In this document: positions 1-64,000 of the stretch, piece after piece
Layout of the letters: each line of letters begins with the position of its first letter
Numbering within the stretch: the first letter of the stretch is position 1
Source of the DNA: an uncultured Clostridia bacterium
GTDB taxonomy: Bacteria; Bacillota; Clostridia; Oscillospirales; Ruminococcaceae
DNA length: 64,000 nt
NCBI GenBank assembly: GCA_947631455.1
Contig: CANRLH010000007.1
Span: 42,958-106,957 of the forward strand
Direction: 5' to 3'
Notes under the pieces: generated by a model
Told to the model about the DNA's origin: nothing
Databases searched by the model: none
The model's input: the letters and a program-made list of their open reading frames with translations, nothing else
Translations under genes and position numbers: made by a program

Positions 1-1962
1 ACAACGACAAAGCTTGTGCTGATCACACCTGACGGAAAGCTCTTGTATAATCACTACTGCTCAAATAAGGGTCAGCCGCTGGACGTTATTACAGAAAAGA
101 TAAAAGAGATATACTCGCTTTCGGGAGACCGTATAAGGATAAAAGCTTCAGCAGTCACCGGCTACGGCGAGGATCTTATAAAGGCGGGGCTTGGCATTGA
201 TTTCGGTATTGTTGAGACGGTCGCGCATTTTAAGGCGGCTTCTTACTTCTGCCCTGAGGTCGATTTTATCATAGACATCGGCGGTCAGGACATAAAATGC
301 TTTAAGATAAAAAACAATGCCATAGACAGCATTATGTTGAATGAGGCATGCTCTTCCGGATGCGGCTCTTTCATACAGACGTTTGCAAAGGCTCTGGGCT
401 ATGAAATAGCAGATTTTGCAAGGATCGGTCTTTTTGCAAAGGCGCCGGTAGAGCTCGGTTCACGCTGCACTGTATTTATGAACAGCTCGGTAAAGCAGGC
501 GCAGAAGGACGGAGCAAGCGTTGAGGACATCTCTGCGGGACTTTCTTCAAGCATTATAAAAAACGCTATCTATAAGGTCATCAGGGCAAAGAGCGTTGAT
601 GAGCTTGGGAAAAATATAGTCGTACAGGGCGGAACCTTTTTAAACGACGCCGTTTTGCGCGCGTTTGAAAAAGAGCTTAAGAGAGATGTTATACGTCCGG
701 CGATAGCAGGACTTATGGGAGCATTCGGCTGTGCGCTTTACGCAAAGGAAAAGGCTGACGATGAGTTTGTCTCGTCAATTCTTTCAAAAGAACAGATAGA
801 GAGCTTTTCATATAAGCCTTCCTCAGCAGTATGCGGAGGCTGCGGTGCACACTGTAACCTTACTGTGATAAAGTTTAATGACGGACGCAGATTCATTTCC
901 GGAAACCGCTGTGAAAGGGGTGCCGGAATAAAGAAAACCGACGTGATGGAAAACACAATAGAATATAAATACGGACTTTTGCGTGAATACGAAAGCATAA
1001 AGCCCGACAAGCCTATCGCAAAGGTAGGGCTACCAATGACGCTTTCTTATTACGATCTGCTGCCGTTTTTCCACACGGTGTTTACGTCGCTGGGTTTTGA
1101 GGTGGTGCTTAGCGAGGAATCCTCAAGAGATACCTATTACAAGGGCCAGCAGACGATTCCGTCTGACACGGTGTGCTATCCGGCAAAGCTTGCGCACGGG
1201 CATATAATGAGCCTGCTTGAAAAGGGAGCGGATTTTATCTTCTATCCTTGTATGAGCTATAATGTTGATGAGGGCGGTTCGGATAATCACTACAACTGCC
1301 CGGTGGTAGCCTATTACCCTGAGCTTTTGAAGGCAAATATGCCGCAGCTTAACGACGATAATTTTATATATCCGTATCTTGATATAAACAGAAAAAATCA
1401 CACCGCAAAGGCTTTGTCAAGAGCGCTTAAGAAATACGGCATAACAAAGGATCAGGTATACGGCGTTTTGAACAAGGCGTATTCTGAACAGGTAAGATAT
1501 CGCAAGAAGATAGAAGCAAAGGCGCAGGAAATAATACTTGAGGCAAGAAAGCAAGGCAAAAAAATAATAGTTCTGGTAGGACGACCGTACCACACAGACC
1601 CTGAGATAAATCATGGAATACATAAGCTTATAGCGTCATTGGGTCTTGCTGTTGTAACGGGAGACAGCGTAGCTAACTTATCAAAGGTTCCGGAGCTTGA
1701 CGTTTTAAATCAGTGGACTTACCATTCAAGAATGTACCGCGCCGCCGAGTATGTTACCACACAGCCTGATATGCAGCTTGTGCAGCTTGTGTCCTTCGGC
1801 TGCGGAATAGACGCTGTTACGACCGATGAGATAAGAGCGATACTTGAGGAAAAAGGAAAGCTTTATACCCAGCTCAAAATTGATGAGATAAATAATCTGG
1901 GTGCAGCTAAAATAAGACTGAGAAGTCTGGTTGCGTCTATTGAGGAAAAGGAGGGGAAGTAA
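1..1962 (+). CDS. 2-hydroxyacyl-CoA dehydratase activase-like protein (BadF/BcrA/HgdC ATPase domain plus DUF2229-like region), 5'-truncated by window edge
   Basis: Frame 1 is open from base 1 (TTTKLVLITPDGK, resembling the end of a GSTTTK phosphate-binding loop). IDIGGQDIK, NEACSSGCGSF and Cys-rich segments fit the activase family. The GTG at 16 is unlikely to be the true start. Confidence 0.8.
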   Translation, partial: TTTKLVLITPDGKLLYNHYCSNKGQPLDVITEKIKEIYSLSGDRIRIKASAVTGYGEDLIKAGLGIDFGIVETVAHFKAASYFCPEVDFIIDIGGQDIKCFKIKNNAIDSIMLNEACSSGCGSFIQTFAKALGYEIADFARIGLFAKAPVELGSRCTVFMNSSVKQAQKDGASVEDISAGLSSSIIKNAIYKVIRAKSVDELGKNIVVQGGTFLNDAVLRAFEKELKRDVIRPAIAGLMGAFGCALYAKEKADDEFVSSILSKEQIESFSYKPSSAVCGGCGAHCNLTVIKFNDGRRFISGNRCERGAGIKKTDVMENTIEYKYGLLREYESIKPDKPIAKVGLPMTLSYYDLLPFFHTVFTSLGFEVVLSEESSRDTYYKGQQTIPSDTVCYPAKLAHGHIMSLLEKGADFIFYPCMSYNVDEGGSDNHYNCPVVAYYPELLKANMPQLNDDNFIYPYLDINRKNHTAKALSRALKKYGITKDQVYGVLNKAYSEQVRYRKKIEAKAQEIILEARKQGKKIIVLVGRPYHTDPEINHGIHKLIASLGLAVVTGDSVANLSKVPELDVLNQWTYHSRMYRAAEYVTTQPDMQLVQLVSFGCGIDAVTTDEIRAILEEKGKLYTQLKIDEINNLGAAKIRLRSLVASIEEKEGK

Positions 1963-1963
1963 A

Positions 1964-3202
1964 ATGGCAGGATCAAAAAGAGTTCCGAAACCGTTTTTAA
2001 CCGATACGATGAAAAAAGAATACACTATTTTAGTTCCTGATATGCTCCCTATCCATTTTAAGCTTATCATTGCCATTTTAGAAGAGTACGGATACAGGCT
2101 TGAGCTTTTGCAGACCTCTACCAGAGCAGTTATTGATGAAGGACTTAAAAACGTCCACAACGATACCTGTTATCCTGCGCTGCTTGTTATCGGGCAGTTT
2201 ATGGAGGCGCTTAAAAGCGGCAAGTACGATGTCAATAAAACCGCGCTTATGATAACCCAGACGGGCGGCGGATGCAGAGCTTCAAACTATATACACCTGT
2301 TAAGAAAGGCTCTTGCAGCTGATTTTCCTCAGGTTCCGGTAATATCCTTAAACTTTTCAGGCCTTGAAAAGCAGTCATCATTTAAGATAACTCCTGCTAT
2401 TGCTCTTAAGCTTATTTATGCGGTTATGTACGGCGATCTTCTGATGCTTCTTTATAATCAATGCCGCCCCTATGAAATAAACACAGGGGACACCGACAGG
2501 GTTTTGGAATTTTGGCAGGATAAGCTTTCTTATGCGCTTAAGCACAATAAATATTTTAACACGAAAAAGCTTTACAGAATGATACTTGACAGCTTTAAGG
2601 CTATTCCGAGAACAAAGGACAAAAAGCCGAGAGTTGGAATCGTGGGCGAAATTTATGTAAAGTATTCTCCTCTGGCAAACAACGGCCTAAATGAATTTTT
2701 GATCTCAGAGGGCTGTGAGCCTTATGTGCCCGGACTTCTTGACTTTGTTTTGTACTGTGCATCTGATTCTCTTAACGACAAGCGGCTTTACGATTCGGTT
2801 ACGGCAAGAACGCTTATGTTTGATATCGGCTATGAGGTCCTTTATAAATTCCAAAAGCAGCAGATCAAGGTTATCGAGGAGCACGGTGAGTTTTTTCCGC
2901 CGCACGATTTTGAGGAACTGAGAGTATACGCCGATAAGTATATAAATCAGGGCGTTAAGATGGGAGAGGGATGGCTGATAACGGCAGAGATGGCTGCTCT
3001 TGCGGAAACGGGAACGAAGAATATCATCTGCACGCAGCCGTTTGGTTGTCTGCCTAATCACATAGTGGCAAAGGGAATGAGCAGAGTGATCAAGCAAGCG
3101 TATCCGGACGCAAATATAGTGGCGATAGACTATGATCCCGGAGCTACAAAGGTCAATCAGGAAAACAGAATCAAGCTTATGCTTGCAAATGCGAGAGAAT
3201 AA
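1964..3202 (+). CDS. 2-hydroxyacyl-CoA dehydratase-like protein, second component of the pair
   Basis: ATG at 1964 after a GGGGAAG Shine-Dalgarno; immediately follows the activase; segments NDTCYPALLVIGQ, QTGGGCRASNY and QPFGCLPNH. Confidence 0.75.
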   Translation: MAGSKRVPKPFLTDTMKKEYTILVPDMLPIHFKLIIAILEEYGYRLELLQTSTRAVIDEGLKNVHNDTCYPALLVIGQFMEALKSGKYDVNKTALMITQTGGGCRASNYIHLLRKALAADFPQVPVISLNFSGLEKQSSFKITPAIALKLIYAVMYGDLLMLLYNQCRPYEINTGDTDRVLEFWQDKLSYALKHNKYFNTKKLYRMILDSFKAIPRTKDKKPRVGIVGEIYVKYSPLANNGLNEFLISEGCEPYVPGLLDFVLYCASDSLNDKRLYDSVTARTLMFDIGYEVLYKFQKQQIKVIEEHGEFFPPHDFEELRVYADKYINQGVKMGEGWLITAEMAALAETGTKNIICTQPFGCLPNHIVAKGMSRVIKQAYPDANIVAIDYDPGATKVNQENRIKLMLANARE

Positions 3203-3238
3203 GCATAACAGCATATATTTGAAAGGAAGGATCTGATT

Positions 3239-4735
3239 ATGAGGCTTGCTGCTGTATTCAAGGATAACATGGTCTTGCAAAGAGATAAGGAAATAAGAAT
3301 TTTCGGCAGCTGCAACAAGGGTGATGAAATAGTTGTAACTCTTGCCGGTGTAACGGTAAAGACAAAAAGCAAGGGCGGCAGGTTTTTGGTTAATTTTCCG
3401 CCGCTTGAAAAGCAGACGGGAGTAGAGCTTTATGTTACAAACGGACTTGAAACAATAACGAGAAAAAATATAGCCGTTGGCGAGGTATGGCTTGCCGGAG
3501 GGCAGTCTAATATGGAGCTTTCGATTGCAAATTCCAAGGACTCTGACAAGTACCTGGAGCTTGCAGAAAAAAGCGATATCCGATATTATAATGTCCCGAG
3601 AATGGAATACAAGAACGATGAGTTTTATGAGGCGGAAAAGAACAGCGAATGGACCTTTCACTCAAAGGAAAAGGCAAAGGATTGGAGCGCGGTTGCGTTT
3701 CACTTTGCCAGAATGCTTGAGGAGGAGCTCGACCTTACAATCGGAATAATAGGATGTAATCTGGGAGGGACCTCGGCTAGCTCATGGATAGACAGAGAAA
3801 CACTTTCAAGCGATCCCGTTACCAACCAATACGTTATCGACTATGACAGGAAGATCGGTGACAAAACCGCCGAGGAGCAGAAAAAAGAGTATGATGGGTA
3901 TAAGGAGTACTCAAAGGAATGGAATAAAAAGCTGGGTGAGTTTTATGCTGAAAATCCAAACGGCTCATGGGATGAGGCTTTAAAATACGCGGGAGAAAAT
4001 CGCTGGCCCGGACCGATGGGGCTTACGAACCCGTTCAGATTAAGCGGGCTTTACGATATAATGCTGTCGCGTGTGGCTCCGTTTGCTATAAGGGGCTTTA
4101 TCTATTATCAGGGCGAGGAAGACACTTCAGTCTGCGAGCGTTATGACGCGGTATTCAATATGCTTATAAAGGCTTGGCGCAGATACTTTTTAGACGATAA
4201 CCTGCCGTTTATATGCGTGTCTCTTCCAATGTTCTGGTATCACGATGCACCTGATGACAAGACCTGGCCGGTCGTTCGTCAGGCACAGCAAAACGCCGCG
4301 AAGAAAAATAAGGGAGTTTATACCGCTGTGGCGCTTGACTGCGGCGAGCTTGACAACATTCACCCAACCGACAAGCTGCCTGTTGGACAGCGACTCGCGC
4401 TTTTGGCGCTTGATAAGGTTTACGGTATATCAAAAAATGCGGACGCGCCGGAGTTTTGCGGCTCTTCTCAGAACGGCGGCAAGGTCAGGATAACATTTAA
4501 AAATACCTGCGGCGGGCTTGTGCTTAAATTCTCCGATAAGCCAATAGGTTTTGAGATTTCAGACGACGGTAAAACCTTTACACCCGCTAAAGCTGAGATA
4601 TCTTCAGACGATGTTATAATCACGGCGGATAAAAAGATAACCGATGTAAGATATCAATGGGTAAACTACGGAGAGGTTAATCTGTTCGGCAAAAACGGAC
4701 TTCCGGCGGCGTCATTTTGGGCAAAGATAAATTGA
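3239..4735 (+). CDS. Sialate O-acetylesterase-like SGNH hydrolase
   Basis: LAGGQSNMELS, GGTSASSWID and YYQGEED motifs; GAAAGGAAGG SD. Confidence 0.8.
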   Translation: MRLAAVFKDNMVLQRDKEIRIFGSCNKGDEIVVTLAGVTVKTKSKGGRFLVNFPPLEKQTGVELYVTNGLETITRKNIAVGEVWLAGGQSNMELSIANSKDSDKYLELAEKSDIRYYNVPRMEYKNDEFYEAEKNSEWTFHSKEKAKDWSAVAFHFARMLEEELDLTIGIIGCNLGGTSASSWIDRETLSSDPVTNQYVIDYDRKIGDKTAEEQKKEYDGYKEYSKEWNKKLGEFYAENPNGSWDEALKYAGENRWPGPMGLTNPFRLSGLYDIMLSRVAPFAIRGFIYYQGEEDTSVCERYDAVFNMLIKAWRRYFLDDNLPFICVSLPMFWYHDAPDDKTWPVVRQAQQNAAKKNKGVYTAVALDCGELDNIHPTDKLPVGQRLALLALDKVYGISKNADAPEFCGSSQNGGKVRITFKNTCGGLVLKFSDKPIGFEISDDGKTFTPAKAEISSDDVIITADKKITDVRYQWVNYGEVNLFGKNGLPAASFWAKIN

Positions 4736-5604
4736 TCTGCACCCTATGTCCAAGAGAATGCGGCGTTGATCGAAGCGTATCGACCGGATTTTGCGGTATG
4801 GGTGATGAAATAACCGCCGCAAAGGCTTATCTCCACCGCTTTGAAGAGCCGCCAATAAGCGGTGACAGGGGAAGCGGCACGGTGTTCTTTTCGGGCTGCA
4901 ATCTGGCTTGTGTGTTTTGTCAAAACGCTGAGATTTCTCACAGGAGATTCGGTAGAGAAATAACCCCAAAGCGGCTTGCCGATATTTTTTACGAGCTTGA
5001 GGATAAGGGCGCTCACAACATAAATCTTGTTACGCCGTCTCATTTTACACATGGCATCATAAGGGCGCTTGATATTGCAAAGCCTCGCCTCAAGATTCCC
5101 GTTGTGTTTAATTCATCAGGGTACGAAAAGATCCGGACGCTTAAACTGTGGGAGGGATATGTTGACATATACCTTCCCGATTTAAAATATGTTTCGCCTG
5201 AGCTTTCAGAAAAGTACTCAAAAGCGGCGGATTATTTTAAACATACCTCAGAAGCGATTTTGGAGATGAGGCGTCAGGTTGGGGATTTACAGTTTGATGA
5301 AAACGGGATCCTCAAAAGTGGTCTTATTATACGACACCTTATACTTCCGGGCTGTTACAAGGACAGCTTATCTGCGCTTAAGTGGATATCGGAAAACATA
5401 AGAGGTGAATTCCTGGTAAGCATAATGAATCAGTATACGCCAAATCAAAATGTAAGCGGCACCAAGCTTGACAGGCGGGTATCAACTTTTGAATACAAAA
5501 AGGTGTTAAGATTTGCTGAGCAGCTCGGACTTAAAGGATTTTCGCAGGAGCGTGAAGCCGCAAAAAGTATATACACTCCGTTATTTGATTTGGAAGGAAT
5601 ATAA
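4717..5604 (+). CDS. Radical SAM protein, pyruvate formate-lyase activating enzyme-like
   Basis: CNLACVFC (CX3CX2C) motif, N-terminal CTLCPRECGVDR; 19-bp overlap with the upstream gene. Confidence 0.8.
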   Translation: MGKDKLICTLCPRECGVDRSVSTGFCGMGDEITAAKAYLHRFEEPPISGDRGSGTVFFSGCNLACVFCQNAEISHRRFGREITPKRLADIFYELEDKGAHNINLVTPSHFTHGIIRALDIAKPRLKIPVVFNSSGYEKIRTLKLWEGYVDIYLPDLKYVSPELSEKYSKAADYFKHTSEAILEMRRQVGDLQFDENGILKSGLIIRHLILPGCYKDSLSALKWISENIRGEFLVSIMNQYTPNQNVSGTKLDRRVSTFEYKKVLRFAEQLGLKGFSQEREAAKSIYTPLFDLEGI

Positions 5605-5610
5605 ACAAGA

Positions 5611-5653
5611 AAACCTCTCGTGAGACCTTGTGCGCTCACGAGAGGTTTTTTAA
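5611..5653 (+). terminator. Rho-independent terminator
   Basis: AAACCTCTCGTGAG...CTCACGAGAGGTTTTTT hairpin with T-run. Confidence 0.85.
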
Positions 5654-6068
5654 GATAGGTACTTCTATCTAACCCGCAAAGTATAATTTATCACTTGTTT
5701 TACAGCAAGATATAATCGAAAGTGGTTTGTTTTCATTTTATATTATACTTCATTGCTTTTAAAAGCGGCGTCAAAATATGTCGACGAAATGTAAAACAGT
5801 AAAAATGCTATGCGGTGTTATTTATATTTTTATAATATTATAATCTCAGAAAATGCTGATTCGATCCTTTAAGTCTGACAAATTTATATCAAAATAACTT
5901 GAGCTGCTGCATGTCTGTTTTGAAATGCAGCTTTTTTATGCTCTGAATATCTCATCCATTTCTCCACTTATATTAGAATTACATTCTAATAATTCTCTAT
6001 TGCGTAAAGCTAATATGAATGATATAATTATTGTGTAATAAAGTTATCTACATTTGGATGTGATTTTT

Positions 6069-7184
6069 ATGACTTTTTCACAAAATATTAAAAGACTTCG
6101 TAAAATAAGAAATTTAACGCAGGACGCTCTTTCAAGGGAGCTTGGCGTATCATATCAAACTATAAGCAAATGGGAGTGCGGAGATTCTTTTCCGGATCTT
6201 GGTATGGTTATGAACATTGCTTACTACTTTGAAGTGTCGCTGGACGAGCTTTGCGGCATGGACGAGGTTAGAAATCAGAGAAAGTATGACGAGATAAAAA
6301 CGGTGCTTTTAAAAAACTATCGAGAAAATCGTGCTGAGGATAATATCGGTTTTTTAAAAGAGCAGCTAAAAAGCTTTCCGGACAATATAGATCTTTGGTT
6401 TGAACTTGGCCGTTCTCAGTTTTTGACTAATGTTAATGGCGACGAGAGTAATAAGGATATTCTTTACGACGCAATAGATACCTTTAAATACATATTAAGT
6501 ATAAGCGACAACAATAAGATACGAAGTCAGGCGTCCTACTTTATTAGTCTCAGCTATTATTACGGCGGAAATGCCGATGAGGCACTTAATGCAGCAAAAG
6601 AAGTTCAGTACGGACTTGACAGAAATATTGTGCTTTCAACGGCCTTGAGCGGGAACGACAGAGATGAGTGCTTGAGAAACAACATTACCGCTCTTTGTGC
6701 ACAGCTTTGTAATCAACTAAGAGAGTACTCTGACCCTGATGTGATATATAACTATATGAGAGTAGATTATGAAAGGCGGATGATTTTAGAAAAAGCCGTA
6801 TCGCTACTAGAATGGCTTTACGAGGACGGAGACTTTTTGAGCGTTCATAAGGATATGTCCGATCTTTACCGCGTTATAGGAGCAATCTATATGCACGAGA
6901 ATAATCACGACCAAGCACTTAAGGCTCTTGATAAAGCGGCTGATCACGCCATTGCTTTTGACAACCTTCCAAAAGATAAGCTTTCGCATACATCGCTGTT
7001 GGTACGTGGAATGGTAGACGACTTATCCGGATTTATAGACGATTCGTCAAACAATATGAGCTTTCCGCTTTTAAACGGCTATTTGACACAGGAGAGGTAT
7101 GATCCGATAAGAAGGCGAAAAGAGTTTAACGATATAAGGCAAAAGCTGAAGGCTCAGACAGACGGCAAAGAATTTGGATTCTAA
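6069..7184 (+). CDS. XRE-family HTH regulator with TPR-like C-terminal region
   Basis: FSQNIKRLRKIRNLTQDALSRELGVSYQTISKWECG N-terminal HTH; helical repeats follow. Confidence 0.75.
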   Translation: MTFSQNIKRLRKIRNLTQDALSRELGVSYQTISKWECGDSFPDLGMVMNIAYYFEVSLDELCGMDEVRNQRKYDEIKTVLLKNYRENRAEDNIGFLKEQLKSFPDNIDLWFELGRSQFLTNVNGDESNKDILYDAIDTFKYILSISDNNKIRSQASYFISLSYYYGGNADEALNAAKEVQYGLDRNIVLSTALSGNDRDECLRNNITALCAQLCNQLREYSDPDVIYNYMRVDYERRMILEKAVSLLEWLYEDGDFLSVHKDMSDLYRVIGAIYMHENNHDQALKALDKAADHAIAFDNLPKDKLSHTSLLVRGMVDDLSGFIDDSSNNMSFPLLNGYLTQERYDPIRRRKEFNDIRQKLKAQTDGKEFGF

Positions 7185-7242
7185 CAGTTATTACGTAGTT
7201 TGTAACCGGCATTTTAATTTGTATATCAGGAGGCTTATAGAG

Positions 7243-7413
7243 ATGAAATTATTTGAAAGATGCAGATCGCTTTGTAAAATACTGATTGTTTTGTGTATAC
7301 TGATTGGAATTGCTCTTGGTGTCAGCCAAAACTTTATCCACGGGAAAGTAACAGGCTATGAATGTACTGAACAATTTACGCAACCTCACAGAAATCTCGC
7401 AGATAATTCGTAG
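7243..7413 (+). CDS. Small hypothetical membrane protein (56 aa)
   Basis: ATG preceded by CAGGAGG; hydrophobic IVLCILIGIALGV segment; followed by a terminator. Confidence 0.5.
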   Translation: MKLFERCRSLCKILIVLCILIGIALGVSQNFIHGKVTGYECTEQFTQPHRNLADNS

Positions 7414-7422
7414 ATAAAAAAT

Positions 7423-7446
7423 AAACCCCCGATTTTTCGGGGGTTT
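7423..7446 (+). terminator. Rho-independent terminator
   Basis: AAACCCCCGATTTTTCGGGGGTTT hairpin. Confidence 0.75.
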
Positions 7447-7455
7447 AATGCTGTA

Positions 7456-7549
7456 TGGCGGAGAAGGAGGGATTCGAACCCTCGATGCGCTACAAACGCA
7501 TACACGAGTTCCAGTCGTGCGCCATAAACCGGGCTAGGCGACTTCTCCG
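7456..7549 (-). tRNA. tRNA-Ser(GGA)
   Basis: Reverse complement CGGAGAAG...CTGGAAC...GGTTCGAATCC...TTCTCCG-CCA; anticodon GGA, long variable arm, encoded CCA. Confidence 0.95.
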
Positions 7550-7621
7550 AACAAGGTATATAGTACCATGTTTTAAGGCGTTTGTCAAGATGAAAATTTA
7601 ATCAACAGCGAAAATAGCAAA

Positions 7622-7644
7622 AGCGGAAAGAAAACCTTTCCGCT
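7622..7644 (-). terminator. Hairpin terminator downstream of the pyrophosphatase
   Basis: AGCGGAAAGaaaacCTTTCCGCT; weak T-run on the minus strand. Confidence 0.55.
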
Positions 7645-7677
7645 CAAATTTTGATTTTTTAAGTTCGGCAATACTGA

Positions 7678-8208
7678 CTATTTGCAGAAGTTTTCAATAT
7701 ATCTGTCAATGCAGTTTTGTATTATTTCCTTTGCCTTTTCCGCTCCTTCTATTTCGTTGACATCGGTCTGCTTACCTTCAAGTGTTTTGTATACCGAAAA
7801 AAAGTGACTCATTTCATCAAAAATATGCTTTGGAAGATGGGAAATGTCCGTATATGGGTTGAATGTGGGGTCGTTGTGAGGAATGGCTATGATTTTCTCG
7901 TCAGCCGCTCCGTTATCAAGCATTTTTATAACGCCGATCGGATAGCACTTTACTATCGACATAGGAAACAGAACCTCAGAGCAGAGTACCAGTACATCCA
8001 GAGGATCTCCGTCTTCAGCATAGGTTCTTGGGATAAAGCCGTAATTTTCAGGATAGTGGGTGGACGTGTAAAGTATTCTGTCCATCATCAATACGCCTGT
8101 CTCCTTGTCAAGCTCATATTTTATCTTAGAGCCCTGTGGGATCTCAATGACTGCCATAAAGCTGTCCTTGGATATTCTTTTTGGTGAAATGTTGTGCCAT
8201 ATGTTCAT
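7678..8208 (-). CDS. ppa: Inorganic pyrophosphatase (family I)
   Basis: AVIEIPQGSKIKYELDKETG, YPENYGFIPRTYAEDGDPLDVLVL signature. Confidence 0.95.
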   Translation of the reverse strand: MNIWHNISPKRISKDSFMAVIEIPQGSKIKYELDKETGVLMMDRILYTSTHYPENYGFIPRTYAEDGDPLDVLVLCSEVLFPMSIVKCYPIGVIKMLDNGAADEKIIAIPHNDPTFNPYTDISHLPKHIFDEMSHFFSVYKTLEGKQTDVNEIEGAEKAKEIIQNCIDRYIENFCK

Positions 8209-8219
8209 AAAATCTACTC

Positions 8220-8804
8220 CTAATATTTTATTTTTTTGTCAAAATACAATCCCGCCGACTTTAAATTTTCAGCTGCATCAAATACCGTTTCACCGTCAAG
8301 CTCCACAGTAATAACATCATCCGTATCAGGGTCAAAGTTATCTGCAACAGTATTTGCCGGCTTATCGGTAATTTCAAGAGCTTTAAATAGCTTTTCGTAT
8401 TTCTCTGAGTTTTCGGTAAAAATATATACTTTCTGAAACAGATGAAAATAAATTTCCTCGCCTGTTTTGTGTGAGCCAAATCCAAAGCGTGAAACGCCAT
8501 CGTTAATGAGCAAATCTCCGTAACGATCGATTATCGCCTCAGCGACAGGCTTTGTGCACTCAAGATAGTAAAGGTCAAAGGCGTTTTCGTCATCCTGACA
8601 TGGAAGCTCCAAAAAGAAAAACATGGGCTCAAAAAGCTCCTTAACAGCACCTAATGCCAGAGCGCACATCTTTTCGGCGGACGGATAGATCCAGAAGCCG
8701 CTTTCGGTTCTTTCATAAAACTCGCCCAAGTCGCCGGTATCAGACAGAGAAATCCCGCTTATAAGCTGAAAACCCTTTAACACATTGTTTTCGGCGTTTT
8801 TCAT
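8220..8804 (-). CDS. Hypothetical protein
   Basis: 194-aa ORF directly upstream of ppa on the same strand; no family recognised. Confidence 0.6.
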   Translation of the reverse strand: MKNAENNVLKGFQLISGISLSDTGDLGEFYERTESGFWIYPSAEKMCALALGAVKELFEPMFFFLELPCQDDENAFDLYYLECTKPVAEAIIDRYGDLLINDGVSRFGFGSHKTGEEIYFHLFQKVYIFTENSEKYEKLFKALEITDKPANTVADNFDPDTDDVITVELDGETVFDAAENLKSAGLYFDKKIKY

Positions 8805-9069
8805 TATAATTCTCCGTTTCTATATTTAGTAATTTTATCAAAAAGTCTTCCATTTTAAAACAATATGTGGTATGATATATATGGTCAGGATAATAATATA
8901 TAGAATATTACAATTCACAAGACGTGCTTGTGTACCAAAAAACGTACACACCGCCCAGAATTTGCAATTAGTCCGGATTTTTGGACAAATCATATGTTAT
9001 GATAATATACAGGGAGCAACAGAAATATATAGCTTCCACAAAAATAACATTACAGGAGAGGATTTTAAA

Positions 9070-9240
9070 ATGTTTGAGTTAATTGCAATTATAGGACTGA
9101 GCGCTGTTATAATATCGTGCGCCGTAAATCTTTTTGAGCTTGCTATTTATGAACCGGAGCAGGAGACTGAGATATCTCAGTCTCATAACGCGTCAGATAC
9201 AGCCGATAAAAGTGCGAGCGCAAAAGAATTCATCGCTTAG
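9070..9240 (+). CDS. Small hypothetical membrane protein (56 aa)
   Basis: ATG after AGGAGAGG; hydrophobic N-terminus MFELIAIIGLSAVIISCAVNLFELAI. Confidence 0.45.
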   Translation: MFELIAIIGLSAVIISCAVNLFELAIYEPEQETEISQSHNASDTADKSASAKEFIA

Positions 9241-9294
9241 TACCTTATATTATCACATAAAAAAAGTAAAAAGTCAAGGAAGGTGGAATAAGCT

Positions 9295-10662
9295 GTGGCA
9301 GATGTTTGGCTGATAGCTTTGCTGGCGCTTGCTTTTATTGCTGCGGTGGAGGGGATCGTCTGTATCATAAAGCTTTCAAAAAGCGGTATGAATGATGGCG
9401 ACGACAGGCTTGAACTGTCAAAGGAACTAACATCGCTAAAGGAACAACAAGGGCGAGAGCTTTCTTATTTCAGACAGGAAATTAACCGCACTACCGCCGA
9501 TTCAATTGAAAAGCTAGGCAAAATAATAAGCGGAAACCAGATGGATCTTAACAGGACTGTCAATGAGAAGATAGAAACTCTGGATAAAAACCTTTCTGAA
9601 AAGCAGTCCGCTTTGCAAAAGTCCGTTCACGATAACCTTATCGGTCAGGAGCAGAGGTTCAGAACCTTTTCTGAGCTTAATGAGCAAAAGCTCGAGGGCA
9701 TCAGGGGAACTGTTGAAAAGCAACTCAACACACTCCAGAATGAAAATTCAAAGAAGCTTGATGAGATGCGCCAGGTGGTTGACGAAAAGCTTCAAAAGAC
9801 ACTTGAGGACAGAATGAGCCAGTCTTTTAAGCTGGTGAGCGAACGGCTTGAGCAGGTTTACAGGGGACTTGGAGAAATGCAGGCGATCGCCTCAAACGTG
9901 GGCGACTTGAAAAAGGTGCTTTCAAACGTAAAGAGCAGAGGAATCTTGGGCGAGATACAGCTTGGGGCAATACTCAGGGAGATACTTGCACCTGAGCAAT
10001 ATGAGGTGAACGTTGAGACCAAAAAGGGCAGCGGGAAACGGGTAGAGTTTGCAATCAAGCTTCCTGCGGATAATGAGAAGTACGTTTATCTGCCGATAGA
10101 CTCAAAGTTTCCGGGGGATTCATATTCTGCGCTCGTCTCGGCATACGAGACATGCGACAAGCAGCAGATAGATGCTGCGGCAAAAAATTTAGTTTCCACC
10201 ATAAAGTCAGAAGCAAAGGACATTCACGACAAGTACATATCTGTTCCTGATACTACTGACTTTGCTATACTGTTTATTCCGTTTGAGGGGCTTTATGCGG
10301 AGGCGGTCAACAGAGGTCTGGTGGAAGAGCTTCAGCGGCTATACAAGGTAAATATAGCCGGCCCCAGCACTATGGCGGCGCTTTTAAACAGCCTGCAAAT
10401 GGGATTTAAGACGCTTGCCATTCAAAAGCGCTCAAGCGAGGTTTGGGACATTCTCTCTGCGGTAAAGACCGAGTTTGCGCGGTTTGAGGATGTTATAGAC
10501 GCAACGCAGAAGAAAATTATCGCCGCCAACGACGAGCTCGACAAACTAGTGGGCGTTCGCACAAGAGCCATAAATCGGAAATTAAAAAGCGTAACGGCTC
10601 TCAGTGAGTTGTCGCAAAGCGAGGCTATTTTAGGACTTTCATCTGAAGAAGCGGAGGAGTAA
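9295..10662 (+). CDS. rmuC: DNA recombination protein RmuC
   Basis: Coiled-coil N-terminus, then SRGILGEIQLGAILREIL, PIDSKFPGDSY and LLNSLQMGFKTLAIQKRSSEVW typical of RmuC; GTG start. Confidence 0.9.
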   Translation: MADVWLIALLALAFIAAVEGIVCIIKLSKSGMNDGDDRLELSKELTSLKEQQGRELSYFRQEINRTTADSIEKLGKIISGNQMDLNRTVNEKIETLDKNLSEKQSALQKSVHDNLIGQEQRFRTFSELNEQKLEGIRGTVEKQLNTLQNENSKKLDEMRQVVDEKLQKTLEDRMSQSFKLVSERLEQVYRGLGEMQAIASNVGDLKKVLSNVKSRGILGEIQLGAILREILAPEQYEVNVETKKGSGKRVEFAIKLPADNEKYVYLPIDSKFPGDSYSALVSAYETCDKQQIDAAAKNLVSTIKSEAKDIHDKYISVPDTTDFAILFIPFEGLYAEAVNRGLVEELQRLYKVNIAGPSTMAALLNSLQMGFKTLAIQKRSSEVWDILSAVKTEFARFEDVIDATQKKIIAANDELDKLVGVRTRAINRKLKSVTALSELSQSEAILGLSSEEAEE

Positions 10663-10759
10663 AATGGCGCTCGCCTTGACATGCGGTGAAAGAAGCCCTG
10701 TTAATATGTTCAAATGATATTTGGCGTACATTATTATGTGCGCCAAAGTTATTTGATAC

Positions 10760-10788
10760 TTGTCTTTTCCTTTCAAATGTGATAAAAT
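10760..10788 (+). promoter_or_regulatory. Predicted sigma-A promoter for the ECF gene
   Basis: TTGTCT-17 bp-TAAAAT. Confidence 0.5.
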
Positions 10789-10837
10789 AAAGCGGATGGG
10801 TTTACCGTTTGTATTAAAATCAGTGAGGTTTTTCAAT

Positions 10838-11353
10838 ATGAAAGTAAGTGTAAAAAATCTTATTGTTGCAGCGCTTTTGTTAGCGCTTTCTGTAGCTTTG
10901 TATAAATTCTTCGGCTCGGTAACGATCTTAGGCGGATACCTGTGCGTTCTGCAGGCCCCGATACTGCTTTGCGGGCTATTGTGCGGACCTGTATTAGGAG
11001 GACTTGCGGGAGTGGCTTCTCCGTTTATCTGCTCGCTTTTGTTTGATTTTCCACAGATGTACCCGGATACCTATGCGATTGCGGTCGAGCTGGTGTTCTT
11101 CGGAGTTCTGTGCGGAGTGCTTTATAAAACAATGTATCAAAATGTATATGTGTCGTTGCTGTTGTCTATGTACATAGGAAAAACCTCTTACGGACTTATG
11201 ATGAATTTTCTTGAAAAAGGATATTCGGCGGACAGCTTTATAAACGATGTCTTTTACAGCTGTATTCCCGGAATAATTGTCATTGTAGTTATACTTCCGC
11301 TCATCGCAATACTTCTTGATAAAACAGGACTTATGCGCAGGGGCGAAAGGTAG
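10838..11353 (+). CDS. ECF transporter S component-like membrane protein
   Basis: Multiple hydrophobic helices; MKVSVKNLIVAALLLALSVALYKFFGSVTILGGYLCVLQAPILLCGLLCGPVLGGLAG pattern. Confidence 0.65.
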   Translation: MKVSVKNLIVAALLLALSVALYKFFGSVTILGGYLCVLQAPILLCGLLCGPVLGGLAGVASPFICSLLFDFPQMYPDTYAIAVELVFFGVLCGVLYKTMYQNVYVSLLLSMYIGKTSYGLMMNFLEKGYSADSFINDVFYSCIPGIIVIVVILPLIAILLDKTGLMRRGER

Positions 11354-11621
11354 AAAAAGTCTATTAAAAGAATACCTGCACGGTGCGGCAAACCGTTTTA
11401 GCTTTATACACATATGCTATACCGGGAATTACGGACGCCGGATCAAAGCGACAGCAAAATAAGAGTTTATCAATTTTTTGGGAAAACAAGTGAAGTGATG
11501 AACGGTGGGTTTTTACAGTAAATTCCTTGACGGTAAAAAAACATTGTGGTATACTTATTACATAAAATAATAACAGTATAGGGTCAATAAAGGAATCTGC
11601 ATAAAACGGGAGATGATCATT

Positions 11622-12536
11622 GTGAAAAATACAACGCTTGTGATTATGGCGGCAGGTCTCGGGAGCCGTTTCGGAACGGGAATAAAGCAGCTTGCAAAGA
11701 TAGGGCCGAGCAATGAGATAATTATGGATTACTCGGTTTACGACGCTGTTAATGCCGGGTTTAACAAAATTGTGTTTATTATAAGAAAAGATATCGAAGA
11801 GGACTTTAAAGAAATCATCGGAAACAGAATTTCAAAGCATGTCAATATTGAATATGCATTTCAGGCGCTTGAGGATCTGCCTGATGGGTTTGTCTGTCCT
11901 GAGGGAAGAACCAAGCCCTGGGGAACGGGTCAGGCTGTTCTTGCGGCTAAAGACTATGTAAACGAGCCGTTTGCGATCATCAATGCGGACGACTATTACG
12001 GACGTGAAGCATTTAAGCTGGTGCATGATTATCTTGTATCGGAAGATTTTGACGAGCAGAGTTTACGCTTATGTCTTGTCGGATTTATACTTAAAAACAC
12101 GCTGAGTGATAACGGCTCTGTAACAAGGGGCGTTTGCACAGCAGAAAACGGAAAGCTTAAAAGCCTTGAGGAGACATATGAGATAAGAAGGCTTCCTGAC
12201 GGCAGAGTAGTAAGCGGCGAGGACAAGGAAACAGAGGTAAGCGAAAACGCCGTTGTTTCTATGAATATGTGGGGCTGCACACCTAAGTTCATGCAGGTTC
12301 TTGCGGACGAGTTCAAGACGTTTTTATCTGAGCACGGAAGTGAATTGAAGAGTGAGTACCTTGTACCGATTCTGATAGGAGAGCTTTTAAAGAAGGGCAA
12401 GGTAAGCGTCGATGTTTTGGAGTCTCACGACAAATGGTTTGGTGTTACATACGCCGAGGATAAAGAATACGTTGAGAGCGAAATAAGAAAGCTTGTTGAC
12501 GCGGGAGTTTATCCGGATAACCTCTGGGGCGAGTAA
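11622..12536 (+). CDS. Nucleotidyltransferase (sugar-phosphate type)
   Basis: TTLVIMAAGLGSRFG signature, INADDYYG. GTG at 11622 preferred over ATG at 11613. Confidence 0.75.
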   Translation: MKNTTLVIMAAGLGSRFGTGIKQLAKIGPSNEIIMDYSVYDAVNAGFNKIVFIIRKDIEEDFKEIIGNRISKHVNIEYAFQALEDLPDGFVCPEGRTKPWGTGQAVLAAKDYVNEPFAIINADDYYGREAFKLVHDYLVSEDFDEQSLRLCLVGFILKNTLSDNGSVTRGVCTAENGKLKSLEETYEIRRLPDGRVVSGEDKETEVSENAVVSMNMWGCTPKFMQVLADEFKTFLSEHGSELKSEYLVPILIGELLKKGKVSVDVLESHDKWFGVTYAEDKEYVESEIRKLVDAGVYPDNLWGE

Positions 12537-12548
12537 TCGAAGTTATAT

Positions 12549-12582
12549 AAAAGGGCGTTTTACTTTGCGCCCTTTTGTTTTT
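12549..12582 (+). terminator. Rho-independent terminator
   Basis: AAAAGGGCGttttactttgCGCCCTTTTGTTTTT. Confidence 0.8.
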
Positions 12583-12597
12583 GAAAGGAAAATTGTT

Positions 12598-13215
12598 ATG
12601 ACTTATTCAAAAGGCTTATTTTACGCAATAGCAAGAGTTCTTATGCTGTTGCTTATAAACGTATTTTCTGCGATAGTCTCAACAACTTTGTTTGCGTGGG
12701 TGCTTAATCTTTTAATACCGTCGATAGGAGAGAGCAACTTCAAGCAGCGGTTTTTCTCAAGTGGAATATGGTCTGTTCTTGCTTGGGTGCTGCTTATCTC
12801 AATGCTTGTATTTCTCTTTTACAAGGACGGCAAAAAGCATTCGGCATACGGTATGTTTGATATGTTCACAATAACGATAACCGCTGTGTTTATGTTTGCA
12901 GTTTACTTTGTTCCAGTTTTGTTTATGGACAAGGCTGGCGGAAATGTGCTTATCGCTTTTGAGGGATTTTACTTCCCGTGTAAATGGCTATTGTCATTAT
13001 TTGATAACGACTATATGCTTGCGGTGCTTGTGGGGATAATTCCGCCTGTGGTGATATCGGTAATAACCTATTGTGTTTCACACATAATCTACAAAAAGAG
13101 ATTTCCGGATATTGACTGGCGGGTGCAAAACCCGTATTTTCACGAGGAAAAGCCCGAGGAAACGAAGCCTGACGAGGGCGATGAGCAAAACGAGTTAAGC
13201 GAAAAAGGAGAATAG
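12598..13215 (+). CDS. Hypothetical multi-pass membrane protein
   Basis: ATG after GAAAGGAAAA; several hydrophobic segments; acidic C-terminus. Confidence 0.6.
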   Translation: MTYSKGLFYAIARVLMLLLINVFSAIVSTTLFAWVLNLLIPSIGESNFKQRFFSSGIWSVLAWVLLISMLVFLFYKDGKKHSAYGMFDMFTITITAVFMFAVYFVPVLFMDKAGGNVLIAFEGFYFPCKWLLSLFDNDYMLAVLVGIIPPVVISVITYCVSHIIYKKRFPDIDWRVQNPYFHEEKPEETKPDEGDEQNELSEKGE

Positions 13216-13363
13216 ATAAACAACAAAAGGTCAGACAAAACCCCTGACCTTTTATTTTGCTTAAGTTAGTAAATGTACTCGATGCAGCATAAAAAACCGC
13301 CCTTTTCAAATCAAGGGCGGCATTAGTGCAGGCACTGCCTGCTGGTGGACCCAAAGGGGATCG
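13216..13363. repeat. Direct repeat copy A: two terminator hairpins plus a truncated tRNA-Ala 3' end
   Basis: Near-identical to 13480-13629; ends in TGGTGGACCCAAAGGGGATCG, which is the tRNA-Ala CCA, acceptor and T-arm sequence. Confidence 0.85.
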
Positions 13364-13479
13364 CCGCCTGCTTCGCAGGCTAACGGCTTGCGACAAGTCG
13401 CTACGCCAAATTTTCTAAAAACAGTCCACAGGACTGTTTTATTAACGAAAATTTCCCTCTCGGGTTCGATCCCAAGATC
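13364..13479. repeat. Multi-hairpin spacer element between the two repeat copies
   Basis: GCCTGCTTCGCAGGC, GCGACAAGTCGC, and AACAGTCCACAGGACTGTT nested in AAATTTTC/GAAAATTT; ends with T-arm-like GGGTTCGATCCC. Confidence 0.55.
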
Positions 13480-13629
13480 ATAAACAACAAAAAGGTCAGA
13501 CAAAAAGCCTGACCTTTTATTTTGTTTAAGTTAGTAAATGTGCTTGATGTGGCATAAAATAACCGCCCTTTACAAATCAAGGGCGGCATTAGTGCAGGCA
13601 CCGCCTGCTGGTGGACCCAAAGGGGATCG
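13480..13629. repeat. Direct repeat copy B, overlapping the intact tRNA-Ala 3' end
   Basis: Same order of hairpins and the same tRNA 3' sequence as copy A. Confidence 0.85.
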
Positions 13630-13684
13630 AACCCTCGACCTCCGCATTGCGAACGCGGCACTCTCCCAGCTGAGCTATGGGCCC
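13609..13684 (-). tRNA. tRNA-Ala(CGC)
   Basis: Reverse complement GGGCCCATAGCTCAGCTGGGAGAGTGCCGCGTTCGCAATGCGGAGGTCGAGGGTTCGATCCCCTTTGGGTCCACCA; loop TTCGCAA, anticodon CGC. Confidence 0.93.
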
Positions 13685-13963
13685 ATGCTCACGATACATA
13701 TTATATCACTAATTTGTGCAAAATGCAAGCATTTTTAAATAATTCATGTAAGCTGTTTCTTTGCTGGTTTACATCGGCTAATTGATTGGCCGAGGTTGAC
13801 ATTTTTTATCACTTGTGCAATAATAATTATAATTGATATGTTGAAAGGATTGAAACAACGTGGCTTTGTATGTTAAATGCAAAATGCCCTTTCGTTTTTT
13901 GATGGATACACGAGTCTGATTCGGGCTAAACCAACAAAAAACAATTTGGAAAGGACGGATATT

Positions 13964-16582
13964 ATGAAAAAAGAACTTGAAAAACAATATGATCCCTCGG
14001 CGTTTGAGGACAGGATATATAAATACTGGATGGATAACGACTGCTTTAAGGCTAATATCGACCCCGATAAAAAGCCTTATACCATTGTGATCCCACCTCC
14101 GAATATCACCGGACAGCTCCATATGGGACACGCTCTGGACGAGACGCTTCAGGATATTTTGATAAGATGGAAAAGAATGAGCGGATACTCCGCACTCTGG
14201 CTTCCGGGAACAGACCATGCTGCTATAGCAACAGAGGCGAAGATAGTTGAGGCAATGCGAAAGGAAGGACTTACCAAGGAGGCAATTGGAAGAAAAGCGT
14301 TTATGCAGCGCGCGTGGAAATGGAAGGAGCAGTACGGCGGAAGGATCGTTGAGCAGCTTAAAAAGCTCGGCTCATCGTGCGACTGGTCAAGAGAGCGCTT
14401 TACCATGGACGAGGGCTGCAACAAAGCTGTAAAAGAGGTATTTATAAGCCTGTATGAAAAGGGACTGATCTACCGCGGCGAGAGAATGATAAACTGGTGT
14501 CCGCACTGTAAAACGTCTATTTCCGATGCGGAGGTAAACTATGAGGATCAGGCCGGCCACTTCTGGCATATACGATACCCTCTTACTGACGGAAGTGGAT
14601 TTGTTGAGCTTGCTACAACACGTCCAGAAACGCTTTTGGGCGACACGGCGGTTGCGGTAAATCCAAACGACGACAGATATAAGGATATTGTCGGAAAAAC
14701 ACTTACGCTTCCTCTTGTTGGGCGTGAGATACCGATAGTTGCGGATGATTATGTAGAAATGGATTTCGGAACCGGAGTAGTTAAGATCACTCCGGCCCAT
14801 GACCCGAATGACTTTGAGGTCGGAAAAAGACATGACCTTCCTGTTATAAATGTTCTGACCGATGACGCAAAAATCGTTGACGACTATCCAGATTATGCCG
14901 GACTTGACAGGTATGAGGCCAGAAAGAAGATAGTAGATGACCTTGAAAAGGGCGGATATCTGGTCGAAACTGAGGATTACAGCCACAATGTTGGAACCTG
15001 TTATCGCTGTTCATCTACGGTCGAGCCGAAGGTTTCGACACAGTGGTTTGTAAAAATGGAGCCGCTCGCAGGTCCTGCGATAAAGGCGGTAAAGGACGGA
15101 AGAACAAAGTTTGTTCCGGAAAGATTCGAAAAGATCTATTTCCACTGGCTTGAAAATATCAAAGATTGGTGTATATCCCGTCAGATCTGGTGGGGACATC
15201 AGATACCCGCGTTTTACTGCGATGACTGCGGCGAGACGGTGGTTACCAAGGAGAATGAGGCGTTCTGTCCTAAGTGCAAAAAGAAGATGCGCCAGGACGA
15301 GGATACGCTTGATACGTGGTTTTCTTCTGCGCTGTGGCCGTTTTCCACGCTAGGATGGCCGGACAAGACGGAGGACCTTGAGTATTTCTATCCGACAAAC
15401 ACGCTTGTTACGGGATATGACATAATTCCTTTCTGGGTAATGAGAATGATGTTCTCTGCTCTTGAGCAGATGGGAGAGGTTCCGTTTGATACGGTTCTTA
15501 TACACGGCCTTGTAAGAGATTCTCAGGGAAGAAAAATGTCAAAGTCATTAGGAAACGGAATAGATCCGCTTGAGGTGATCGCACAGTACGGAGCTGATGC
15601 GCTGAGGTTTATGCTGGCAACGGGAAATTCGCCTGGAAACGATATGAGATATATCGACGACAAGGTAAAGGCCTCAAGAAACTTTGCTAATAAGCTTTGG
15701 AATGCCGCAAGGTTTATTATGATGAATCTTCCTGACGATTACGAGATCAACGATCTTCCGAGCAATCTTACCACAGAGGACAAGTGGATAGTTTCAAAGA
15801 TAAATTCTCTTGCTAAAGATATAAACACAAACCTTGAAGGGTTTGAGATAGGTGTGGCGGTACAAAAGCTTTATGATTTTATCTGGGACGTTTATTGCGA
15901 CTGGTATATTGAGCTTACCAAGCCCAGGATCTTAGCGGGGGGAGAAACAAAAGAAACGGCTCAGGCGGTGCTTGTATGGGTCATGAAAGAAATGCTTAAG
16001 CTTTTGCACCCGTTTATGCCTTTTATCACGGAGGAAATATGGCAGACTTTAGTGGGCGGCAGTCCGCTTATGCTGGAAAGCTTCCCGATATATAAAGAGT
16101 CGCTGTGCTTTGAAAAGGAAGAAAAAGATTTCGAGAAGATAATAGACGCTATAAAGGGAATAAGAAACCGCAGAGCGGAGATGAATGTTGCACCGGGCAT
16201 AAAAGCAAAGGTGTATATTGAAACGCCTTTTGCCGAGGTGTTTAAGTCAGGCTCAATGTTCTTTGAACGTCTGGCTTCGGCGAGTGAGGTTGAGGTTTCT
16301 GACACCGCTTATGCAGCAGACGCTCTTACGGTAGTTACCGATTCTGCAAGAATATTTATTCCGCTTGACGAAATCGTTGATAAAGACAAGGAAACAGAGC
16401 GCCTCAACAAGGAAATGAAGGCTGTTAAAAAGGACATAGATTTCTTAAGCGGAAAGCTTTCAAATCAGGGATTTTTGGCAAAGGCACCGAAACAGCTTAT
16501 CGAAAAAGAAAAGGCAAAGCTTGAGACTGCAATGCAGAAAATGGCAAAGATTAAAGAAAGCATAGAAAAGCTTAACAAATAA
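13964..16582 (+). CDS. valS: Valyl-tRNA synthetase
   Basis: PPPNITGQLHMGHAL (HIGH region), GRKMSKSLGNGIDP (KMSKS), C-terminal coiled coil. Confidence 0.97.
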   Translation: MKKELEKQYDPSAFEDRIYKYWMDNDCFKANIDPDKKPYTIVIPPPNITGQLHMGHALDETLQDILIRWKRMSGYSALWLPGTDHAAIATEAKIVEAMRKEGLTKEAIGRKAFMQRAWKWKEQYGGRIVEQLKKLGSSCDWSRERFTMDEGCNKAVKEVFISLYEKGLIYRGERMINWCPHCKTSISDAEVNYEDQAGHFWHIRYPLTDGSGFVELATTRPETLLGDTAVAVNPNDDRYKDIVGKTLTLPLVGREIPIVADDYVEMDFGTGVVKITPAHDPNDFEVGKRHDLPVINVLTDDAKIVDDYPDYAGLDRYEARKKIVDDLEKGGYLVETEDYSHNVGTCYRCSSTVEPKVSTQWFVKMEPLAGPAIKAVKDGRTKFVPERFEKIYFHWLENIKDWCISRQIWWGHQIPAFYCDDCGETVVTKENEAFCPKCKKKMRQDEDTLDTWFSSALWPFSTLGWPDKTEDLEYFYPTNTLVTGYDIIPFWVMRMMFSALEQMGEVPFDTVLIHGLVRDSQGRKMSKSLGNGIDPLEVIAQYGADALRFMLATGNSPGNDMRYIDDKVKASRNFANKLWNAARFIMMNLPDDYEINDLPSNLTTEDKWIVSKINSLAKDINTNLEGFEIGVAVQKLYDFIWDVYCDWYIELTKPRILAGGETKETAQAVLVWVMKEMLKLLHPFMPFITEEIWQTLVGGSPLMLESFPIYKESLCFEKEEKDFEKIIDAIKGIRNRRAEMNVAPGIKAKVYIETPFAEVFKSGSMFFERLASASEVEVSDTAYAADALTVVTDSARIFIPLDEIVDKDKETERLNKEMKAVKKDIDFLSGKLSNQGFLAKAPKQLIEKEKAKLETAMQKMAKIKESIEKLNK

Positions 16583-16748
16583 TAGCAAGCTAGAATTTAA
16601 GCCGCGCGGTATTGCTGTTTTTAAATAAATATAAAATATGATAAAATGGCGAGTCAACATTTTTATATTTAAAAGAAATTAAATATGCAGTAAACAATGT
16701 AATTTTGTTTCTGAAAATTACAGATCATTCCCCAAGGAGGGATCAGGT

Positions 16749-18851
16749 GTGATTTGCAAACGATATCGGTTCGTTTCTGTTTTAGTAATAGCCTTTTTGG
16801 TGTTGCTTTGTGCCACGGCACCAAAGGTCAATGCAAATGAAAAACAGGTAAAACTTTCTTTAACTCCTGAAGAAAAAGACTATATATCATCTCATGAATC
16901 GTTAAAAGTAGGATACGTTCAGGATCGTATACCCGTATCCTTTTCAAATGAGGACGGAGATGCGGACGGGATATCCCGTTACATATTTGATCGCGTAAGC
17001 GATCTTTCGGGAATAAAGTTTGAATATGTACCTCTCCCCTTGGGAGACGTCACTTACGATTATCTTCTTGGTAAAGGCTTTGATCTTGTCACAAGTGTCG
17101 AATATAACGAGGAGAACAAAAAAGCCCGGGGAATACTTATAAGTGATCCCTATCTTTCCAGCCGTAAAGTAGTGGTTGCGAGAGATAATCTGGAGTTCAG
17201 ATATGATGCCGACTGGTCTGTTGCTGTTTCAACCGGCTCACAGACGCTTAAAAATGTGCTTGCCAAGACATTCCCGAATTTTGAACAGAAGGATTACGAT
17301 ACGATCTCGGATTGTTTTGATGCAATAAATACAGGCGATGCCGATCTTATGATACAAAATCAGTATGTTGTCGAATACTGGCTTTCAAAGCCCGACTATG
17401 AGGATTTGAATGTAATACCCGTCGTTGGACTTGACGATCGGCTTTGCTTTTCCGCTGTTGTAGCGTTTGGCGACCAGAAGGGTCCTTCACAGGAAGATGG
17501 GCAAATTCTTATAAGCATTCTGGATAAAGCAATAGCTGCTATTACCGATGATGAGATTGGCAATTACACGATACAGGGTGTAATGGAAAATCAGTACGAG
17601 TATACCATACTGGATTTTCTTAGCCGATATCGATATTCAGTAGGAATATTTGCCGTGTCGTTTCTTATCATTTTAACATTGGCGATACTGCTTGTGAGAC
17701 AGCGTATTCGTTTCGCCGAAAGTAAGGCTGACGCCAGGGCCAAAGGGCGTTTCTTGTCTACTATGAGCCACGAGATCCGCACGCCATTGAACGGTCTTAT
17801 CGGACTAAACTATCTTATGTCTCAGAAACTTGAGGACAAAGAGAAAATGAAAGAATATCTCAAGCAGTCCTCTGTTACTGCAAAGTATCTTTTGTCGCTT
17901 GTGAACGATATTCTTGATTCTTCAAAGCTACAGGAACAAAAGCTGGAATTGATACTTCACACCGTGGATCTTGATATTGTTTTACAAACTGTAAGTTCAA
18001 TTGAACAAAATGCTATGACAGACAAGAAGCTTAAATACACGGTTCACTCAGAGCTGACATATCAGTACGTTTTGGGAGATGAAGTCCGTATTCAGCAGGT
18101 TTTGCTGAATTTGCTTGATAATGCACGCAAATTTACACCGGAGGGCGGCAGTGTTGATCTTTCTCTTAAACAGAAAAAGACGGAAAGCAATAAAGTGCTT
18201 ACCACAATTACCGTATCTGATTCCGGAAGGGGTATGAGTGAGGAATTTCAAAAACACATATTCAGTGTCTTTTCACAGGAGCTTGAAACCGTATCCAAGG
18301 GCAATCAGGGCACAGGTCTAGGACTTTCAATCAGCCGCAGGCTGGCGCGGCTTATGGGAGGGGATCTGACTTGCGTCAGCAAAAAGGGCAAGGGCAGCTC
18401 GTTTACATTTACATTTTTAGCAGAGCCTGCCAAGCCTTCTGAAAAAGCCATGGCACAGATAATTGATAAAGAGCGTGCTCGTCCACGTATATTAGTTGCC
18501 GAGGACAACGAACTCAACGGGGAGATAATACTTGAGCTTCTGCGCAGCGAAGGGTTTGAAGCAGAACTTGCGGAAAACGGAAAAATAGCTTTGCAGATGT
18601 TTGCCGATTCAGCGCCTGAAACATTTAATGTTATTCTTATGGATCTGCTGATGCCCGAAATGGACGGCTTTGAAACTACGAAAGCTATTCGGGCGCTTAA
18701 TAGGGAGGATGCAAAAACAGTCCGTATATTTGCCTGCACGGCAAATTCCTTTTCAGAAGAACGGGACAAGGCATTTGCAAGTGGTATGGATGATTTTATC
18801 ACCAAGCCTGTAAACATTGAAGAGCTTATCAGAAAGCTTTATGACTATTAA
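16749..18851 (+). CDS. Hybrid sensor histidine kinase (periplasmic SBP_bac_3-like sensor, TM, HisKA, HATPase, receiver)
   Basis: GTG start after AAGGAGGG; MSHEIRTPLNGL H-box; NLLDNARKFTPEGG; QGTGLGLSISRRL; receiver ILVAEDNELNGEI and ILMDLLMPEMDG. Confidence 0.9.
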   Translation: MICKRYRFVSVLVIAFLVLLCATAPKVNANEKQVKLSLTPEEKDYISSHESLKVGYVQDRIPVSFSNEDGDADGISRYIFDRVSDLSGIKFEYVPLPLGDVTYDYLLGKGFDLVTSVEYNEENKKARGILISDPYLSSRKVVVARDNLEFRYDADWSVAVSTGSQTLKNVLAKTFPNFEQKDYDTISDCFDAINTGDADLMIQNQYVVEYWLSKPDYEDLNVIPVVGLDDRLCFSAVVAFGDQKGPSQEDGQILISILDKAIAAITDDEIGNYTIQGVMENQYEYTILDFLSRYRYSVGIFAVSFLIILTLAILLVRQRIRFAESKADARAKGRFLSTMSHEIRTPLNGLIGLNYLMSQKLEDKEKMKEYLKQSSVTAKYLLSLVNDILDSSKLQEQKLELILHTVDLDIVLQTVSSIEQNAMTDKKLKYTVHSELTYQYVLGDEVRIQQVLLNLLDNARKFTPEGGSVDLSLKQKKTESNKVLTTITVSDSGRGMSEEFQKHIFSVFSQELETVSKGNQGTGLGLSISRRLARLMGGDLTCVSKKGKGSSFTFTFLAEPAKPSEKAMAQIIDKERARPRILVAEDNELNGEIILELLRSEGFEAELAENGKIALQMFADSAPETFNVILMDLLMPEMDGFETTKAIRALNREDAKTVRIFACTANSFSEERDKAFASGMDDFITKPVNIEELIRKLYDY

Positions 18852-18990
18852 CAGCTTTACTTGATCACTGATCTAAGTATTTGTCTAAAAGCATGTTTGG
18901 TACTATAACGCAAGTTACTATGTAATGCTGTTTTTAATCATAGCGTAAGTTTTAAATTACAGATATTTAACAAACAGACATAACAAATTA

Positions 18991-19019
18991 AGGGCCATAG
19001 CAATATGGCTCTTTTTTTG
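18991..19019 (+). terminator. Rho-independent terminator
   Basis: AGGGCCATAgcaaTATGGCTCTTTTTTT. Confidence 0.85.
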
Positions 19020-19067
19020 CATTAGTCGAAATTTGTCTGATGCTTTTCCGCAACCAATAAGTGCTGT

Positions 19068-19083
19068 AAACTATATATTGTAG
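19068..19083. promoter_or_regulatory. NrdR-box-like site 1
   Basis: AAACTATATATTGTAG; 12/16 to acaCwAtATaTwGtgt by hand comparison. Confidence 0.35.
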
Positions 19084-19148
19084 TTACACTCAGCGGAAAC
19101 ATGTTAAATATCGGTAAGAAAAACAATGCTTATTTAGGCCGTTTTGGA

Positions 19149-19177
19149 TTGACACATACTATATATTGTGGTAAAAT
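19149..19177 (+). promoter_or_regulatory. Predicted sigma-A promoter whose spacer contains NrdR-box-like site 2 (19156-19171)
   Basis: TTGACA-17 bp-TAAAAT; spacer holds ATACTATATATTGTGG. Confidence 0.6.
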
Positions 19178-19225
19178 ATTTGTAATATGAAAATTTTGTC
19201 GCACGCCTTTCATTTAAACGTCTGT

Positions 19226-19241
19226 ATACTATATGTTGTGT
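19226..19241. promoter_or_regulatory. NrdR-box-like site 3
   Basis: ATACTATATGTTGTGT; 14/16 to the NrdR-box consensus by hand comparison. Confidence 0.4.
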
Positions 19242-19413
19242 CTCAGATATATCTTCACATACGGATACTCACAGGTGCTATTGGATAGAAAAGCCAAAAG
19301 AAGCGTCGTGAAATTGTAAATTTTTTGTAAATCTTCTTTCTAGTTTGGTAATATTGTATAAATAGGCAGGATTTTATTAGGCAATTTGTCTACAAGTTTT
19401 TTTGTCGTTGGGC

Positions 19414-19442
19414 TTGCATTTCCTTAAATAATAGTGTATAAT
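19414..19442 (+). promoter_or_regulatory. Predicted sigma-A promoter proximal to mraZ
   Basis: TTGCAT-17 bp-TATAAT. Confidence 0.6.
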
Positions 19443-19524
19443 TAGCTTGCAGTGGTTAATTGTGCAAAAAAGTGGTGATAATTCCCAAATCGGAAGTAAC
19501 CGCTTTTAAAGGGAGGTGAACGGC

Positions 19525-19956
19525 TTGCCGACATCAAATTTAATGGGAACATTCTACCCGTCTATGGACGCAAAGGGGCGAATGAGCTTTCCTACAAAGT
19601 TAAGGGAGATAATTGGCGAGAGGTTCATCGTCACGAGAGGGATTGACGGATGCTTGTTTGTGTATTCGCTTGAAGACTTTGCGCTTATCGCCGAGAAGAT
19701 AAGAAATCTTCCTATATCAAAGGGAAGACAGATCCAAAGGCATTTTATGGCGGGGGCGACAGAGGTTGAAGCTGACAAACAGGGAAGAATTCTGATCCCT
19801 CAGGACCTAAGGAGGTTTGCAGGCCTTTCAAAGGACATAGTTGTTGCCGGAGTCACAGACAGGGCGGAGATCTGGGATAAGGACAGATGGGATGCAGCCA
19901 GCGCCGTGTTTGACGACGAATGTGCGATAAAGGCCATGGAGGAGCTTGACTTCTGA
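19525..19956 (+). CDS. mraZ: Transcriptional regulator MraZ
   Basis: MGTFYPSMDAKGRMSFPTKLRE and EVEADKQGRILIPQDLR; first gene of the dcw cluster. TTG at 19525 after AAAGGGAGGTGA. Confidence 0.93.
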   Translation: MPTSNLMGTFYPSMDAKGRMSFPTKLREIIGERFIVTRGIDGCLFVYSLEDFALIAEKIRNLPISKGRQIQRHFMAGATEVEADKQGRILIPQDLRRFAGLSKDIVVAGVTDRAEIWDKDRWDAASAVFDDECAIKAMEELDF

Positions 19957-19996
19957 CAGGGTGTATAGTCTATGACCGTAAGGGTTGGTGTAGCGA

Positions 19997-20923
19997 TTGG
20001 AATTTAATCATATCCCCGTCTTGCTTGACGAATGTATAGATGGACTTAACATTAAGCCGGACGGCGTATACATTGACGGTACCGTTGGAGGAGCAGGTCA
20101 TTCCAAGGAGATTGCAAAGCGGCTTACAACGGGCAGACTTATCGGGATAGACAGAGACCCTGAGGCGGTAAGCGTTGCGAGAGAGAGACTCAAGGGCTTT
20201 AACGCCGAGGTGATCGAAGCTAATTTTTCTGAGCTTGACGGTATTATGAAAGAAAAAGACATACCCAAAGCAGACGGAATTTTGCTTGATCTCGGGGTAT
20301 CATCGCATCAGCTTGACGAAGCCCAAAGAGGTTTTTCCTACCATTCAGACGCTGTGCTTGATATGAGAATGAGCAAGGCGGGAATAAGCGCTAAGGACAT
20401 TGTGAATACATATTCATATGAAAGCTTGGCGAATATCATTTTTGAGTACGGTGAGGAAAAGTTTTCAAGGCAAATTGCACATGCCATTGTTAAAAACAGA
20501 GAGGAAAAAGAAATTGAGACGACCTCAGAGCTTGCGGACATTATACGGTCCGCCGTTCCGCAAAAGGCAAGGAGAGAGAAAAATCCCTGCAAAAAGACCT
20601 TTCAGGCGATAAGGATTGCGGTCAACGACGAGCTCGGTCACATCAGCGCAGCTCTTGACAAAGCGTTCGACGCACTGAGCGTCGGAGGGCGGCTTTGCGT
20701 TATATCTTTTCACTCGCTTGAGGACAGGCTTGTAAAGCAAAGATTTAAGGAGTTTTGTCGGGGGTGTGTTTGCCCGCCTGACTTTCCGGTTTGTGTGTGC
20801 GGAAAAACGCCGAGGGGCGCTCTTGTGAACAAAAAGCCTATAGAACCGGGAGCGCATGAGCTTGAGAAAAATAAAAGAAGCAAAAGCGCCAAGCTGCGGA
20901 TCATCGAAAAAATAAAGGAATGA
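19997..20923 (+). CDS. rsmH: 16S rRNA (cytosine(1402)-N(4))-methyltransferase RsmH
   Basis: HIPVLLDECIDGLNIKPDGVYIDGTVGGAGHS, LLDLGVSSHQLDEAQRGFSY; TTG start. Confidence 0.96.
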   Translation: MEFNHIPVLLDECIDGLNIKPDGVYIDGTVGGAGHSKEIAKRLTTGRLIGIDRDPEAVSVARERLKGFNAEVIEANFSELDGIMKEKDIPKADGILLDLGVSSHQLDEAQRGFSYHSDAVLDMRMSKAGISAKDIVNTYSYESLANIIFEYGEEKFSRQIAHAIVKNREEKEIETTSELADIIRSAVPQKARREKNPCKKTFQAIRIAVNDELGHISAALDKAFDALSVGGRLCVISFHSLEDRLVKQRFKEFCRGCVCPPDFPVCVCGKTPRGALVNKKPIEPGAHELEKNKRSKSAKLRIIEKIKE

Positions 20924-21133
20924 TGATCTGCGGGATTTACCGAAAAGCAGAACAAAGATAAAATAAAAGCTTTTTGGAACTTAAAGAAAAGACAACAACA
21001 GAAAAAGAAAGTAAAGCAGAAAAACAACAAAGGTAAAAAGAAAAACTAAAAAAGAACAAAAGACAAAACGAGCAAAACGTAAAAGAAAAGGAAACTAAAA
21101 GATAAGGACTTATATTGTCGGAAGGGCAAGGAA

Positions 21134-21607
21134 ATGGCGAAAATCAACAATCTCGCTTATGATTATACCGAGTATGATCAGATGGCGGAGCCAAAGTCCC
21201 ACCCGAAAATCAAGCACATACGGAACCTGAAATTACAGCCGAGGGTATCAGCAGCCGTTCGGTATACGATAACGGGTTTTATAGCGACGCTTTTGCTGAT
21301 GGCAATTGTTTTCGGAAGGGTAGAGCTGAGCAAAATATATTCTGAACAGACGCAGCTTCAGACAGAGCTTTCGCAGCTTAACGAAGCTAATCTGAGCCTT
21401 AAGTCGGAGATCGAATCAAAGACCGGCTTGTCTCAGGTCGAGGAGTATGCTGAAAAGACTCTCGGACTGCAAAAGCTTGATAAATCTCAGGTCGAGTACG
21501 TGGAGGTAAAGACCGATGCTGTAATTGAGCCTGTTGAGACTGATGAGAATATCTTTGTAGCCATAAAGAAATGGTTTGAAAATGTTTTGGAATATATCGG
21601 AGCATAA
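21134..21607 (+). CDS. ftsL: Cell division protein FtsL-like (septum formation initiator type)
   Basis: Single TM segment plus coiled coil, positioned between rsmH and the PBP gene. Confidence 0.75.
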   Translation: MAKINNLAYDYTEYDQMAEPKSHPKIKHIRNLKLQPRVSAAVRYTITGFIATLLLMAIVFGRVELSKIYSEQTQLQTELSQLNEANLSLKSEIESKTGLSQVEEYAEKTLGLQKLDKSQVEYVEVKTDAVIEPVETDENIFVAIKKWFENVLEYIGA

Positions 21608-21719
21608 AGAATAGGATTTATTAGTGGAAAAGTTAAGCTTTTACTTATGTCAGTGACGAAGAGTTAAAACTTAGCTTTTTTACGCTTTTTTGAGGAAATC
21701 TGGCGAAAGGAGCAAAAAT

Positions 21720-24203
21720 ATGGGAGATAAGCCTACAGTGCTTATGAGAAAGCGCCTTAACATATGGATCGGGCTTGTGATGCTTGCGGTAATAGTATGG
21801 ATCATTATAAATATCTTCAAAACCTCTGTTGTTGAGGGCGAGGAGTACAGAGAGCTTGCTAATGCTCAGCAGCTTAAAAGCACAACGATAAAGGCGAGCA
21901 GAGGTTCGATAGTTGACTGCAACAATCAGATCCTTGCACAAAGCGCGACCGTTTATACAGTGTTTATCGACCCTAACACTCTTAAAGACTATCTTGCAAA
22001 CGACCCTAAGGCAACGGTCGATGAAATATCAAATAAGCTTGCTGAGATATTAGAGCTCGAGCCTGAAAAAGTTAAGGAAAAGTGCATAAAGGCTTCAAGC
22101 TATGAGGAGCTTAAAAAAAGTGTTGAGAAGCAATCCCTTGACAGGGTTTTGGAATACAAAAGCGAAATAAGCTGCGGAGCGATAGGAACTGTGCCTATGA
22201 CAAAGCGGTACTATCCTCAGAACGACCTTGCGGCGGCAGTTATCGGACATATCCACTACGACGGATACGGACTTTTGGGACTTGAGGCGTATTATGACGA
22301 TTACCTGGCGGGAACGGACGGAAAAACCGTTACCGCGGAGGGGCGTGACGGCACTCAGATGCCGTACAGATACAAGCAGAATTATGATGCGATAGACGGC
22401 TCATCGCTTGTGCTGAATATGGACGTGAATATTCAGAGCTATCTTGAAAAGGCGCTTAAAGAAGCGGTCGAGCTTCACAAGCCAAGAGACAGAGCCTGCG
22501 GCATTATTATGAATCCAAATACTGGTCAGGTTATGGCGATGGCGACCACGCCGGGATATGATTTAAACAACCCGGCTGAGATTTATGACGCGCAAACAAG
22601 AGAAGAGGTAGAAAGGCTAAGAAAAGAGGAGGAAGCAAAAAACATAGCCGGAACCACCGAGGCTACTGAGGAAGAATCTGAGGAGGCTACCGACGAGTAC
22701 GGAAACGTGATTGAAGCTCCTACAGAGGAAGAAGATGAGGAGCCGACTTATGACGAGGCGTTAAACGCAGCGTGGAGCCTTCAGTGGAAGAACAAAGCGG
22801 TATCTGAAATATACTATCCGGGATCTGTGTTCAAGGTAATAACGGGTTCTTCTGCTCTTGAGGAAAAAGCAATAGACCTTAAGCAGACGTTTAGCTGCAA
22901 CACGAGCTATACGGTTGCGGATACAACTATCAGGTGCTGGAGCACAAAGGATCACGGACTTCAGACCTTTGCTCAGGCTATGACAAATTCATGCAACCCT
23001 GCATTTATCCAGATAGGCCTTGCGCTTGGCGCAGACAAATTCTGTGATTACTTTGACGCGTATGGCTTCAGAGAGGCTACGGGAATAGATCTTCCGGCGG
23101 AGGCTTCAAGCATTACATACAACAGGGATACCATGGGAATAGTAGAGCTTGCGACGTCTTCATTCGGACAGGCGAACAAGATAACGCCTATACAGATGAT
23201 AACAGCGTATTCTGCGGTAATTAACGGAGGTTATCTTGTTACACCGCAGATGGTGGATAAAATTATAGATGCCAACGGAAATGTTGTTGAAGATTATAAG
23301 CCGGTGATAAAAAGACAGGTGATTTCTGAGGAAACATCTAAAAAGATGAGAGAGGTACTTGAAAATGTAGTACAGTCAGAGCCGGACAGCAACGCGTATA
23401 TTCAGGGTTACAACATCGGAGGAAAGTCCGGTACGAGTGAAAAGCTGGACGTTATAGACGAGGAAGGACGTCAGCACGTGGCATCATACTGTGCATTTTA
23501 CCCCGCTGATAAGCCGGAGCTTGTAATGCTGGTTATGGTAGACGCTCCTGAAAGCGGAGAGATTTACGGAAGCCAGATTGCGGCGCCGGTATGCGTAAGC
23601 GCGTTGAAAAACATTCTGCCGTACCTCGGATACTATCCTCAGTATTCTGAGGAGGAGCTTGGATCGCTTGCGGTATACGTTCCAAGCGTAACTAATTTAA
23701 GCGTGAATGAGGCAAAGACCACTCTTGAAAAAGTGGGGCTAAATGTTCAGGTGGCAGGATCGGGCGAAAAAGTAATAAAACAAACTCCGTCATCGGGCTC
23801 CGTTCAGCGCGGCGGAACGGTGATACTCTATACCGAGGAGGGCATAGAGCCGGAGCTTAGATATGTACCCAACGTGATAGGCATGTCAAAGGATGCAATA
23901 CAGGAGGCTATGCATCAGGCAGGCTTTAACGTGACATTCATAGGCGATTATGAGGCAAAGGGAGCTTTTTGCATAGAGCAGACGCCGCTGGACGGCGCTG
24001 AGGCTTATGCTTCAACTGTTGTGACTGTGAATATGTCTACTGCTTGGCCGGAAACTACAGGCAGTGGAGAAGCGCAGGATAACGCCCAGAGCGAACAACA
24101 GGAAGAACAGAACAATAATGCCGACGTATATAACGAAGAAGCTTATTACGACGATGGGTACGATCAGTATTTTGAAGACGCATACTATGACGAGGAATAT
24201 TAA
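21720..24203 (+). CDS. Class B penicillin-binding protein (FtsI/SpoVD-like) with PASTA domains
   Basis: YPGSVFKVITG (SXXK), SCNPAF (SXN), KSGTSEK (KTG-like), two C-terminal PASTA-like repeats. Confidence 0.92.
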   Translation: MGDKPTVLMRKRLNIWIGLVMLAVIVWIIINIFKTSVVEGEEYRELANAQQLKSTTIKASRGSIVDCNNQILAQSATVYTVFIDPNTLKDYLANDPKATVDEISNKLAEILELEPEKVKEKCIKASSYEELKKSVEKQSLDRVLEYKSEISCGAIGTVPMTKRYYPQNDLAAAVIGHIHYDGYGLLGLEAYYDDYLAGTDGKTVTAEGRDGTQMPYRYKQNYDAIDGSSLVLNMDVNIQSYLEKALKEAVELHKPRDRACGIIMNPNTGQVMAMATTPGYDLNNPAEIYDAQTREEVERLRKEEEAKNIAGTTEATEEESEEATDEYGNVIEAPTEEEDEEPTYDEALNAAWSLQWKNKAVSEIYYPGSVFKVITGSSALEEKAIDLKQTFSCNTSYTVADTTIRCWSTKDHGLQTFAQAMTNSCNPAFIQIGLALGADKFCDYFDAYGFREATGIDLPAEASSITYNRDTMGIVELATSSFGQANKITPIQMITAYSAVINGGYLVTPQMVDKIIDANGNVVEDYKPVIKRQVISEETSKKMREVLENVVQSEPDSNAYIQGYNIGGKSGTSEKLDVIDEEGRQHVASYCAFYPADKPELVMLVMVDAPESGEIYGSQIAAPVCVSALKNILPYLGYYPQYSEEELGSLAVYVPSVTNLSVNEAKTTLEKVGLNVQVAGSGEKVIKQTPSSGSVQRGGTVILYTEEGIEPELRYVPNVIGMSKDAIQEAMHQAGFNVTFIGDYEAKGAFCIEQTPLDGAEAYASTVVTVNMSTAWPETTGSGEAQDNAQSEQQEEQNNNADVYNEEAYYDDGYDQYFEDAYYDEEY

Positions 24204-24224
24204 AAGCAAAAGGGGAGATTTACA

Positions 24225-25661
24225 ATGCGGCTTTACGACCTGATAAGAGACAACGCAAAGACAGAACTTGAGAATATTGAAATAACCGGGATCGTCTCCG
24301 ACAGCAGAAGTGAAATAAAGGGCGGAGAGCTTTTCGTTTGCATAAAGGGCGAGACCTTTGACGGACATACCGCCGCTGTGGATATGCTGAACAAGGGAGC
24401 GGCAGCCGTTTTGACCGAGCGGGATATGGGCCTTGAGCAACAGATAATCGTACCTGATACCAGAGAGGAATATGCCTATATATGCGCAAAGTGGTTTGGT
24501 GATCCGCACAAAAGGCTGAAGCTTATAGGCGTTACCGGAACAAACGGTAAAACTACCATCACAACGATGCTTAAGGCAGTGATCTCAGGCTTTGGTAAAA
24601 AAACGGGGCTTATAGGGACTTGTCAGAATGAGATAGGAGAAAGGGTGCTGCATACTGAAAGAACTACACCGGAAGCATATGAGCTGTTTGAGCTTTTTGA
24701 TAAGATGGCTCGCGAAGGGTGCGAATATGTAGTTATGGAGGTTTCCTCTCAGGGCCTTGAGCAAAAACGGCTTGGGCCCTGCCGGTTTGAGCTGGGTGCA
24801 TTTACAAACCTTACTCAGGATCATCTTGATGTTCACAAGACAATGGAAAACTATTATCAGGCGAAAAAGCTTTTGTTTACAATGACCGATACAGCCGTGA
24901 TAAATGTGGACGACGAATGGGGAAAAAGGTATATCAGTGAGATAAACTGCAATATCAAAACCTTCAGCACACACGGCGCGGCTGATTTTACAGCAAGCGG
25001 AGAAGAGCTTTTGCCAAGCGGCGTAAGGTATACGTTTTCCGACGGAAAGCTTGATATCCCGGTAAGCTTTAATATGCCTGGCGAATTTAACGTGTCAAAC
25101 TCTCTTTGCGTTATAGCCTGCGCCGATGTTCTGGGCTTTGACTTAAAAAAGACTGTTGAGATATTAAATTCTCAGAGCGGTGTAAGGGGAAGAGCGGAGG
25201 TCGTGCCGACAGGACGGGATTTTACCGTAATATGCGATTATGCTCACACTCCTGATGCAATAGAAAATATATTGAGCGCAATGAAAGCAAGCGCTAAGGG
25301 CAGAGTAGTCTGTCTGTTTGGCTGCGGCGGAAACAGAGACGCAAAAAAGCGTCCTCTTATGGCAAAGGCAGCGGCAAAGCATGCGGACTTTCTGATAGTT
25401 ACATCGGATAATCCGAGAAACGAGAATCCCAAGCTTATAATAAAGGATATACTTGCCGGAATAGATATAAAGAAAACAGAGCATAAAACTATTACAGACA
25501 GGGTCAAGGCCATTCGCTGGGCGATAAAACATGCGAAAAAGGACGATGTTATCGTGCTTTGCGGAAAGGGCCATGAGGACTATCAGATACTTCAGGGAAA
25601 CGTAAAGATCCACCTTGACGAAAGAGAAGTTGTAAAAGAGGCTCTTTCAAAACTTAAATAA
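24225..25661 (+). CDS. murE: UDP-N-acetylmuramoyl-tripeptide synthetase MurE (meso-DAP type predicted)
   Basis: GVTGTNGKTTITTML P-loop; DNPR motif in TSDNPRNENP. Confidence 0.93.
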   Translation: MRLYDLIRDNAKTELENIEITGIVSDSRSEIKGGELFVCIKGETFDGHTAAVDMLNKGAAAVLTERDMGLEQQIIVPDTREEYAYICAKWFGDPHKRLKLIGVTGTNGKTTITTMLKAVISGFGKKTGLIGTCQNEIGERVLHTERTTPEAYELFELFDKMAREGCEYVVMEVSSQGLEQKRLGPCRFELGAFTNLTQDHLDVHKTMENYYQAKKLLFTMTDTAVINVDDEWGKRYISEINCNIKTFSTHGAADFTASGEELLPSGVRYTFSDGKLDIPVSFNMPGEFNVSNSLCVIACADVLGFDLKKTVEILNSQSGVRGRAEVVPTGRDFTVICDYAHTPDAIENILSAMKASAKGRVVCLFGCGGNRDAKKRPLMAKAAAKHADFLIVTSDNPRNENPKLIIKDILAGIDIKKTEHKTITDRVKAIRWAIKHAKKDDVIVLCGKGHEDYQILQGNVKIHLDEREVVKEALSKLK

Positions 25662-25676
25662 TTGACGGAGAAACAA

Positions 25677-27035
25677 ATGGACAAAGTAAGACTTAGCGAA
25701 ATTGTAAACGCCTGCGACGGAAGCTACGGCTATGCAAGCGACGGTTACATAGACAGTATAACAACAAACTCAAAAGATGTTCGCGAAAACAGTGTATTCA
25801 TAGCTATAAAGGGAGAAAGATTTGACGCTCACGACTTTGTGCCGGAGGCGATAAAAAACGGTGCGGAATGTGCGGTTACCGAAAGGGCGGTAGAGGGCGC
25901 AAAATGTATAATAGTAGACTCTACCCGTGCGGCGTATTTAAGCATTGCGCACTATTACAGAAAGAGGTTTGATATACCGCTTGTTGCCATAACGGGAAGT
26001 GTGGGAAAAACCACTACAAAGGAGTTTATCTGGCGCGCTTTGAGCGAAAGCTTCAAAACACTTAAGACTGAGGGCAACAGAAATAACGATATAGGTCTTC
26101 CCGAAACGCTTCTTAAGCTTTGTTCAGATGATCAGGCGGCGGTTATTGAAATGGGAATGAATCATCAGGGAGAGATATCCCGGCTTTCTCAGTGTGCGGC
26201 TCCGACAATTTGCGTTATAACAAATATAGGCACTTCACATATAGAAAATCTAGGCTCAAGAGAAAACATACTCAAAGCAAAGCTTGAGATACTCGATGGT
26301 GCAGACTTATCCGCACCGCTTGTCATAAACCTTGATGACAAGTACCTGTCCGGCATTGATGCAAGGGGCAGAAGACTTATCACCTATTCGATAAAAAATA
26401 GATCGGCGGATGTTTTTGCAGATAATATCGTTCACACGGATATCGGCATAAACTTCAGTATATGCTTTGACGGCAGCAAAACCGTTGATGCTCATATAAA
26501 TGTTCCCGGAGTTCATAATGTAAAAAATGCGCTTGCCGCATTTTGCGTGGGCAGGTATCTTGGCATGAACGCCGAAGATATAGTAAGGGGAATTTCAAAG
26601 TTTGAACCGGACGGAATAAGACAGAATATTGAAAGGATCGGTTCTGCCACCGTGATAAAGGACTGCTACAATGCGTCATACGACTCAATGCAGTCTGGTC
26701 TTGACATTTTGTCGTCTTTAAATATAAGCGGCAGAAGGATAGCTGTTTTGGGGGATATGAAGGAGTTAGGCTCGATGTCTAAGGAGCTTCACAAAAAGGT
26801 GGGAGAGCTGGTCTACAAAAGTAAAGTCGATATGCTTTTGTGTTTTGGAAAAGACGCTGAATTCATTATCAAGGGTGCTGTGAAAGCCGGATTTGATGAA
26901 AATAATGCAAAGCATTTTAAAAGCAAAGAGGAGCTTGCTGAGCACATTAAAAATATAAGGCGTGACGGCGATGCTTTTCTGTTCAAGGCAAGCAGGTCGG
27001 TAAAACTTGAAGAGGTAATTGAAAAGATAAAATAA
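25677..27035 (+). CDS. murF: UDP-N-acetylmuramoyl-tripeptide--D-alanyl-D-alanine ligase MurF
   Basis: AITGSVGKTTTKEFIWRAL, EGNRNNDIGLPETLL, IEMGMNHQGEISRL. Confidence 0.94.
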   Translation: MDKVRLSEIVNACDGSYGYASDGYIDSITTNSKDVRENSVFIAIKGERFDAHDFVPEAIKNGAECAVTERAVEGAKCIIVDSTRAAYLSIAHYYRKRFDIPLVAITGSVGKTTTKEFIWRALSESFKTLKTEGNRNNDIGLPETLLKLCSDDQAAVIEMGMNHQGEISRLSQCAAPTICVITNIGTSHIENLGSRENILKAKLEILDGADLSAPLVINLDDKYLSGIDARGRRLITYSIKNRSADVFADNIVHTDIGINFSICFDGSKTVDAHINVPGVHNVKNALAAFCVGRYLGMNAEDIVRGISKFEPDGIRQNIERIGSATVIKDCYNASYDSMQSGLDILSSLNISGRRIAVLGDMKELGSMSKELHKKVGELVYKSKVDMLLCFGKDAEFIIKGAVKAGFDENNAKHFKSKEELAEHIKNIRRDGDAFLFKASRSVKLEEVIEKIK

Positions 27036-27099
27036 AAAATCGGCACTTTGAAAAAGCTAAAGAGCATGATGATAAGCTCTTATAAGGGAGTGAGAGCAT

Positions 27100-28314
27100 T
27101 TGGAAATAAATCAAAAAAAGATAAAGACAAGGCTTTTGCCGACTCACCAGCCGGTTGCTCAGGCAAGAAAAAAGCTTAATTTTAGATTCGTAAAAGACAA
27201 GATAGACCGTCCGTTTCTTATAATAGTTCTGGTGCTCTTGATTTTCGGATTTGTAATGATGTTCTCTGCGTCATACGCGTGGGGACTTTACGACGCAGAC
27301 GACGGATACTACTACATAAAAAGACAGCTTTTTTCAGGAGTTCTGGGGCTTGTCGGAATGTTTTTTGTTTCCTATCTTGACTATCATTTTTATCAGAACA
27401 CCAAGATCGCGTTTATACTTTTTGCGGGAGCTCTTGTGCTCAACTTTGTGACGGCGATCATAGGAGACGAGGTCGCCGGGGCAAGGCGATGGATAACCGT
27501 TGCGGGAATGCAGTTTCAGCCGTCTGAGATTTTAAAGGTAGCGGTGATCATAATATTTGCGTATATTCTTGCGGTAAACTGGCAAAGGTTTGACAACTGG
27601 CGGTATTCCATTGTGCCTTTTGCGGTTATTCTAGGCCTTTGCGCAGTTGCAGTGGCGGCGCAAAGACATATGTCTGGAGTTTTGATCTTCGGTATCATAG
27701 GTCTGTCGCTTATGTTTGTCGGCGGCGTGCCAAGAAAGTATTTCTGGCGGTTTATAGGATGCCTGGGAATTGCGTTGGCTGCGTTTTTGATATACAAGGT
27801 GTTTTTGGACAGCGACGGAGGATTTGGATATATCACCGAGCGTTTTGAATCGTGGCAGAATCCTAAGTCCGATCCTCAGGGAAGCACCTATCAGACATAT
27901 CAGTCGCTGCTGGCAATAGGCTCGGGCGGGATCTTTGGTCTTGGCTTCGGGGAATCAAGGCAGAAGTATTTGTATCTGTCGGAATCTCAAAACGACTTTG
28001 TTTTCTCGATCATATGTGAGGAACTGGGTTTTGTCGGTGCGTGCGTGGTAATTATCTTATTTGCGATATTTATACTTCGTGGTTTTTACATAGCGTCCCG
28101 TTCAAGAGATAGGTTTGGTATGCTGCTTGCCGCAGGAATCACAATACAGATAGGTTCTCAGGCGCTTTTAAACATTGCGGTCGCGACAAATGCTTTTCCG
28201 AATACCGGTATATCGCTGCCGTTTTTCAGCTACGGCGGAACGGCACTTTTGATACAGCTTCTTGAGATGGGAGTTTTGCTGTCGATCTCAAGACAGGCTA
28301 ATAAGTCGCCGTAA
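27100..28314 (+). CDS. ftsW: SEDS-family FtsW/RodA/SpoVE-type glycosyltransferase
   Basis: Multi-TM; GARRWITVAGMQFQPSEILKVA, FPNTGISLPFFSYGGTALL; TTG start. Confidence 0.9.
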   Translation: MEINQKKIKTRLLPTHQPVAQARKKLNFRFVKDKIDRPFLIIVLVLLIFGFVMMFSASYAWGLYDADDGYYYIKRQLFSGVLGLVGMFFVSYLDYHFYQNTKIAFILFAGALVLNFVTAIIGDEVAGARRWITVAGMQFQPSEILKVAVIIIFAYILAVNWQRFDNWRYSIVPFAVILGLCAVAVAAQRHMSGVLIFGIIGLSLMFVGGVPRKYFWRFIGCLGIALAAFLIYKVFLDSDGGFGYITERFESWQNPKSDPQGSTYQTYQSLLAIGSGGIFGLGFGESRQKYLYLSESQNDFVFSIICEELGFVGACVVIILFAIFILRGFYIASRSRDRFGMLLAAGITIQIGSQALLNIAVATNAFPNTGISLPFFSYGGTALLIQLLEMGVLLSISRQANKSP

Positions 28315-28353
28315 ATTTAATGGTTTACGGATTATCTGAAAGGAAGGATTTGA

Positions 28354-29487
28354 ATGCTCAGAGTTTTGCTTGCAGGCGGCGGAACGGCAGGACACGTAAA
28401 CCCTGCGCTTGCAATTGCCGAAATAATAAAGGATAAGCGCCCGGATGCCGAGTTTGCCTTTGCGGGAACTCCCGACGGACTTGAGTCACGGCTCATACCG
28501 AATGCAGGGTACAAATTTTATCCGATAAAGGTAAAGGGGTTTCAGCGAAAGCTCAGTTTAAACAATATCAAAAGAAACGTAAAGGCGGCATCGTATCTTC
28601 TGACGGCTGGAAAAAGAGCAAACAGGATCATAAGCGATTTCAAGCCGGATCTCGTCATAGGAACGGGCGGATATGTTGCGGGGCCGATAGTAAGGTCTGC
28701 CGCAAAGAAGGGCATAAAAACCGCGATACATGAGCAAAACGCCTTTCCTGGGGTGACAAATAAACTGCTTTCAAAGGTTGTCGATAAGGTTATGCTTACC
28801 GTCAGTGAGGCAAAGAAGTATCTTGAATCCACTTCTGATTGTACTGTTACGGGGCTTCCGGTAAGAAAATCGTTTTTTGCAATGGAAAAGTCAGACGCAA
28901 GGAAAAGGCTTGGTATCCCTGACAAAGCAGTATGTGTTTTATCAACGGGAGGAAGTCTTGGCGCCAGAACAATAAACAATGCGGCGGCAGCGCTTTTTAA
29001 GTGGTATCAGGAAAGCGGCAGAGAAGTATATCACATACATTCATACGGAACTTATGCCGGATATAAGGATTATGTTTCAGAGCTTTCAGCAAAGGGAATA
29101 GATACAAATAAAAAAGAGCTTATAATTTCAGATTATGTTGATATGTCGGTCTGCATGGCGGCAAGCGACCTTGTTATCAGCAGATGCGGAGCAAGCACTT
29201 TAAACGAGCTTGAAAGCATGGGCAGAGGTTCTGTGCTGATACCATCGCCAAATGTTGCAGGGAATCATCAGTATTATAACGGAATGGTGTTGCAAAACGC
29301 GGGTGCGGCGGTTGTCATTGAGGAAAAGGATCTTACGGATGATAAGATAGTCAGAACAGTTTCAGAGCTTATAAGCGACAGGGACAGGCTGTCGTCACTT
29401 TCAAAAAAAGCAAGGGAGCTTTATATTCCGGACACAAACGAGCGGATATATTCGGTTTTGTCTGAGCTTATCAAAGCCACGGAGTAA
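28354..29487 (+). CDS. murG: UDP-N-acetylglucosamine--N-acetylmuramyl-(pentapeptide) pyrophosphoryl-undecaprenol N-acetylglucosamine transferase
   Basis: LLAGGGTAGHVNPALAIAE, GTGGYVAGPIVRSA, HEQNAFPGVTNKLL. Confidence 0.96.
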   Translation: MLRVLLAGGGTAGHVNPALAIAEIIKDKRPDAEFAFAGTPDGLESRLIPNAGYKFYPIKVKGFQRKLSLNNIKRNVKAASYLLTAGKRANRIISDFKPDLVIGTGGYVAGPIVRSAAKKGIKTAIHEQNAFPGVTNKLLSKVVDKVMLTVSEAKKYLESTSDCTVTGLPVRKSFFAMEKSDARKRLGIPDKAVCVLSTGGSLGARTINNAAAALFKWYQESGREVYHIHSYGTYAGYKDYVSELSAKGIDTNKKELIISDYVDMSVCMAASDLVISRCGASTLNELESMGRGSVLIPSPNVAGNHQYYNGMVLQNAGAAVVIEEKDLTDDKIVRTVSELISDRDRLSSLSKKARELYIPDTNERIYSVLSELIKATE

Positions 29488-29560
29488 GTATAAGCGTGTT
29501 TCACCTAATCTCATTTTTCTGCATAATATGTGTTATGCAATATGAAAAGGAGAGAGGGTT

Positions 29561-30814
29561 ATGCAGAGGCTTAAAATCGAGGGCGGGAGAAAGCTCTCGG
29601 GAGAGATTTGCGTTCACGGAGCTAAAAATGCTGCGCTGCCTTTGCTTGCGGCGTGCGTTTTGGCAAAAGGAGAAACGGTTTTACATAATTGCCCTAAATT
29701 AAGCGATTCTTATGCGGCGCTTAGAATACTGTCATGTCTTGGGTGCAGGTGTAAAAGAGAGGGCGACACGGCGATCGTCAATACAGATGCGCTTGCCGGA
29801 TTTGACGTGCCGGACGATCTTATGAGAGAAATGCGCTCATCAATAGTTTTTTTGGGGGCGATTTTGGGAAGATGCGGAAGGTGCAAGTTGTCTTTTCCGG
29901 GCGGGTGCGAGCTTGGACCGCGTCCCATTGATCTTCACATTAAGGCGCTCAGAAAGCTGGGCGCAGTGATAAAAGAGGAATACGGGCTGCTAGACTGCGA
30001 GGTGCCGTCGGGACTCAGAGGAAGCAGGATATCGCTTTCGTTCCCGTCAGTCGGTGCAACTGAGAATATAATACTTGCCGCAAGCACCGCAAAAGGTGAA
30101 ACGGTTATTGAAAATGCGGCAAGAGAGCCTGAAATAGCGGATCTTGCAGGATTTCTCAACAAATGCGGTGCAAGGATAAAGGGCGCCGGTACAAGCAGAA
30201 TTGTGATCGCGGGAGTTGATGAGCTGTTTGGCTGTGAATATAACGTAATGCCGGACAGGATCGTCGCGTGTACGTATATGAGTGCGGCTGCTGTGACCGG
30301 CTCTGAGCTTAACATAAAAAAGGTTAATTATCACGACCTTACGAGTGTCATTCCCGTTTTTGAAGAGATGGGATGCACGGTTTTCCCATTTTCAGATAAC
30401 ATTTATATAAGCGCGAAAAAGCGATTAAGTGCGGTGAAAAATGTAAGGACGATGCCGTATCCGGGCTTTCCGACAGATGCTCAGGCTATACTGATGCCGC
30501 CGCTTTGCACGGCTCAGGGAACGAGTGTTATAGTTGAGAATATTTTCGAAAGCAGATATCGTCATATAGATGAGCTTTGCAGAATGGGCGCAAGAATCAA
30601 GACCGAGGGAAGGGTCGCGGTAATAGAAGGTGTAAAAACTCTGTACGGTGCGAATGTTATGGCGACCGACTTGAGGGGTGGAGCGGCTCTGGTGCTTGCG
30701 GGTATGGGCGCACAGGGAGAAACAATTGTCAGCAATGTAAAGTATATAGACCGAGGTTACGAATCAATTGAGACCGATCTGACAAAAGTAGGCGCAAGCA
30801 TAGTGAGAATTTAA
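29561..30814 (+). CDS. murA: UDP-N-acetylglucosamine 1-carboxyvinyltransferase
   Basis: KNAALPLLAA, LSFPGGCELGPRPIDLHIKAL active-site loop, PYPGFPTDAQA. Confidence 0.94.
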   Translation: MQRLKIEGGRKLSGEICVHGAKNAALPLLAACVLAKGETVLHNCPKLSDSYAALRILSCLGCRCKREGDTAIVNTDALAGFDVPDDLMREMRSSIVFLGAILGRCGRCKLSFPGGCELGPRPIDLHIKALRKLGAVIKEEYGLLDCEVPSGLRGSRISLSFPSVGATENIILAASTAKGETVIENAAREPEIADLAGFLNKCGARIKGAGTSRIVIAGVDELFGCEYNVMPDRIVACTYMSAAAVTGSELNIKKVNYHDLTSVIPVFEEMGCTVFPFSDNIYISAKKRLSAVKNVRTMPYPGFPTDAQAILMPPLCTAQGTSVIVENIFESRYRHIDELCRMGARIKTEGRVAVIEGVKTLYGANVMATDLRGGAALVLAGMGAQGETIVSNVKYIDRGYESIETDLTKVGASIVRI

Positions 30815-30830
30815 AAAAGAGGTGAGGACG

Positions 30831-31742
30831 TTGAAGGATATTGTAAAGAGCGACCAGAAACAGGAAGAGATCAAGATAATTAACGGAGAAGAGGTAGTTG
30901 TTTCACGCAAAAAGCGCAGAAGAAACTTTTCTCTTTATTATCTGCTGATAACAATTTTTGTGATTCTTGCAATGATAGCATTATCCTTCACGTTTTTGTT
31001 CAGGATAGATACAATAAATGTAAAGGGCAACACACTTTACACAACAGATCAGGTGATAGAGGTTTCGGGCATCAGCATCGGTGACAATCTTTTCAGAACC
31101 AACACCTCAGAGATAGAAAGCAAAATACTTTCGGCATTTCCGTATTTTGAAAGTGCGTCTGTAAGCAGAAAGCTTGCATCAACGGTGAATATTGAGCTTG
31201 TTGAGGCTACTCCTGCCGTTTCGATAAAATACAGCGACACGGAGTTTATGGTAGTAAGCACAAAGGGGAAAATCCTTGAGACGGGTCTTACCTCACCAAA
31301 GGAAGGAACCGCTGAGGTTTACGGAATGGAAATGACACAGACTGCGGTCGGTATGGATTACAGCGACGCAGACGGTATGAAAAAGATGATTTTAGACGAG
31401 ATCATTTCACAAAGCCAGAAGATAGGACTTGATAAGATAACGCAGATAGATGTTACATCGAGAACGGATATACGTCTTGTATACAATGGCACGGTCAAGG
31501 TAAAGCTCGGAAGCTCACAGGACATATCCTTTAAGCTGAGCTATATAAAGTCTGTTATTGAACGCGTGGGAGAAAATTATTCCGGAATGCTTGTATATCA
31601 CAGTGCCGAAAGCGGAATTTCCGCTATTCCCGATGAGACTGAGCCTGTTACGGAAGCACCGGCGGAATCTGAAACAGATAATTCGGGTGAAGAATCACAG
31701 GAGCCTCAGGAGGAAGAAAACTGGGAGGATTATGTAAGATAG
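30831..31742 (+). CDS. ftsQ: Cell division protein FtsQ/DivIB (POTRA domain)
   Basis: Basic N-terminus, single TM, FRIDTINVKGNTLYTTDQVIEVSGI POTRA; TTG at 30831 after AGAGGTGAGG. Confidence 0.85.
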   Translation: MKDIVKSDQKQEEIKIINGEEVVVSRKKRRRNFSLYYLLITIFVILAMIALSFTFLFRIDTINVKGNTLYTTDQVIEVSGISIGDNLFRTNTSEIESKILSAFPYFESASVSRKLASTVNIELVEATPAVSIKYSDTEFMVVSTKGKILETGLTSPKEGTAEVYGMEMTQTAVGMDYSDADGMKKMILDEIISQSQKIGLDKITQIDVTSRTDIRLVYNGTVKVKLGSSQDISFKLSYIKSVIERVGENYSGMLVYHSAESGISAIPDETEPVTEAPAESETDNSGEESQEPQEEENWEDYVR

Positions 31743-31816
31743 GACTCAGGTTTACAAAAATCGGCAAAATACGATAATCTTACATCTTACTTTGCGAAAA
31801 ATGTTGAAAAAAAGTC

Positions 31817-31845
31817 TTGCAAAACTAAATGTTTTGTGTTATTAT
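31817..31845 (+). promoter_or_regulatory. Predicted sigma-A promoter for ftsZ
   Basis: TTGCAA-17 bp-TATTAT. Confidence 0.5.
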
Positions 31846-31917
31846 ATAAGGGTATAGGTAAGTAAAATTTCTGAAAATAATCAATTACCGTAAATTATTT
31901 TAGGAGGACTGCAAATT

Positions 31918-33003
31918 ATGAGTTTTGCTATTAGCCCAGAGGAATTATTCGGAGCTAAGATCAAGGTTGTCGGAGTCGGCGGCGGCGGCGGAAATGCTCT
32001 TAACTGCATCGCTGACGAGGGAATGATCGGAAACGTTGATTACATAGCTGTAAATACAGACGTTCAGGCGCTTCAGCGCTCAAAGGCAACAGATAAGATA
32101 CAGATTGGCTCCAAGCTCACAAGAGGTTTAGGTGCAGGCGGCAGACCTGAAGTCGGAGAGGCTTCCGCTCAGGAGAGCAAGGAAGAAATATCGGATGCTA
32201 TTAAGGATGCTGACATGGTATTTATCACCGCAGGTATGGGCGGCGGAACAGGAACCGGAGCAGCTCCTATCGTTGCCGAGATCGCTCAGGATCTTGGAAT
32301 ATTGACAGTAGCGGTCGTAACAAAGCCTTTTGATTTTGAGGGAGCAAAGAAGATAGCGCAGGCAGAAAAAGGTATTGCGGAGCTTTTAGAGCACGTCGAC
32401 TCTCTTATAGTAATTCCAAACCAGAAGCTTTTGACCGGTGAGCAGAGGCTGACTATGAGGGATTCGTTCAAGCTTGCCGATAACGTATTGAAGACGGGTG
32501 TAAAGAGCATAGCTGACTTGATTTTGAGAAATGGATTTATGAATGTCGACTTTGCTGACGTAACCACTATTATGAAGGACGCCGGAAAGGCTCATATTGC
32601 GATCGGATACGGCGAGGGCAAGGATAAGGCTAAGGACGCTGCAAATCAGGTCATCTCTTCTCCGCTTCTTGAAACTTCGATAAGCGGTGCAAGAAGACTT
32701 CTTGTAAACATAGTAATGAGCGACGATATTATTACAAGCGATATGGACGAGCTTACTCAGCTTATCACACAGGCTGTTGATCCTGATGCTACTATAATCT
32801 TTGGCGCTGACTATACGTCTGACGCTACCGACTGCATCAGCGTAACGGTTATAGCAGCTGACTTTGCGGGTGATGCCGGAAGATTTACTTCTCCTGTTTC
32901 CTCGTCAAAGCTTGATTCAGAGGCTATGGCAAAGGCTGGCGTAAAGGCTCCTGACAACCCGAATTACTACGACGACATATTTAATATTATTAAGAACAAG
33001 TAA
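31918..33003 (+). CDS. ftsZ: Cell division protein FtsZ
   Basis: [29 protein letters not shown] tubulin signature, NVDFADV. Confidence 0.98.
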
Positions 33004-33017
33004 CATTTGATTTTCGA

Positions 33018-33052
33018 GGCGTCTCGCAAGGATATTTGTGAGATGCCTTTTT
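33018..33052 (+). terminator. Rho-independent terminator after ftsZ
   Basis: GGCGTCTCGCAAggatatTTGTGAGATGCCTTTTT. Confidence 0.8.
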
Positions 33053-33068
33053 GACTAGAGGTAGCTTG

Positions 33069-33626
33069 ATGGCTGAGATAAAGAGGATAAATACAAGCGA
33101 CTTAAAGGACTGCGCAAAGGATTTGAGGGTTGGTGAAAAGATACTTCTCTCGGGAGTTATCCACACCGCTAGGGATGCCGCTCACAAACGGTTTGACGCG
33201 CTTTTAAACGAGGGAAAAGCCCTTCCGTTTGACATAAGAGGAGCGGTTATTTACTATGCAGGTCCCACACCTGCACCGAAAGGCATGGCTGTGGGTGCGT
33301 GCGGTCCGACTACATCCGGCAGAATGGACAGATTTGCGCCCAGGCTTCTTGATTTAGGACTCGCGGCAATGATAGGAAAGGGCGAGCGCAGCGGCGAGGT
33401 CAGGGATGCTGTAAAGCGAAACAAAGCGGTTTATCTCTGCGCGACTGGCGGTGCGGGCGCTCTTGCGTCGAAATGTATAAAAAAATGTGAAGTAATAGCC
33501 TTTGAAGAGCTGGGATGTGAGTCGGTAAAGCGCATGGAGATCGAAGATTTTCCGCTTGTAGTCGCAAATGACGCAATGGGAAACGATTTATTTGAATGTG
33601 GAAGGAAGGCTTTCGGAAAGGCGTGA
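33069..33626 (+). CDS. Fumarate hydratase / tartrate dehydratase beta-subunit-like Fe-S hydro-lyase
   Basis: LRVGEKILLSGVIHTARDAAHKR, YYAGPTPAPKGMAVGACGPTTSGRMD. Confidence 0.88.
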   Translation: MAEIKRINTSDLKDCAKDLRVGEKILLSGVIHTARDAAHKRFDALLNEGKALPFDIRGAVIYYAGPTPAPKGMAVGACGPTTSGRMDRFAPRLLDLGLAAMIGKGERSGEVRDAVKRNKAVYLCATGGAGALASKCIKKCEVIAFEELGCESVKRMEIEDFPLVVANDAMGNDLFECGRKAFGKA

Positions 33627-33627
33627 T

Positions 33628-34188
33628 ATGACGGATAGAATAAACCACAGCGCTTTGTCAGATGAGGAGCTTATAAGGGATTTGAGCGATGCTGCCCTTA
33701 CTGAGCTTATTTTAAGATACAAAAAGGTCGTTGAGATAAAGGCCAAAAAGCTGTTTAGACAAAACGGCTCAGTTGAGCTTAACGATCTTATCGACGAGGG
33801 GCTTGTTGCGGTTTTTTATGCGGTCAGGACATATGATGAGGGCAAGGGAGCACTTTTTTCTACCTATGCTGATATCTGCATAACAAACAGGATGCTTACT
33901 TCTGCCGGCAGACATAATAGAATGACCGACTGCGCGGACGAAGGTGTTTCGGACAAAAAGGCTGATATAAAAAGCCCTGAGGCGATCTATCTTGAAAAAG
34001 AGCGTTTTGATGAGGTTATGAAAAGGGTATCCCGGGAGTTGTCGGGAATGGAGCTTTCGGTGCTTGAGATGTACCTGCAATACGAAAGTTGTAAAATAAT
34101 AGCAGACAAGCTTGGCATTACCGAAAAGGCGGCGGATAACGCAATGCAGCGTGTTCGCAAAAAGCTAAGAACGGTATTGCGGGCTTGA
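33628..34188 (+). CDS. Sigma-70 family RNA polymerase sigma factor
   Basis: Region 2-like DLIDEGLVAVFYAVRTYDEGKGALFSTYADICITNRML and C-terminal HTH. Confidence 0.8.
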   Translation: MTDRINHSALSDEELIRDLSDAALTELILRYKKVVEIKAKKLFRQNGSVELNDLIDEGLVAVFYAVRTYDEGKGALFSTYADICITNRMLTSAGRHNRMTDCADEGVSDKKADIKSPEAIYLEKERFDEVMKRVSRELSGMELSVLEMYLQYESCKIIADKLGITEKAADNAMQRVRKKLRTVLRA

Positions 34189-34302
34189 AATATATGGCCA
34201 TATAGCTTAAACAGAGCGTTGTAAATCTTAAAGTAAAAGATTTGGCAAAGGTGTCGGTGCAAGTCCGGCGTGGCTTAAAAAATATCAAGCGAGGGAACTG
34301 GT

Positions 34303-34581
34303 ATGTTTGAAGACAAAACATTAGTCTGCAAGGACTGCGGAAAAGAATTCGTTTTCACAGCCGGCGAGCAGGAGTTTTACGCTGAGAAAGGCTTTGAAAA
34401 CGAGCCTACCAGATGTAAGGAATGCCGCGATGCAAAGAAAGCGATGAGGAAACAGTCCAGAGAGTACTTTACAGCGACCTGTGCAGCTTGCGGCAAAGAG
34501 GCAAGAGTGCCTTTCAAGCCGAGCGAGGACAGGCCTGTATATTGCAGCGATTGCTTTGCTAAAATGAAGGAAGCGGAGTAA
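34303..34581 (+). CDS. Zinc-ribbon domain protein (CxxC-x17-CxxC type)
   Basis: CKDCGKEFVF...CKECR...CAACGKEARVPFKPSEDRPVYCSDCF. Confidence 0.8.
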   Translation: MFEDKTLVCKDCGKEFVFTAGEQEFYAEKGFENEPTRCKECRDAKKAMRKQSREYFTATCAACGKEARVPFKPSEDRPVYCSDCFAKMKEAE

Positions 34582-34592
34582 TAAGTAAAAGG

Positions 34593-34626
34593 GAAAGCGG
34601 ATTGAAAAGATTCGCTTTTCTTTTTG
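34593..34626 (+). terminator. Rho-independent terminator
   Basis: AAAGCGGATtgaaaaGATTCGCTTTTCTTTTTG. Confidence 0.65.
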
Positions 34627-34680
34627 TTTGTTTGACTTTTCTCTGAGGATGATATATACTGGTTACGTAGATATTTTTAT

Positions 34681-35514
34681 ATGGTGATTATGTTGAAGAA
34701 ATTTTTGTGTATAATCAAAGCGGCTGTACTTATAGCCGCATTTTCGTGGCTTGCATCGTTTTGCGTTATGGCGTTATGCTGGATATTGAGGATAAAAGGG
34801 AGCTATCTAAACGACTATATCAAAATAATGGTATATGCGTTTTTTATAAGCCTGTGTGTTTTCACGGCACTGTTTTTGATTTATCTGCTTGTTGAAAATT
34901 CAAAGCGGAGAACGATCATGAGGCTGCTTGAAGAAAAGGGTTACTGTGACGAGTATTATGACATGATCGCAAAGCGTCTTGAAAAGGGCGGAAGGCCAAA
35001 AGCTGTGCTGAAAAACGCACTTTTTTATAATGACGAGCTTTTGGACGGAGAAAGATACGCCGAAGCAGCTGATGCGTTGGATTCAGTTAATGTTGATACT
35101 GTAAATGCTCTTGGAAAAATCTCTTTGAGCGCTGCATATCTTAAAACGGCGGCGATGTCAAGAGAAAAGGACAAAGCTTTAAAGTATTATGCGATTTTAA
35201 ACGATATATCAGACTATATGATCGACAAAAAAGGCATAGGCTCGGAGATAGCGTATGCAAAGGCACTGTATCATTTTCTTATAAGAGATTATGATAACGC
35301 TGCACAGCAAAGCCTTAAAGCAATAGCTTTATCAGAAAGCAAAAAGCTGCGTGTTGACGCAAGGCTCATTTACGCATTGTCACTGCTGAAATCCGGGGAT
35401 AAGGAAAATGCCAAGAAAGAAACGCTTCTTGTGTGCCGTGAGGTATTTACAAAAAGGCAGCGGGAAAACCTTATCAGTCTTATGACCGCCGTAGAGAGGG
35501 AGTACGGGATATGA
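34681..35514 (+). CDS. Hypothetical membrane protein with TPR-like C-terminus
   Basis: Two N-terminal hydrophobic segments then helical repeats; start uncertain (34681 or 34690). Confidence 0.55.
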   Translation: MVIMLKKFLCIIKAAVLIAAFSWLASFCVMALCWILRIKGSYLNDYIKIMVYAFFISLCVFTALFLIYLLVENSKRRTIMRLLEEKGYCDEYYDMIAKRLEKGGRPKAVLKNALFYNDELLDGERYAEAADALDSVNVDTVNALGKISLSAAYLKTAAMSREKDKALKYYAILNDISDYMIDKKGIGSEIAYAKALYHFLIRDYDNAAQQSLKAIALSESKKLRVDARLIYALSLLKSGDKENAKKETLLVCREVFTKRQRENLISLMTAVEREYGI

Positions 35515-36155
35515 CGCTTGAAAGCTTCAAGGGATATATATTTGATCTTGACGGAACTCTTGTGGATTCTTTTGGCGTATGGGACACGGTAGATAAGCTT
35601 TTTTTGTCGAAAAGAGGGTTTAGTGTTCCCGAAAATTACGGCAGGGAGCTGTCAGCAATGGGCTTTGATGCGGCGGCAGAATATACCATCAGGCGGTTTG
35701 GATTAAATGAGGAAAAGAGCGATATAATAGACGAGTGGAATGAAACGGCGATCAGGCTTTTTGAAAACGAGGTATTTCTGTTTGAAGGCGCAAGGGAGTA
35801 TCTTCTGCGACTTAAAGCAGAGGGAAAAAAGCTAAGTGTTGCGACGGCGTCTCACCGTGAGCTTTTAGACCCCTGCCTTAAGAATAATAACGTGTATGAG
35901 CTTTTTGATTCTATCGTAACGGTATACGATGTTAAAAGGGGAAAGGGCTTTCCGGATATTTACCTGAAAGCTGCGGACGATATGGGATTAAAGGCGTCCG
36001 AATGCGTTGTTTTCGAGGACGTTCCAAAGGCGATAAAGGCGGCAAAGCAGGGCGGCTTTAAGACAGTAGCGTATATAAGTTATGGAAATATATACGACAG
36101 CGAGGAATTAAAGAGCATAAGCGATCAATATATAGAAGGGTACAGAGAGTTATGA
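35511..36155 (+). CDS. HAD-family hydrolase (beta-phosphoglucomutase-like)
   Basis: FDLDGTLVDS, ATASH, VVFEDVPKAIKAAKQGGF; 4-bp overlap with upstream gene. Confidence 0.88.
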   Translation: MTLESFKGYIFDLDGTLVDSFGVWDTVDKLFLSKRGFSVPENYGRELSAMGFDAAAEYTIRRFGLNEEKSDIIDEWNETAIRLFENEVFLFEGAREYLLRLKAEGKKLSVATASHRELLDPCLKNNNVYELFDSIVTVYDVKRGKGFPDIYLKAADDMGLKASECVVFEDVPKAIKAAKQGGFKTVAYISYGNIYDSEELKSISDQYIEGYREL

Positions 36156-36550
36156 AAGAGATAGTATTAAACACTCAGATGAAATCGGAAAGAAAGGTAG
36201 AAGCGGATATGACTGCCGCCACTGTCGGCAGCGGTACTGCAAGGGTTTTGTCAACGCCGATGATGATAGCGCTTATGGAAAACGCAGCGCTTAAATGTCT
36301 TGACACTTTTCTTGAAGAGGGTGAAACCAGTGTCGGAACATATATATCAGCACAACACATAAGTGCAACGCCTATGGGTATGGATATCTATGCAATAGCG
36401 AAGATCACAGCGGTTCGGGACAGGCAGGTGGACTTTGAGATAACTGCCTTTGATAAATGCGGTGAGATCGGAAAAGCCATCCACACAAGGGTAGTTGTTT
36501 ATTCTCAGAGATTTGAGCAGAAAGCTAACGAAAAGCTTAAGAATGTATAG
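36152..36550 (+). CDS. Thioesterase-family (fluoroacetyl-CoA thioesterase-like) hot-dog protein
   Basis: STPMMIALMENAALKCLDTFLEEGETSVGTYISAQHISATPMG. Confidence 0.8.
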   Translation: MKEIVLNTQMKSERKVEADMTAATVGSGTARVLSTPMMIALMENAALKCLDTFLEEGETSVGTYISAQHISATPMGMDIYAIAKITAVRDRQVDFEITAFDKCGEIGKAIHTRVVVYSQRFEQKANEKLKNV

Positions 36551-36571
36551 ATCAACGGAGAGTGACAGAAT

Positions 36572-37423
36572 ATGAAATTAGGACTTGTGTTAGAGGGCGG
36601 CGCCAGCAGAACGGTTTTCTCGTGCGGAGTAATGGATGTGCTTTTGGAAGAAGGCATAAAAGCAGATTATATTATTGGCACATCCGCTGGAATATCATAC
36701 GGTGTGTCGTATGCCTCGGGGCAGTATGAGAGAAATCTTAAGATAACAAAGCAGTATATGTCGGATAAAAGATATATGGGCATGAGGCATTTGATAAACC
36801 GAAAGACAAAATGCTTTTACAATATGGACTTTGTTTTTGACGAAATACCTAATAAGCTTATACCGTTTGATTACGATGCTTTCGAGAAGTTTTCGGGCGG
36901 CTGCAAGGCAGTCGTTACTGATATTGAAACGGGATTGGCGGAGTATCTTGAGGTTGACAGGCATGATGTAAGGTGGAATGTTCTGCGCGCCACCTGTTCT
37001 TTGCCGATATTGTTCCCGGTGGCTGAAATAAACGGTAAAAAGTATCTTGACGGAGGAATTTCAGATTCTGTTGCATACCAAAAGGCGTTTGCAGATGGTT
37101 GCGACAAGGTCATAGTTGTGCTCACAAGAGAGCGTGGATATGTTAAAAAGACAGATATGTCAGTAAGGCTTGCATGTGCGTTATACGGAAAGTACCAAAA
37201 TCTGTGTGCATCTCTTTTAAGCCGAGCAGAGGTTTATAACTCTCAGATAAATAGATTAAGAAAGCTTGAGGCAGAGGGCAAAGCCTTTGTGATAGAGCCG
37301 TTTTCTACAATGGGTGTAGGAAGGACTGACAAGGATCCCCAAAAGCTGATACCGCTTTACGCACACGGAAAAGAGGTAATGAACATGAAGCTCGACGCAT
37401 TGAAAAAATACATAGAGGAGTGA
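36572..37423 (+). CDS. Patatin-like phospholipase family protein
   Basis: LGLVLEGGASRTVFSCGVMDVLLEE, IIGTSAGISYG (GXSXG), DGGISDSV. Confidence 0.88.
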   Translation: MKLGLVLEGGASRTVFSCGVMDVLLEEGIKADYIIGTSAGISYGVSYASGQYERNLKITKQYMSDKRYMGMRHLINRKTKCFYNMDFVFDEIPNKLIPFDYDAFEKFSGGCKAVVTDIETGLAEYLEVDRHDVRWNVLRATCSLPILFPVAEINGKKYLDGGISDSVAYQKAFADGCDKVIVVLTRERGYVKKTDMSVRLACALYGKYQNLCASLLSRAEVYNSQINRLRKLEAEGKAFVIEPFSTMGVGRTDKDPQKLIPLYAHGKEVMNMKLDALKKYIEE

Positions 37424-37429
37424 TAAGCC

Positions 37430-38263
37430 TTGCCTTACATAGCTTTTATTATTATAGCGGCCGCGATATTATTTGCGGTGACAGGCTGGCACAATACGCG
37501 ACTTAAAACCGCAAAAAAAACAATAGAGACACGCCGTTTACCAAAGGAATTTGACGGCCTGAGGATCGTCATAATCTCAGACCTTCACAAAAAAATATTC
37601 GGAAAGAATAACTATAGGCTAATTGATGAGATAAAAAAGCAAAATCCGGATATGATATTTTTTCCGGGCGATCTCATAAGCAGGTATGAGACGGACATAA
37701 GAAATCAAAAAACGCTGATAAGCGAGCTGTTAAAGGTCGCACCCGTTTATTATACTTATGGAAATCACGAGGTCGATGCCGATGAGGAAATGAGAGATAA
37801 AATAAATGATCTTGGTATGACAATGCTTCTTAACGACAGCGTGAAAGTGAAAAAGAACGAAGGCAGTATAAATATCGCCGGAGTGTATTTTGAGCCAGAA
37901 TTTTATAAAAATAAAAAAGGAGGGTACAGAAATCTTCCAAAAGCCACCAGTCGGGATTTAAAAAAGCGTCTTGGTAATAAGCCCGAGGGATTTACCTTTT
38001 TGCTTTGCCACAACCCAGATTACTTTCCAGCCTGTGCCGAATGGGGCGCGGACATTACCGTGAGCGGACACATTCACGGCGGAGTTATAAGAATATGTGA
38101 TAAAGGACTTTTGCACCCGGAGAGAAAGCTTTTCCCTAAGTATTCTTCAGGCGTTTACAAGCTCGGTGAAAGGTCGCTTGTAGTTTCAAGAGGTCTTGGA
38201 AAGTTCAGGATAAACAATGCGCCGGAGGTGCTTGTACTGACTATGAAAACAAACGCTGATTGA
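37430..38263 (+). CDS. Metallophosphoesterase
   Basis: IVIISDLHKK, FFPGDLISR, YGNHEVD, LLCHNPDYF, VSGHIHGG. Confidence 0.9.
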   Translation: MPYIAFIIIAAAILFAVTGWHNTRLKTAKKTIETRRLPKEFDGLRIVIISDLHKKIFGKNNYRLIDEIKKQNPDMIFFPGDLISRYETDIRNQKTLISELLKVAPVYYTYGNHEVDADEEMRDKINDLGMTMLLNDSVKVKKNEGSINIAGVYFEPEFYKNKKGGYRNLPKATSRDLKKRLGNKPEGFTFLLCHNPDYFPACAEWGADITVSGHIHGGVIRICDKGLLHPERKLFPKYSSGVYKLGERSLVVSRGLGKFRINNAPEVLVLTMKTNAD

Positions 38264-38278
38264 ATAACGATAAAAAAT

Positions 38279-38332
38279 CAACCGACAGTTTAATTTATAA
38301 GCTTATGTTCGCTTTAATTAAACAGTCGGTTG
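38279..38332. repeat. Long imperfect inverted repeat between the metallophosphoesterase and the XRE regulator
   Basis: AACCGACAGTTTAATT ... AATTAAACAGTCGGTT, one mismatch, no clear T-run. Confidence 0.6.
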
Positions 38333-38368
38333 TGTTATATTTAAGTAAAAGGCAGGGAGGTGTCTGAT

Positions 38369-39223
38369 ATGGGTGCTTTTAACGAAAATCTAAAGAGGAT
38401 CAGAAAGCAAAAGGGGATAACACAGGAGGCTGTCGCGAACGCAGTCGGAGTATCGACTCAGGCGGTTTCAAAATGGGAGACTGCATCTTATCCTGACGGC
38501 GCTCTTTTGCCGCAGATCGCAGACTTTCTCGGTATTACGATAGATGAGCTATACGGAAGAGCCGACGAACGCGTTTCGATTGAAACGAGGGTTTTGCGTT
38601 ATTTAAAAAGCATTGACCAGGAAAAAAGGATCCCGGCGATGTTTGAGATATGCAGATGTCTTTTTTTGACATTGTCGGCCGACTCGGTATATCAGCCGGC
38701 AAGCAACGCGTCTAAGGAAGAAGAAAGTATGTCGGTTTCACAGTTAAGCTTTGACAACGGCTGGGCTCAGGCAAGAACGAAAAACAAACAAAGCTATTTT
38801 GTTCTGCTCCCGGAGCCTGAGAATGGATATGATGATTATTTAAAATACGATGAGAGATTTGTTTCGCTGTTTAAGTTTTTATCTCTGCCGAATGCGCTCA
38901 GAGCGATGTACTTTTTAACCGAGAACACATCCTCTAAGTTTTTTACGGTAGAAAGCCTTATGAAGGAGCTTAAGATAACAAAGCAAAATGCTCTTGAAAT
39001 ATTAAACGGTATGCTTGAATTTGATTTTATCTGGAAAGCCAGTCTTGATAATGGTGAGAATAAAGAGGACATATACCAATACACACTTTACGGAAATTTT
39101 GTTCAGTTTATGACATTTGCAAAAGAACTTATAACACATCATACCGGATTTATCTATCAGTCAAATTGCCGCTCCGGAGATGCACCTTGGTTTAAAAACT
39201 CGACATTTAAAAACCGCACATAA
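38369..39223 (+). CDS. XRE-family transcriptional regulator
   Basis: FNENLKRIRKQKGITQEAVANAVGVSTQAVSKWETASYPDG; ATG after AGGGAGGTG. Confidence 0.8.
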   Translation: MGAFNENLKRIRKQKGITQEAVANAVGVSTQAVSKWETASYPDGALLPQIADFLGITIDELYGRADERVSIETRVLRYLKSIDQEKRIPAMFEICRCLFLTLSADSVYQPASNASKEEESMSVSQLSFDNGWAQARTKNKQSYFVLLPEPENGYDDYLKYDERFVSLFKFLSLPNALRAMYFLTENTSSKFFTVESLMKELKITKQNALEILNGMLEFDFIWKASLDNGENKEDIYQYTLYGNFVQFMTFAKELITHHTGFIYQSNCRSGDAPWFKNSTFKNRT

Positions 39224-39253
39224 AAAGCCTGCTGAGTTTTTCAGCAGGCTTTT
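39223..39253. terminator. Bidirectional terminator between convergent genes
   Basis: AAAAGCCTGCTGAgtttttTCAGCAGGCTTTT. Confidence 0.85.
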
Positions 39254-39262
39254 GTCGTTATA

Positions 39263-40156
39263 TCAGTCCTCAACTATTTTTATTCCCTCATTGTCGATAT
39301 GAAACAGTTTTACATCCCAGCCGCCTAGTCCTTCCGTTTCAAGAGAAAACCTGACCTTTCCTGTGAAAAATTCATTTTCCTCATCAACAACAGCCATAAC
39401 GGTAGGACCGGCGCCGCTTATGTATGCGGCATATGCGCCGTGGTTATATGCAATGTCGAATACCCGCCTGCAATTCGGAATAAGCTTAGTTCTGTAAGGC
39501 TGATGAAGCTTGTCGTGGCAGGCAGTGCGCAGGTTTTCAAATTTACCTGTGAGAAGCGAAGCAGAAAACAGCGCCGCACGGGAAAGGTTATAAACGGCGT
39601 CCTTGTGGGATACCTCTTTTGGTAGACACGCTCTTGCGCTTTCTGTTTTAAGCTCGAAGTCAGGGATCATAGCTATAAATTTGAGCTTTGTGGTGACCTC
39701 CTGCTTTACCCAATGCACCTTTCTGCCGTCGAACACCGCTGTTACTATTCCCCCTAAAAGTGCGGGAGCCGTATTGTCCGGGTGTCCTTCTATCTGTGCG
39801 GCAAGATCAACAAGCTCGTCGTCGGAAAGAGGATTTTTAAGAAGCGTGTTTGCGCCGACCAGCCCCGCAACTATACAGGCTGAGGAGGAACCAAGTCCTC
39901 TTGCCATTGGGATATTGTTTTGCTGCTCAATTTTCAGTCCCTTGAGTGTCCTGCCGCATATTTCATAAAGATGAGCGGCGGATTCGTAAACAAGGTTTGT
40001 TTTGTCGGTAGGAATTTTGACTCCGTCAAGGCTTATTATTTCGGTCGAGTCCGATTCCTCAATATTAACATAGTTGTAGTAAGTCATAGCAAGCCCCAGA
40101 GCGTCAAAGCCGGCGCCGAGATTTGCACTTGTAGCGGGAATTTTAAGTTTTAACAT
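39263..40156 (-). CDS. thrB: Homoserine kinase
   Basis: IPATSANLGAGFDALGLA, IPMARGLGSSSACIVAGL GHMP motif, next to hom. Confidence 0.95.
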   Translation of the reverse strand: MLKLKIPATSANLGAGFDALGLAMTYYNYVNIEESDSTEIISLDGVKIPTDKTNLVYESAAHLYEICGRTLKGLKIEQQNNIPMARGLGSSSACIVAGLVGANTLLKNPLSDDELVDLAAQIEGHPDNTAPALLGGIVTAVFDGRKVHWVKQEVTTKLKFIAMIPDFELKTESARACLPKEVSHKDAVYNLSRAALFSASLLTGKFENLRTACHDKLHQPYRTKLIPNCRRVFDIAYNHGAYAAYISGAGPTVMAVVDEENEFFTGKVRFSLETEGLGGWDVKLFHIDNEGIKIVED

Positions 40157-40204
40157 AAATATCTCCGTATTAGTAAGATAAGGTGAAGCTGTTCAGGGAA
40201 TGCG

Positions 40205-41446
40205 TTACAGAACCCTGATAAAGTTCAGAACTTCAATCGCATTGCTTAATGAGTCAAGCTTTTCATCAATAAGAATTTCTTTCATAGGAGCAGTGATAAA
40301 AGCGACCTCGCTGTCCGGACGGTTCTGGCGTTCAATAAACATCGGGTGATCAAATATCTTAGCAATGCTTTCTCTTGCCGCGTCAGCGTCGCCCTTAATG
40401 CTTACTTTGATAAACGCCGCTGTTTCAGACTGTTTGTGATCAGCTATGAGATTTTCGCCGGTTGACTGATCCCACGACACCGTAAGAGGTCTTTCTCTGT
40501 GTAAAAGCGCGTCTATCAGATCGCCTACAACGGCAGATGCCGTGGGTAGCTTTCCCGCACCCTGACCATAGAAAACAACATCGCCTACTCCGTTTCCGGT
40601 AACGCTTATAGCGTTGTATACCCCGTCAACGTGAGAAAGAAGATTATCTTCCGGAATAAGTCTTGGGCATACCGTAACAGATAGCTTTCCTTCGCCTGCC
40701 GGATATGCCGAGCCTATAAGCTTGATTTTATATCCTGCGTTTCTGGCATATTCAACATCCTCCGGGGTGATTTTTGAAATTCCCTCACAGTAAGCCTGCT
40801 CCGGATAAATGTGCTTACCAGAAGCAAGGGACGCCAGAATACAGATTTTCCTGCAAGCGTCGTGGCCCTCAATATCAGCGGTCGGGTCAGCCTCGGCGAA
40901 TCCGTTTTCCTGAGCAAGCTTAAGCGCGTCGGAAAAGCTCATCTGATCCTTTATCATTTTAGTCAGGATAAAGTTTGTAGTTCCGTTTAAAATGCCTGAG
41001 ATCTGCTCGATCCTGTTTCCGGCAAGGCATTTGTGAAGGGGTCTTATTATCGGAATACCTCCGCCGACGGATGCCTCAAAGAGATAGCTTGCGTTATTTT
41101 TTCTGGCAATTTCAAAAAGCTCTGCGCCCTTCTGAGCAACAAGCTCTTTGTTTGATGTCACAACGCTTTTGCCTTGTTGAAGAAGCTGCTTTGTAAATTC
41201 AAAAGCGGGATGGATTCCGCCTATTACCTCAGCTACAGCCTCCACCTCAGGGTCATTTAGAATGTCGTTAAAGTCCTTGGTATGAATATTGCCGTACGGG
41301 CTGTCGGGGAAATCGCGAAGGTCTAAAATATACCCTAATTTTACGTCCTTTCCGATTTTTTTGGTAATCGAGTCGCGGTTTTTCTCAAAAAGCTCAACCG
41401 TGCCCGATCCGACCACTCCGTAGCCGATAACTGCATATTTGCTCAT
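40205..41446 (-). CDS. hom: Homoserine dehydrogenase
   Basis: AVIGYGVVGSGTVELF, VTSNKELVA, ILNGTTNFILTKM, EADPTADIEGHDA; C-terminal ACT. Confidence 0.95.
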   Translation of the reverse strand: MSKYAVIGYGVVGSGTVELFEKNRDSITKKIGKDVKLGYILDLRDFPDSPYGNIHTKDFNDILNDPEVEAVAEVIGGIHPAFEFTKQLLQQGKSVVTSNKELVAQKGAELFEIARKNNASYLFEASVGGGIPIIRPLHKCLAGNRIEQISGILNGTTNFILTKMIKDQMSFSDALKLAQENGFAEADPTADIEGHDACRKICILASLASGKHIYPEQAYCEGISKITPEDVEYARNAGYKIKLIGSAYPAGEGKLSVTVCPRLIPEDNLLSHVDGVYNAISVTGNGVGDVVFYGQGAGKLPTASAVVGDLIDALLHRERPLTVSWDQSTGENLIADHKQSETAAFIKVSIKGDADAARESIAKIFDHPMFIERQNRPDSEVAFITAPMKEILIDEKLDSLSNAIEVLNFIRVL

Positions 41447-41486
41447 AAAATGCTTCTTTCCTTTCATATTATATATGTCATGAGTG

Positions 41487-41942
41487 TTATTCGCCTGAAA
41501 TAATTTTAACGTCAACAACTCCGCTTGTGTCTAAAAGCTTTCTCTTTACGACTGCGGAAGAGATCTCGTCGCTTTCTATCCTGACAGATATAGTTACACT
41601 TGCGACCGAATCCACAGGGATGTTCTGATTTATTGTTATAATATTTGCGCCTATTTCGTAAAGCGAGGATATTATTGCCGAAAGCACACCCTTTTGATCC
41701 TTGAGTAAAAGATAAAGAGAAAGCAGCTTGTTTTGAGTTTTCTCTTCATATCCGAAAACGCAGTCCTTATATTTATAATATGCGCTTCTTGATATTCCCA
41801 TTTTACGGCAGGCGTCCGATGAGCTTTTGACCTCTCCGCAGGCTTTGAGTTTTTTTGCCTCTAAAACCTTCAGGATTATGTCCGGAAGGACCTTTGTATT
41901 GACTACCACCAGCTTTTGAACGCCGTTATCGTTATCGAACAC
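41487..41942 (-). CDS. ACT domain-containing protein (UPF0735/PheB-like)
   Basis: ACT domain LKDQKGVLSAIISSLYEIGANIITINQNIPVD; GTG start after AGGAGGTGG. Confidence 0.8.
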   Translation of the reverse strand: MFDNDNGVQKLVVVNTKVLPDIILKVLEAKKLKACGEVKSSSDACRKMGISRSAYYKYKDCVFGYEEKTQNKLLSLYLLLKDQKGVLSAIISSLYEIGANIITINQNIPVDSVASVTISVRIESDEISSAVVKRKLLDTSGVVDVKIISGE

Positions 41943-41983
41943 AAGTCCACCTCCTGTATACATATGTTTTTGCGACAGATACA

Positions 41984-42012
41984 ACTATAACACACTTAAA
42001 GCAAAAAGTCAA
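41984..42012 (-). promoter_or_regulatory. Predicted sigma-A promoter for ACT-hom-thrB
   Basis: Minus strand TTGACT-17 bp-TATAGT. Confidence 0.6.
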
Positions 42013-42345
42013 GAAGAATCGAGTATTTAATAGCTATGCTCTTTCAGCGCAAAATAAAGTATTGTGCAGAATGAGAAGAAAAATATAAAACGAAAAAAGT
42101 TAAAACATTGTGGTGGATCGTAACAAATATCTATTGTAAACCGACAGAGTAAGTTAAAAAAGAATTGCTCTTGCGTCACACTTATAAGTGTTAACAAACT
42201 GTAAAAAATGCAGGAAATAAAAATTTTCCTGCAAAATTTCTTGCCAAACGCACAGATTTATGATATCATTATTTTTAGTGTTAAGTGCAGAATTTGCCAA
42301 AACTGCTGTGCTTGATAATAATAATATAAAACATGGAGGTTTTAA

Positions 42346-43701
<1,356 letters not shown>

Positions 43702-43746
43702 AAACGATTTCTTGTTGAAATATTAAAACCACAGTGAATATGAATA

Positions 43747-43777
43747 GAACCCCAAAAGTGTATACCTTTTGGGGTTC
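43747..43777. terminator. Hairpin terminator after gdhA (convergent region)
   Basis: AACCCCAAAAgtgtatacCTTTTGGGGTT. Confidence 0.7.
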
Positions 43778-43798
43778 AAATTATATTTGCTGTTTATT

Positions 43799-44014
43799 TT
43801 ATAAGTTCACTTCTTTTTTCGATGTTCGCCCCAGGATATAATCTGTTGAAACATCATAAAAGTCCGCCAGTATCAGCAGATGTTCCACTGGAATAGTCAG
43901 AGCGCCTCTTTCATACCGTGAATAAACCGTCTGACTGGTAAAAAGTAGTTTAGCAACCTGAGTTTGGTTTAGATCTCTGTCCTCGCGCAGATCTCTCAGT
44001 CTTTGAAAATACAC
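43799..44014 (-). CDS. Small XRE-family HTH regulator (71 aa)
   Basis: RLRDLREDRDLNQTQVAKLLFTSQTVYSRYERGALTIPVEHLLILADFYDVSTDYILGRT. Confidence 0.9.
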   Translation of the reverse strand: MYFQRLRDLREDRDLNQTQVAKLLFTSQTVYSRYERGALTIPVEHLLILADFYDVSTDYILGRTSKKEVNL

Positions 44015-44057
44015 AAAACATCCCCCTTGTTTTAATATATTTTTCTGAAAAACAGAT

Positions 44058-44075
44058 TAGTACTATTATGTACTA
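44058..44075. promoter_or_regulatory. Palindromic candidate operator for the divergent XRE regulator
   Basis: TAGTAC-TATTAT-GTACTA perfect inverted repeat abutting a -35 box. Confidence 0.5.
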
Positions 44076-44104
44076 TTGACTTTATATTATTTTTGATGTA
44101 TAAT
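44076..44104 (+). promoter_or_regulatory. Predicted sigma-A promoter P1
   Basis: TTGACT-17 bp-TATAAT. Confidence 0.6.
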
Positions 44105-44198
44105 GAATACATTAAGACCTTTTGGTACTAGTTCTTGTTTGATTGTTAAATAAACCTCTCTATTATAAATAAAAAATGAATTTTTTTCTAATTTGCTC

Positions 44199-44227
44199 TT
44201 GACATTTTAATTTTATTATAGTATAAT
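44199..44227 (+). promoter_or_regulatory. Predicted sigma-A promoter P2
   Basis: TTGACA-17 bp-TATAAT consensus match. Confidence 0.65.
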
Positions 44228-44407
44228 AAACATGTTAGAACTGATATGTACTATTTTTGATGAAAATTTATATATAAGTATAATGTGTTGTAATTGCATA
44301 TAACGGTTAGATGCCATTTGATTTTTACAAATTATATCCTGTTGAATATTTTAAGTTTGGGATATGCAGCAGGCTGTAAAAAAAGTAAAAATAAAATAAA
44401 AAAACTA

Positions 44408-44436
44408 TTGACATGGTATTATTTATGTGTTATAAT
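44408..44436 (+). promoter_or_regulatory. Predicted sigma-A promoter P3
   Basis: TTGACA-17 bp-TATAAT consensus match. Confidence 0.7.
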
Positions 44437-44442
44437 GCATAT

Positions 44443-44539
44443 AATGAGTAGTGGAATTTCAATACTTTTTTCCCTCTTTTCGGGTAAAGTGATAGTAATA
44501 AAAAACGATCACGGAGTTTTATCTCCGTGATCGTTTTTT
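44443..44539 (+). ncRNA. Candidate small RNA between promoter P3 and a strong terminator
   Basis: Predicted +1 about 7 nt after TATAAT; terminator ends about 97 nt later; no RBS-supported ORF. Confidence 0.4.
44501..44539. terminator. Rho-independent terminator
   Basis: AAAAACGATCACGGAGttttatCTCCGTGATCGTTTTTT; symmetric, usable on both strands. Confidence 0.9.
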
Positions 44540-44701
44540 ATTGGAATTGTCACACTTCAGTTTTATGATTTTGCATTAAAGTCTTAAGCTTGTAAATATT
44601 TTGTGAACGAACATAAGATATTTTATTGCTATTTGCACGTTTGCGTGCAATTTTTGTCCAAAAAGAGCCTATAAGTGAAGGGCATTTTATAAAAGAAAAT
44701 T

Positions 44702-47700
44702 TTAGTCGGGATTTTTTCCGGTGTTCATAATATCGAGCGTTTGGTTTATAAGTTCGATTGGCTTTGTTTTGCTGTCAACTGCTATCATAAAGCAGGGACG
44801 TTTACCGTCGTTAAAGGTTATGCGTTTTTTGTAGGACTTAGCGAGCGCCGTGATCTGCTCTGGCAAAATATCTCTGATATAAAAACAGATGCTTTTTCCG
44901 CGCTGAGCTATTTCAGAAATGCCCAAAGATGAAGCTGTGTTTCTCAAAAGAGATATCTCGATAAGTCCGTAAACACTTCGCGGTATCTTACCATAGCGGT
45001 CGCTGAGCTCATCGGTAACGTCGTCGGCATCATCCTTGGTATAGATCGCTGCGACACGTCTGTAAGCGTCGATCCTTTGTGTAAGGCTTTCGATATAGCT
45101 TTCGGGGATATAAGCGTTTACGGCGATGTCGACCAGACAGTCCTCAGGAGAAGCGGGTAAAGCCTCGCCCTTTTGTTCGGCTATGGCTTCGTTTAAAATT
45201 CTGAGGTACATTTCGTAACCGACAGCCTCCATATGTCCGTGCTGTTTTGAGGAAAGTATAGAACCTGCGCCGCGAAGCTGCAAATCCCTCATAGCGATTT
45301 TAAAACCGGAGCCGAACTGAGTGAACTCTCTTATCGCCTGAAGCCTTTTAGAAGCAATCTCGGAAAGCTCTTTGCCTCTGGTAAAAGTGAAATAGGCAAA
45401 CGCTCTCCTCGGGCTTCTGCCAACGCGGCCTCTGAGCTGATAAAGTTGCGCAAGGCCGAACCGATCAGCGTTTTCAATGATGAGGGTATTTACGTTGGCG
45501 ACGTCAACGCCGGTTTCGATAATAGTCGTGCAAACGAGAATGTCGATTTCCTTATCGACAAGTTTTCGCCAGATGTCAGAAAGCTCGTTTTCGCTCATCT
45601 GACCATGCGCAACACCGATGCGGGCGTCGGGTATAAGAGATGAAAGCTTTTGTGCGGTGTGAGAAATTGTCTCGACTCTGTTGTGGATATAATAGACCTG
45701 ACCGCCGCGTCTGAGCTCGCGTTCAATAGCGTTTATTAAAACTCCGTCGTTTTGCTCGATAACGTAAGTCTGAACGGGAAGTCTGTCCTGAGGCGGATCG
45801 TCTATGGTTGACATATCTCTTATGCCGCTCATGGCCATATTAAGCGTTCTTGGGATAGGGGTCGCGGAAAGAGTGAGAATATCGGTTGACGGAAAAAGCT
45901 CCTTAAACTTTTCCTTGTGCTTTACACCGAAACGCTGCTCCTCATCTATTACCGCAAGGCCCAGGTCTTTGAATTCTATATCCTTTTGAATGAGCCTGTG
46001 AGTGCCGATTACCATATCAACGAGTCCCGATTTTAAGTCCTTGATTATTTTCCTTTGTTGAGAAATCGGAACAAACCGTGATAAAAGCTCTATTCTAACA
46101 GGAAAATGCTCAAAGCGCTTTATTGCAGTCTGATAATGCTGCAATGCAAGAACCGTTGTGGGAACCAGTATTGCGCACTGTTTCGAGTCTAAAATACACT
46201 TCATGCAGGCCCTTAAGGCGACCTCTGTTTTGCCGAAACCAACATCTCCGCACAAAAGTCTGTCCATAGGATATGACTTTTCCATATCCTCCTTTATTTC
46301 TTTTATAGAGCGAAGCTGATCGTCCGTTTCAGCATAATCAAAGCGTTCCTCAAAATCCAGCTGCCATTCGCTGTCCGGAGAAAAAGCGTGACCCTTTGAA
46401 AGCTGTCTTTTGGCATAAATAGATATGAGCTCCTTTGCCATATCTTCGGCAGCGGCCTTTACTCTTGACTTTGTTTTCTTCCATTCGGTTGAGGTAAGTT
46501 TATTTAAACGTACCGTGTTTTCGTCTCCCGAACCGATATATCTGGTCACAAGATCAAGCTGGGTCACGGGAACGTACAATACATCGGTACCCGCATATGA
46601 AATGGTAATGTAGTCCTTTGTGATACCGCTGTTTTCAAGCTTTTTGATGCCTTGAAATTTTCCTATTCCGTAAAGCGAGTGTACTACCAGATCGCCCGGG
46701 TTTATATCGCTTAGGCTTTTAAGCTTTTCTCCGGCCTTGAAGCGTTTTTTACGCTTTGAAGCGCTGTCGTTTTGCAGCTTTGTTATAAGGGCAAGAGATG
46801 CGTCTGCGTAATCGAATCCGTTTGAAACGGAGCCCGGGGTAACATAAACAAATCCCTTAGTAAGCTCTGAGTCGTCTTTTAGCCGCTCGCAGGGAATGCC
46901 GCTCTCACGCAGATCGCTTATAAGTATGTCAAGAGTCTTTTCGCTTCCGCCGAAAAGTACAGTTGTATAGCCTCTTTCGCAAAAGGTGTTAAGCTCTGTG
47001 ACAAGAGATTTTATGTTGCCGTTCCAGGCGCCGGTCTGATAGCAGGTCGCGTTTATAAGTGACTTGAGAGTTAAATTTCCGCCCTGTAAAAAGGTGTCGA
47101 GATAAATGGTCTTTGAACTTTCAAAAACCCCGGTCAGATCATCGGTGGTCATATAAAATCCGTCAAGAGCCCTAAACATGATCCCTTGCTCGGTCAGGAT
47201 TTTCAAGTCTTCACTGAGCTGGGCAATAAACGCTTTTGCACGGTTGAGTATCGACACACGCTCGCACACGATGATTTTATTTGAAGAGAAATAATCAAAA
47301 ACCGTTGATTTTTCGGGATATGCAAGCGAATAGTACTTATCAAGATTAGTCAGCGTGATTCCGCTTGATAAGAGCTCACGGTCGCGCTCAATATTTTCCT
47401 TTATCAAATCCGATTGTTTGCCCCTTGGCTTTTTCATAAGAGATAAAAGCTTATCTGAAAAGTCCTCTTCGCTTATCAGAATCTCTCTTGCGGGACTTAT
47501 CACGCAGTCTGAAATTTCAGATATTCTCCTTTGGCTTTCGGGATCGAAGGTGTATATGCGCTCGATCTCATCTCCCCAAAGTTCAAGGCGGACAGGCTCT
47601 TTCATCGACACGCCGTATATGTCGAAAATATCTCCTCTCCTGGAAAACTGCGCAGCTCCTTCCACCTGAGGATATTTTACATATCCCGAGCTGATAAGCG

Positions 47701-48160
47701 TTTTTGTAAGAGTATCTGTGTTTATCTCATCGCCCTTTCTCAATAAAAGCGTATGGGCTGTAAGCACGCTTTTGGGAACGGTCGCCTGCATAGCGGCTTC
47801 AACAGGTGCGATAAGTATTTTGGCCTGTGAAGAAAGTATCATGGTGAGGGCCCTTATCCTCATCTGCTCGTATTCAAAGGAAGCTCCCTCGGTAGGTGTG
47901 AACAGGTAATCCTTCTGAGGGAATACCACCGCTGTATTTTCTCCTGACATAGCGTTTATGTCAGACGCCATTTTTCTGGCTTCACTTTCAGAACCGGTTA
48001 CAACACAAACAGGCTCATGCGCGGATAACGCATAAGCCAAGTGTGATTTGTGTATATTGGATACGCCTGTTACGGCGGCGGGATACCCCCGGGATTCAAC
48101 AGCGTCAAAAAGCTCTTTTATAAACGGAACCTTTTGGGCCATCTTGATAAAAATGTTCAC
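44702..48160 (-). CDS. mfd: Transcription-repair coupling factor Mfd
   Basis: DRLLCGDVGFGKTEVALRA, GTHRLIQKDIEFKDLGLAVIDEEQRFGVKHKE, LSATPIPRTLNMA, QLRGRVGRS. Confidence 0.97.
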   Translation of the reverse strand: MNIFIKMAQKVPFIKELFDAVESRGYPAAVTGVSNIHKSHLAYALSAHEPVCVVTGSESEARKMASDINAMSGENTAVVFPQKDYLFTPTEGASFEYEQMRIRALTMILSSQAKILIAPVEAAMQATVPKSVLTAHTLLLRKGDEINTDTLTKTLISSGYVKYPQVEGAAQFSRRGDIFDIYGVSMKEPVRLELWGDEIERIYTFDPESQRRISEISDCVISPAREILISEEDFSDKLLSLMKKPRGKQSDLIKENIERDRELLSSGITLTNLDKYYSLAYPEKSTVFDYFSSNKIIVCERVSILNRAKAFIAQLSEDLKILTEQGIMFRALDGFYMTTDDLTGVFESSKTIYLDTFLQGGNLTLKSLINATCYQTGAWNGNIKSLVTELNTFCERGYTTVLFGGSEKTLDILISDLRESGIPCERLKDDSELTKGFVYVTPGSVSNGFDYADASLALITKLQNDSASKRKKRFKAGEKLKSLSDINPGDLVVHSLYGIGKFQGIKKLENSGITKDYITISYAGTDVLYVPVTQLDLVTRYIGSGDENTVRLNKLTSTEWKKTKSRVKAAAEDMAKELISIYAKRQLSKGHAFSPDSEWQLDFEERFDYAETDDQLRSIKEIKEDMEKSYPMDRLLCGDVGFGKTEVALRACMKCILDSKQCAILVPTTVLALQHYQTAIKRFEHFPVRIELLSRFVPISQQRKIIKDLKSGLVDMVIGTHRLIQKDIEFKDLGLAVIDEEQRFGVKHKEKFKELFPSTDILTLSATPIPRTLNMAMSGIRDMSTIDDPPQDRLPVQTYVIEQNDGVLINAIERELRRGGQVYYIHNRVETISHTAQKLSSLIPDARIGVAHGQMSENELSDIWRKLVDKEIDILVCTTIIETGVDVANVNTLIIENADRFGLAQLYQLRGRVGRSPRRAFAYFTFTRGKELSEIASKRLQAIREFTQFGSGFKIAMRDLQLRGAGSILSSKQHGHMEAVGYEMYLRILNEAIAEQKGEALPASPEDCLVDIAVNAYIPESYIESLTQRIDAYRRVAAIYTKDDADDVTDELSDRYGKIPRSVYGLIEISLLRNTASSLGISEIAQRGKSICFYIRDILPEQITALAKSYKKRITFNDGKRPCFMIAVDSKTKPIELINQTLDIMNTGKNPD

Positions 48161-48258
48161 TTTTGATCCTTTCAGTGTGTGTTGTGATGCTGTTTGACAA
48201 TGACTGATATGCAGCTTATAAATATTTTAAAAGCTTGGCTTTGGTATTTTCATTCAGA

Positions 48259-48876
48259 TCAGTTGTATTTATTCATCGCCTCGTCGGTTTTTTCACTTAA
48301 AATAAGCTTGACACTCTGAGCCGCCGAGTCAAGGGCGCTGCTTAAAGCCTCGCTTTCTGATTGTGAAAATTTTGAAAGCACCCACTTTGCAAGGTCATAG
48401 TCTGGTCTTGGCTTTTTGCCAACGCCGATTTTTACTCTGGGAAAATCCTCAGTCCCTGTCAGGTCAATAATGCTTTTTATTCCGTTGTGTCCTCCGGACG
48501 AGCCTTTTCTCCTTATCCTTATCTTACCGACGTCAAGCGAGATATCGTCAAACAAAACGATCACGTTTTGAGCGGGTATCTTGTAAAAGCTCATGGCGGC
48601 TTCGACAGCTTCACCGGAGTTGTTCATAAATGTTTCCGGCTTCAGGATAAGACAACTTTTACCCGAGATCATTGCGGTAGTACATTTTGACTTAAACTTA
48701 AGCTTAAATCCTGAGGCTTGGGTGTCTTTCAAAATACGGTCAACTGCCATAAATCCGGCGTTGTGACGTGTATTTTCATAGGTAAGACCGGGATTTCCCA
48801 GACCGGCTATTATGAATTGAGGCTTTAAAGATGATCTTTCTCCTTCAATTTTTTTGAAAATATCCCAAATGCTCAT
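48259..48876 (-). CDS. pth: Peptidyl-tRNA hydrolase
   Basis: IAGLGNPGLTYENTRHNAGFMAVD, KPETFMNNSGEAV, RRKGSSGGHNGIKSI. Confidence 0.96.
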   Translation of the reverse strand: MSIWDIFKKIEGERSSLKPQFIIAGLGNPGLTYENTRHNAGFMAVDRILKDTQASGFKLKFKSKCTTAMISGKSCLILKPETFMNNSGEAVEAAMSFYKIPAQNVIVLFDDISLDVGKIRIRRKGSSGGHNGIKSIIDLTGTEDFPRVKIGVGKKPRPDYDLAKWVLSKFSQSESEALSSALDSAAQSVKLILSEKTDEAMNKYN

Positions 48877-50303
48877 TCTTTTTTTGCCTTAGCCCTTTCG
48901 GCTTCCTGCTCCTTTTTAGCGTTGAACTTTTCTACTCTGTTTTTAAGCATTCTATCGGCATAGCCCTCTTTTATCGCCGCCGAACCGCGCTCTATCGCAA
49001 GCGCTCCGTCGGGAATGTCTTTAGTGATTGTCGAGCCCGCGGCGGTGTATGCGCAGGCTCCGACGCTTACGGGGGCGATAAGGTTTGTGTTGCAGCCTAT
49101 AAATGCGTTGTCGCCGATTTTCGTTCTGAACTTTTTATCGCCGTTGTAGTTTACGGTTACAACTCCGCAGCCGAAGTTTACGTTTTCTCCGACATCGCTG
49201 TCGCCGATATAAGTAAGATGTGCAACAGAGGTAGAATCTCCGATAACGGAGTTTTTGATCTCTACAAAATCGCCGATCTTTGCATTGTTTGCGATCTTTG
49301 TTCCCGGTCTCAGATTTACCCATGGGCCTATCTTTACGCCGCTGCCTATCTGAGCATCGTTTGCCTGAACATTATTAAGTATACAGTCTCTGCCAACTAC
49401 CGTATCGTTTAAGCAGGTGTTCGGGCCTACAACACAGCCGTTTCCTATTTTGGTGTTGCCTGTTAAAACGCAGCCTGCGTTAATAACACTGCCTGCGCCT
49501 ATCTCAACATCGTTTCCGATGATAACGCCGTCTGTGCAGGTAAACTCTATTCCGTTGTCAAGATGCTTGTTTATGTTCTTTTCTCTTGCTATGGTGTTTA
49601 GTCGCAAAAGGCTCTGCCTGTCGTTTGCACCGAGAGATACGTTTTCGTTTTCGGATATAAAGGCGTCGGCTGTTTTGCCCCTTTTAATAAGAAGTCCTAT
49701 ACAATCGGTGAGATAGTATTCTCCCTGTGCGTTGTCGGGGGTGATATCAAACAAAACATCAAGAAGATCTTTGGTCTTAAACCAGTAGCAGCCGGAGTTT
49801 ATTTCTTTTATCTGCTTTTGTGAATCATCACAGTCTTTTTCCTCAACTATCGCTGAAATGCCGTTTTCGTTTCTTAAGATCCTGCCATAACCGGTGGGGT
49901 TTTGGATGATCGATGTGACAACAGTTACCGAGCAATTTTTCTGCGTGTGGAGCTTTAATGCTCCCACGATCGTTTCCTTATCTATAAAGGGAGCGTCGCC
50001 GCACAGGATAAGAGTGTTGCCGTCAATGTTCTCACGCAAAAAATCCGCTGCCTGCATAACGGCATGACCGGTACCTAAACGATCTCGCTGCAAAACGGTA
50101 GGGTATCTGTCGTTTAAGTAATTCGTTATAAAATGCCCCGCAAAGCCGCGAACTATGCAGATGTTTGTTTCTCCCGCCTTTTCGCACGCCTGTATTACCC
50201 ATTCGAGCATCGGCTGGCCGAGAACCTCACAAAGGACCTTGGGCTTGTCTATTTTCATTCTTTTGCCCTGTCCGCCTGCAAGTATAATTACCGAGTTTTT
50301 CAT
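48873..50303 (-). CDS. glmU: Bifunctional UDP-N-acetylglucosamine pyrophosphorylase/glucosamine-1-phosphate N-acetyltransferase
   Basis: IILAGGQGKRMKIDKPKVLCEV; left-handed beta-helix hexapeptide repeats; start may be 50303 or 50315. Confidence 0.95.
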   Translation of the reverse strand: MKNSVIILAGGQGKRMKIDKPKVLCEVLGQPMLEWVIQACEKAGETNICIVRGFAGHFITNYLNDRYPTVLQRDRLGTGHAVMQAADFLRENIDGNTLILCGDAPFIDKETIVGALKLHTQKNCSVTVVTSIIQNPTGYGRILRNENGISAIVEEKDCDDSQKQIKEINSGCYWFKTKDLLDVLFDITPDNAQGEYYLTDCIGLLIKRGKTADAFISENENVSLGANDRQSLLRLNTIAREKNINKHLDNGIEFTCTDGVIIGNDVEIGAGSVINAGCVLTGNTKIGNGCVVGPNTCLNDTVVGRDCILNNVQANDAQIGSGVKIGPWVNLRPGTKIANNAKIGDFVEIKNSVIGDSTSVAHLTYIGDSDVGENVNFGCGVVTVNYNGDKKFRTKIGDNAFIGCNTNLIAPVSVGACAYTAAGSTITKDIPDGALAIERGSAAIKEGYADRMLKNRVEKFNAKKEQEAERAKAKKE

Positions 50304-50741
50304 AAAACACATCATTCCTTTTTCATATATATTCGGGTGTATTCTATTTATTATACCGAGATCATCACCGCATATTATTTATGTAAGCGGCAAAATCCAG
50401 ATCGGTATAAGGTTATTATACAATAATTAAAACGTCATTACAACACCATTTGTAAACTTTTTATGCTTACTTTTCAAAAAATATACATCAGGAATTTCCT
50501 GAAATGCCGCCATAGCCTATCAATAAAACAAAGCGCTTCTGACAAAACCACGTTTGGGTTTGGATATCTTTAGCAGCTTAATTTAACGCTATATCATTAA
50601 ATTGGAAAAAATTCTTAAAAGTTACCAAAAAGGACTAGCAATTTACAAAAGTTTATGCTATAATCTATTTAAGTCCGCAGCTTTAAGGTAAATATTGGCT
50701 GTATGGCAAACAAATTACTATTTTTTTGGAGGTAGATACCA

Positions 50742-53366
50742 ATGAGCAAAAAGTGGGTTTACTTATTCTCAGAGGGCGACGCAACAATGAGAGAGCTTCT
50801 CGGCGGTAAGGGCGCTAACCTCGCTGAGATGACAAAACTCGGTCTTCCCGTTCCGCAGGGATTTACTATTACTACAGAGGCCTGCACACAGTACTACGAA
50901 GACGGAAGACAGATCAATGATGAAATCCAGGCTCAGATCAATGAGTACATCGGAAAGATGGAGGAAATAACAGGTAAGAAATTCGGCGACAACGAAAATC
51001 CTCTTTTAGTATCGGTTCGTTCAGGAGCAAGAGCTTCAATGCCGGGAATGATGGATACTATTCTTAATCTCGGTCTTAATGAGACTGTTGTTGATGTAGT
51101 TGCAAAGAAAACAGGAAACGAAAGATGGGCGTGGGACTGCTACAGAAGATTTATTCAGATGTATTCCGACGTTGTTATGGAGGTCGGCAAGAAATACTTT
51201 GAAGAGCTCATCGACGAGATGAAGGCCAAGAAGGGTGTTACTCAGGACGTTGACCTTACCGCTGACGACCTTAAGGAGCTTGCTTCAATGTTCAAGGCTG
51301 AATACAAGGAAAAGATCGGCGAGGACTTCCCGAATGATCCTAAGGAGCAGCTTATGGGTGCGGTCAAGGCAGTATTCCGCTCATGGGACAACCCCCGTGC
51401 AAATGTTTATCGTCGTGACAACGATATTCCTTATTCATGGGGTACCGCTGTAAACGTACAGGAAATGGCATTTGGTAACTGGTCAGATGAGTCGGGTACC
51501 GGCGTTGCCTTTACCCGTGACCCCGCAACCGGTGAGAAGAAGCTTATGGGTGAGTTCCTTATGAACGCTCAGGGCGAGGACGTTGTTGCAGGTGTAAGAA
51601 CTCCTCAACCTATATCTCAGCTCGCTGAGGTTATGCCGGAGGTGTTCGAGCAGTTTAAGAATGTTTGCCAGACACTTGAAAATCACTACAGAGATATGCA
51701 GGATATGGAGTTTACCATTCAGGACAGAAAGCTCTTTATGCTTCAGACAAGAAACGGTAAGAGAACGGCTCAGGCTGCTCTTAAGATCGCTTGCGACCTC
51801 GTTGACGAGGGCATGATCTCAGAGCAGGAAGCTGTTGTTATGATCGACCCGAGAAACCTTGATACGCTTCTTCACCCGCAGTTCGACGCTGCTGCTTTAA
51901 AAGCAGCTACACCGATCGGAAAGGGACTCGGAGCTTCTCCGGGAGCTGCCTGCGGTAAGATAGTTTTCACTGCCGAGGACGCTGAAGAGTGGGCTGCAAG
52001 AGGAGAAAAGGTTGTTTTAGTAAGACTCGAAACTTCTCCTGAGGATATCACCGGTATGAAGTCTTCACAGGGAATCCTCACAGTTCGCGGAGGTATGACA
52101 TCTCACGCTGCTGTCGTTGCCCGCGGCATGGGTACCTGCTGTGTATCCGGCTGCTCTGATATCAATATGGATGAGGCTAATAAGAAATTTACTCTTGCAG
52201 GAAAGACCTTTAACGAGGGCGACTGCATTTCTATCGACGGTTCAACCGGTAACATCTATGATGGACTTATCCCGACGGTTGACGCTACCATTGCAGGAGA
52301 GTTCGGAAGAATTATGGCATGGGCTGACAAATATAGAACTCTTAAGGTAAGAACAAACGCTGATACTCCGGCTGACGCTAAGAAGGCTAAGGAGCTTGGC
52401 GCTGAGGGTATCGGACTTTGCCGTACAGAGCACATGTTCTTTGACCCGGCCAGGATCGCTGCTTTCAGAGAGATGATCTGCGCTGACACGGTTGAGGAGA
52501 GAGAGGCTGCTCTGGCTAAGATCGAGCCAATGCAGCAGGGCGACTTTGAGGCTCTCTATGAGGCTTTGGAGGGCAACCCGGTTACCATAAGATTCTTAGA
52601 CCCGCCGCTTCACGAATTCGTTCCTACCGAAGAGGCTGACATCAAGGCGCTTGCTGAAGCACAGGGCAAGAGCGTTGAGCAAATTAAGGCTATTATCGCA
52701 TCCCTTCACGAGTTTAACCCGATGATGGGACATCGCGGATGCCGTCTTGCGGTAACATATCCCGAGATCGCTAAGATGCAGACCAGTGCCGTTATAAAGG
52801 CTGCTATCAACGTCAAGAAGGCACATCCTGACTGGAATGTTGAGCCCGAAATTATGATTCCTCTCGTAGGAGACATAAAGGAACTTAAATATGTAAAGAA
52901 GGTTGTGGTTGAGACCGCTGACGCTATAATTAAGGCTGCCGGAAGCGACCTTAATTATGAGGTCGGTACTATGATCGAGATCCCGAGAGCTGCTCTTACG
53001 GCTGACGAGATCGCTACTGAGGCTGATTTCTTCTGCTTCGGAACTAACGACCTCACACAGATGACATTCGGATTTTCAAGAGATGACGCAGGCAAGTTCC
53101 TTGACGCATACTACGACAGAAAGATCTATGAGTCTGATCCGTTTGCAAGACTTGATCAGACCGGTGTAGGAAAACTTATGGATATGGCTATTAAGCTTGG
53201 TAAGCCTGTTAATCCGAATCTTCACATTGGTATCTGCGGTGAGCACGGCGGTGACCCGACTTCTGTTGAGTTCTGCCACAAGATCGGCCTTGACTATGTA
53301 TCATGTTCGCCGTTCAGAGTTCCGATAGCAAGACTGGCTGCTGCTCAGGCGGCGATCCGCAACTAA
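50742..53366 (+). CDS. ppdK: Pyruvate, phosphate dikinase
   Basis: GGKGANLAEMTKLGLPVPQGFTITTEAC, GILTVRGGMTSHAAVVARGMGTCCV, GLCRTEHMFF. Confidence 0.97.
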   Translation: MSKKWVYLFSEGDATMRELLGGKGANLAEMTKLGLPVPQGFTITTEACTQYYEDGRQINDEIQAQINEYIGKMEEITGKKFGDNENPLLVSVRSGARASMPGMMDTILNLGLNETVVDVVAKKTGNERWAWDCYRRFIQMYSDVVMEVGKKYFEELIDEMKAKKGVTQDVDLTADDLKELASMFKAEYKEKIGEDFPNDPKEQLMGAVKAVFRSWDNPRANVYRRDNDIPYSWGTAVNVQEMAFGNWSDESGTGVAFTRDPATGEKKLMGEFLMNAQGEDVVAGVRTPQPISQLAEVMPEVFEQFKNVCQTLENHYRDMQDMEFTIQDRKLFMLQTRNGKRTAQAALKIACDLVDEGMISEQEAVVMIDPRNLDTLLHPQFDAAALKAATPIGKGLGASPGAACGKIVFTAEDAEEWAARGEKVVLVRLETSPEDITGMKSSQGILTVRGGMTSHAAVVARGMGTCCVSGCSDINMDEANKKFTLAGKTFNEGDCISIDGSTGNIYDGLIPTVDATIAGEFGRIMAWADKYRTLKVRTNADTPADAKKAKELGAEGIGLCRTEHMFFDPARIAAFREMICADTVEEREAALAKIEPMQQGDFEALYEALEGNPVTIRFLDPPLHEFVPTEEADIKALAEAQGKSVEQIKAIIASLHEFNPMMGHRGCRLAVTYPEIAKMQTSAVIKAAINVKKAHPDWNVEPEIMIPLVGDIKELKYVKKVVVETADAIIKAAGSDLNYEVGTMIEIPRAALTADEIATEADFFCFGTNDLTQMTFGFSRDDAGKFLDAYYDRKIYESDPFARLDQTGVGKLMDMAIKLGKPVNPNLHIGICGEHGGDPTSVEFCHKIGLDYVSCSPFRVPIARLAAAQAAIRN

Positions 53367-53450
53367 GCAGATCGTCACTTGTGGCAAGGGGTACACTAAA
53401 AGCCCGTACCAGTCACGTGATTGGTTTAGTATATAAGAATATATAAAATC

Positions 53451-53485
53451 AACGCTCTGTTATTAAAACGGGGCGTTGTTTTTTT
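53451..53485 (+). terminator. Rho-independent terminator after ppdK
   Basis: AACGCTCTGTTATTAAAACGGGGCGTTGTTTTTTT. Confidence 0.65.
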
Positions 53486-53677
53486 GTATTATAAGATTGT
53501 ATAAATCTGTTTTCATTTTAGTAATTATTTTAACAACTTTTTAGGCTATGTCTGTATCATATCATTTGAACATTGAAGAACAACTCTGAAAATGTAAAAA
53601 ATATACAGCGAATGACAAAATTCGACACATTTCTCAAAAGTTTTGCAGTATGCTCTATATATAAGCTAATTAGTAGG

Positions 53678-53702
53678 TTCGCAAATTATGCTACTTTGCG
53701 AA
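53678..53702. repeat. Left recombination-site-like inverted repeat (IRL)
   Basis: TTCGCAAA-TTATGCTAC-TTTGCGAA; exact reverse complement of 55046-55070 (25/25). Confidence 0.9.
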
Positions 53703-53774
53703 ATAATTAAAATTCTGTGGAAAAATCTGAGGCTGTCTGAATGTCCATTTTTCTTTTGACGGCTTAAAATTTTC

Positions 53775-54884
53775 TCAGGCAATGTTGAGCCGTTCTACAT
53801 ATCTCTTCTTTGCTTCAATAGAAGAATGAACATATCTGTTGAGCGTTATGTTTACATTTGTATGACCGAGCAACTCGCTGACTGCCTTTATATCAAAACC
53901 TTTTTCTATGCACAGGGTCGCATAGGTGTGCCTTAGTAAGTGGAAATTTACGTCTCGTATACTACACTGTTTCAGCACATTTTTAAATCTATATTGCATT
54001 GTTCTGGGTTCAACAGGTTTTTTGGTTCCTGACAGAACAAAGCAGTTTCTGTCTTTTACATTTTCTCTCATCAGTTTAAGTATGAATTCCGGCAGAGGTA
54101 TGTCACGTACGGAAGCTGCGCTTTTGGGATCTCCGAAGTGCAGCATTGTTTTTTTGTCGTTTTCTGATCTGTCAGTTATGCGCTGTACCGTTTTTTCAAT
54201 GTGCACAGTTCCGTTTTCTAAATCAATATTTCCCCATTTTAAAGCGCATATTTCTCCTATGCGAAGCCCGCTGTACATTGTGATGAGAATGCCGAGATTA
54301 CTGCAGGTTAAATTGTCAAGCAAATACTTCTGAAGCTTTGACCTTTCTGAGTCGTTTAAAACAGGCACGGTTTTTCTTTCGCTTTTAGGTATAAATATGT
54401 TTCGGATCGGATCTGCAATGTTGTATTTGTACTCAGCATATCTTGAAATAGACCTCAGCGTTGATAAGATATCACGTACCATTTTTACAGATAGACTGCC
54501 CACTCCGTTTGATCTGCCGTAAGCGAGCTCATACTCCACAAATTCATTTATTACAGCCGTGTCGATTTCCGCATAACCGATATCTTCAAAGTAAGGTATT
54601 ATGTGTTTTGTCACAATCCTTTCGTAACAACAGTAGCTTGACTGCTTTACTCTGAGTTTCACTGAGTCAAGCCACTCATAAGAAAGCTCCTTAAGACTTT
54701 TACAACAGGTGCTTGCAACAGAATTAACTTCCTTATATGCATCAAGCATTTTTTTCTTCAGTTCCTTGACCGTTCTGGCATAAAAGTACTGATATTTAAG
54801 CTTTCCTGTGTCGTCTCTGTCAACGGGAATCCTACCCTCATAACGACCATCTTTCCTCTTGTAAATGTTCATAGTACTCCTCAT
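53775..54884 (-). CDS. Tyrosine-type site-specific recombinase/integrase
   Basis: Catalytic motifs YSGLRIGEICALKWGNI, HLLRHTYATLCIEKG, LLGHTNVNITLNRYVH; ATG 54884 after AAGGAGG. Confidence 0.93.
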   Translation of the reverse strand: MRSTMNIYKRKDGRYEGRIPVDRDDTGKLKYQYFYARTVKELKKKMLDAYKEVNSVASTCCKSLKELSYEWLDSVKLRVKQSSYCCYERIVTKHIIPYFEDIGYAEIDTAVINEFVEYELAYGRSNGVGSLSVKMVRDILSTLRSISRYAEYKYNIADPIRNIFIPKSERKTVPVLNDSERSKLQKYLLDNLTCSNLGILITMYSGLRIGEICALKWGNIDLENGTVHIEKTVQRITDRSENDKKTMLHFGDPKSAASVRDIPLPEFILKLMRENVKDRNCFVLSGTKKPVEPRTMQYRFKNVLKQCSIRDVNFHLLRHTYATLCIEKGFDIKAVSELLGHTNVNITLNRYVHSSIEAKKRYVERLNIA

Positions 54885-54959
54885 AGCTTTACCTCCTTGG
54901 TTGACTGAAAATTTGACGGCTGTATATTTTTTACCCAGCACAGACGCCTGTAAATCGGC

Positions 54960-54988
54960 TTTACAAATAAAAAAACTTGTGCTATACT
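54960..54988 (+). promoter_or_regulatory. Predicted outward promoter (P_agr) inside the cassette, directed toward agrA
   Basis: TTTACA-17 bp-TATACT with extended -10 TG (TGCTATACT). Confidence 0.6.
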
Positions 54989-54997
54989 TTATTTGAT

Positions 54998-55026
54998 ATT
55001 CTACCAAATCATTTGGTTTTATACAA
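54998..55026 (-). promoter_or_regulatory. Predicted promoter for the recombinase (P_int)
   Basis: Minus strand TTGTAT-17 bp-TAGAAT; spacer contains palindrome ACCAAATGATTTGGT. Confidence 0.45.
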
Positions 55027-55045
55027 AAAATGTTCTTTATCGCCA

Positions 55046-55070
55046 TTCGCAAAGTAGCATAATTTGCGAA
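55046..55070. repeat. Right recombination-site-like inverted repeat (IRR)
   Basis: TTCGCAAA-GTAGCATAA-TTTGCGAA; exact reverse complement of 53678-53702. Confidence 0.9.
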
Positions 55071-55117
55071 ATGACGTTAGGAAGTATATATTTATTATTC
55101 CTGCGGAGGTTTTAAAT

Positions 55118-55822
55118 ATGCTTAGAATTGCAATATGTGATGATGACCAAAACTTTTGCTATCATCTGGAAGGTATTATTTTGGATTATATGGACAGCAT
55201 CGGTGAGATAGCGGATATTTCGGTGTATTACTCCGGGGAAAAAATATTGCAGGATATGAGAAATTCTGTCGACTTCGATCTTATTTTTCTCGACATCGAA
55301 ATGAAGAAAATAAGCGGCATACAAGTGGGTATCTCTATACGAAAAGAGCTGAATCGTTTTCATACGCAGATCGTTTACGTTACGTCATTTCAAATCTATG
55401 CTTTGCAGCTGTTTCAGAATCAGCCGTTTGAATTTGTAACAAAGCCTGTAAGTGAAAAGCATATCATTGATGTTATCAAAGAATATAAACGACAGTTTGA
55501 CAATGCAAACGTTTACTATGAATTTAACATTGGAAAAAACATAAGCAAAGTGGCTGTAGACGATATTCTGTATATAAACAGCGTTGCAAGGAAGCTTATT
55601 ATCCATACAGAAACAGAAGAATTTGAAACCTATAAAAAACTTGATGACTTTTATAAGCTACCGATAAGTAAACAATTTGTTCGCATACATAAATCCTTTG
55701 CTGTAAACTACCGTCATATTACCAGCTATCACTACGATCATGTAAAAATATCAAATGGCGAAGAACTGGTTATTAGCAGAAATTATCGAAAAGAAGTGCG
55801 AAAAGAACTGATAAAATCGTAA
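55118..55822 (+). CDS. LytTR-family response regulator (AgrA-like)
   Basis: Receiver LRIAICDDDQNF and DLIFLDIEMKKISG; LytTR VDDILYINSVARKLIIHTE and FVRIHKSFAVNYRHI. Confidence 0.92.
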   Translation: MLRIAICDDDQNFCYHLEGIILDYMDSIGEIADISVYYSGEKILQDMRNSVDFDLIFLDIEMKKISGIQVGISIRKELNRFHTQIVYVTSFQIYALQLFQNQPFEFVTKPVSEKHIIDVIKEYKRQFDNANVYYEFNIGKNISKVAVDDILYINSVARKLIIHTETEEFETYKKLDDFYKLPISKQFVRIHKSFAVNYRHITSYHYDHVKISNGEELVISRNYRKEVRKELIKS

Positions 55823-55839
55823 AACATGGGGGCGTTTTT

Positions 55840-57075
55840 ATGGAAAGTGTTATTTATTTGTCATGGAATATGCTACGCATATATTCTATCTACATATTGA
55901 TAGATGTGTTTTTAAAAAGAAAAGATATAAAAAGCGGGGTTGTATTCTTAGCTTATGCTGGTTTTTTTGCTGTCAACTCATTTTTATATTTATGTTTTGA
56001 TTCATATTTAGTTAATATTGCGTCTAATATAGTTCCCATATTTATGCTTACTTTTTTGTATAAATCCAGAATATGGAAAAAAATATTTGTTTCTATTTTG
56101 ATTTATACTATTTCGATGTTTTGGGAATGCATTTTGTATGTTTTTTTTAACGCTGTACATATAAAAAATTTAGTAATTGTTTGTGGTTTTGCGTCATCAA
56201 TAATGATGTTTTTAACGGCATTATTTTTTAAAATACAAATTAAGCAAAAATTTCGGCTAGAAGCCCACATAAAAGCGTTTTATTATTTGATGCTGATTTA
56301 TATTCCTTTGGGAAGCATAATCATTGGATATTTAACAATGCCTGAAAAAAGTATTGGTTCTTTAGTTATAGGAATCATATTGCTCTTTATAAATTTTCTT
56401 ATATTTTATCTATTTGATGAAATTATAAAATCATATATGCGGCAACAGGAGGCTGAAAGCATAAAGCAAAATAAACTTTATTTTCAGCATGAGCTTGAGG
56501 TAATGCAAAAATCACAGCTTAAAATGGACTTCTTGCGCCATGATATGAAAAATCATTTTATCCGAATTGAGGGCTTTGCAAAAGAAAACAATGTGTCTGA
56601 AATATTAAATTACGTTGAGCAGGGCAGACGATCACTCATTTCTGAAGAGGGATATGTTATCACCGGTAATAAAAGTGTTGACTGTATATTAAATTACAAA
56701 TTAGATGAAGCATCTCAGAAAAATATTACTTTTTCGGTCAACGCGGTTATTCCTGATAATTTAAAAATAAGTGCGTTTGATTTAAGTACTATTTTAGGAA
56801 ACATCCTGGATAATGCCATTGAAGCGGCGGCAAAATCATCAGATAAAAAAATAGATGTTTCTATAAACTATAATAAAAATACTTTGGCAATTATAATTAT
56901 AAATACATTTGACGGAAAAATAAATAAGAATTTTGAAACCACAAAGTCAAATCCCTTAGGTCATGGTCTGGGACTTAAGAGCGTAAAAATAACAGCTGAA
57001 AAATATAACGGCCTGGTTGAATATGACTACAATAATATGTATTTTACGACAAAAATTCTTTTGTACGATGAGTAA
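55840..57075 (+). CDS. GHKL-type sensor histidine kinase (AgrC-like)
   Basis: Multi-TM N-terminus; FLRHDMKNHFIRIEGF H-box; ILDNAIEAAAK; GHGLGLKSVK. Confidence 0.92.
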   Translation: MESVIYLSWNMLRIYSIYILIDVFLKRKDIKSGVVFLAYAGFFAVNSFLYLCFDSYLVNIASNIVPIFMLTFLYKSRIWKKIFVSILIYTISMFWECILYVFFNAVHIKNLVIVCGFASSIMMFLTALFFKIQIKQKFRLEAHIKAFYYLMLIYIPLGSIIIGYLTMPEKSIGSLVIGIILLFINFLIFYLFDEIIKSYMRQQEAESIKQNKLYFQHELEVMQKSQLKMDFLRHDMKNHFIRIEGFAKENNVSEILNYVEQGRRSLISEEGYVITGNKSVDCILNYKLDEASQKNITFSVNAVIPDNLKISAFDLSTILGNILDNAIEAAAKSSDKKIDVSINYNKNTLAIIIINTFDGKINKNFETTKSNPLGHGLGLKSVKITAEKYNGLVEYDYNNMYFTTKILLYDE

Positions 57076-57189
57076 ATTTTATTGATTGTGCAGTTTTTTA
57101 CGATTATTTATCCATTTTTTTCATGATAGTAAAGTTATCTCCCTTTCTTGCTATACTAAGCATAGCATCTGAAAAAGGGAGGTTTTTTT

Positions 57190-57333
57190 ATGAAGAATTT
57201 TTTCAAAAAGTACGGGCATGTTTTCGCGGCATTGGCTTTAGTGCTTACCACTATAACTGCTAATTCGACTTGTGCGTTTTTTATTCACCAAGAAAAGCTG
57301 CCTGAAGGTGCAAAGGCACTGAGAAGGTTCTGA
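57190..57333 (+). CDS. AgrD-like cyclic (thio)lactone autoinducer peptide precursor, 47 aa (not in supplied ORF track)
   Basis: MKNFFKKYGHVFAALALVLTTITANSTCAFFIHQEKLPEGAKALRRF: amphipathic leader, central Cys, charged tail; GGGAGG SD; 1-nt overlap with the agrB-like gene. Confidence 0.9.
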   Translation: MKNFFKKYGHVFAALALVLTTITANSTCAFFIHQEKLPEGAKALRRF

Positions 57334-57932
57334 TGTTCAATTCAGTATCAGAAAGAATCACACAGCTTTTGGTCAAACAGAAAACTATTGAAGATTCTCA
57401 GAAAGAATTGTATCGGTACGGCTTTAATCAAGGCTTTACTATGCTATTTAACTTGATTACAACTCTAATAATTGGTTGTGTATTCGGTATGGTTCTCCAA
57501 AGCATAGTTTTCTTAACAGCTTATATACCGTTAAGGAGCTATGCGGGAGGGTACCATGCAAGCACACCTTGGCGGTGTTATTTTATTTCGGTGGTTTTAA
57601 TATCTGTAGTTTTGGGGGCTATCAAGATCATGCCGTATTCGTTTTTGGTTTGCGGCGTACTTGTTGGAATAGGAACTGTAATATGTTTCGTTCTGGCTCC
57701 GACTGAGGATAATAATAAGCCTCTTGATGCAACAGAACAGAAGGTTTATAAAAAGCGAACATACATAATACTGATTTTTGAATTATGCATAGCATCATTA
57801 AGTGTATTTGTTTCTAAAAGTGTGTTTTTGGCTATATGTATGGCGATTTTTACAGAAAGCGTAATGCTTCTTTTAGGAAGAATAAAAAACACACTTAATA
57901 GGAGTACGGATCCGAAAGCTAGGATCTGTTAA
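57333..57932 (+). CDS. Accessory gene regulator B family protein (AgrB-like peptide-processing membrane protease)
   Basis: RSYAGGYHASTPWRCYF containing the conserved His and Cys; multi-TM; adjacent agrD. Confidence 0.95.
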   Translation: MFNSVSERITQLLVKQKTIEDSQKELYRYGFNQGFTMLFNLITTLIIGCVFGMVLQSIVFLTAYIPLRSYAGGYHASTPWRCYFISVVLISVVLGAIKIMPYSFLVCGVLVGIGTVICFVLAPTEDNNKPLDATEQKVYKKRTYIILIFELCIASLSVFVSKSVFLAICMAIFTESVMLLLGRIKNTLNRSTDPKARIC

Positions 57933-58058
57933 TCATTGTAGATAATCGTCGGCTTAGTTTTATATTAATCTGGCGGTTTCTAGTATACGGTATTTCACAT
58001 ATTTGTTTATCAATAATAATTTTTAGCCGGCATTATTGCTTTTCAGGTATTGTGAAAT

Positions 58059-58102
58059 ATTGAGAAAATCTGCGAGTGTTTTCTCAATTAGGTTTAACTC
58101 GC
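58059..58102 (+). promoter_or_regulatory. Candidate H-type RNA pseudoknot in the cellulase 5'UTR
   Basis: Stem 1 ATTGAGAAAA/TTTTCTCAAT; loop GCGAGT (58072-58077) complementary to ACTCGC (58097-58102). Confidence 0.4.
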
Positions 58103-58137
58103 GAAATAAAAAATTTATCTGTTAGGAGGTAAAATGT

Positions 58138-60177
58138 ATGAAATTCAGAAGAACGTTAGCTGCATTAGCAGCAATGGCAATGTCTGCGACAGCGCTTACA
58201 TCAATGATAAGTGCGTCGGCATTGGAAGGAGCAGGTACTTATACCGGCAGCGCAGCATACATCGGAACGTATTTCAAAGCTGACTATTTCGGAAATACTG
58301 CGTTTAGGGTAAGCTACAAGTACGATAAGTTCGATGAGGCTGGTACGTATAAAGATCCCGACACAGGAGAAATAGTGACAATTGACTATAATGACACTTT
58401 TCAATTTCTTGTGTTTGACTCAGAGTGGGGCGGTTGGGACAAAACATCTGTAGGACCAGACGGAATAAATGATTCCGAGCCGCCGCTTACAGCTGAGGAT
58501 TTGGACACAAAAACGGTTTATACAGCTACTGTGCCAATTGCAGCAATAGAAAGCAAGCTTAGCACGACAAATGCGGTACAGGGAATCAATCTTCAGCTTG
58601 GTGGAGTAGGCGATACAACGGTAACGATCGAGTCTATCGAGTATGTACAGGGCGAAGTACCGGGCGAGGAAGTAACCATAAAAGGTGAATGGACAAAGCT
58701 TCCTGATGAGTCAGAAGAACCTGTCGGAGAAATGAAGGTTACACAGGGCTCGGCATATGTACTTACGACCAAGTGGAACATTCAGGTATCACAGTTCTCA
58801 ACAAGCGGCTTTGAAAATCCGACTGTAGCTGTTACGGTAACATATGATAAGGCTCCGAATGACTATATTCAGGCAGAGCTGTTAAAGACTGACTGGACAC
58901 CAATCGTTGCAAACTATCCGTATGTGGATGTAACAGGAACTTATACTTACACCACAGAGATTCCTGCCGGCACTAATGCGTTTATAGCTTGTTATGATCA
59001 GTGCACGGTAAAAGAGATCCACATTTATAATAACCACGAGGGTAATGCGCTTAAGGTTTCCGGCAAAACAGCAAGTGAGATAAATTCATCACTTCAACCT
59101 AGCTTTGCACTTGGTGGAGCACTTGAAGCTTTCGAGGTAGATGAAAGTAACAATGTACATGCTAGCGAAACGGCATGGGGCAATCCGGTAGTAACGGAAG
59201 CACTGTTCCAGACAGTAAAGGGCGCAGGCTTTAAGAGCGTAAGAATCCCTGTAAGCTATCTTGATATGATAGATGCTAATGGTAATATTGTTAAAGATAG
59301 ACTTGACAGAGTTCAGAAAGTTGTAGATGATGCTCTTGATACAGGCTTATATGTAATAATTAATATCCATAACGATGGTGGTGAAGGCGTACCTGGAAAG
59401 TGGATTGATATAAGTCTTGAAAACGGTAGTACAGCATTTAATGCAGTTGTAGCAAAGTTCTCGGCAGCATGGACACAGATAGCAACCAGGTTTGCAAACT
59501 ACAATGAAGCGCTTATCTTTGAAGGTATGAATGAGGTTATGGTCAGCGGTAAATACTCAAGAAGTCAGTTTACGAATGCTGAATTTGCAAATGTATATGC
59601 AAATATTAAAACCTTAAATCAGGCTTTTGTCTCAGTTGTTCGTTACTCTGGTTCTTCCAATACGGATCGTTGCTTGATAGTACCCGGATACAATACTGAC
59701 ATCGATTTAACAGTAGACGGATTTGCTGAGAAGGTATTTTCAATGCCTACAGATTCTACTGCAAACAGGTTGATTCTCTCGGTTCATTACTATACCCCAA
59801 GTGATTTTACTATAGCTGAAAATGGAACAACTACTTGGGATATTAACGGGCAATATGGTAAAACATATATGGTTTCACAGCTTACAAAGATAGCAGGCTA
59901 TGGTTATCCTGTATATATCGGAGAGTATAGTGCAATATTTAAAAACAACATTTCTGAGGTTGTAGAATATATAGGTGCATTCAATCAGGCAGTTTCACAA
60001 GTGGCAGCAACAGGCAAGAGCATTTCAGCAGCTTATTGGGATAACGGTGTGATTGGTGATAACAACAAGGGCTCTGGCATTATTGATAGACGGTTTAATG
60101 TTGTAACTCAAACAGGAACCAAAATTATTAATGCAATTCTTGGTATAAATACTCCCGCTCCTGATGTAGCTCAATAA
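58138..60177 (+). CDS. Secreted GH5-family cellulase/endoglucanase with N-terminal beta-sandwich-like modules
   Basis: Signal peptide; GH5-like FKSVRIPVSYLDM, INIHNDGG, LIFEGMNEVM (acid/base), LSVHYYTP, VYIGEYSA (nucleophile). Confidence 0.88.
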   Translation: MKFRRTLAALAAMAMSATALTSMISASALEGAGTYTGSAAYIGTYFKADYFGNTAFRVSYKYDKFDEAGTYKDPDTGEIVTIDYNDTFQFLVFDSEWGGWDKTSVGPDGINDSEPPLTAEDLDTKTVYTATVPIAAIESKLSTTNAVQGINLQLGGVGDTTVTIESIEYVQGEVPGEEVTIKGEWTKLPDESEEPVGEMKVTQGSAYVLTTKWNIQVSQFSTSGFENPTVAVTVTYDKAPNDYIQAELLKTDWTPIVANYPYVDVTGTYTYTTEIPAGTNAFIACYDQCTVKEIHIYNNHEGNALKVSGKTASEINSSLQPSFALGGALEAFEVDESNNVHASETAWGNPVVTEALFQTVKGAGFKSVRIPVSYLDMIDANGNIVKDRLDRVQKVVDDALDTGLYVIINIHNDGGEGVPGKWIDISLENGSTAFNAVVAKFSAAWTQIATRFANYNEALIFEGMNEVMVSGKYSRSQFTNAEFANVYANIKTLNQAFVSVVRYSGSSNTDRCLIVPGYNTDIDLTVDGFAEKVFSMPTDSTANRLILSVHYYTPSDFTIAENGTTTWDINGQYGKTYMVSQLTKIAGYGYPVYIGEYSAIFKNNISEVVEYIGAFNQAVSQVAATGKSISAAYWDNGVIGDNNKGSGIIDRRFNVVTQTGTKIINAILGINTPAPDVAQ

Positions 60178-60185
60178 CACAGGTT

Positions 60186-61961
60186 ATGAAGAAGATTATA
60201 TCCGGTTTTACAGCAGCAGTCATTTTATTGACTGCTGCTGCTATACCCGTTTTTGCAGAGTCCACACCGATCTCCGGCATGTGTGGCGAAACCGCAACCT
60301 GGAGCTTTGACGAATCTACAGGCGTTCTGACAATCTCTGGGAAAGGGGATATGTATACCAGCTATACTCCAGTTGATCAATGGGAATATTATCCGCTTAG
60401 AGATAATGTTAAGGAGTTAGTTGTTGAAGAAGGCGTAACATCGATTTCTGCATATGCTTTTGGACAGCGTGAGTATCGTGATCCATCTGCATATCCTAAT
60501 CTAACTAAGCTTAAATTACCTTCGTCTGTAAAAATTATTGGAGAAGGTGCTTTTAAAAAAGCAGGGTTAACAAGTATTGAATTTTCTGATGGGCTTGAAA
60601 CCATAGAAAAGGAAGCATTTAGTGACACTTCATTGTCAGGTGATTTATTTCTATCACAAACATTAAACACTATAGGTCAATTGGCATTTTCAAATACTGG
60701 TATTACATCGGTCAATTTGAATGAGGGTATGACTATAGGAGGGCAGGCTTTTTCTGGTTGTAATTCTTTGGAAGAAGTGACTATTCCCTATGATTTATAT
60801 TATCTGGGAACTAATACAGCTAATATGGTTCGTGCAAATGCAGCTTTTTTTGATTGTAAGAATCTTAAAAAGGTTGTAATTCTTGGTGGCGGTATAGTTC
60901 ATATTAACTTAAGCGGAAGTGAATATCCAGATAATGGTCTGGCTCAAGATATGTTTATGGGTTGTACATCACTTAAAGAGGTAACAATCAAATCTGATAA
61001 TATCAGTTATGTCGATAGTGGTACCTTTGATATGACTAGTAACCCTGTATTCTATATCTACAAGAACAGCACAACAGAAGCGACTCTTAGAGACGCGGGA
61101 TATCTTACGGACTCAAATGTTGTGTATATTGCCAACAAGACCGTCTTAGAGGGAGCGGTCAAGTCGGCTGAGGAAATGGACAAAAGCCTGTACACCTCGA
61201 AATCTGTTGACACTCTTAACAAGGCAATAGAAGCAGGAAAAGCTACTATTGCTGACGAAGATGCGTCACAGGCGGATGTTGATAATGCAGTTAAAGCAAT
61301 CAATGATGCAGTTGCGGCACTTACATATAGGACTGCTGATTACACAGCGGTAGATGCAGCCCTTGAGAAAGTACCTGATGATTTAAGTGTTTACACTGAT
61401 GAGACTGTGGCGGCGGTTACTGAGGCAGTTGAGTCAGTTGACAGGACAAAGAACATTACCGATCAGGTGGCCGTTGACGGATATGCAAAGGCAATAGAGG
61501 ACGCGGTTGCGGCACTGAAGTTAAAGCCTTTGCTTGCAGTCAGCGGAACGGTTATAGCACTGGGAGTTGACACAGAGGTTACGGTTACCGTAACAGATGC
61601 TGACGGTAAAGTAGTTGCTGAAGTAACAGCAGATGGCAAATATACTGTTTCCGACCTTGAGTACGGGGAATATGTAATAACCGTTATAGCAAAAAACTGC
61701 GCACCGAGAAGCTATGGAATAACAGTAGCAGCAGATGGTGAAGCAACACTTGATGCTGAGATGCACCTATACGGTGACATTAACGGTGACGGACAAATAA
61801 CCACGGCGGATGTGGGACTTGCAAATGCACATGCAAGAGGAACTTCAATGCTTAAGGGGTATGACTTTGATGTAGCTGATGTAACGAGCGATGGTGAAGT
61901 TACTACGGCAGACGTCGGAGCTATTAACTCACACGCACAGAGCGTAAGGGCTTTGTGGTGA
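60186..61961 (+). CDS. Secreted BspA-type leucine-rich repeat protein with FIVAR-like and C-terminal dockerin modules
   Basis: Signal peptide; LRR_5-like repeats; dockerin repeats GDINGDGQITTADVGLANAHARG and ADVTSDGEVTTADVGAINSHAQ. Confidence 0.85.
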   Translation: MKKIISGFTAAVILLTAAAIPVFAESTPISGMCGETATWSFDESTGVLTISGKGDMYTSYTPVDQWEYYPLRDNVKELVVEEGVTSISAYAFGQREYRDPSAYPNLTKLKLPSSVKIIGEGAFKKAGLTSIEFSDGLETIEKEAFSDTSLSGDLFLSQTLNTIGQLAFSNTGITSVNLNEGMTIGGQAFSGCNSLEEVTIPYDLYYLGTNTANMVRANAAFFDCKNLKKVVILGGGIVHINLSGSEYPDNGLAQDMFMGCTSLKEVTIKSDNISYVDSGTFDMTSNPVFYIYKNSTTEATLRDAGYLTDSNVVYIANKTVLEGAVKSAEEMDKSLYTSKSVDTLNKAIEAGKATIADEDASQADVDNAVKAINDAVAALTYRTADYTAVDAALEKVPDDLSVYTDETVAAVTEAVESVDRTKNITDQVAVDGYAKAIEDAVAALKLKPLLAVSGTVIALGVDTEVTVTVTDADGKVVAEVTADGKYTVSDLEYGEYVITVIAKNCAPRSYGITVAADGEATLDAEMHLYGDINGDGQITTADVGLANAHARGTSMLKGYDFDVADVTSDGEVTTADVGAINSHAQSVRALW

Positions 61962-61990
61962 TATTAAATTTTTACAAGACAAAAAACAAT

Positions 61991-62012
61991 GCAGGCAGAT
62001 TACTCTGCCTGC
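61991..62012 (+). terminator. Terminator hairpin
   Basis: GCAGGCAGattactCTGCCTGC followed by a modest T-rich stretch. Confidence 0.55.
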
Positions 62013-62684
62013 GTAGTTTCTTGTTATCTGGGACATAAAATTTACCAGTTAATTTAATAAGCTTTAAGTGACAAATGTCGTGTGTAACGTTTCGTTAAAC
62101 ATTCAACCTATTTTTGTTTTATCTCTTAAATAAAATACATACTTATAAGCTGTAAATTTAGTTTGAATGAAGAAATATTTATGATTCGTTTCCGTACCCA
62201 AATTCGATAATTTTACTGTTTTTTATTTTAAAGCAGGGAGGTATGATAGTATAAAGATAAAATAAATGAGATATTAGCTATTAGGTCTATGAATGAAACA
62301 TTTAATGATCCGGTAGGATAAATGAGGTTTGAGCATTAATAAGCGCAATTGTATGGAATTAAATGTGGTTTTCGAAATTACATTGAGATTAGAGATGACT
62401 TGATGATCACTGAATATTCAGCAATATACTTATTTTACTTTTAACTTTATCTTAAACCGGAACTGACTGTTTAATAGTTAATACTTTAGATTTGTAATTT
62501 TTATCTACAAAACCGTGAAAATACTCAAATGTGAGGTTTTGTAGATTGTATATTTTAATTATACTTTGTGCTCATTATAATATAGATTACGGGATATATA
62601 TAATGTAAGTGATAATATTTAAATTGAGCAGGCTTAGATGGTGGGATGCCATAAATTATTTGCAGATATTCTATAATTTGCTTA

Positions 62685-62990
62685 TTATAATAATCTGTTA
62701 ATTATATTAAGAATTAACAGTATATCAGCATCTTCAAGGTTTTTTAGTCCTTCAATGGCTTTTTTTATAAGCTCGGGCGAAGCTATGCTTTCATCAAAAA
62801 ACTCAGAAGGTGTTATATTAAAATAATCACAGATAGCAAATAACTCGTTTAACGGTGGAAGAGACTTCCCTGACGAGATATTATAAATATAACCTCTGCT
62901 GTGGCCTAAGTCATAACTCATTTTATATTCGGAAACACCTTTTCTCATACGAAGCTGCGTGATTCTATCGCGAACAAAATTATCATTCAT
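62685..62990 (-). CDS. XRE-family HTH regulator (101 aa)
   Basis: VRDRITQLRMRKGVSEYKMSYDLGHSRGYIYNISSGKSLPPLNELFAICDYFNITPSEFF. Confidence 0.85.
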   Translation of the reverse strand: MNDNFVRDRITQLRMRKGVSEYKMSYDLGHSRGYIYNISSGKSLPPLNELFAICDYFNITPSEFFDESIASPELIKKAIEGLKNLEDADILLILNIINRLL

Positions 62991-63021
62991 GTGTATATAC
63001 CTCCATTATTATTTTATACCA

Positions 63022-63031
63022 CGAATATTCG
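63022..63031. promoter_or_regulatory. Palindromic candidate operator CGAATATTCG
   Basis: Perfect 10-bp palindrome between divergent genes; related GTCGAATATT lies within the downstream promoter spacer. Confidence 0.45.
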
Positions 63032-63062
63032 ACGTTATTCTACAATTATATGTTGTTTATGC

Positions 63063-63091
63063 TTGACAAGTCGAATATTTTATGTTATAAT
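63063..63091 (+). promoter_or_regulatory. Predicted sigma-A promoter
   Basis: TTGACA-17 bp-TATAAT consensus match. Confidence 0.7.
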
Positions 63092-63122
63092 GTGCGCATA
63101 AAATATTTTTGGAGGTAAATTT

Positions 63123-64000
63123 ATGAAAGTTAAAAGTTTTTTTAAGCGATTAACAGCGCTGACAACCAGTGCAGTTATGATTGCTTCGGGTGTAGGATTG
63201 CTGGCATCGGCTTTATCAGATTCTGATATTAATTTCACGTTGTCTGATGACGAGACATATTATAAAGCTTCATCATTAAATGTTGCTGCTCCTGAAGTAA
63301 CCGGAGATGTTGTGCTTCCGTCATCTTATAGAGACTTGCCGGTTGATTCCGGAAGTTTATTTGCTAATCTTGCGACAAATGCTAACACAATTTTGTTTCC
63401 TAACGTATTAAAAAATGGTCAACCGGCATTTGACTCATATACAATTTCACCTTTTATATCAGCAATGCCAACAATGGCATTTCCGCCGTTTGCCAATCAG
63501 ACTCTTCAAAAAGTTTCTGTAAAATATACTGGTAAAGTAATATTTAACCTTTCAGGGTGTAAAGCAATAACAGATGTGTATCTTCATTGTAGTGAATTAG
63601 AATTAGGCACAGGAAATAATTTTACAGGTAATAATGTTAACTGCAAGTATTATGTTTTAAATGATAGTGTCAAGTCTGCTTTGGTTAGTGCAGGCATTGC
63701 TGATTCAAATATTATAGTTGATTCTTCAGGTTATTTTGAAGGCGACTTAAAATCATCAGATGTTGATAAATCTCAACTCGAAGATGCAATAAAAATAGCG
63801 CAGCAAGTAATAACAAATGGAACTAAGGATTATACACCATCATCAGTAGAAGCACTAAACAAGGCTATTGAAGTTGCACAGGGCGTAGTTAAAGATGCAG
63901 AAGCGATTGAGGAAGACGTAACCGCAGCAGTAGCAGCACTTGAGGCGGCAAGCAAGATTGATGAAACCGGCGTTGCCGAAACAGGACTTAAGAAAAAGGC
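63123..64000 (+). CDS. Secreted protein with FIVAR-like region, 3'-truncated by window edge (not in supplied ORF track)
   Basis: ATG after TTGGAGGT; MKVKSFFKRLTALTTSAVMIASGVGLLASA signal peptide; frame stays open to base 64000; FIVAR-like PSSVEALNKAIEVAQGVVKDAEAIEEDVTAAVAALEAA. Confidence 0.8.
   Translation, partial: MKVKSFFKRLTALTTSAVMIASGVGLLASALSDSDINFTLSDDETYYKASSLNVAAPEVTGDVVLPSSYRDLPVDSGSLFANLATNANTILFPNVLKNGQPAFDSYTISPFISAMPTMAFPPFANQTLQKVSVKYTGKVIFNLSGCKAITDVYLHCSELELGTGNNFTGNNVNCKYYVLNDSVKSALVSAGIADSNIIVDSSGYFEGDLKSSDVDKSQLEDAIKIAQQVITNGTKDYTPSSVEALNKAIEVAQGVVKDAEAIEEDVTAAVAALEAASKIDETGVAETGLKKK

Follow-up and report, generated by a model that had tools for sequence, protein, structure and literature searches.

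The presence of a lone tyrosine recombinase gene directly before an agr quorum-sensing operon, as found in the window (the whole stretch of 64,000 nucleotides that was analysed, from an uncultured Clostridia bacterium), raises the question of what this enzyme is doing there, and in particular whether it controls the operon or is merely inserted beside it. We consider it quite probable that the recombinase and its surroundings form a Hin-like phase switch of quorum sensing, in which the invertible segment encodes its own recombinase.

Two 25-mers are exact reverse complements (100%), as the original prediction for this DNA had claimed, and they form the longest perfect inverted repeat within positions 53000-56000. 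The left crossover site (53678..53702, no strand assigned) is composed of TTCGCAAA-TTATGCTAC-TTTGCGAA and the right one (55046..55070, likewise without strand) is its exact reverse complement, with an identical core. Palindromic arms around an asymmetric core had also been proposed, and they are indeed present, with TTCGCAAA and TTTGCGAA being mutual reverse complements and TTATGCTAC being asymmetric. The cassette spans 1.39 kb including the sites and its sole gene, again as anticipated, is the tyrosine recombinase, on the minus strand; the layout is alike in two other genomes of the same genus (G008 and G009). Given that the sites are inverted relative to each other, the prediction of inversion (and not excision) holds as far as site geometry can tell. 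Between the right site and the agrA-like start at 55118 there are 47 bp, exactly the distance first reported; on the other side the cassette is isolated by an intrinsic terminator (53450..53487, plus strand) located after the upstream ppdK gene. With one gene inside and no second copy in the genome, the segment does not have the composition of an integrative/conjugative element or of an insertion sequence; what is found is the layout of a promoter inverton, with inverted repeats around a segment whose outward promoter faces a gene.

The recombinase (369 aa; 53775..54884, minus strand) matches PF00589 (E=4e-27) and PF14659 (E=5e-11), and its start ATG at 54884 is preceded by an AGGAGG ribosome-binding site. 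All the catalytic residues of a tyrosine recombinase (R, K, H-x-x-R, H and Tyr) are conserved in its catalytic domain, R207, K253, H314, R317, H340 and Y350 (numbering of the 368-aa query) being invariant in an alignment across 20 homologs. In the structure model (mean pLDDT 83.6), the N-terminal domain is formed by three strands and a helix (beta-beta-beta-alpha); the N-terminus has no Pfam arm-domain match, and its sequence NIYKRKDGRxEGR is conserved among the homologs. The motif GCCGTCA occurs ~35 bp before the start codon in 21 of 70 cassettes and ~14 bp after the stop codon in 31 of 70, on the same strand, the expectation from shuffled sequences for these two places being 0.1 and 0.3. This placement, together with the conserved N-terminus and the predicted three-strand/helix domain, makes the motif look like a putative arm-type binding site, of the kind to which bivalent integrases of the lambda-Int/Tn916 type bind with their N-terminal domain, away from the crossover site. 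In the window, two direct copies of this putative site, TTTGACGGCT, lie on the plus strand, one distal (53755..53764) and one proximal (54912..54921). Among solved structures, the closest in sequence, with a match over the catalytic C-terminus, are PDB 6EMY, 6EMZ and 6EN0 (deposited as Int protein), which we take to be Tn1549 Int and relatives, enzymes that move a conjugative transposon; the window cassette differs from Tn1549 in carrying no transposon genes and in having its sites in inverted orientation. Two paralogs are found in the same genome (G000), one 39% identical (G000:C6:20941-22044, cassette L021:5695-7146) with its own perfect inverted sites TTCGTAGAATATCTCGTTCTAAGAA, and the other 43% identical (G000:C1:313840-314934, cassette L020:5594-7053) with its own inverted sites of 21 nt at 95%. 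Both cassettes are followed by an XRE-type regulator gene, their sites are unlike those of the window and unlike each other, and they are apparently two more independent switches in one genome.

A promoter scan located an outward promoter inside the cassette (TTTACA-N17-TATACT with a TG extension; 54960..54988, plus strand), reading through the right site into agrA, which is the direction that had been claimed; the motif recurs in the G008 and G009 cassettes and in three invertons without a gene. It is faced by a candidate recombinase promoter (TTGTAT-N17-TAGAAT; 54998..55026, minus strand), proposed from reading the sequence, conserved at loci L031 and L032 and too weak for the promoter scan. 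Beyond the right site, the components of an agr quorum-sensing operon stand together, all on the plus strand: an agrA-like LytTR response regulator (55118..55822; PF04397 and PF00072), an agrC-like GHKL histidine kinase (55840..57075; PF14501), agrD, a cyclic-lactone autoinducer precursor of 47 aa (57190..57333; TIGR04223), and the processing protease agrB (57333..57932; PF04647, E=2e-42). They are followed, on the same strand, by a GH5 cellulase (58138..60177; Pfam), whose synteny is kept in G008 and G009 and which is a possible output of the agr locus, and by an LRR/FIVAR/dockerin protein (60186..61961; Pfam), which has a paralog after each of two other agr-type pairs. A second agrA promoter would hardly fit into the 47 bp that separate the right site from agrA. 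A terminator scan of the locus found none between the recombinase gene and the left site, so that transcription may still run on into agr once the cassette is flipped.

These parts can be joined in the following mechanism. The recombinase would bind the 8-bp arms of both inverted sites, and probably also the putative direct TTGACGGC arm-type sites, and would flip the 1.39-kb segment that holds its own gene. In the orientation seen, the internal promoter would drive agrACDB through the right site (ON); after inversion, it would face the ppdK terminator, leaving agr without an evident promoter of its own and therefore either OFF or dependent on read-through from the recombinase gene alone. The enzyme would probably also act in trans on gene-free invertons that have the same arms and lie before two paralogous agrA/agrC-like pairs, the locus-specific core being the address that would keep each pair of sites to itself. 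What we infer is that the window cassette inverts, that its enzyme acts in trans and that transcription is affected.

The 1.92-Mb genome has 5 matches to the pattern TTCGCAAA-N9-TTTGCGAA with up to one mismatch allowed, all of them at agr-type loci, and a reversed control pattern gave 0 matches in this same genome. The possibility that the sites are an ordinary dispersed repeat, which the original prediction had named as the outcome that would speak against it, was therefore rejected; exact matches to the site were also absent from viral contigs. Besides the window pair, there are three sites, namely a pair on contig C15 and one at the very start of contig C2, which begins 1 bp inside it; all contig ends were checked for a partner of the latter and none carries it. 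The two C15 sites lie 351 bp apart and bound a gene-free inverton of 376 bp, and its promoter (TTTACA-N17-TATACT with the TG extension) points to an agrA paralog. The C15 and C2 sites lie directly before LytTR/GHKL pairs (25-29% and 35-38% identity to the window agrA/agrC), each followed by an LRR/dockerin paralog. Altogether, a site stands in front of three of the seven LytTR proteins of the genome; another LytTR gene, which has a fragment of AgrB close by (G000:C2:303215-305185), has no match to the site pattern. Just before the promoter of LRR/dockerin genes adjoining orphan agrA/agrC pairs, the direct repeat TTCAGGGCG is found twice, 21 bp apart (L019:6790-6850, on C15, and L083:7600-7660, on contig C9 of G008). 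These LytTR-like repeats are likely to be LytTR regulator sites, which makes the genes plausible outputs of the orphan pairs.

The same cassette is present in G008 and G009, with recombinases 83% and 82% identical and equal agr synteny, and both genomes hold further sites at paralogous agr-type loci. In all three genomes, gene-free invertons (351-376 bp) with the shared arms and promoter precede paralogous LytTR/GHKL pairs. In G009 the core changes from TTATGCTAC to TTATACTAC (G to A) in both sites of the pair, and in G008 one inner-arm base is changed, with the same change in both sites. The cores at other loci differ from that of the window (GTAAGATAC, TTATGGTTC, GAATTATAA and so on) and match within each locus. 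Two gene-free invertons are exceptions in that the first base, at the edge of the 9-bp core, differs, pointing to a true overlap of 8 bp or less. With cores private to the locus and equal within the pair, recombination should be confined to the two sites of each pair; such matching is expected of strand-exchange sites and would prevent recombination between loci. The action in trans on gene-free invertons we infer from the shared arms only. With modest confidence, we lean towards a broader scheme, in which one recombinase, residing in its own inverton, would independently phase-switch three agr-type loci of one cell, private cores serving as addresses; a clonal population could then hold as many as eight heritable signalling states, which would control dockerin/LRR and cellulase genes.

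Some indication of both orientations comes from the places where the assemblies break. At the third locus of G008, the end of contig C32 and the beginning of contig C34 both lie one base inside a site, the break point being, on both sides of the site pair, the last base common to both orientations. In G009, contig C28 keeps the equivalent neighbourhood unbroken (LRR, agrC, agrA, a 375-bp inverton and a cellulase), so that C32 and C34 most likely adjoin in G008, lacking nothing but the inverton between them. In these assemblies, cassettes whose perfect repeats are of similar length remain unbroken, and hence repeat length alone does not explain the break. Breaks at the inner site edges are expected if both orientations are present, and would also arise from a mixture of strains that differ within the inverton. 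In another genome (G140), the end of contig C44 consists of exactly 55 bases of site and agrA-side flank in the inverted orientation. As clean proof of inversion this end is weakened, since the near-identical cassette on contig C121 has the same 55-mer; with near-identical paralogs sharing it, the junction is suggestive. Comparison of orientation across relatives gave a divided answer: the window cassette has one orientation in the assembly and the same one in three species, and the opposite orientation is found at 13 related agr-linked loci. All intact cassettes and intact gene-free invertons of the three species are in the ON orientation. No flipped copies were found among near-identical viral contig pairs or Enterococcus raffinosus plasmids, and three of these plasmids share a locus with distant homologs in one and the same orientation.

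Of 299 family genomes surveyed, 47 have relatives at E <= 1e-70. In 68 of 78 homologous loci, the recombinase is a single gene between its own inverted sites (score of at least 17), with perfect repeats in 50 of the 67 loci that reach this score once the outlier L156 is left out; control flank pairs from mismatched loci mostly score 8-12, and inverted repeats were not found flanking distant phage integrases. The L156 cassette (L156:4241-5833) has inverted repeats of ~180 bp, far longer than the others. About 20 cassettes adjoin an agrA-like gene and are clustered on the tree; a single clade for all of them was rejected, as the label needs 9 changes. Every scanned agr-linked cassette with at least 45% identity has a promoter directed opposite to the recombinase, which points toward agr in the window genus and away from it in the 13 more distant cassettes. 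Among the cassettes in the latter orientation, agrA has, at least in the L033 group, its own promoter-like sequence beyond the site, and the effect there need not be on/off. G140 has three nearly identical cassettes (L143, L144 and L165) before three different agr-type loci, suggesting that the gene-free invertons of the window genus arose by loss of the recombinase gene. In L165 (G140:C121) the cores of the two sites differ, one being equal to the core of another G140 cassette, which reflects either exchange between loci or a chimeric contig. Distant homologs (31-35%) with inverted repeats also occur on Enterococcus plasmids (L190-L192, L194 and L195), located either before an HTH gene with accessory SecA2 genes or before WxL surface-protein genes.

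Could the cassette be, instead, a minimal mobile element, that is, an integrase on its own, bounded by terminal inverted repeats, that has inserted before agr and does not invert? Homologous single-gene cassettes beside many unrelated genes, several copies per genome, and label changes showing that the neighbourhood was swapped several times would suit such an element. We nevertheless find it very improbable, because gene-free segments at paralogous loci carry the same sites and promoter, the cores vary between loci yet match within each locus, the agr promoter is carried by the cassette itself, the orientation relative to agr varies among related loci and contigs break exactly at the inner site edges. 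The breaks at the third-locus sites also argue against a decayed switch, formerly invertible and now locked ON in this lineage as a fixed promoter, as do the intact recombinase with its conserved catalytic residues and the perfect 25-bp pair that changes in concert between species; such decay, which we regard as improbable, would explain why only the ON orientation is seen in the intact copies of three species.

Inversion might also regulate the recombinase itself, coupling it with agrA in one read-through transcript without shutting agr off. This we hold to be unlikely, even if it is the alternative with most in its favour: a terminator behind the recombinase gene was looked for and not found, the recombinase is co-directional with agr in 13 related loci and the two promoters face each other. 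On the other hand, the strong consensus promoter faces agr in one orientation only and the gene-free invertons have no recombinase gene to read through, so that inversion there should simply remove the promoter. The self-encoded phase switch is the reading that we prefer, and the original interpretation of an invertible cassette before agr is supported.

In Salmonella, Hin is a serine recombinase which works with an enhancer, and an outward promoter drives the neighbouring operon. Like the H-segment, the window cassette has the recombinase gene inside the invertible segment and an outward promoter directed to a neighbouring operon; unlike it, the window has a tyrosine recombinase, probable arm-type sites and a quorum-sensing target. 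The position of Hin inside the invertible segment is mentioned in PMC5903667. In C. difficile, the flgB, cwpV and two-component-system switches invert short upstream segments, and RecV acts on several of them while being encoded apart from most (PMC5903667, PMC6837544). The likeness lies in the host class (Clostridia), in inversion upstream of genes that include regulators and in one recombinase serving several switches; the separation of RecV from most of its switches is a difference, and no agr operon is among the targets given in the accessible parts of these two papers. In the hCom2 community, inverton group 139 with invertase group 35 comprises invertons of Clostridia in close linkage with a tyrosine recombinase (PMC11892184), perhaps of the same broad family as the window cassette; neither agr nor quorum sensing is mentioned in the main text of that paper. 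In S. aureus, agr phase variation occurs by duplication/inversion inside agrC and by homopolymer slippage in agrA (PMC7911514), similar in the reversible shut-off of agr and different in having no dedicated recombinase or promoter inversion. A search mostly of papers outside subscription found no published description of a recombinase-driven inverton before an agr operon. Recombinases inside invertons, Clostridia invertons and S. aureus agr phase variation are already known, and the new part would be the agr operon behind an inverton.

The usual view of quorum sensing is that of a decision taken by the whole population and set by density. If the agr switch is true, a clone would hold heritably deaf cells together with listening ones, with its signalling loci set separately. 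Shared arms combined with private cores would be a simple layout for one invertase to serve several loci without scrambling the genome. The findings also suggest that, in gut Clostridia, annotation as a lone "site-specific integrase" in many cases stands for a phase switch, and not for the remains of a mobile element.
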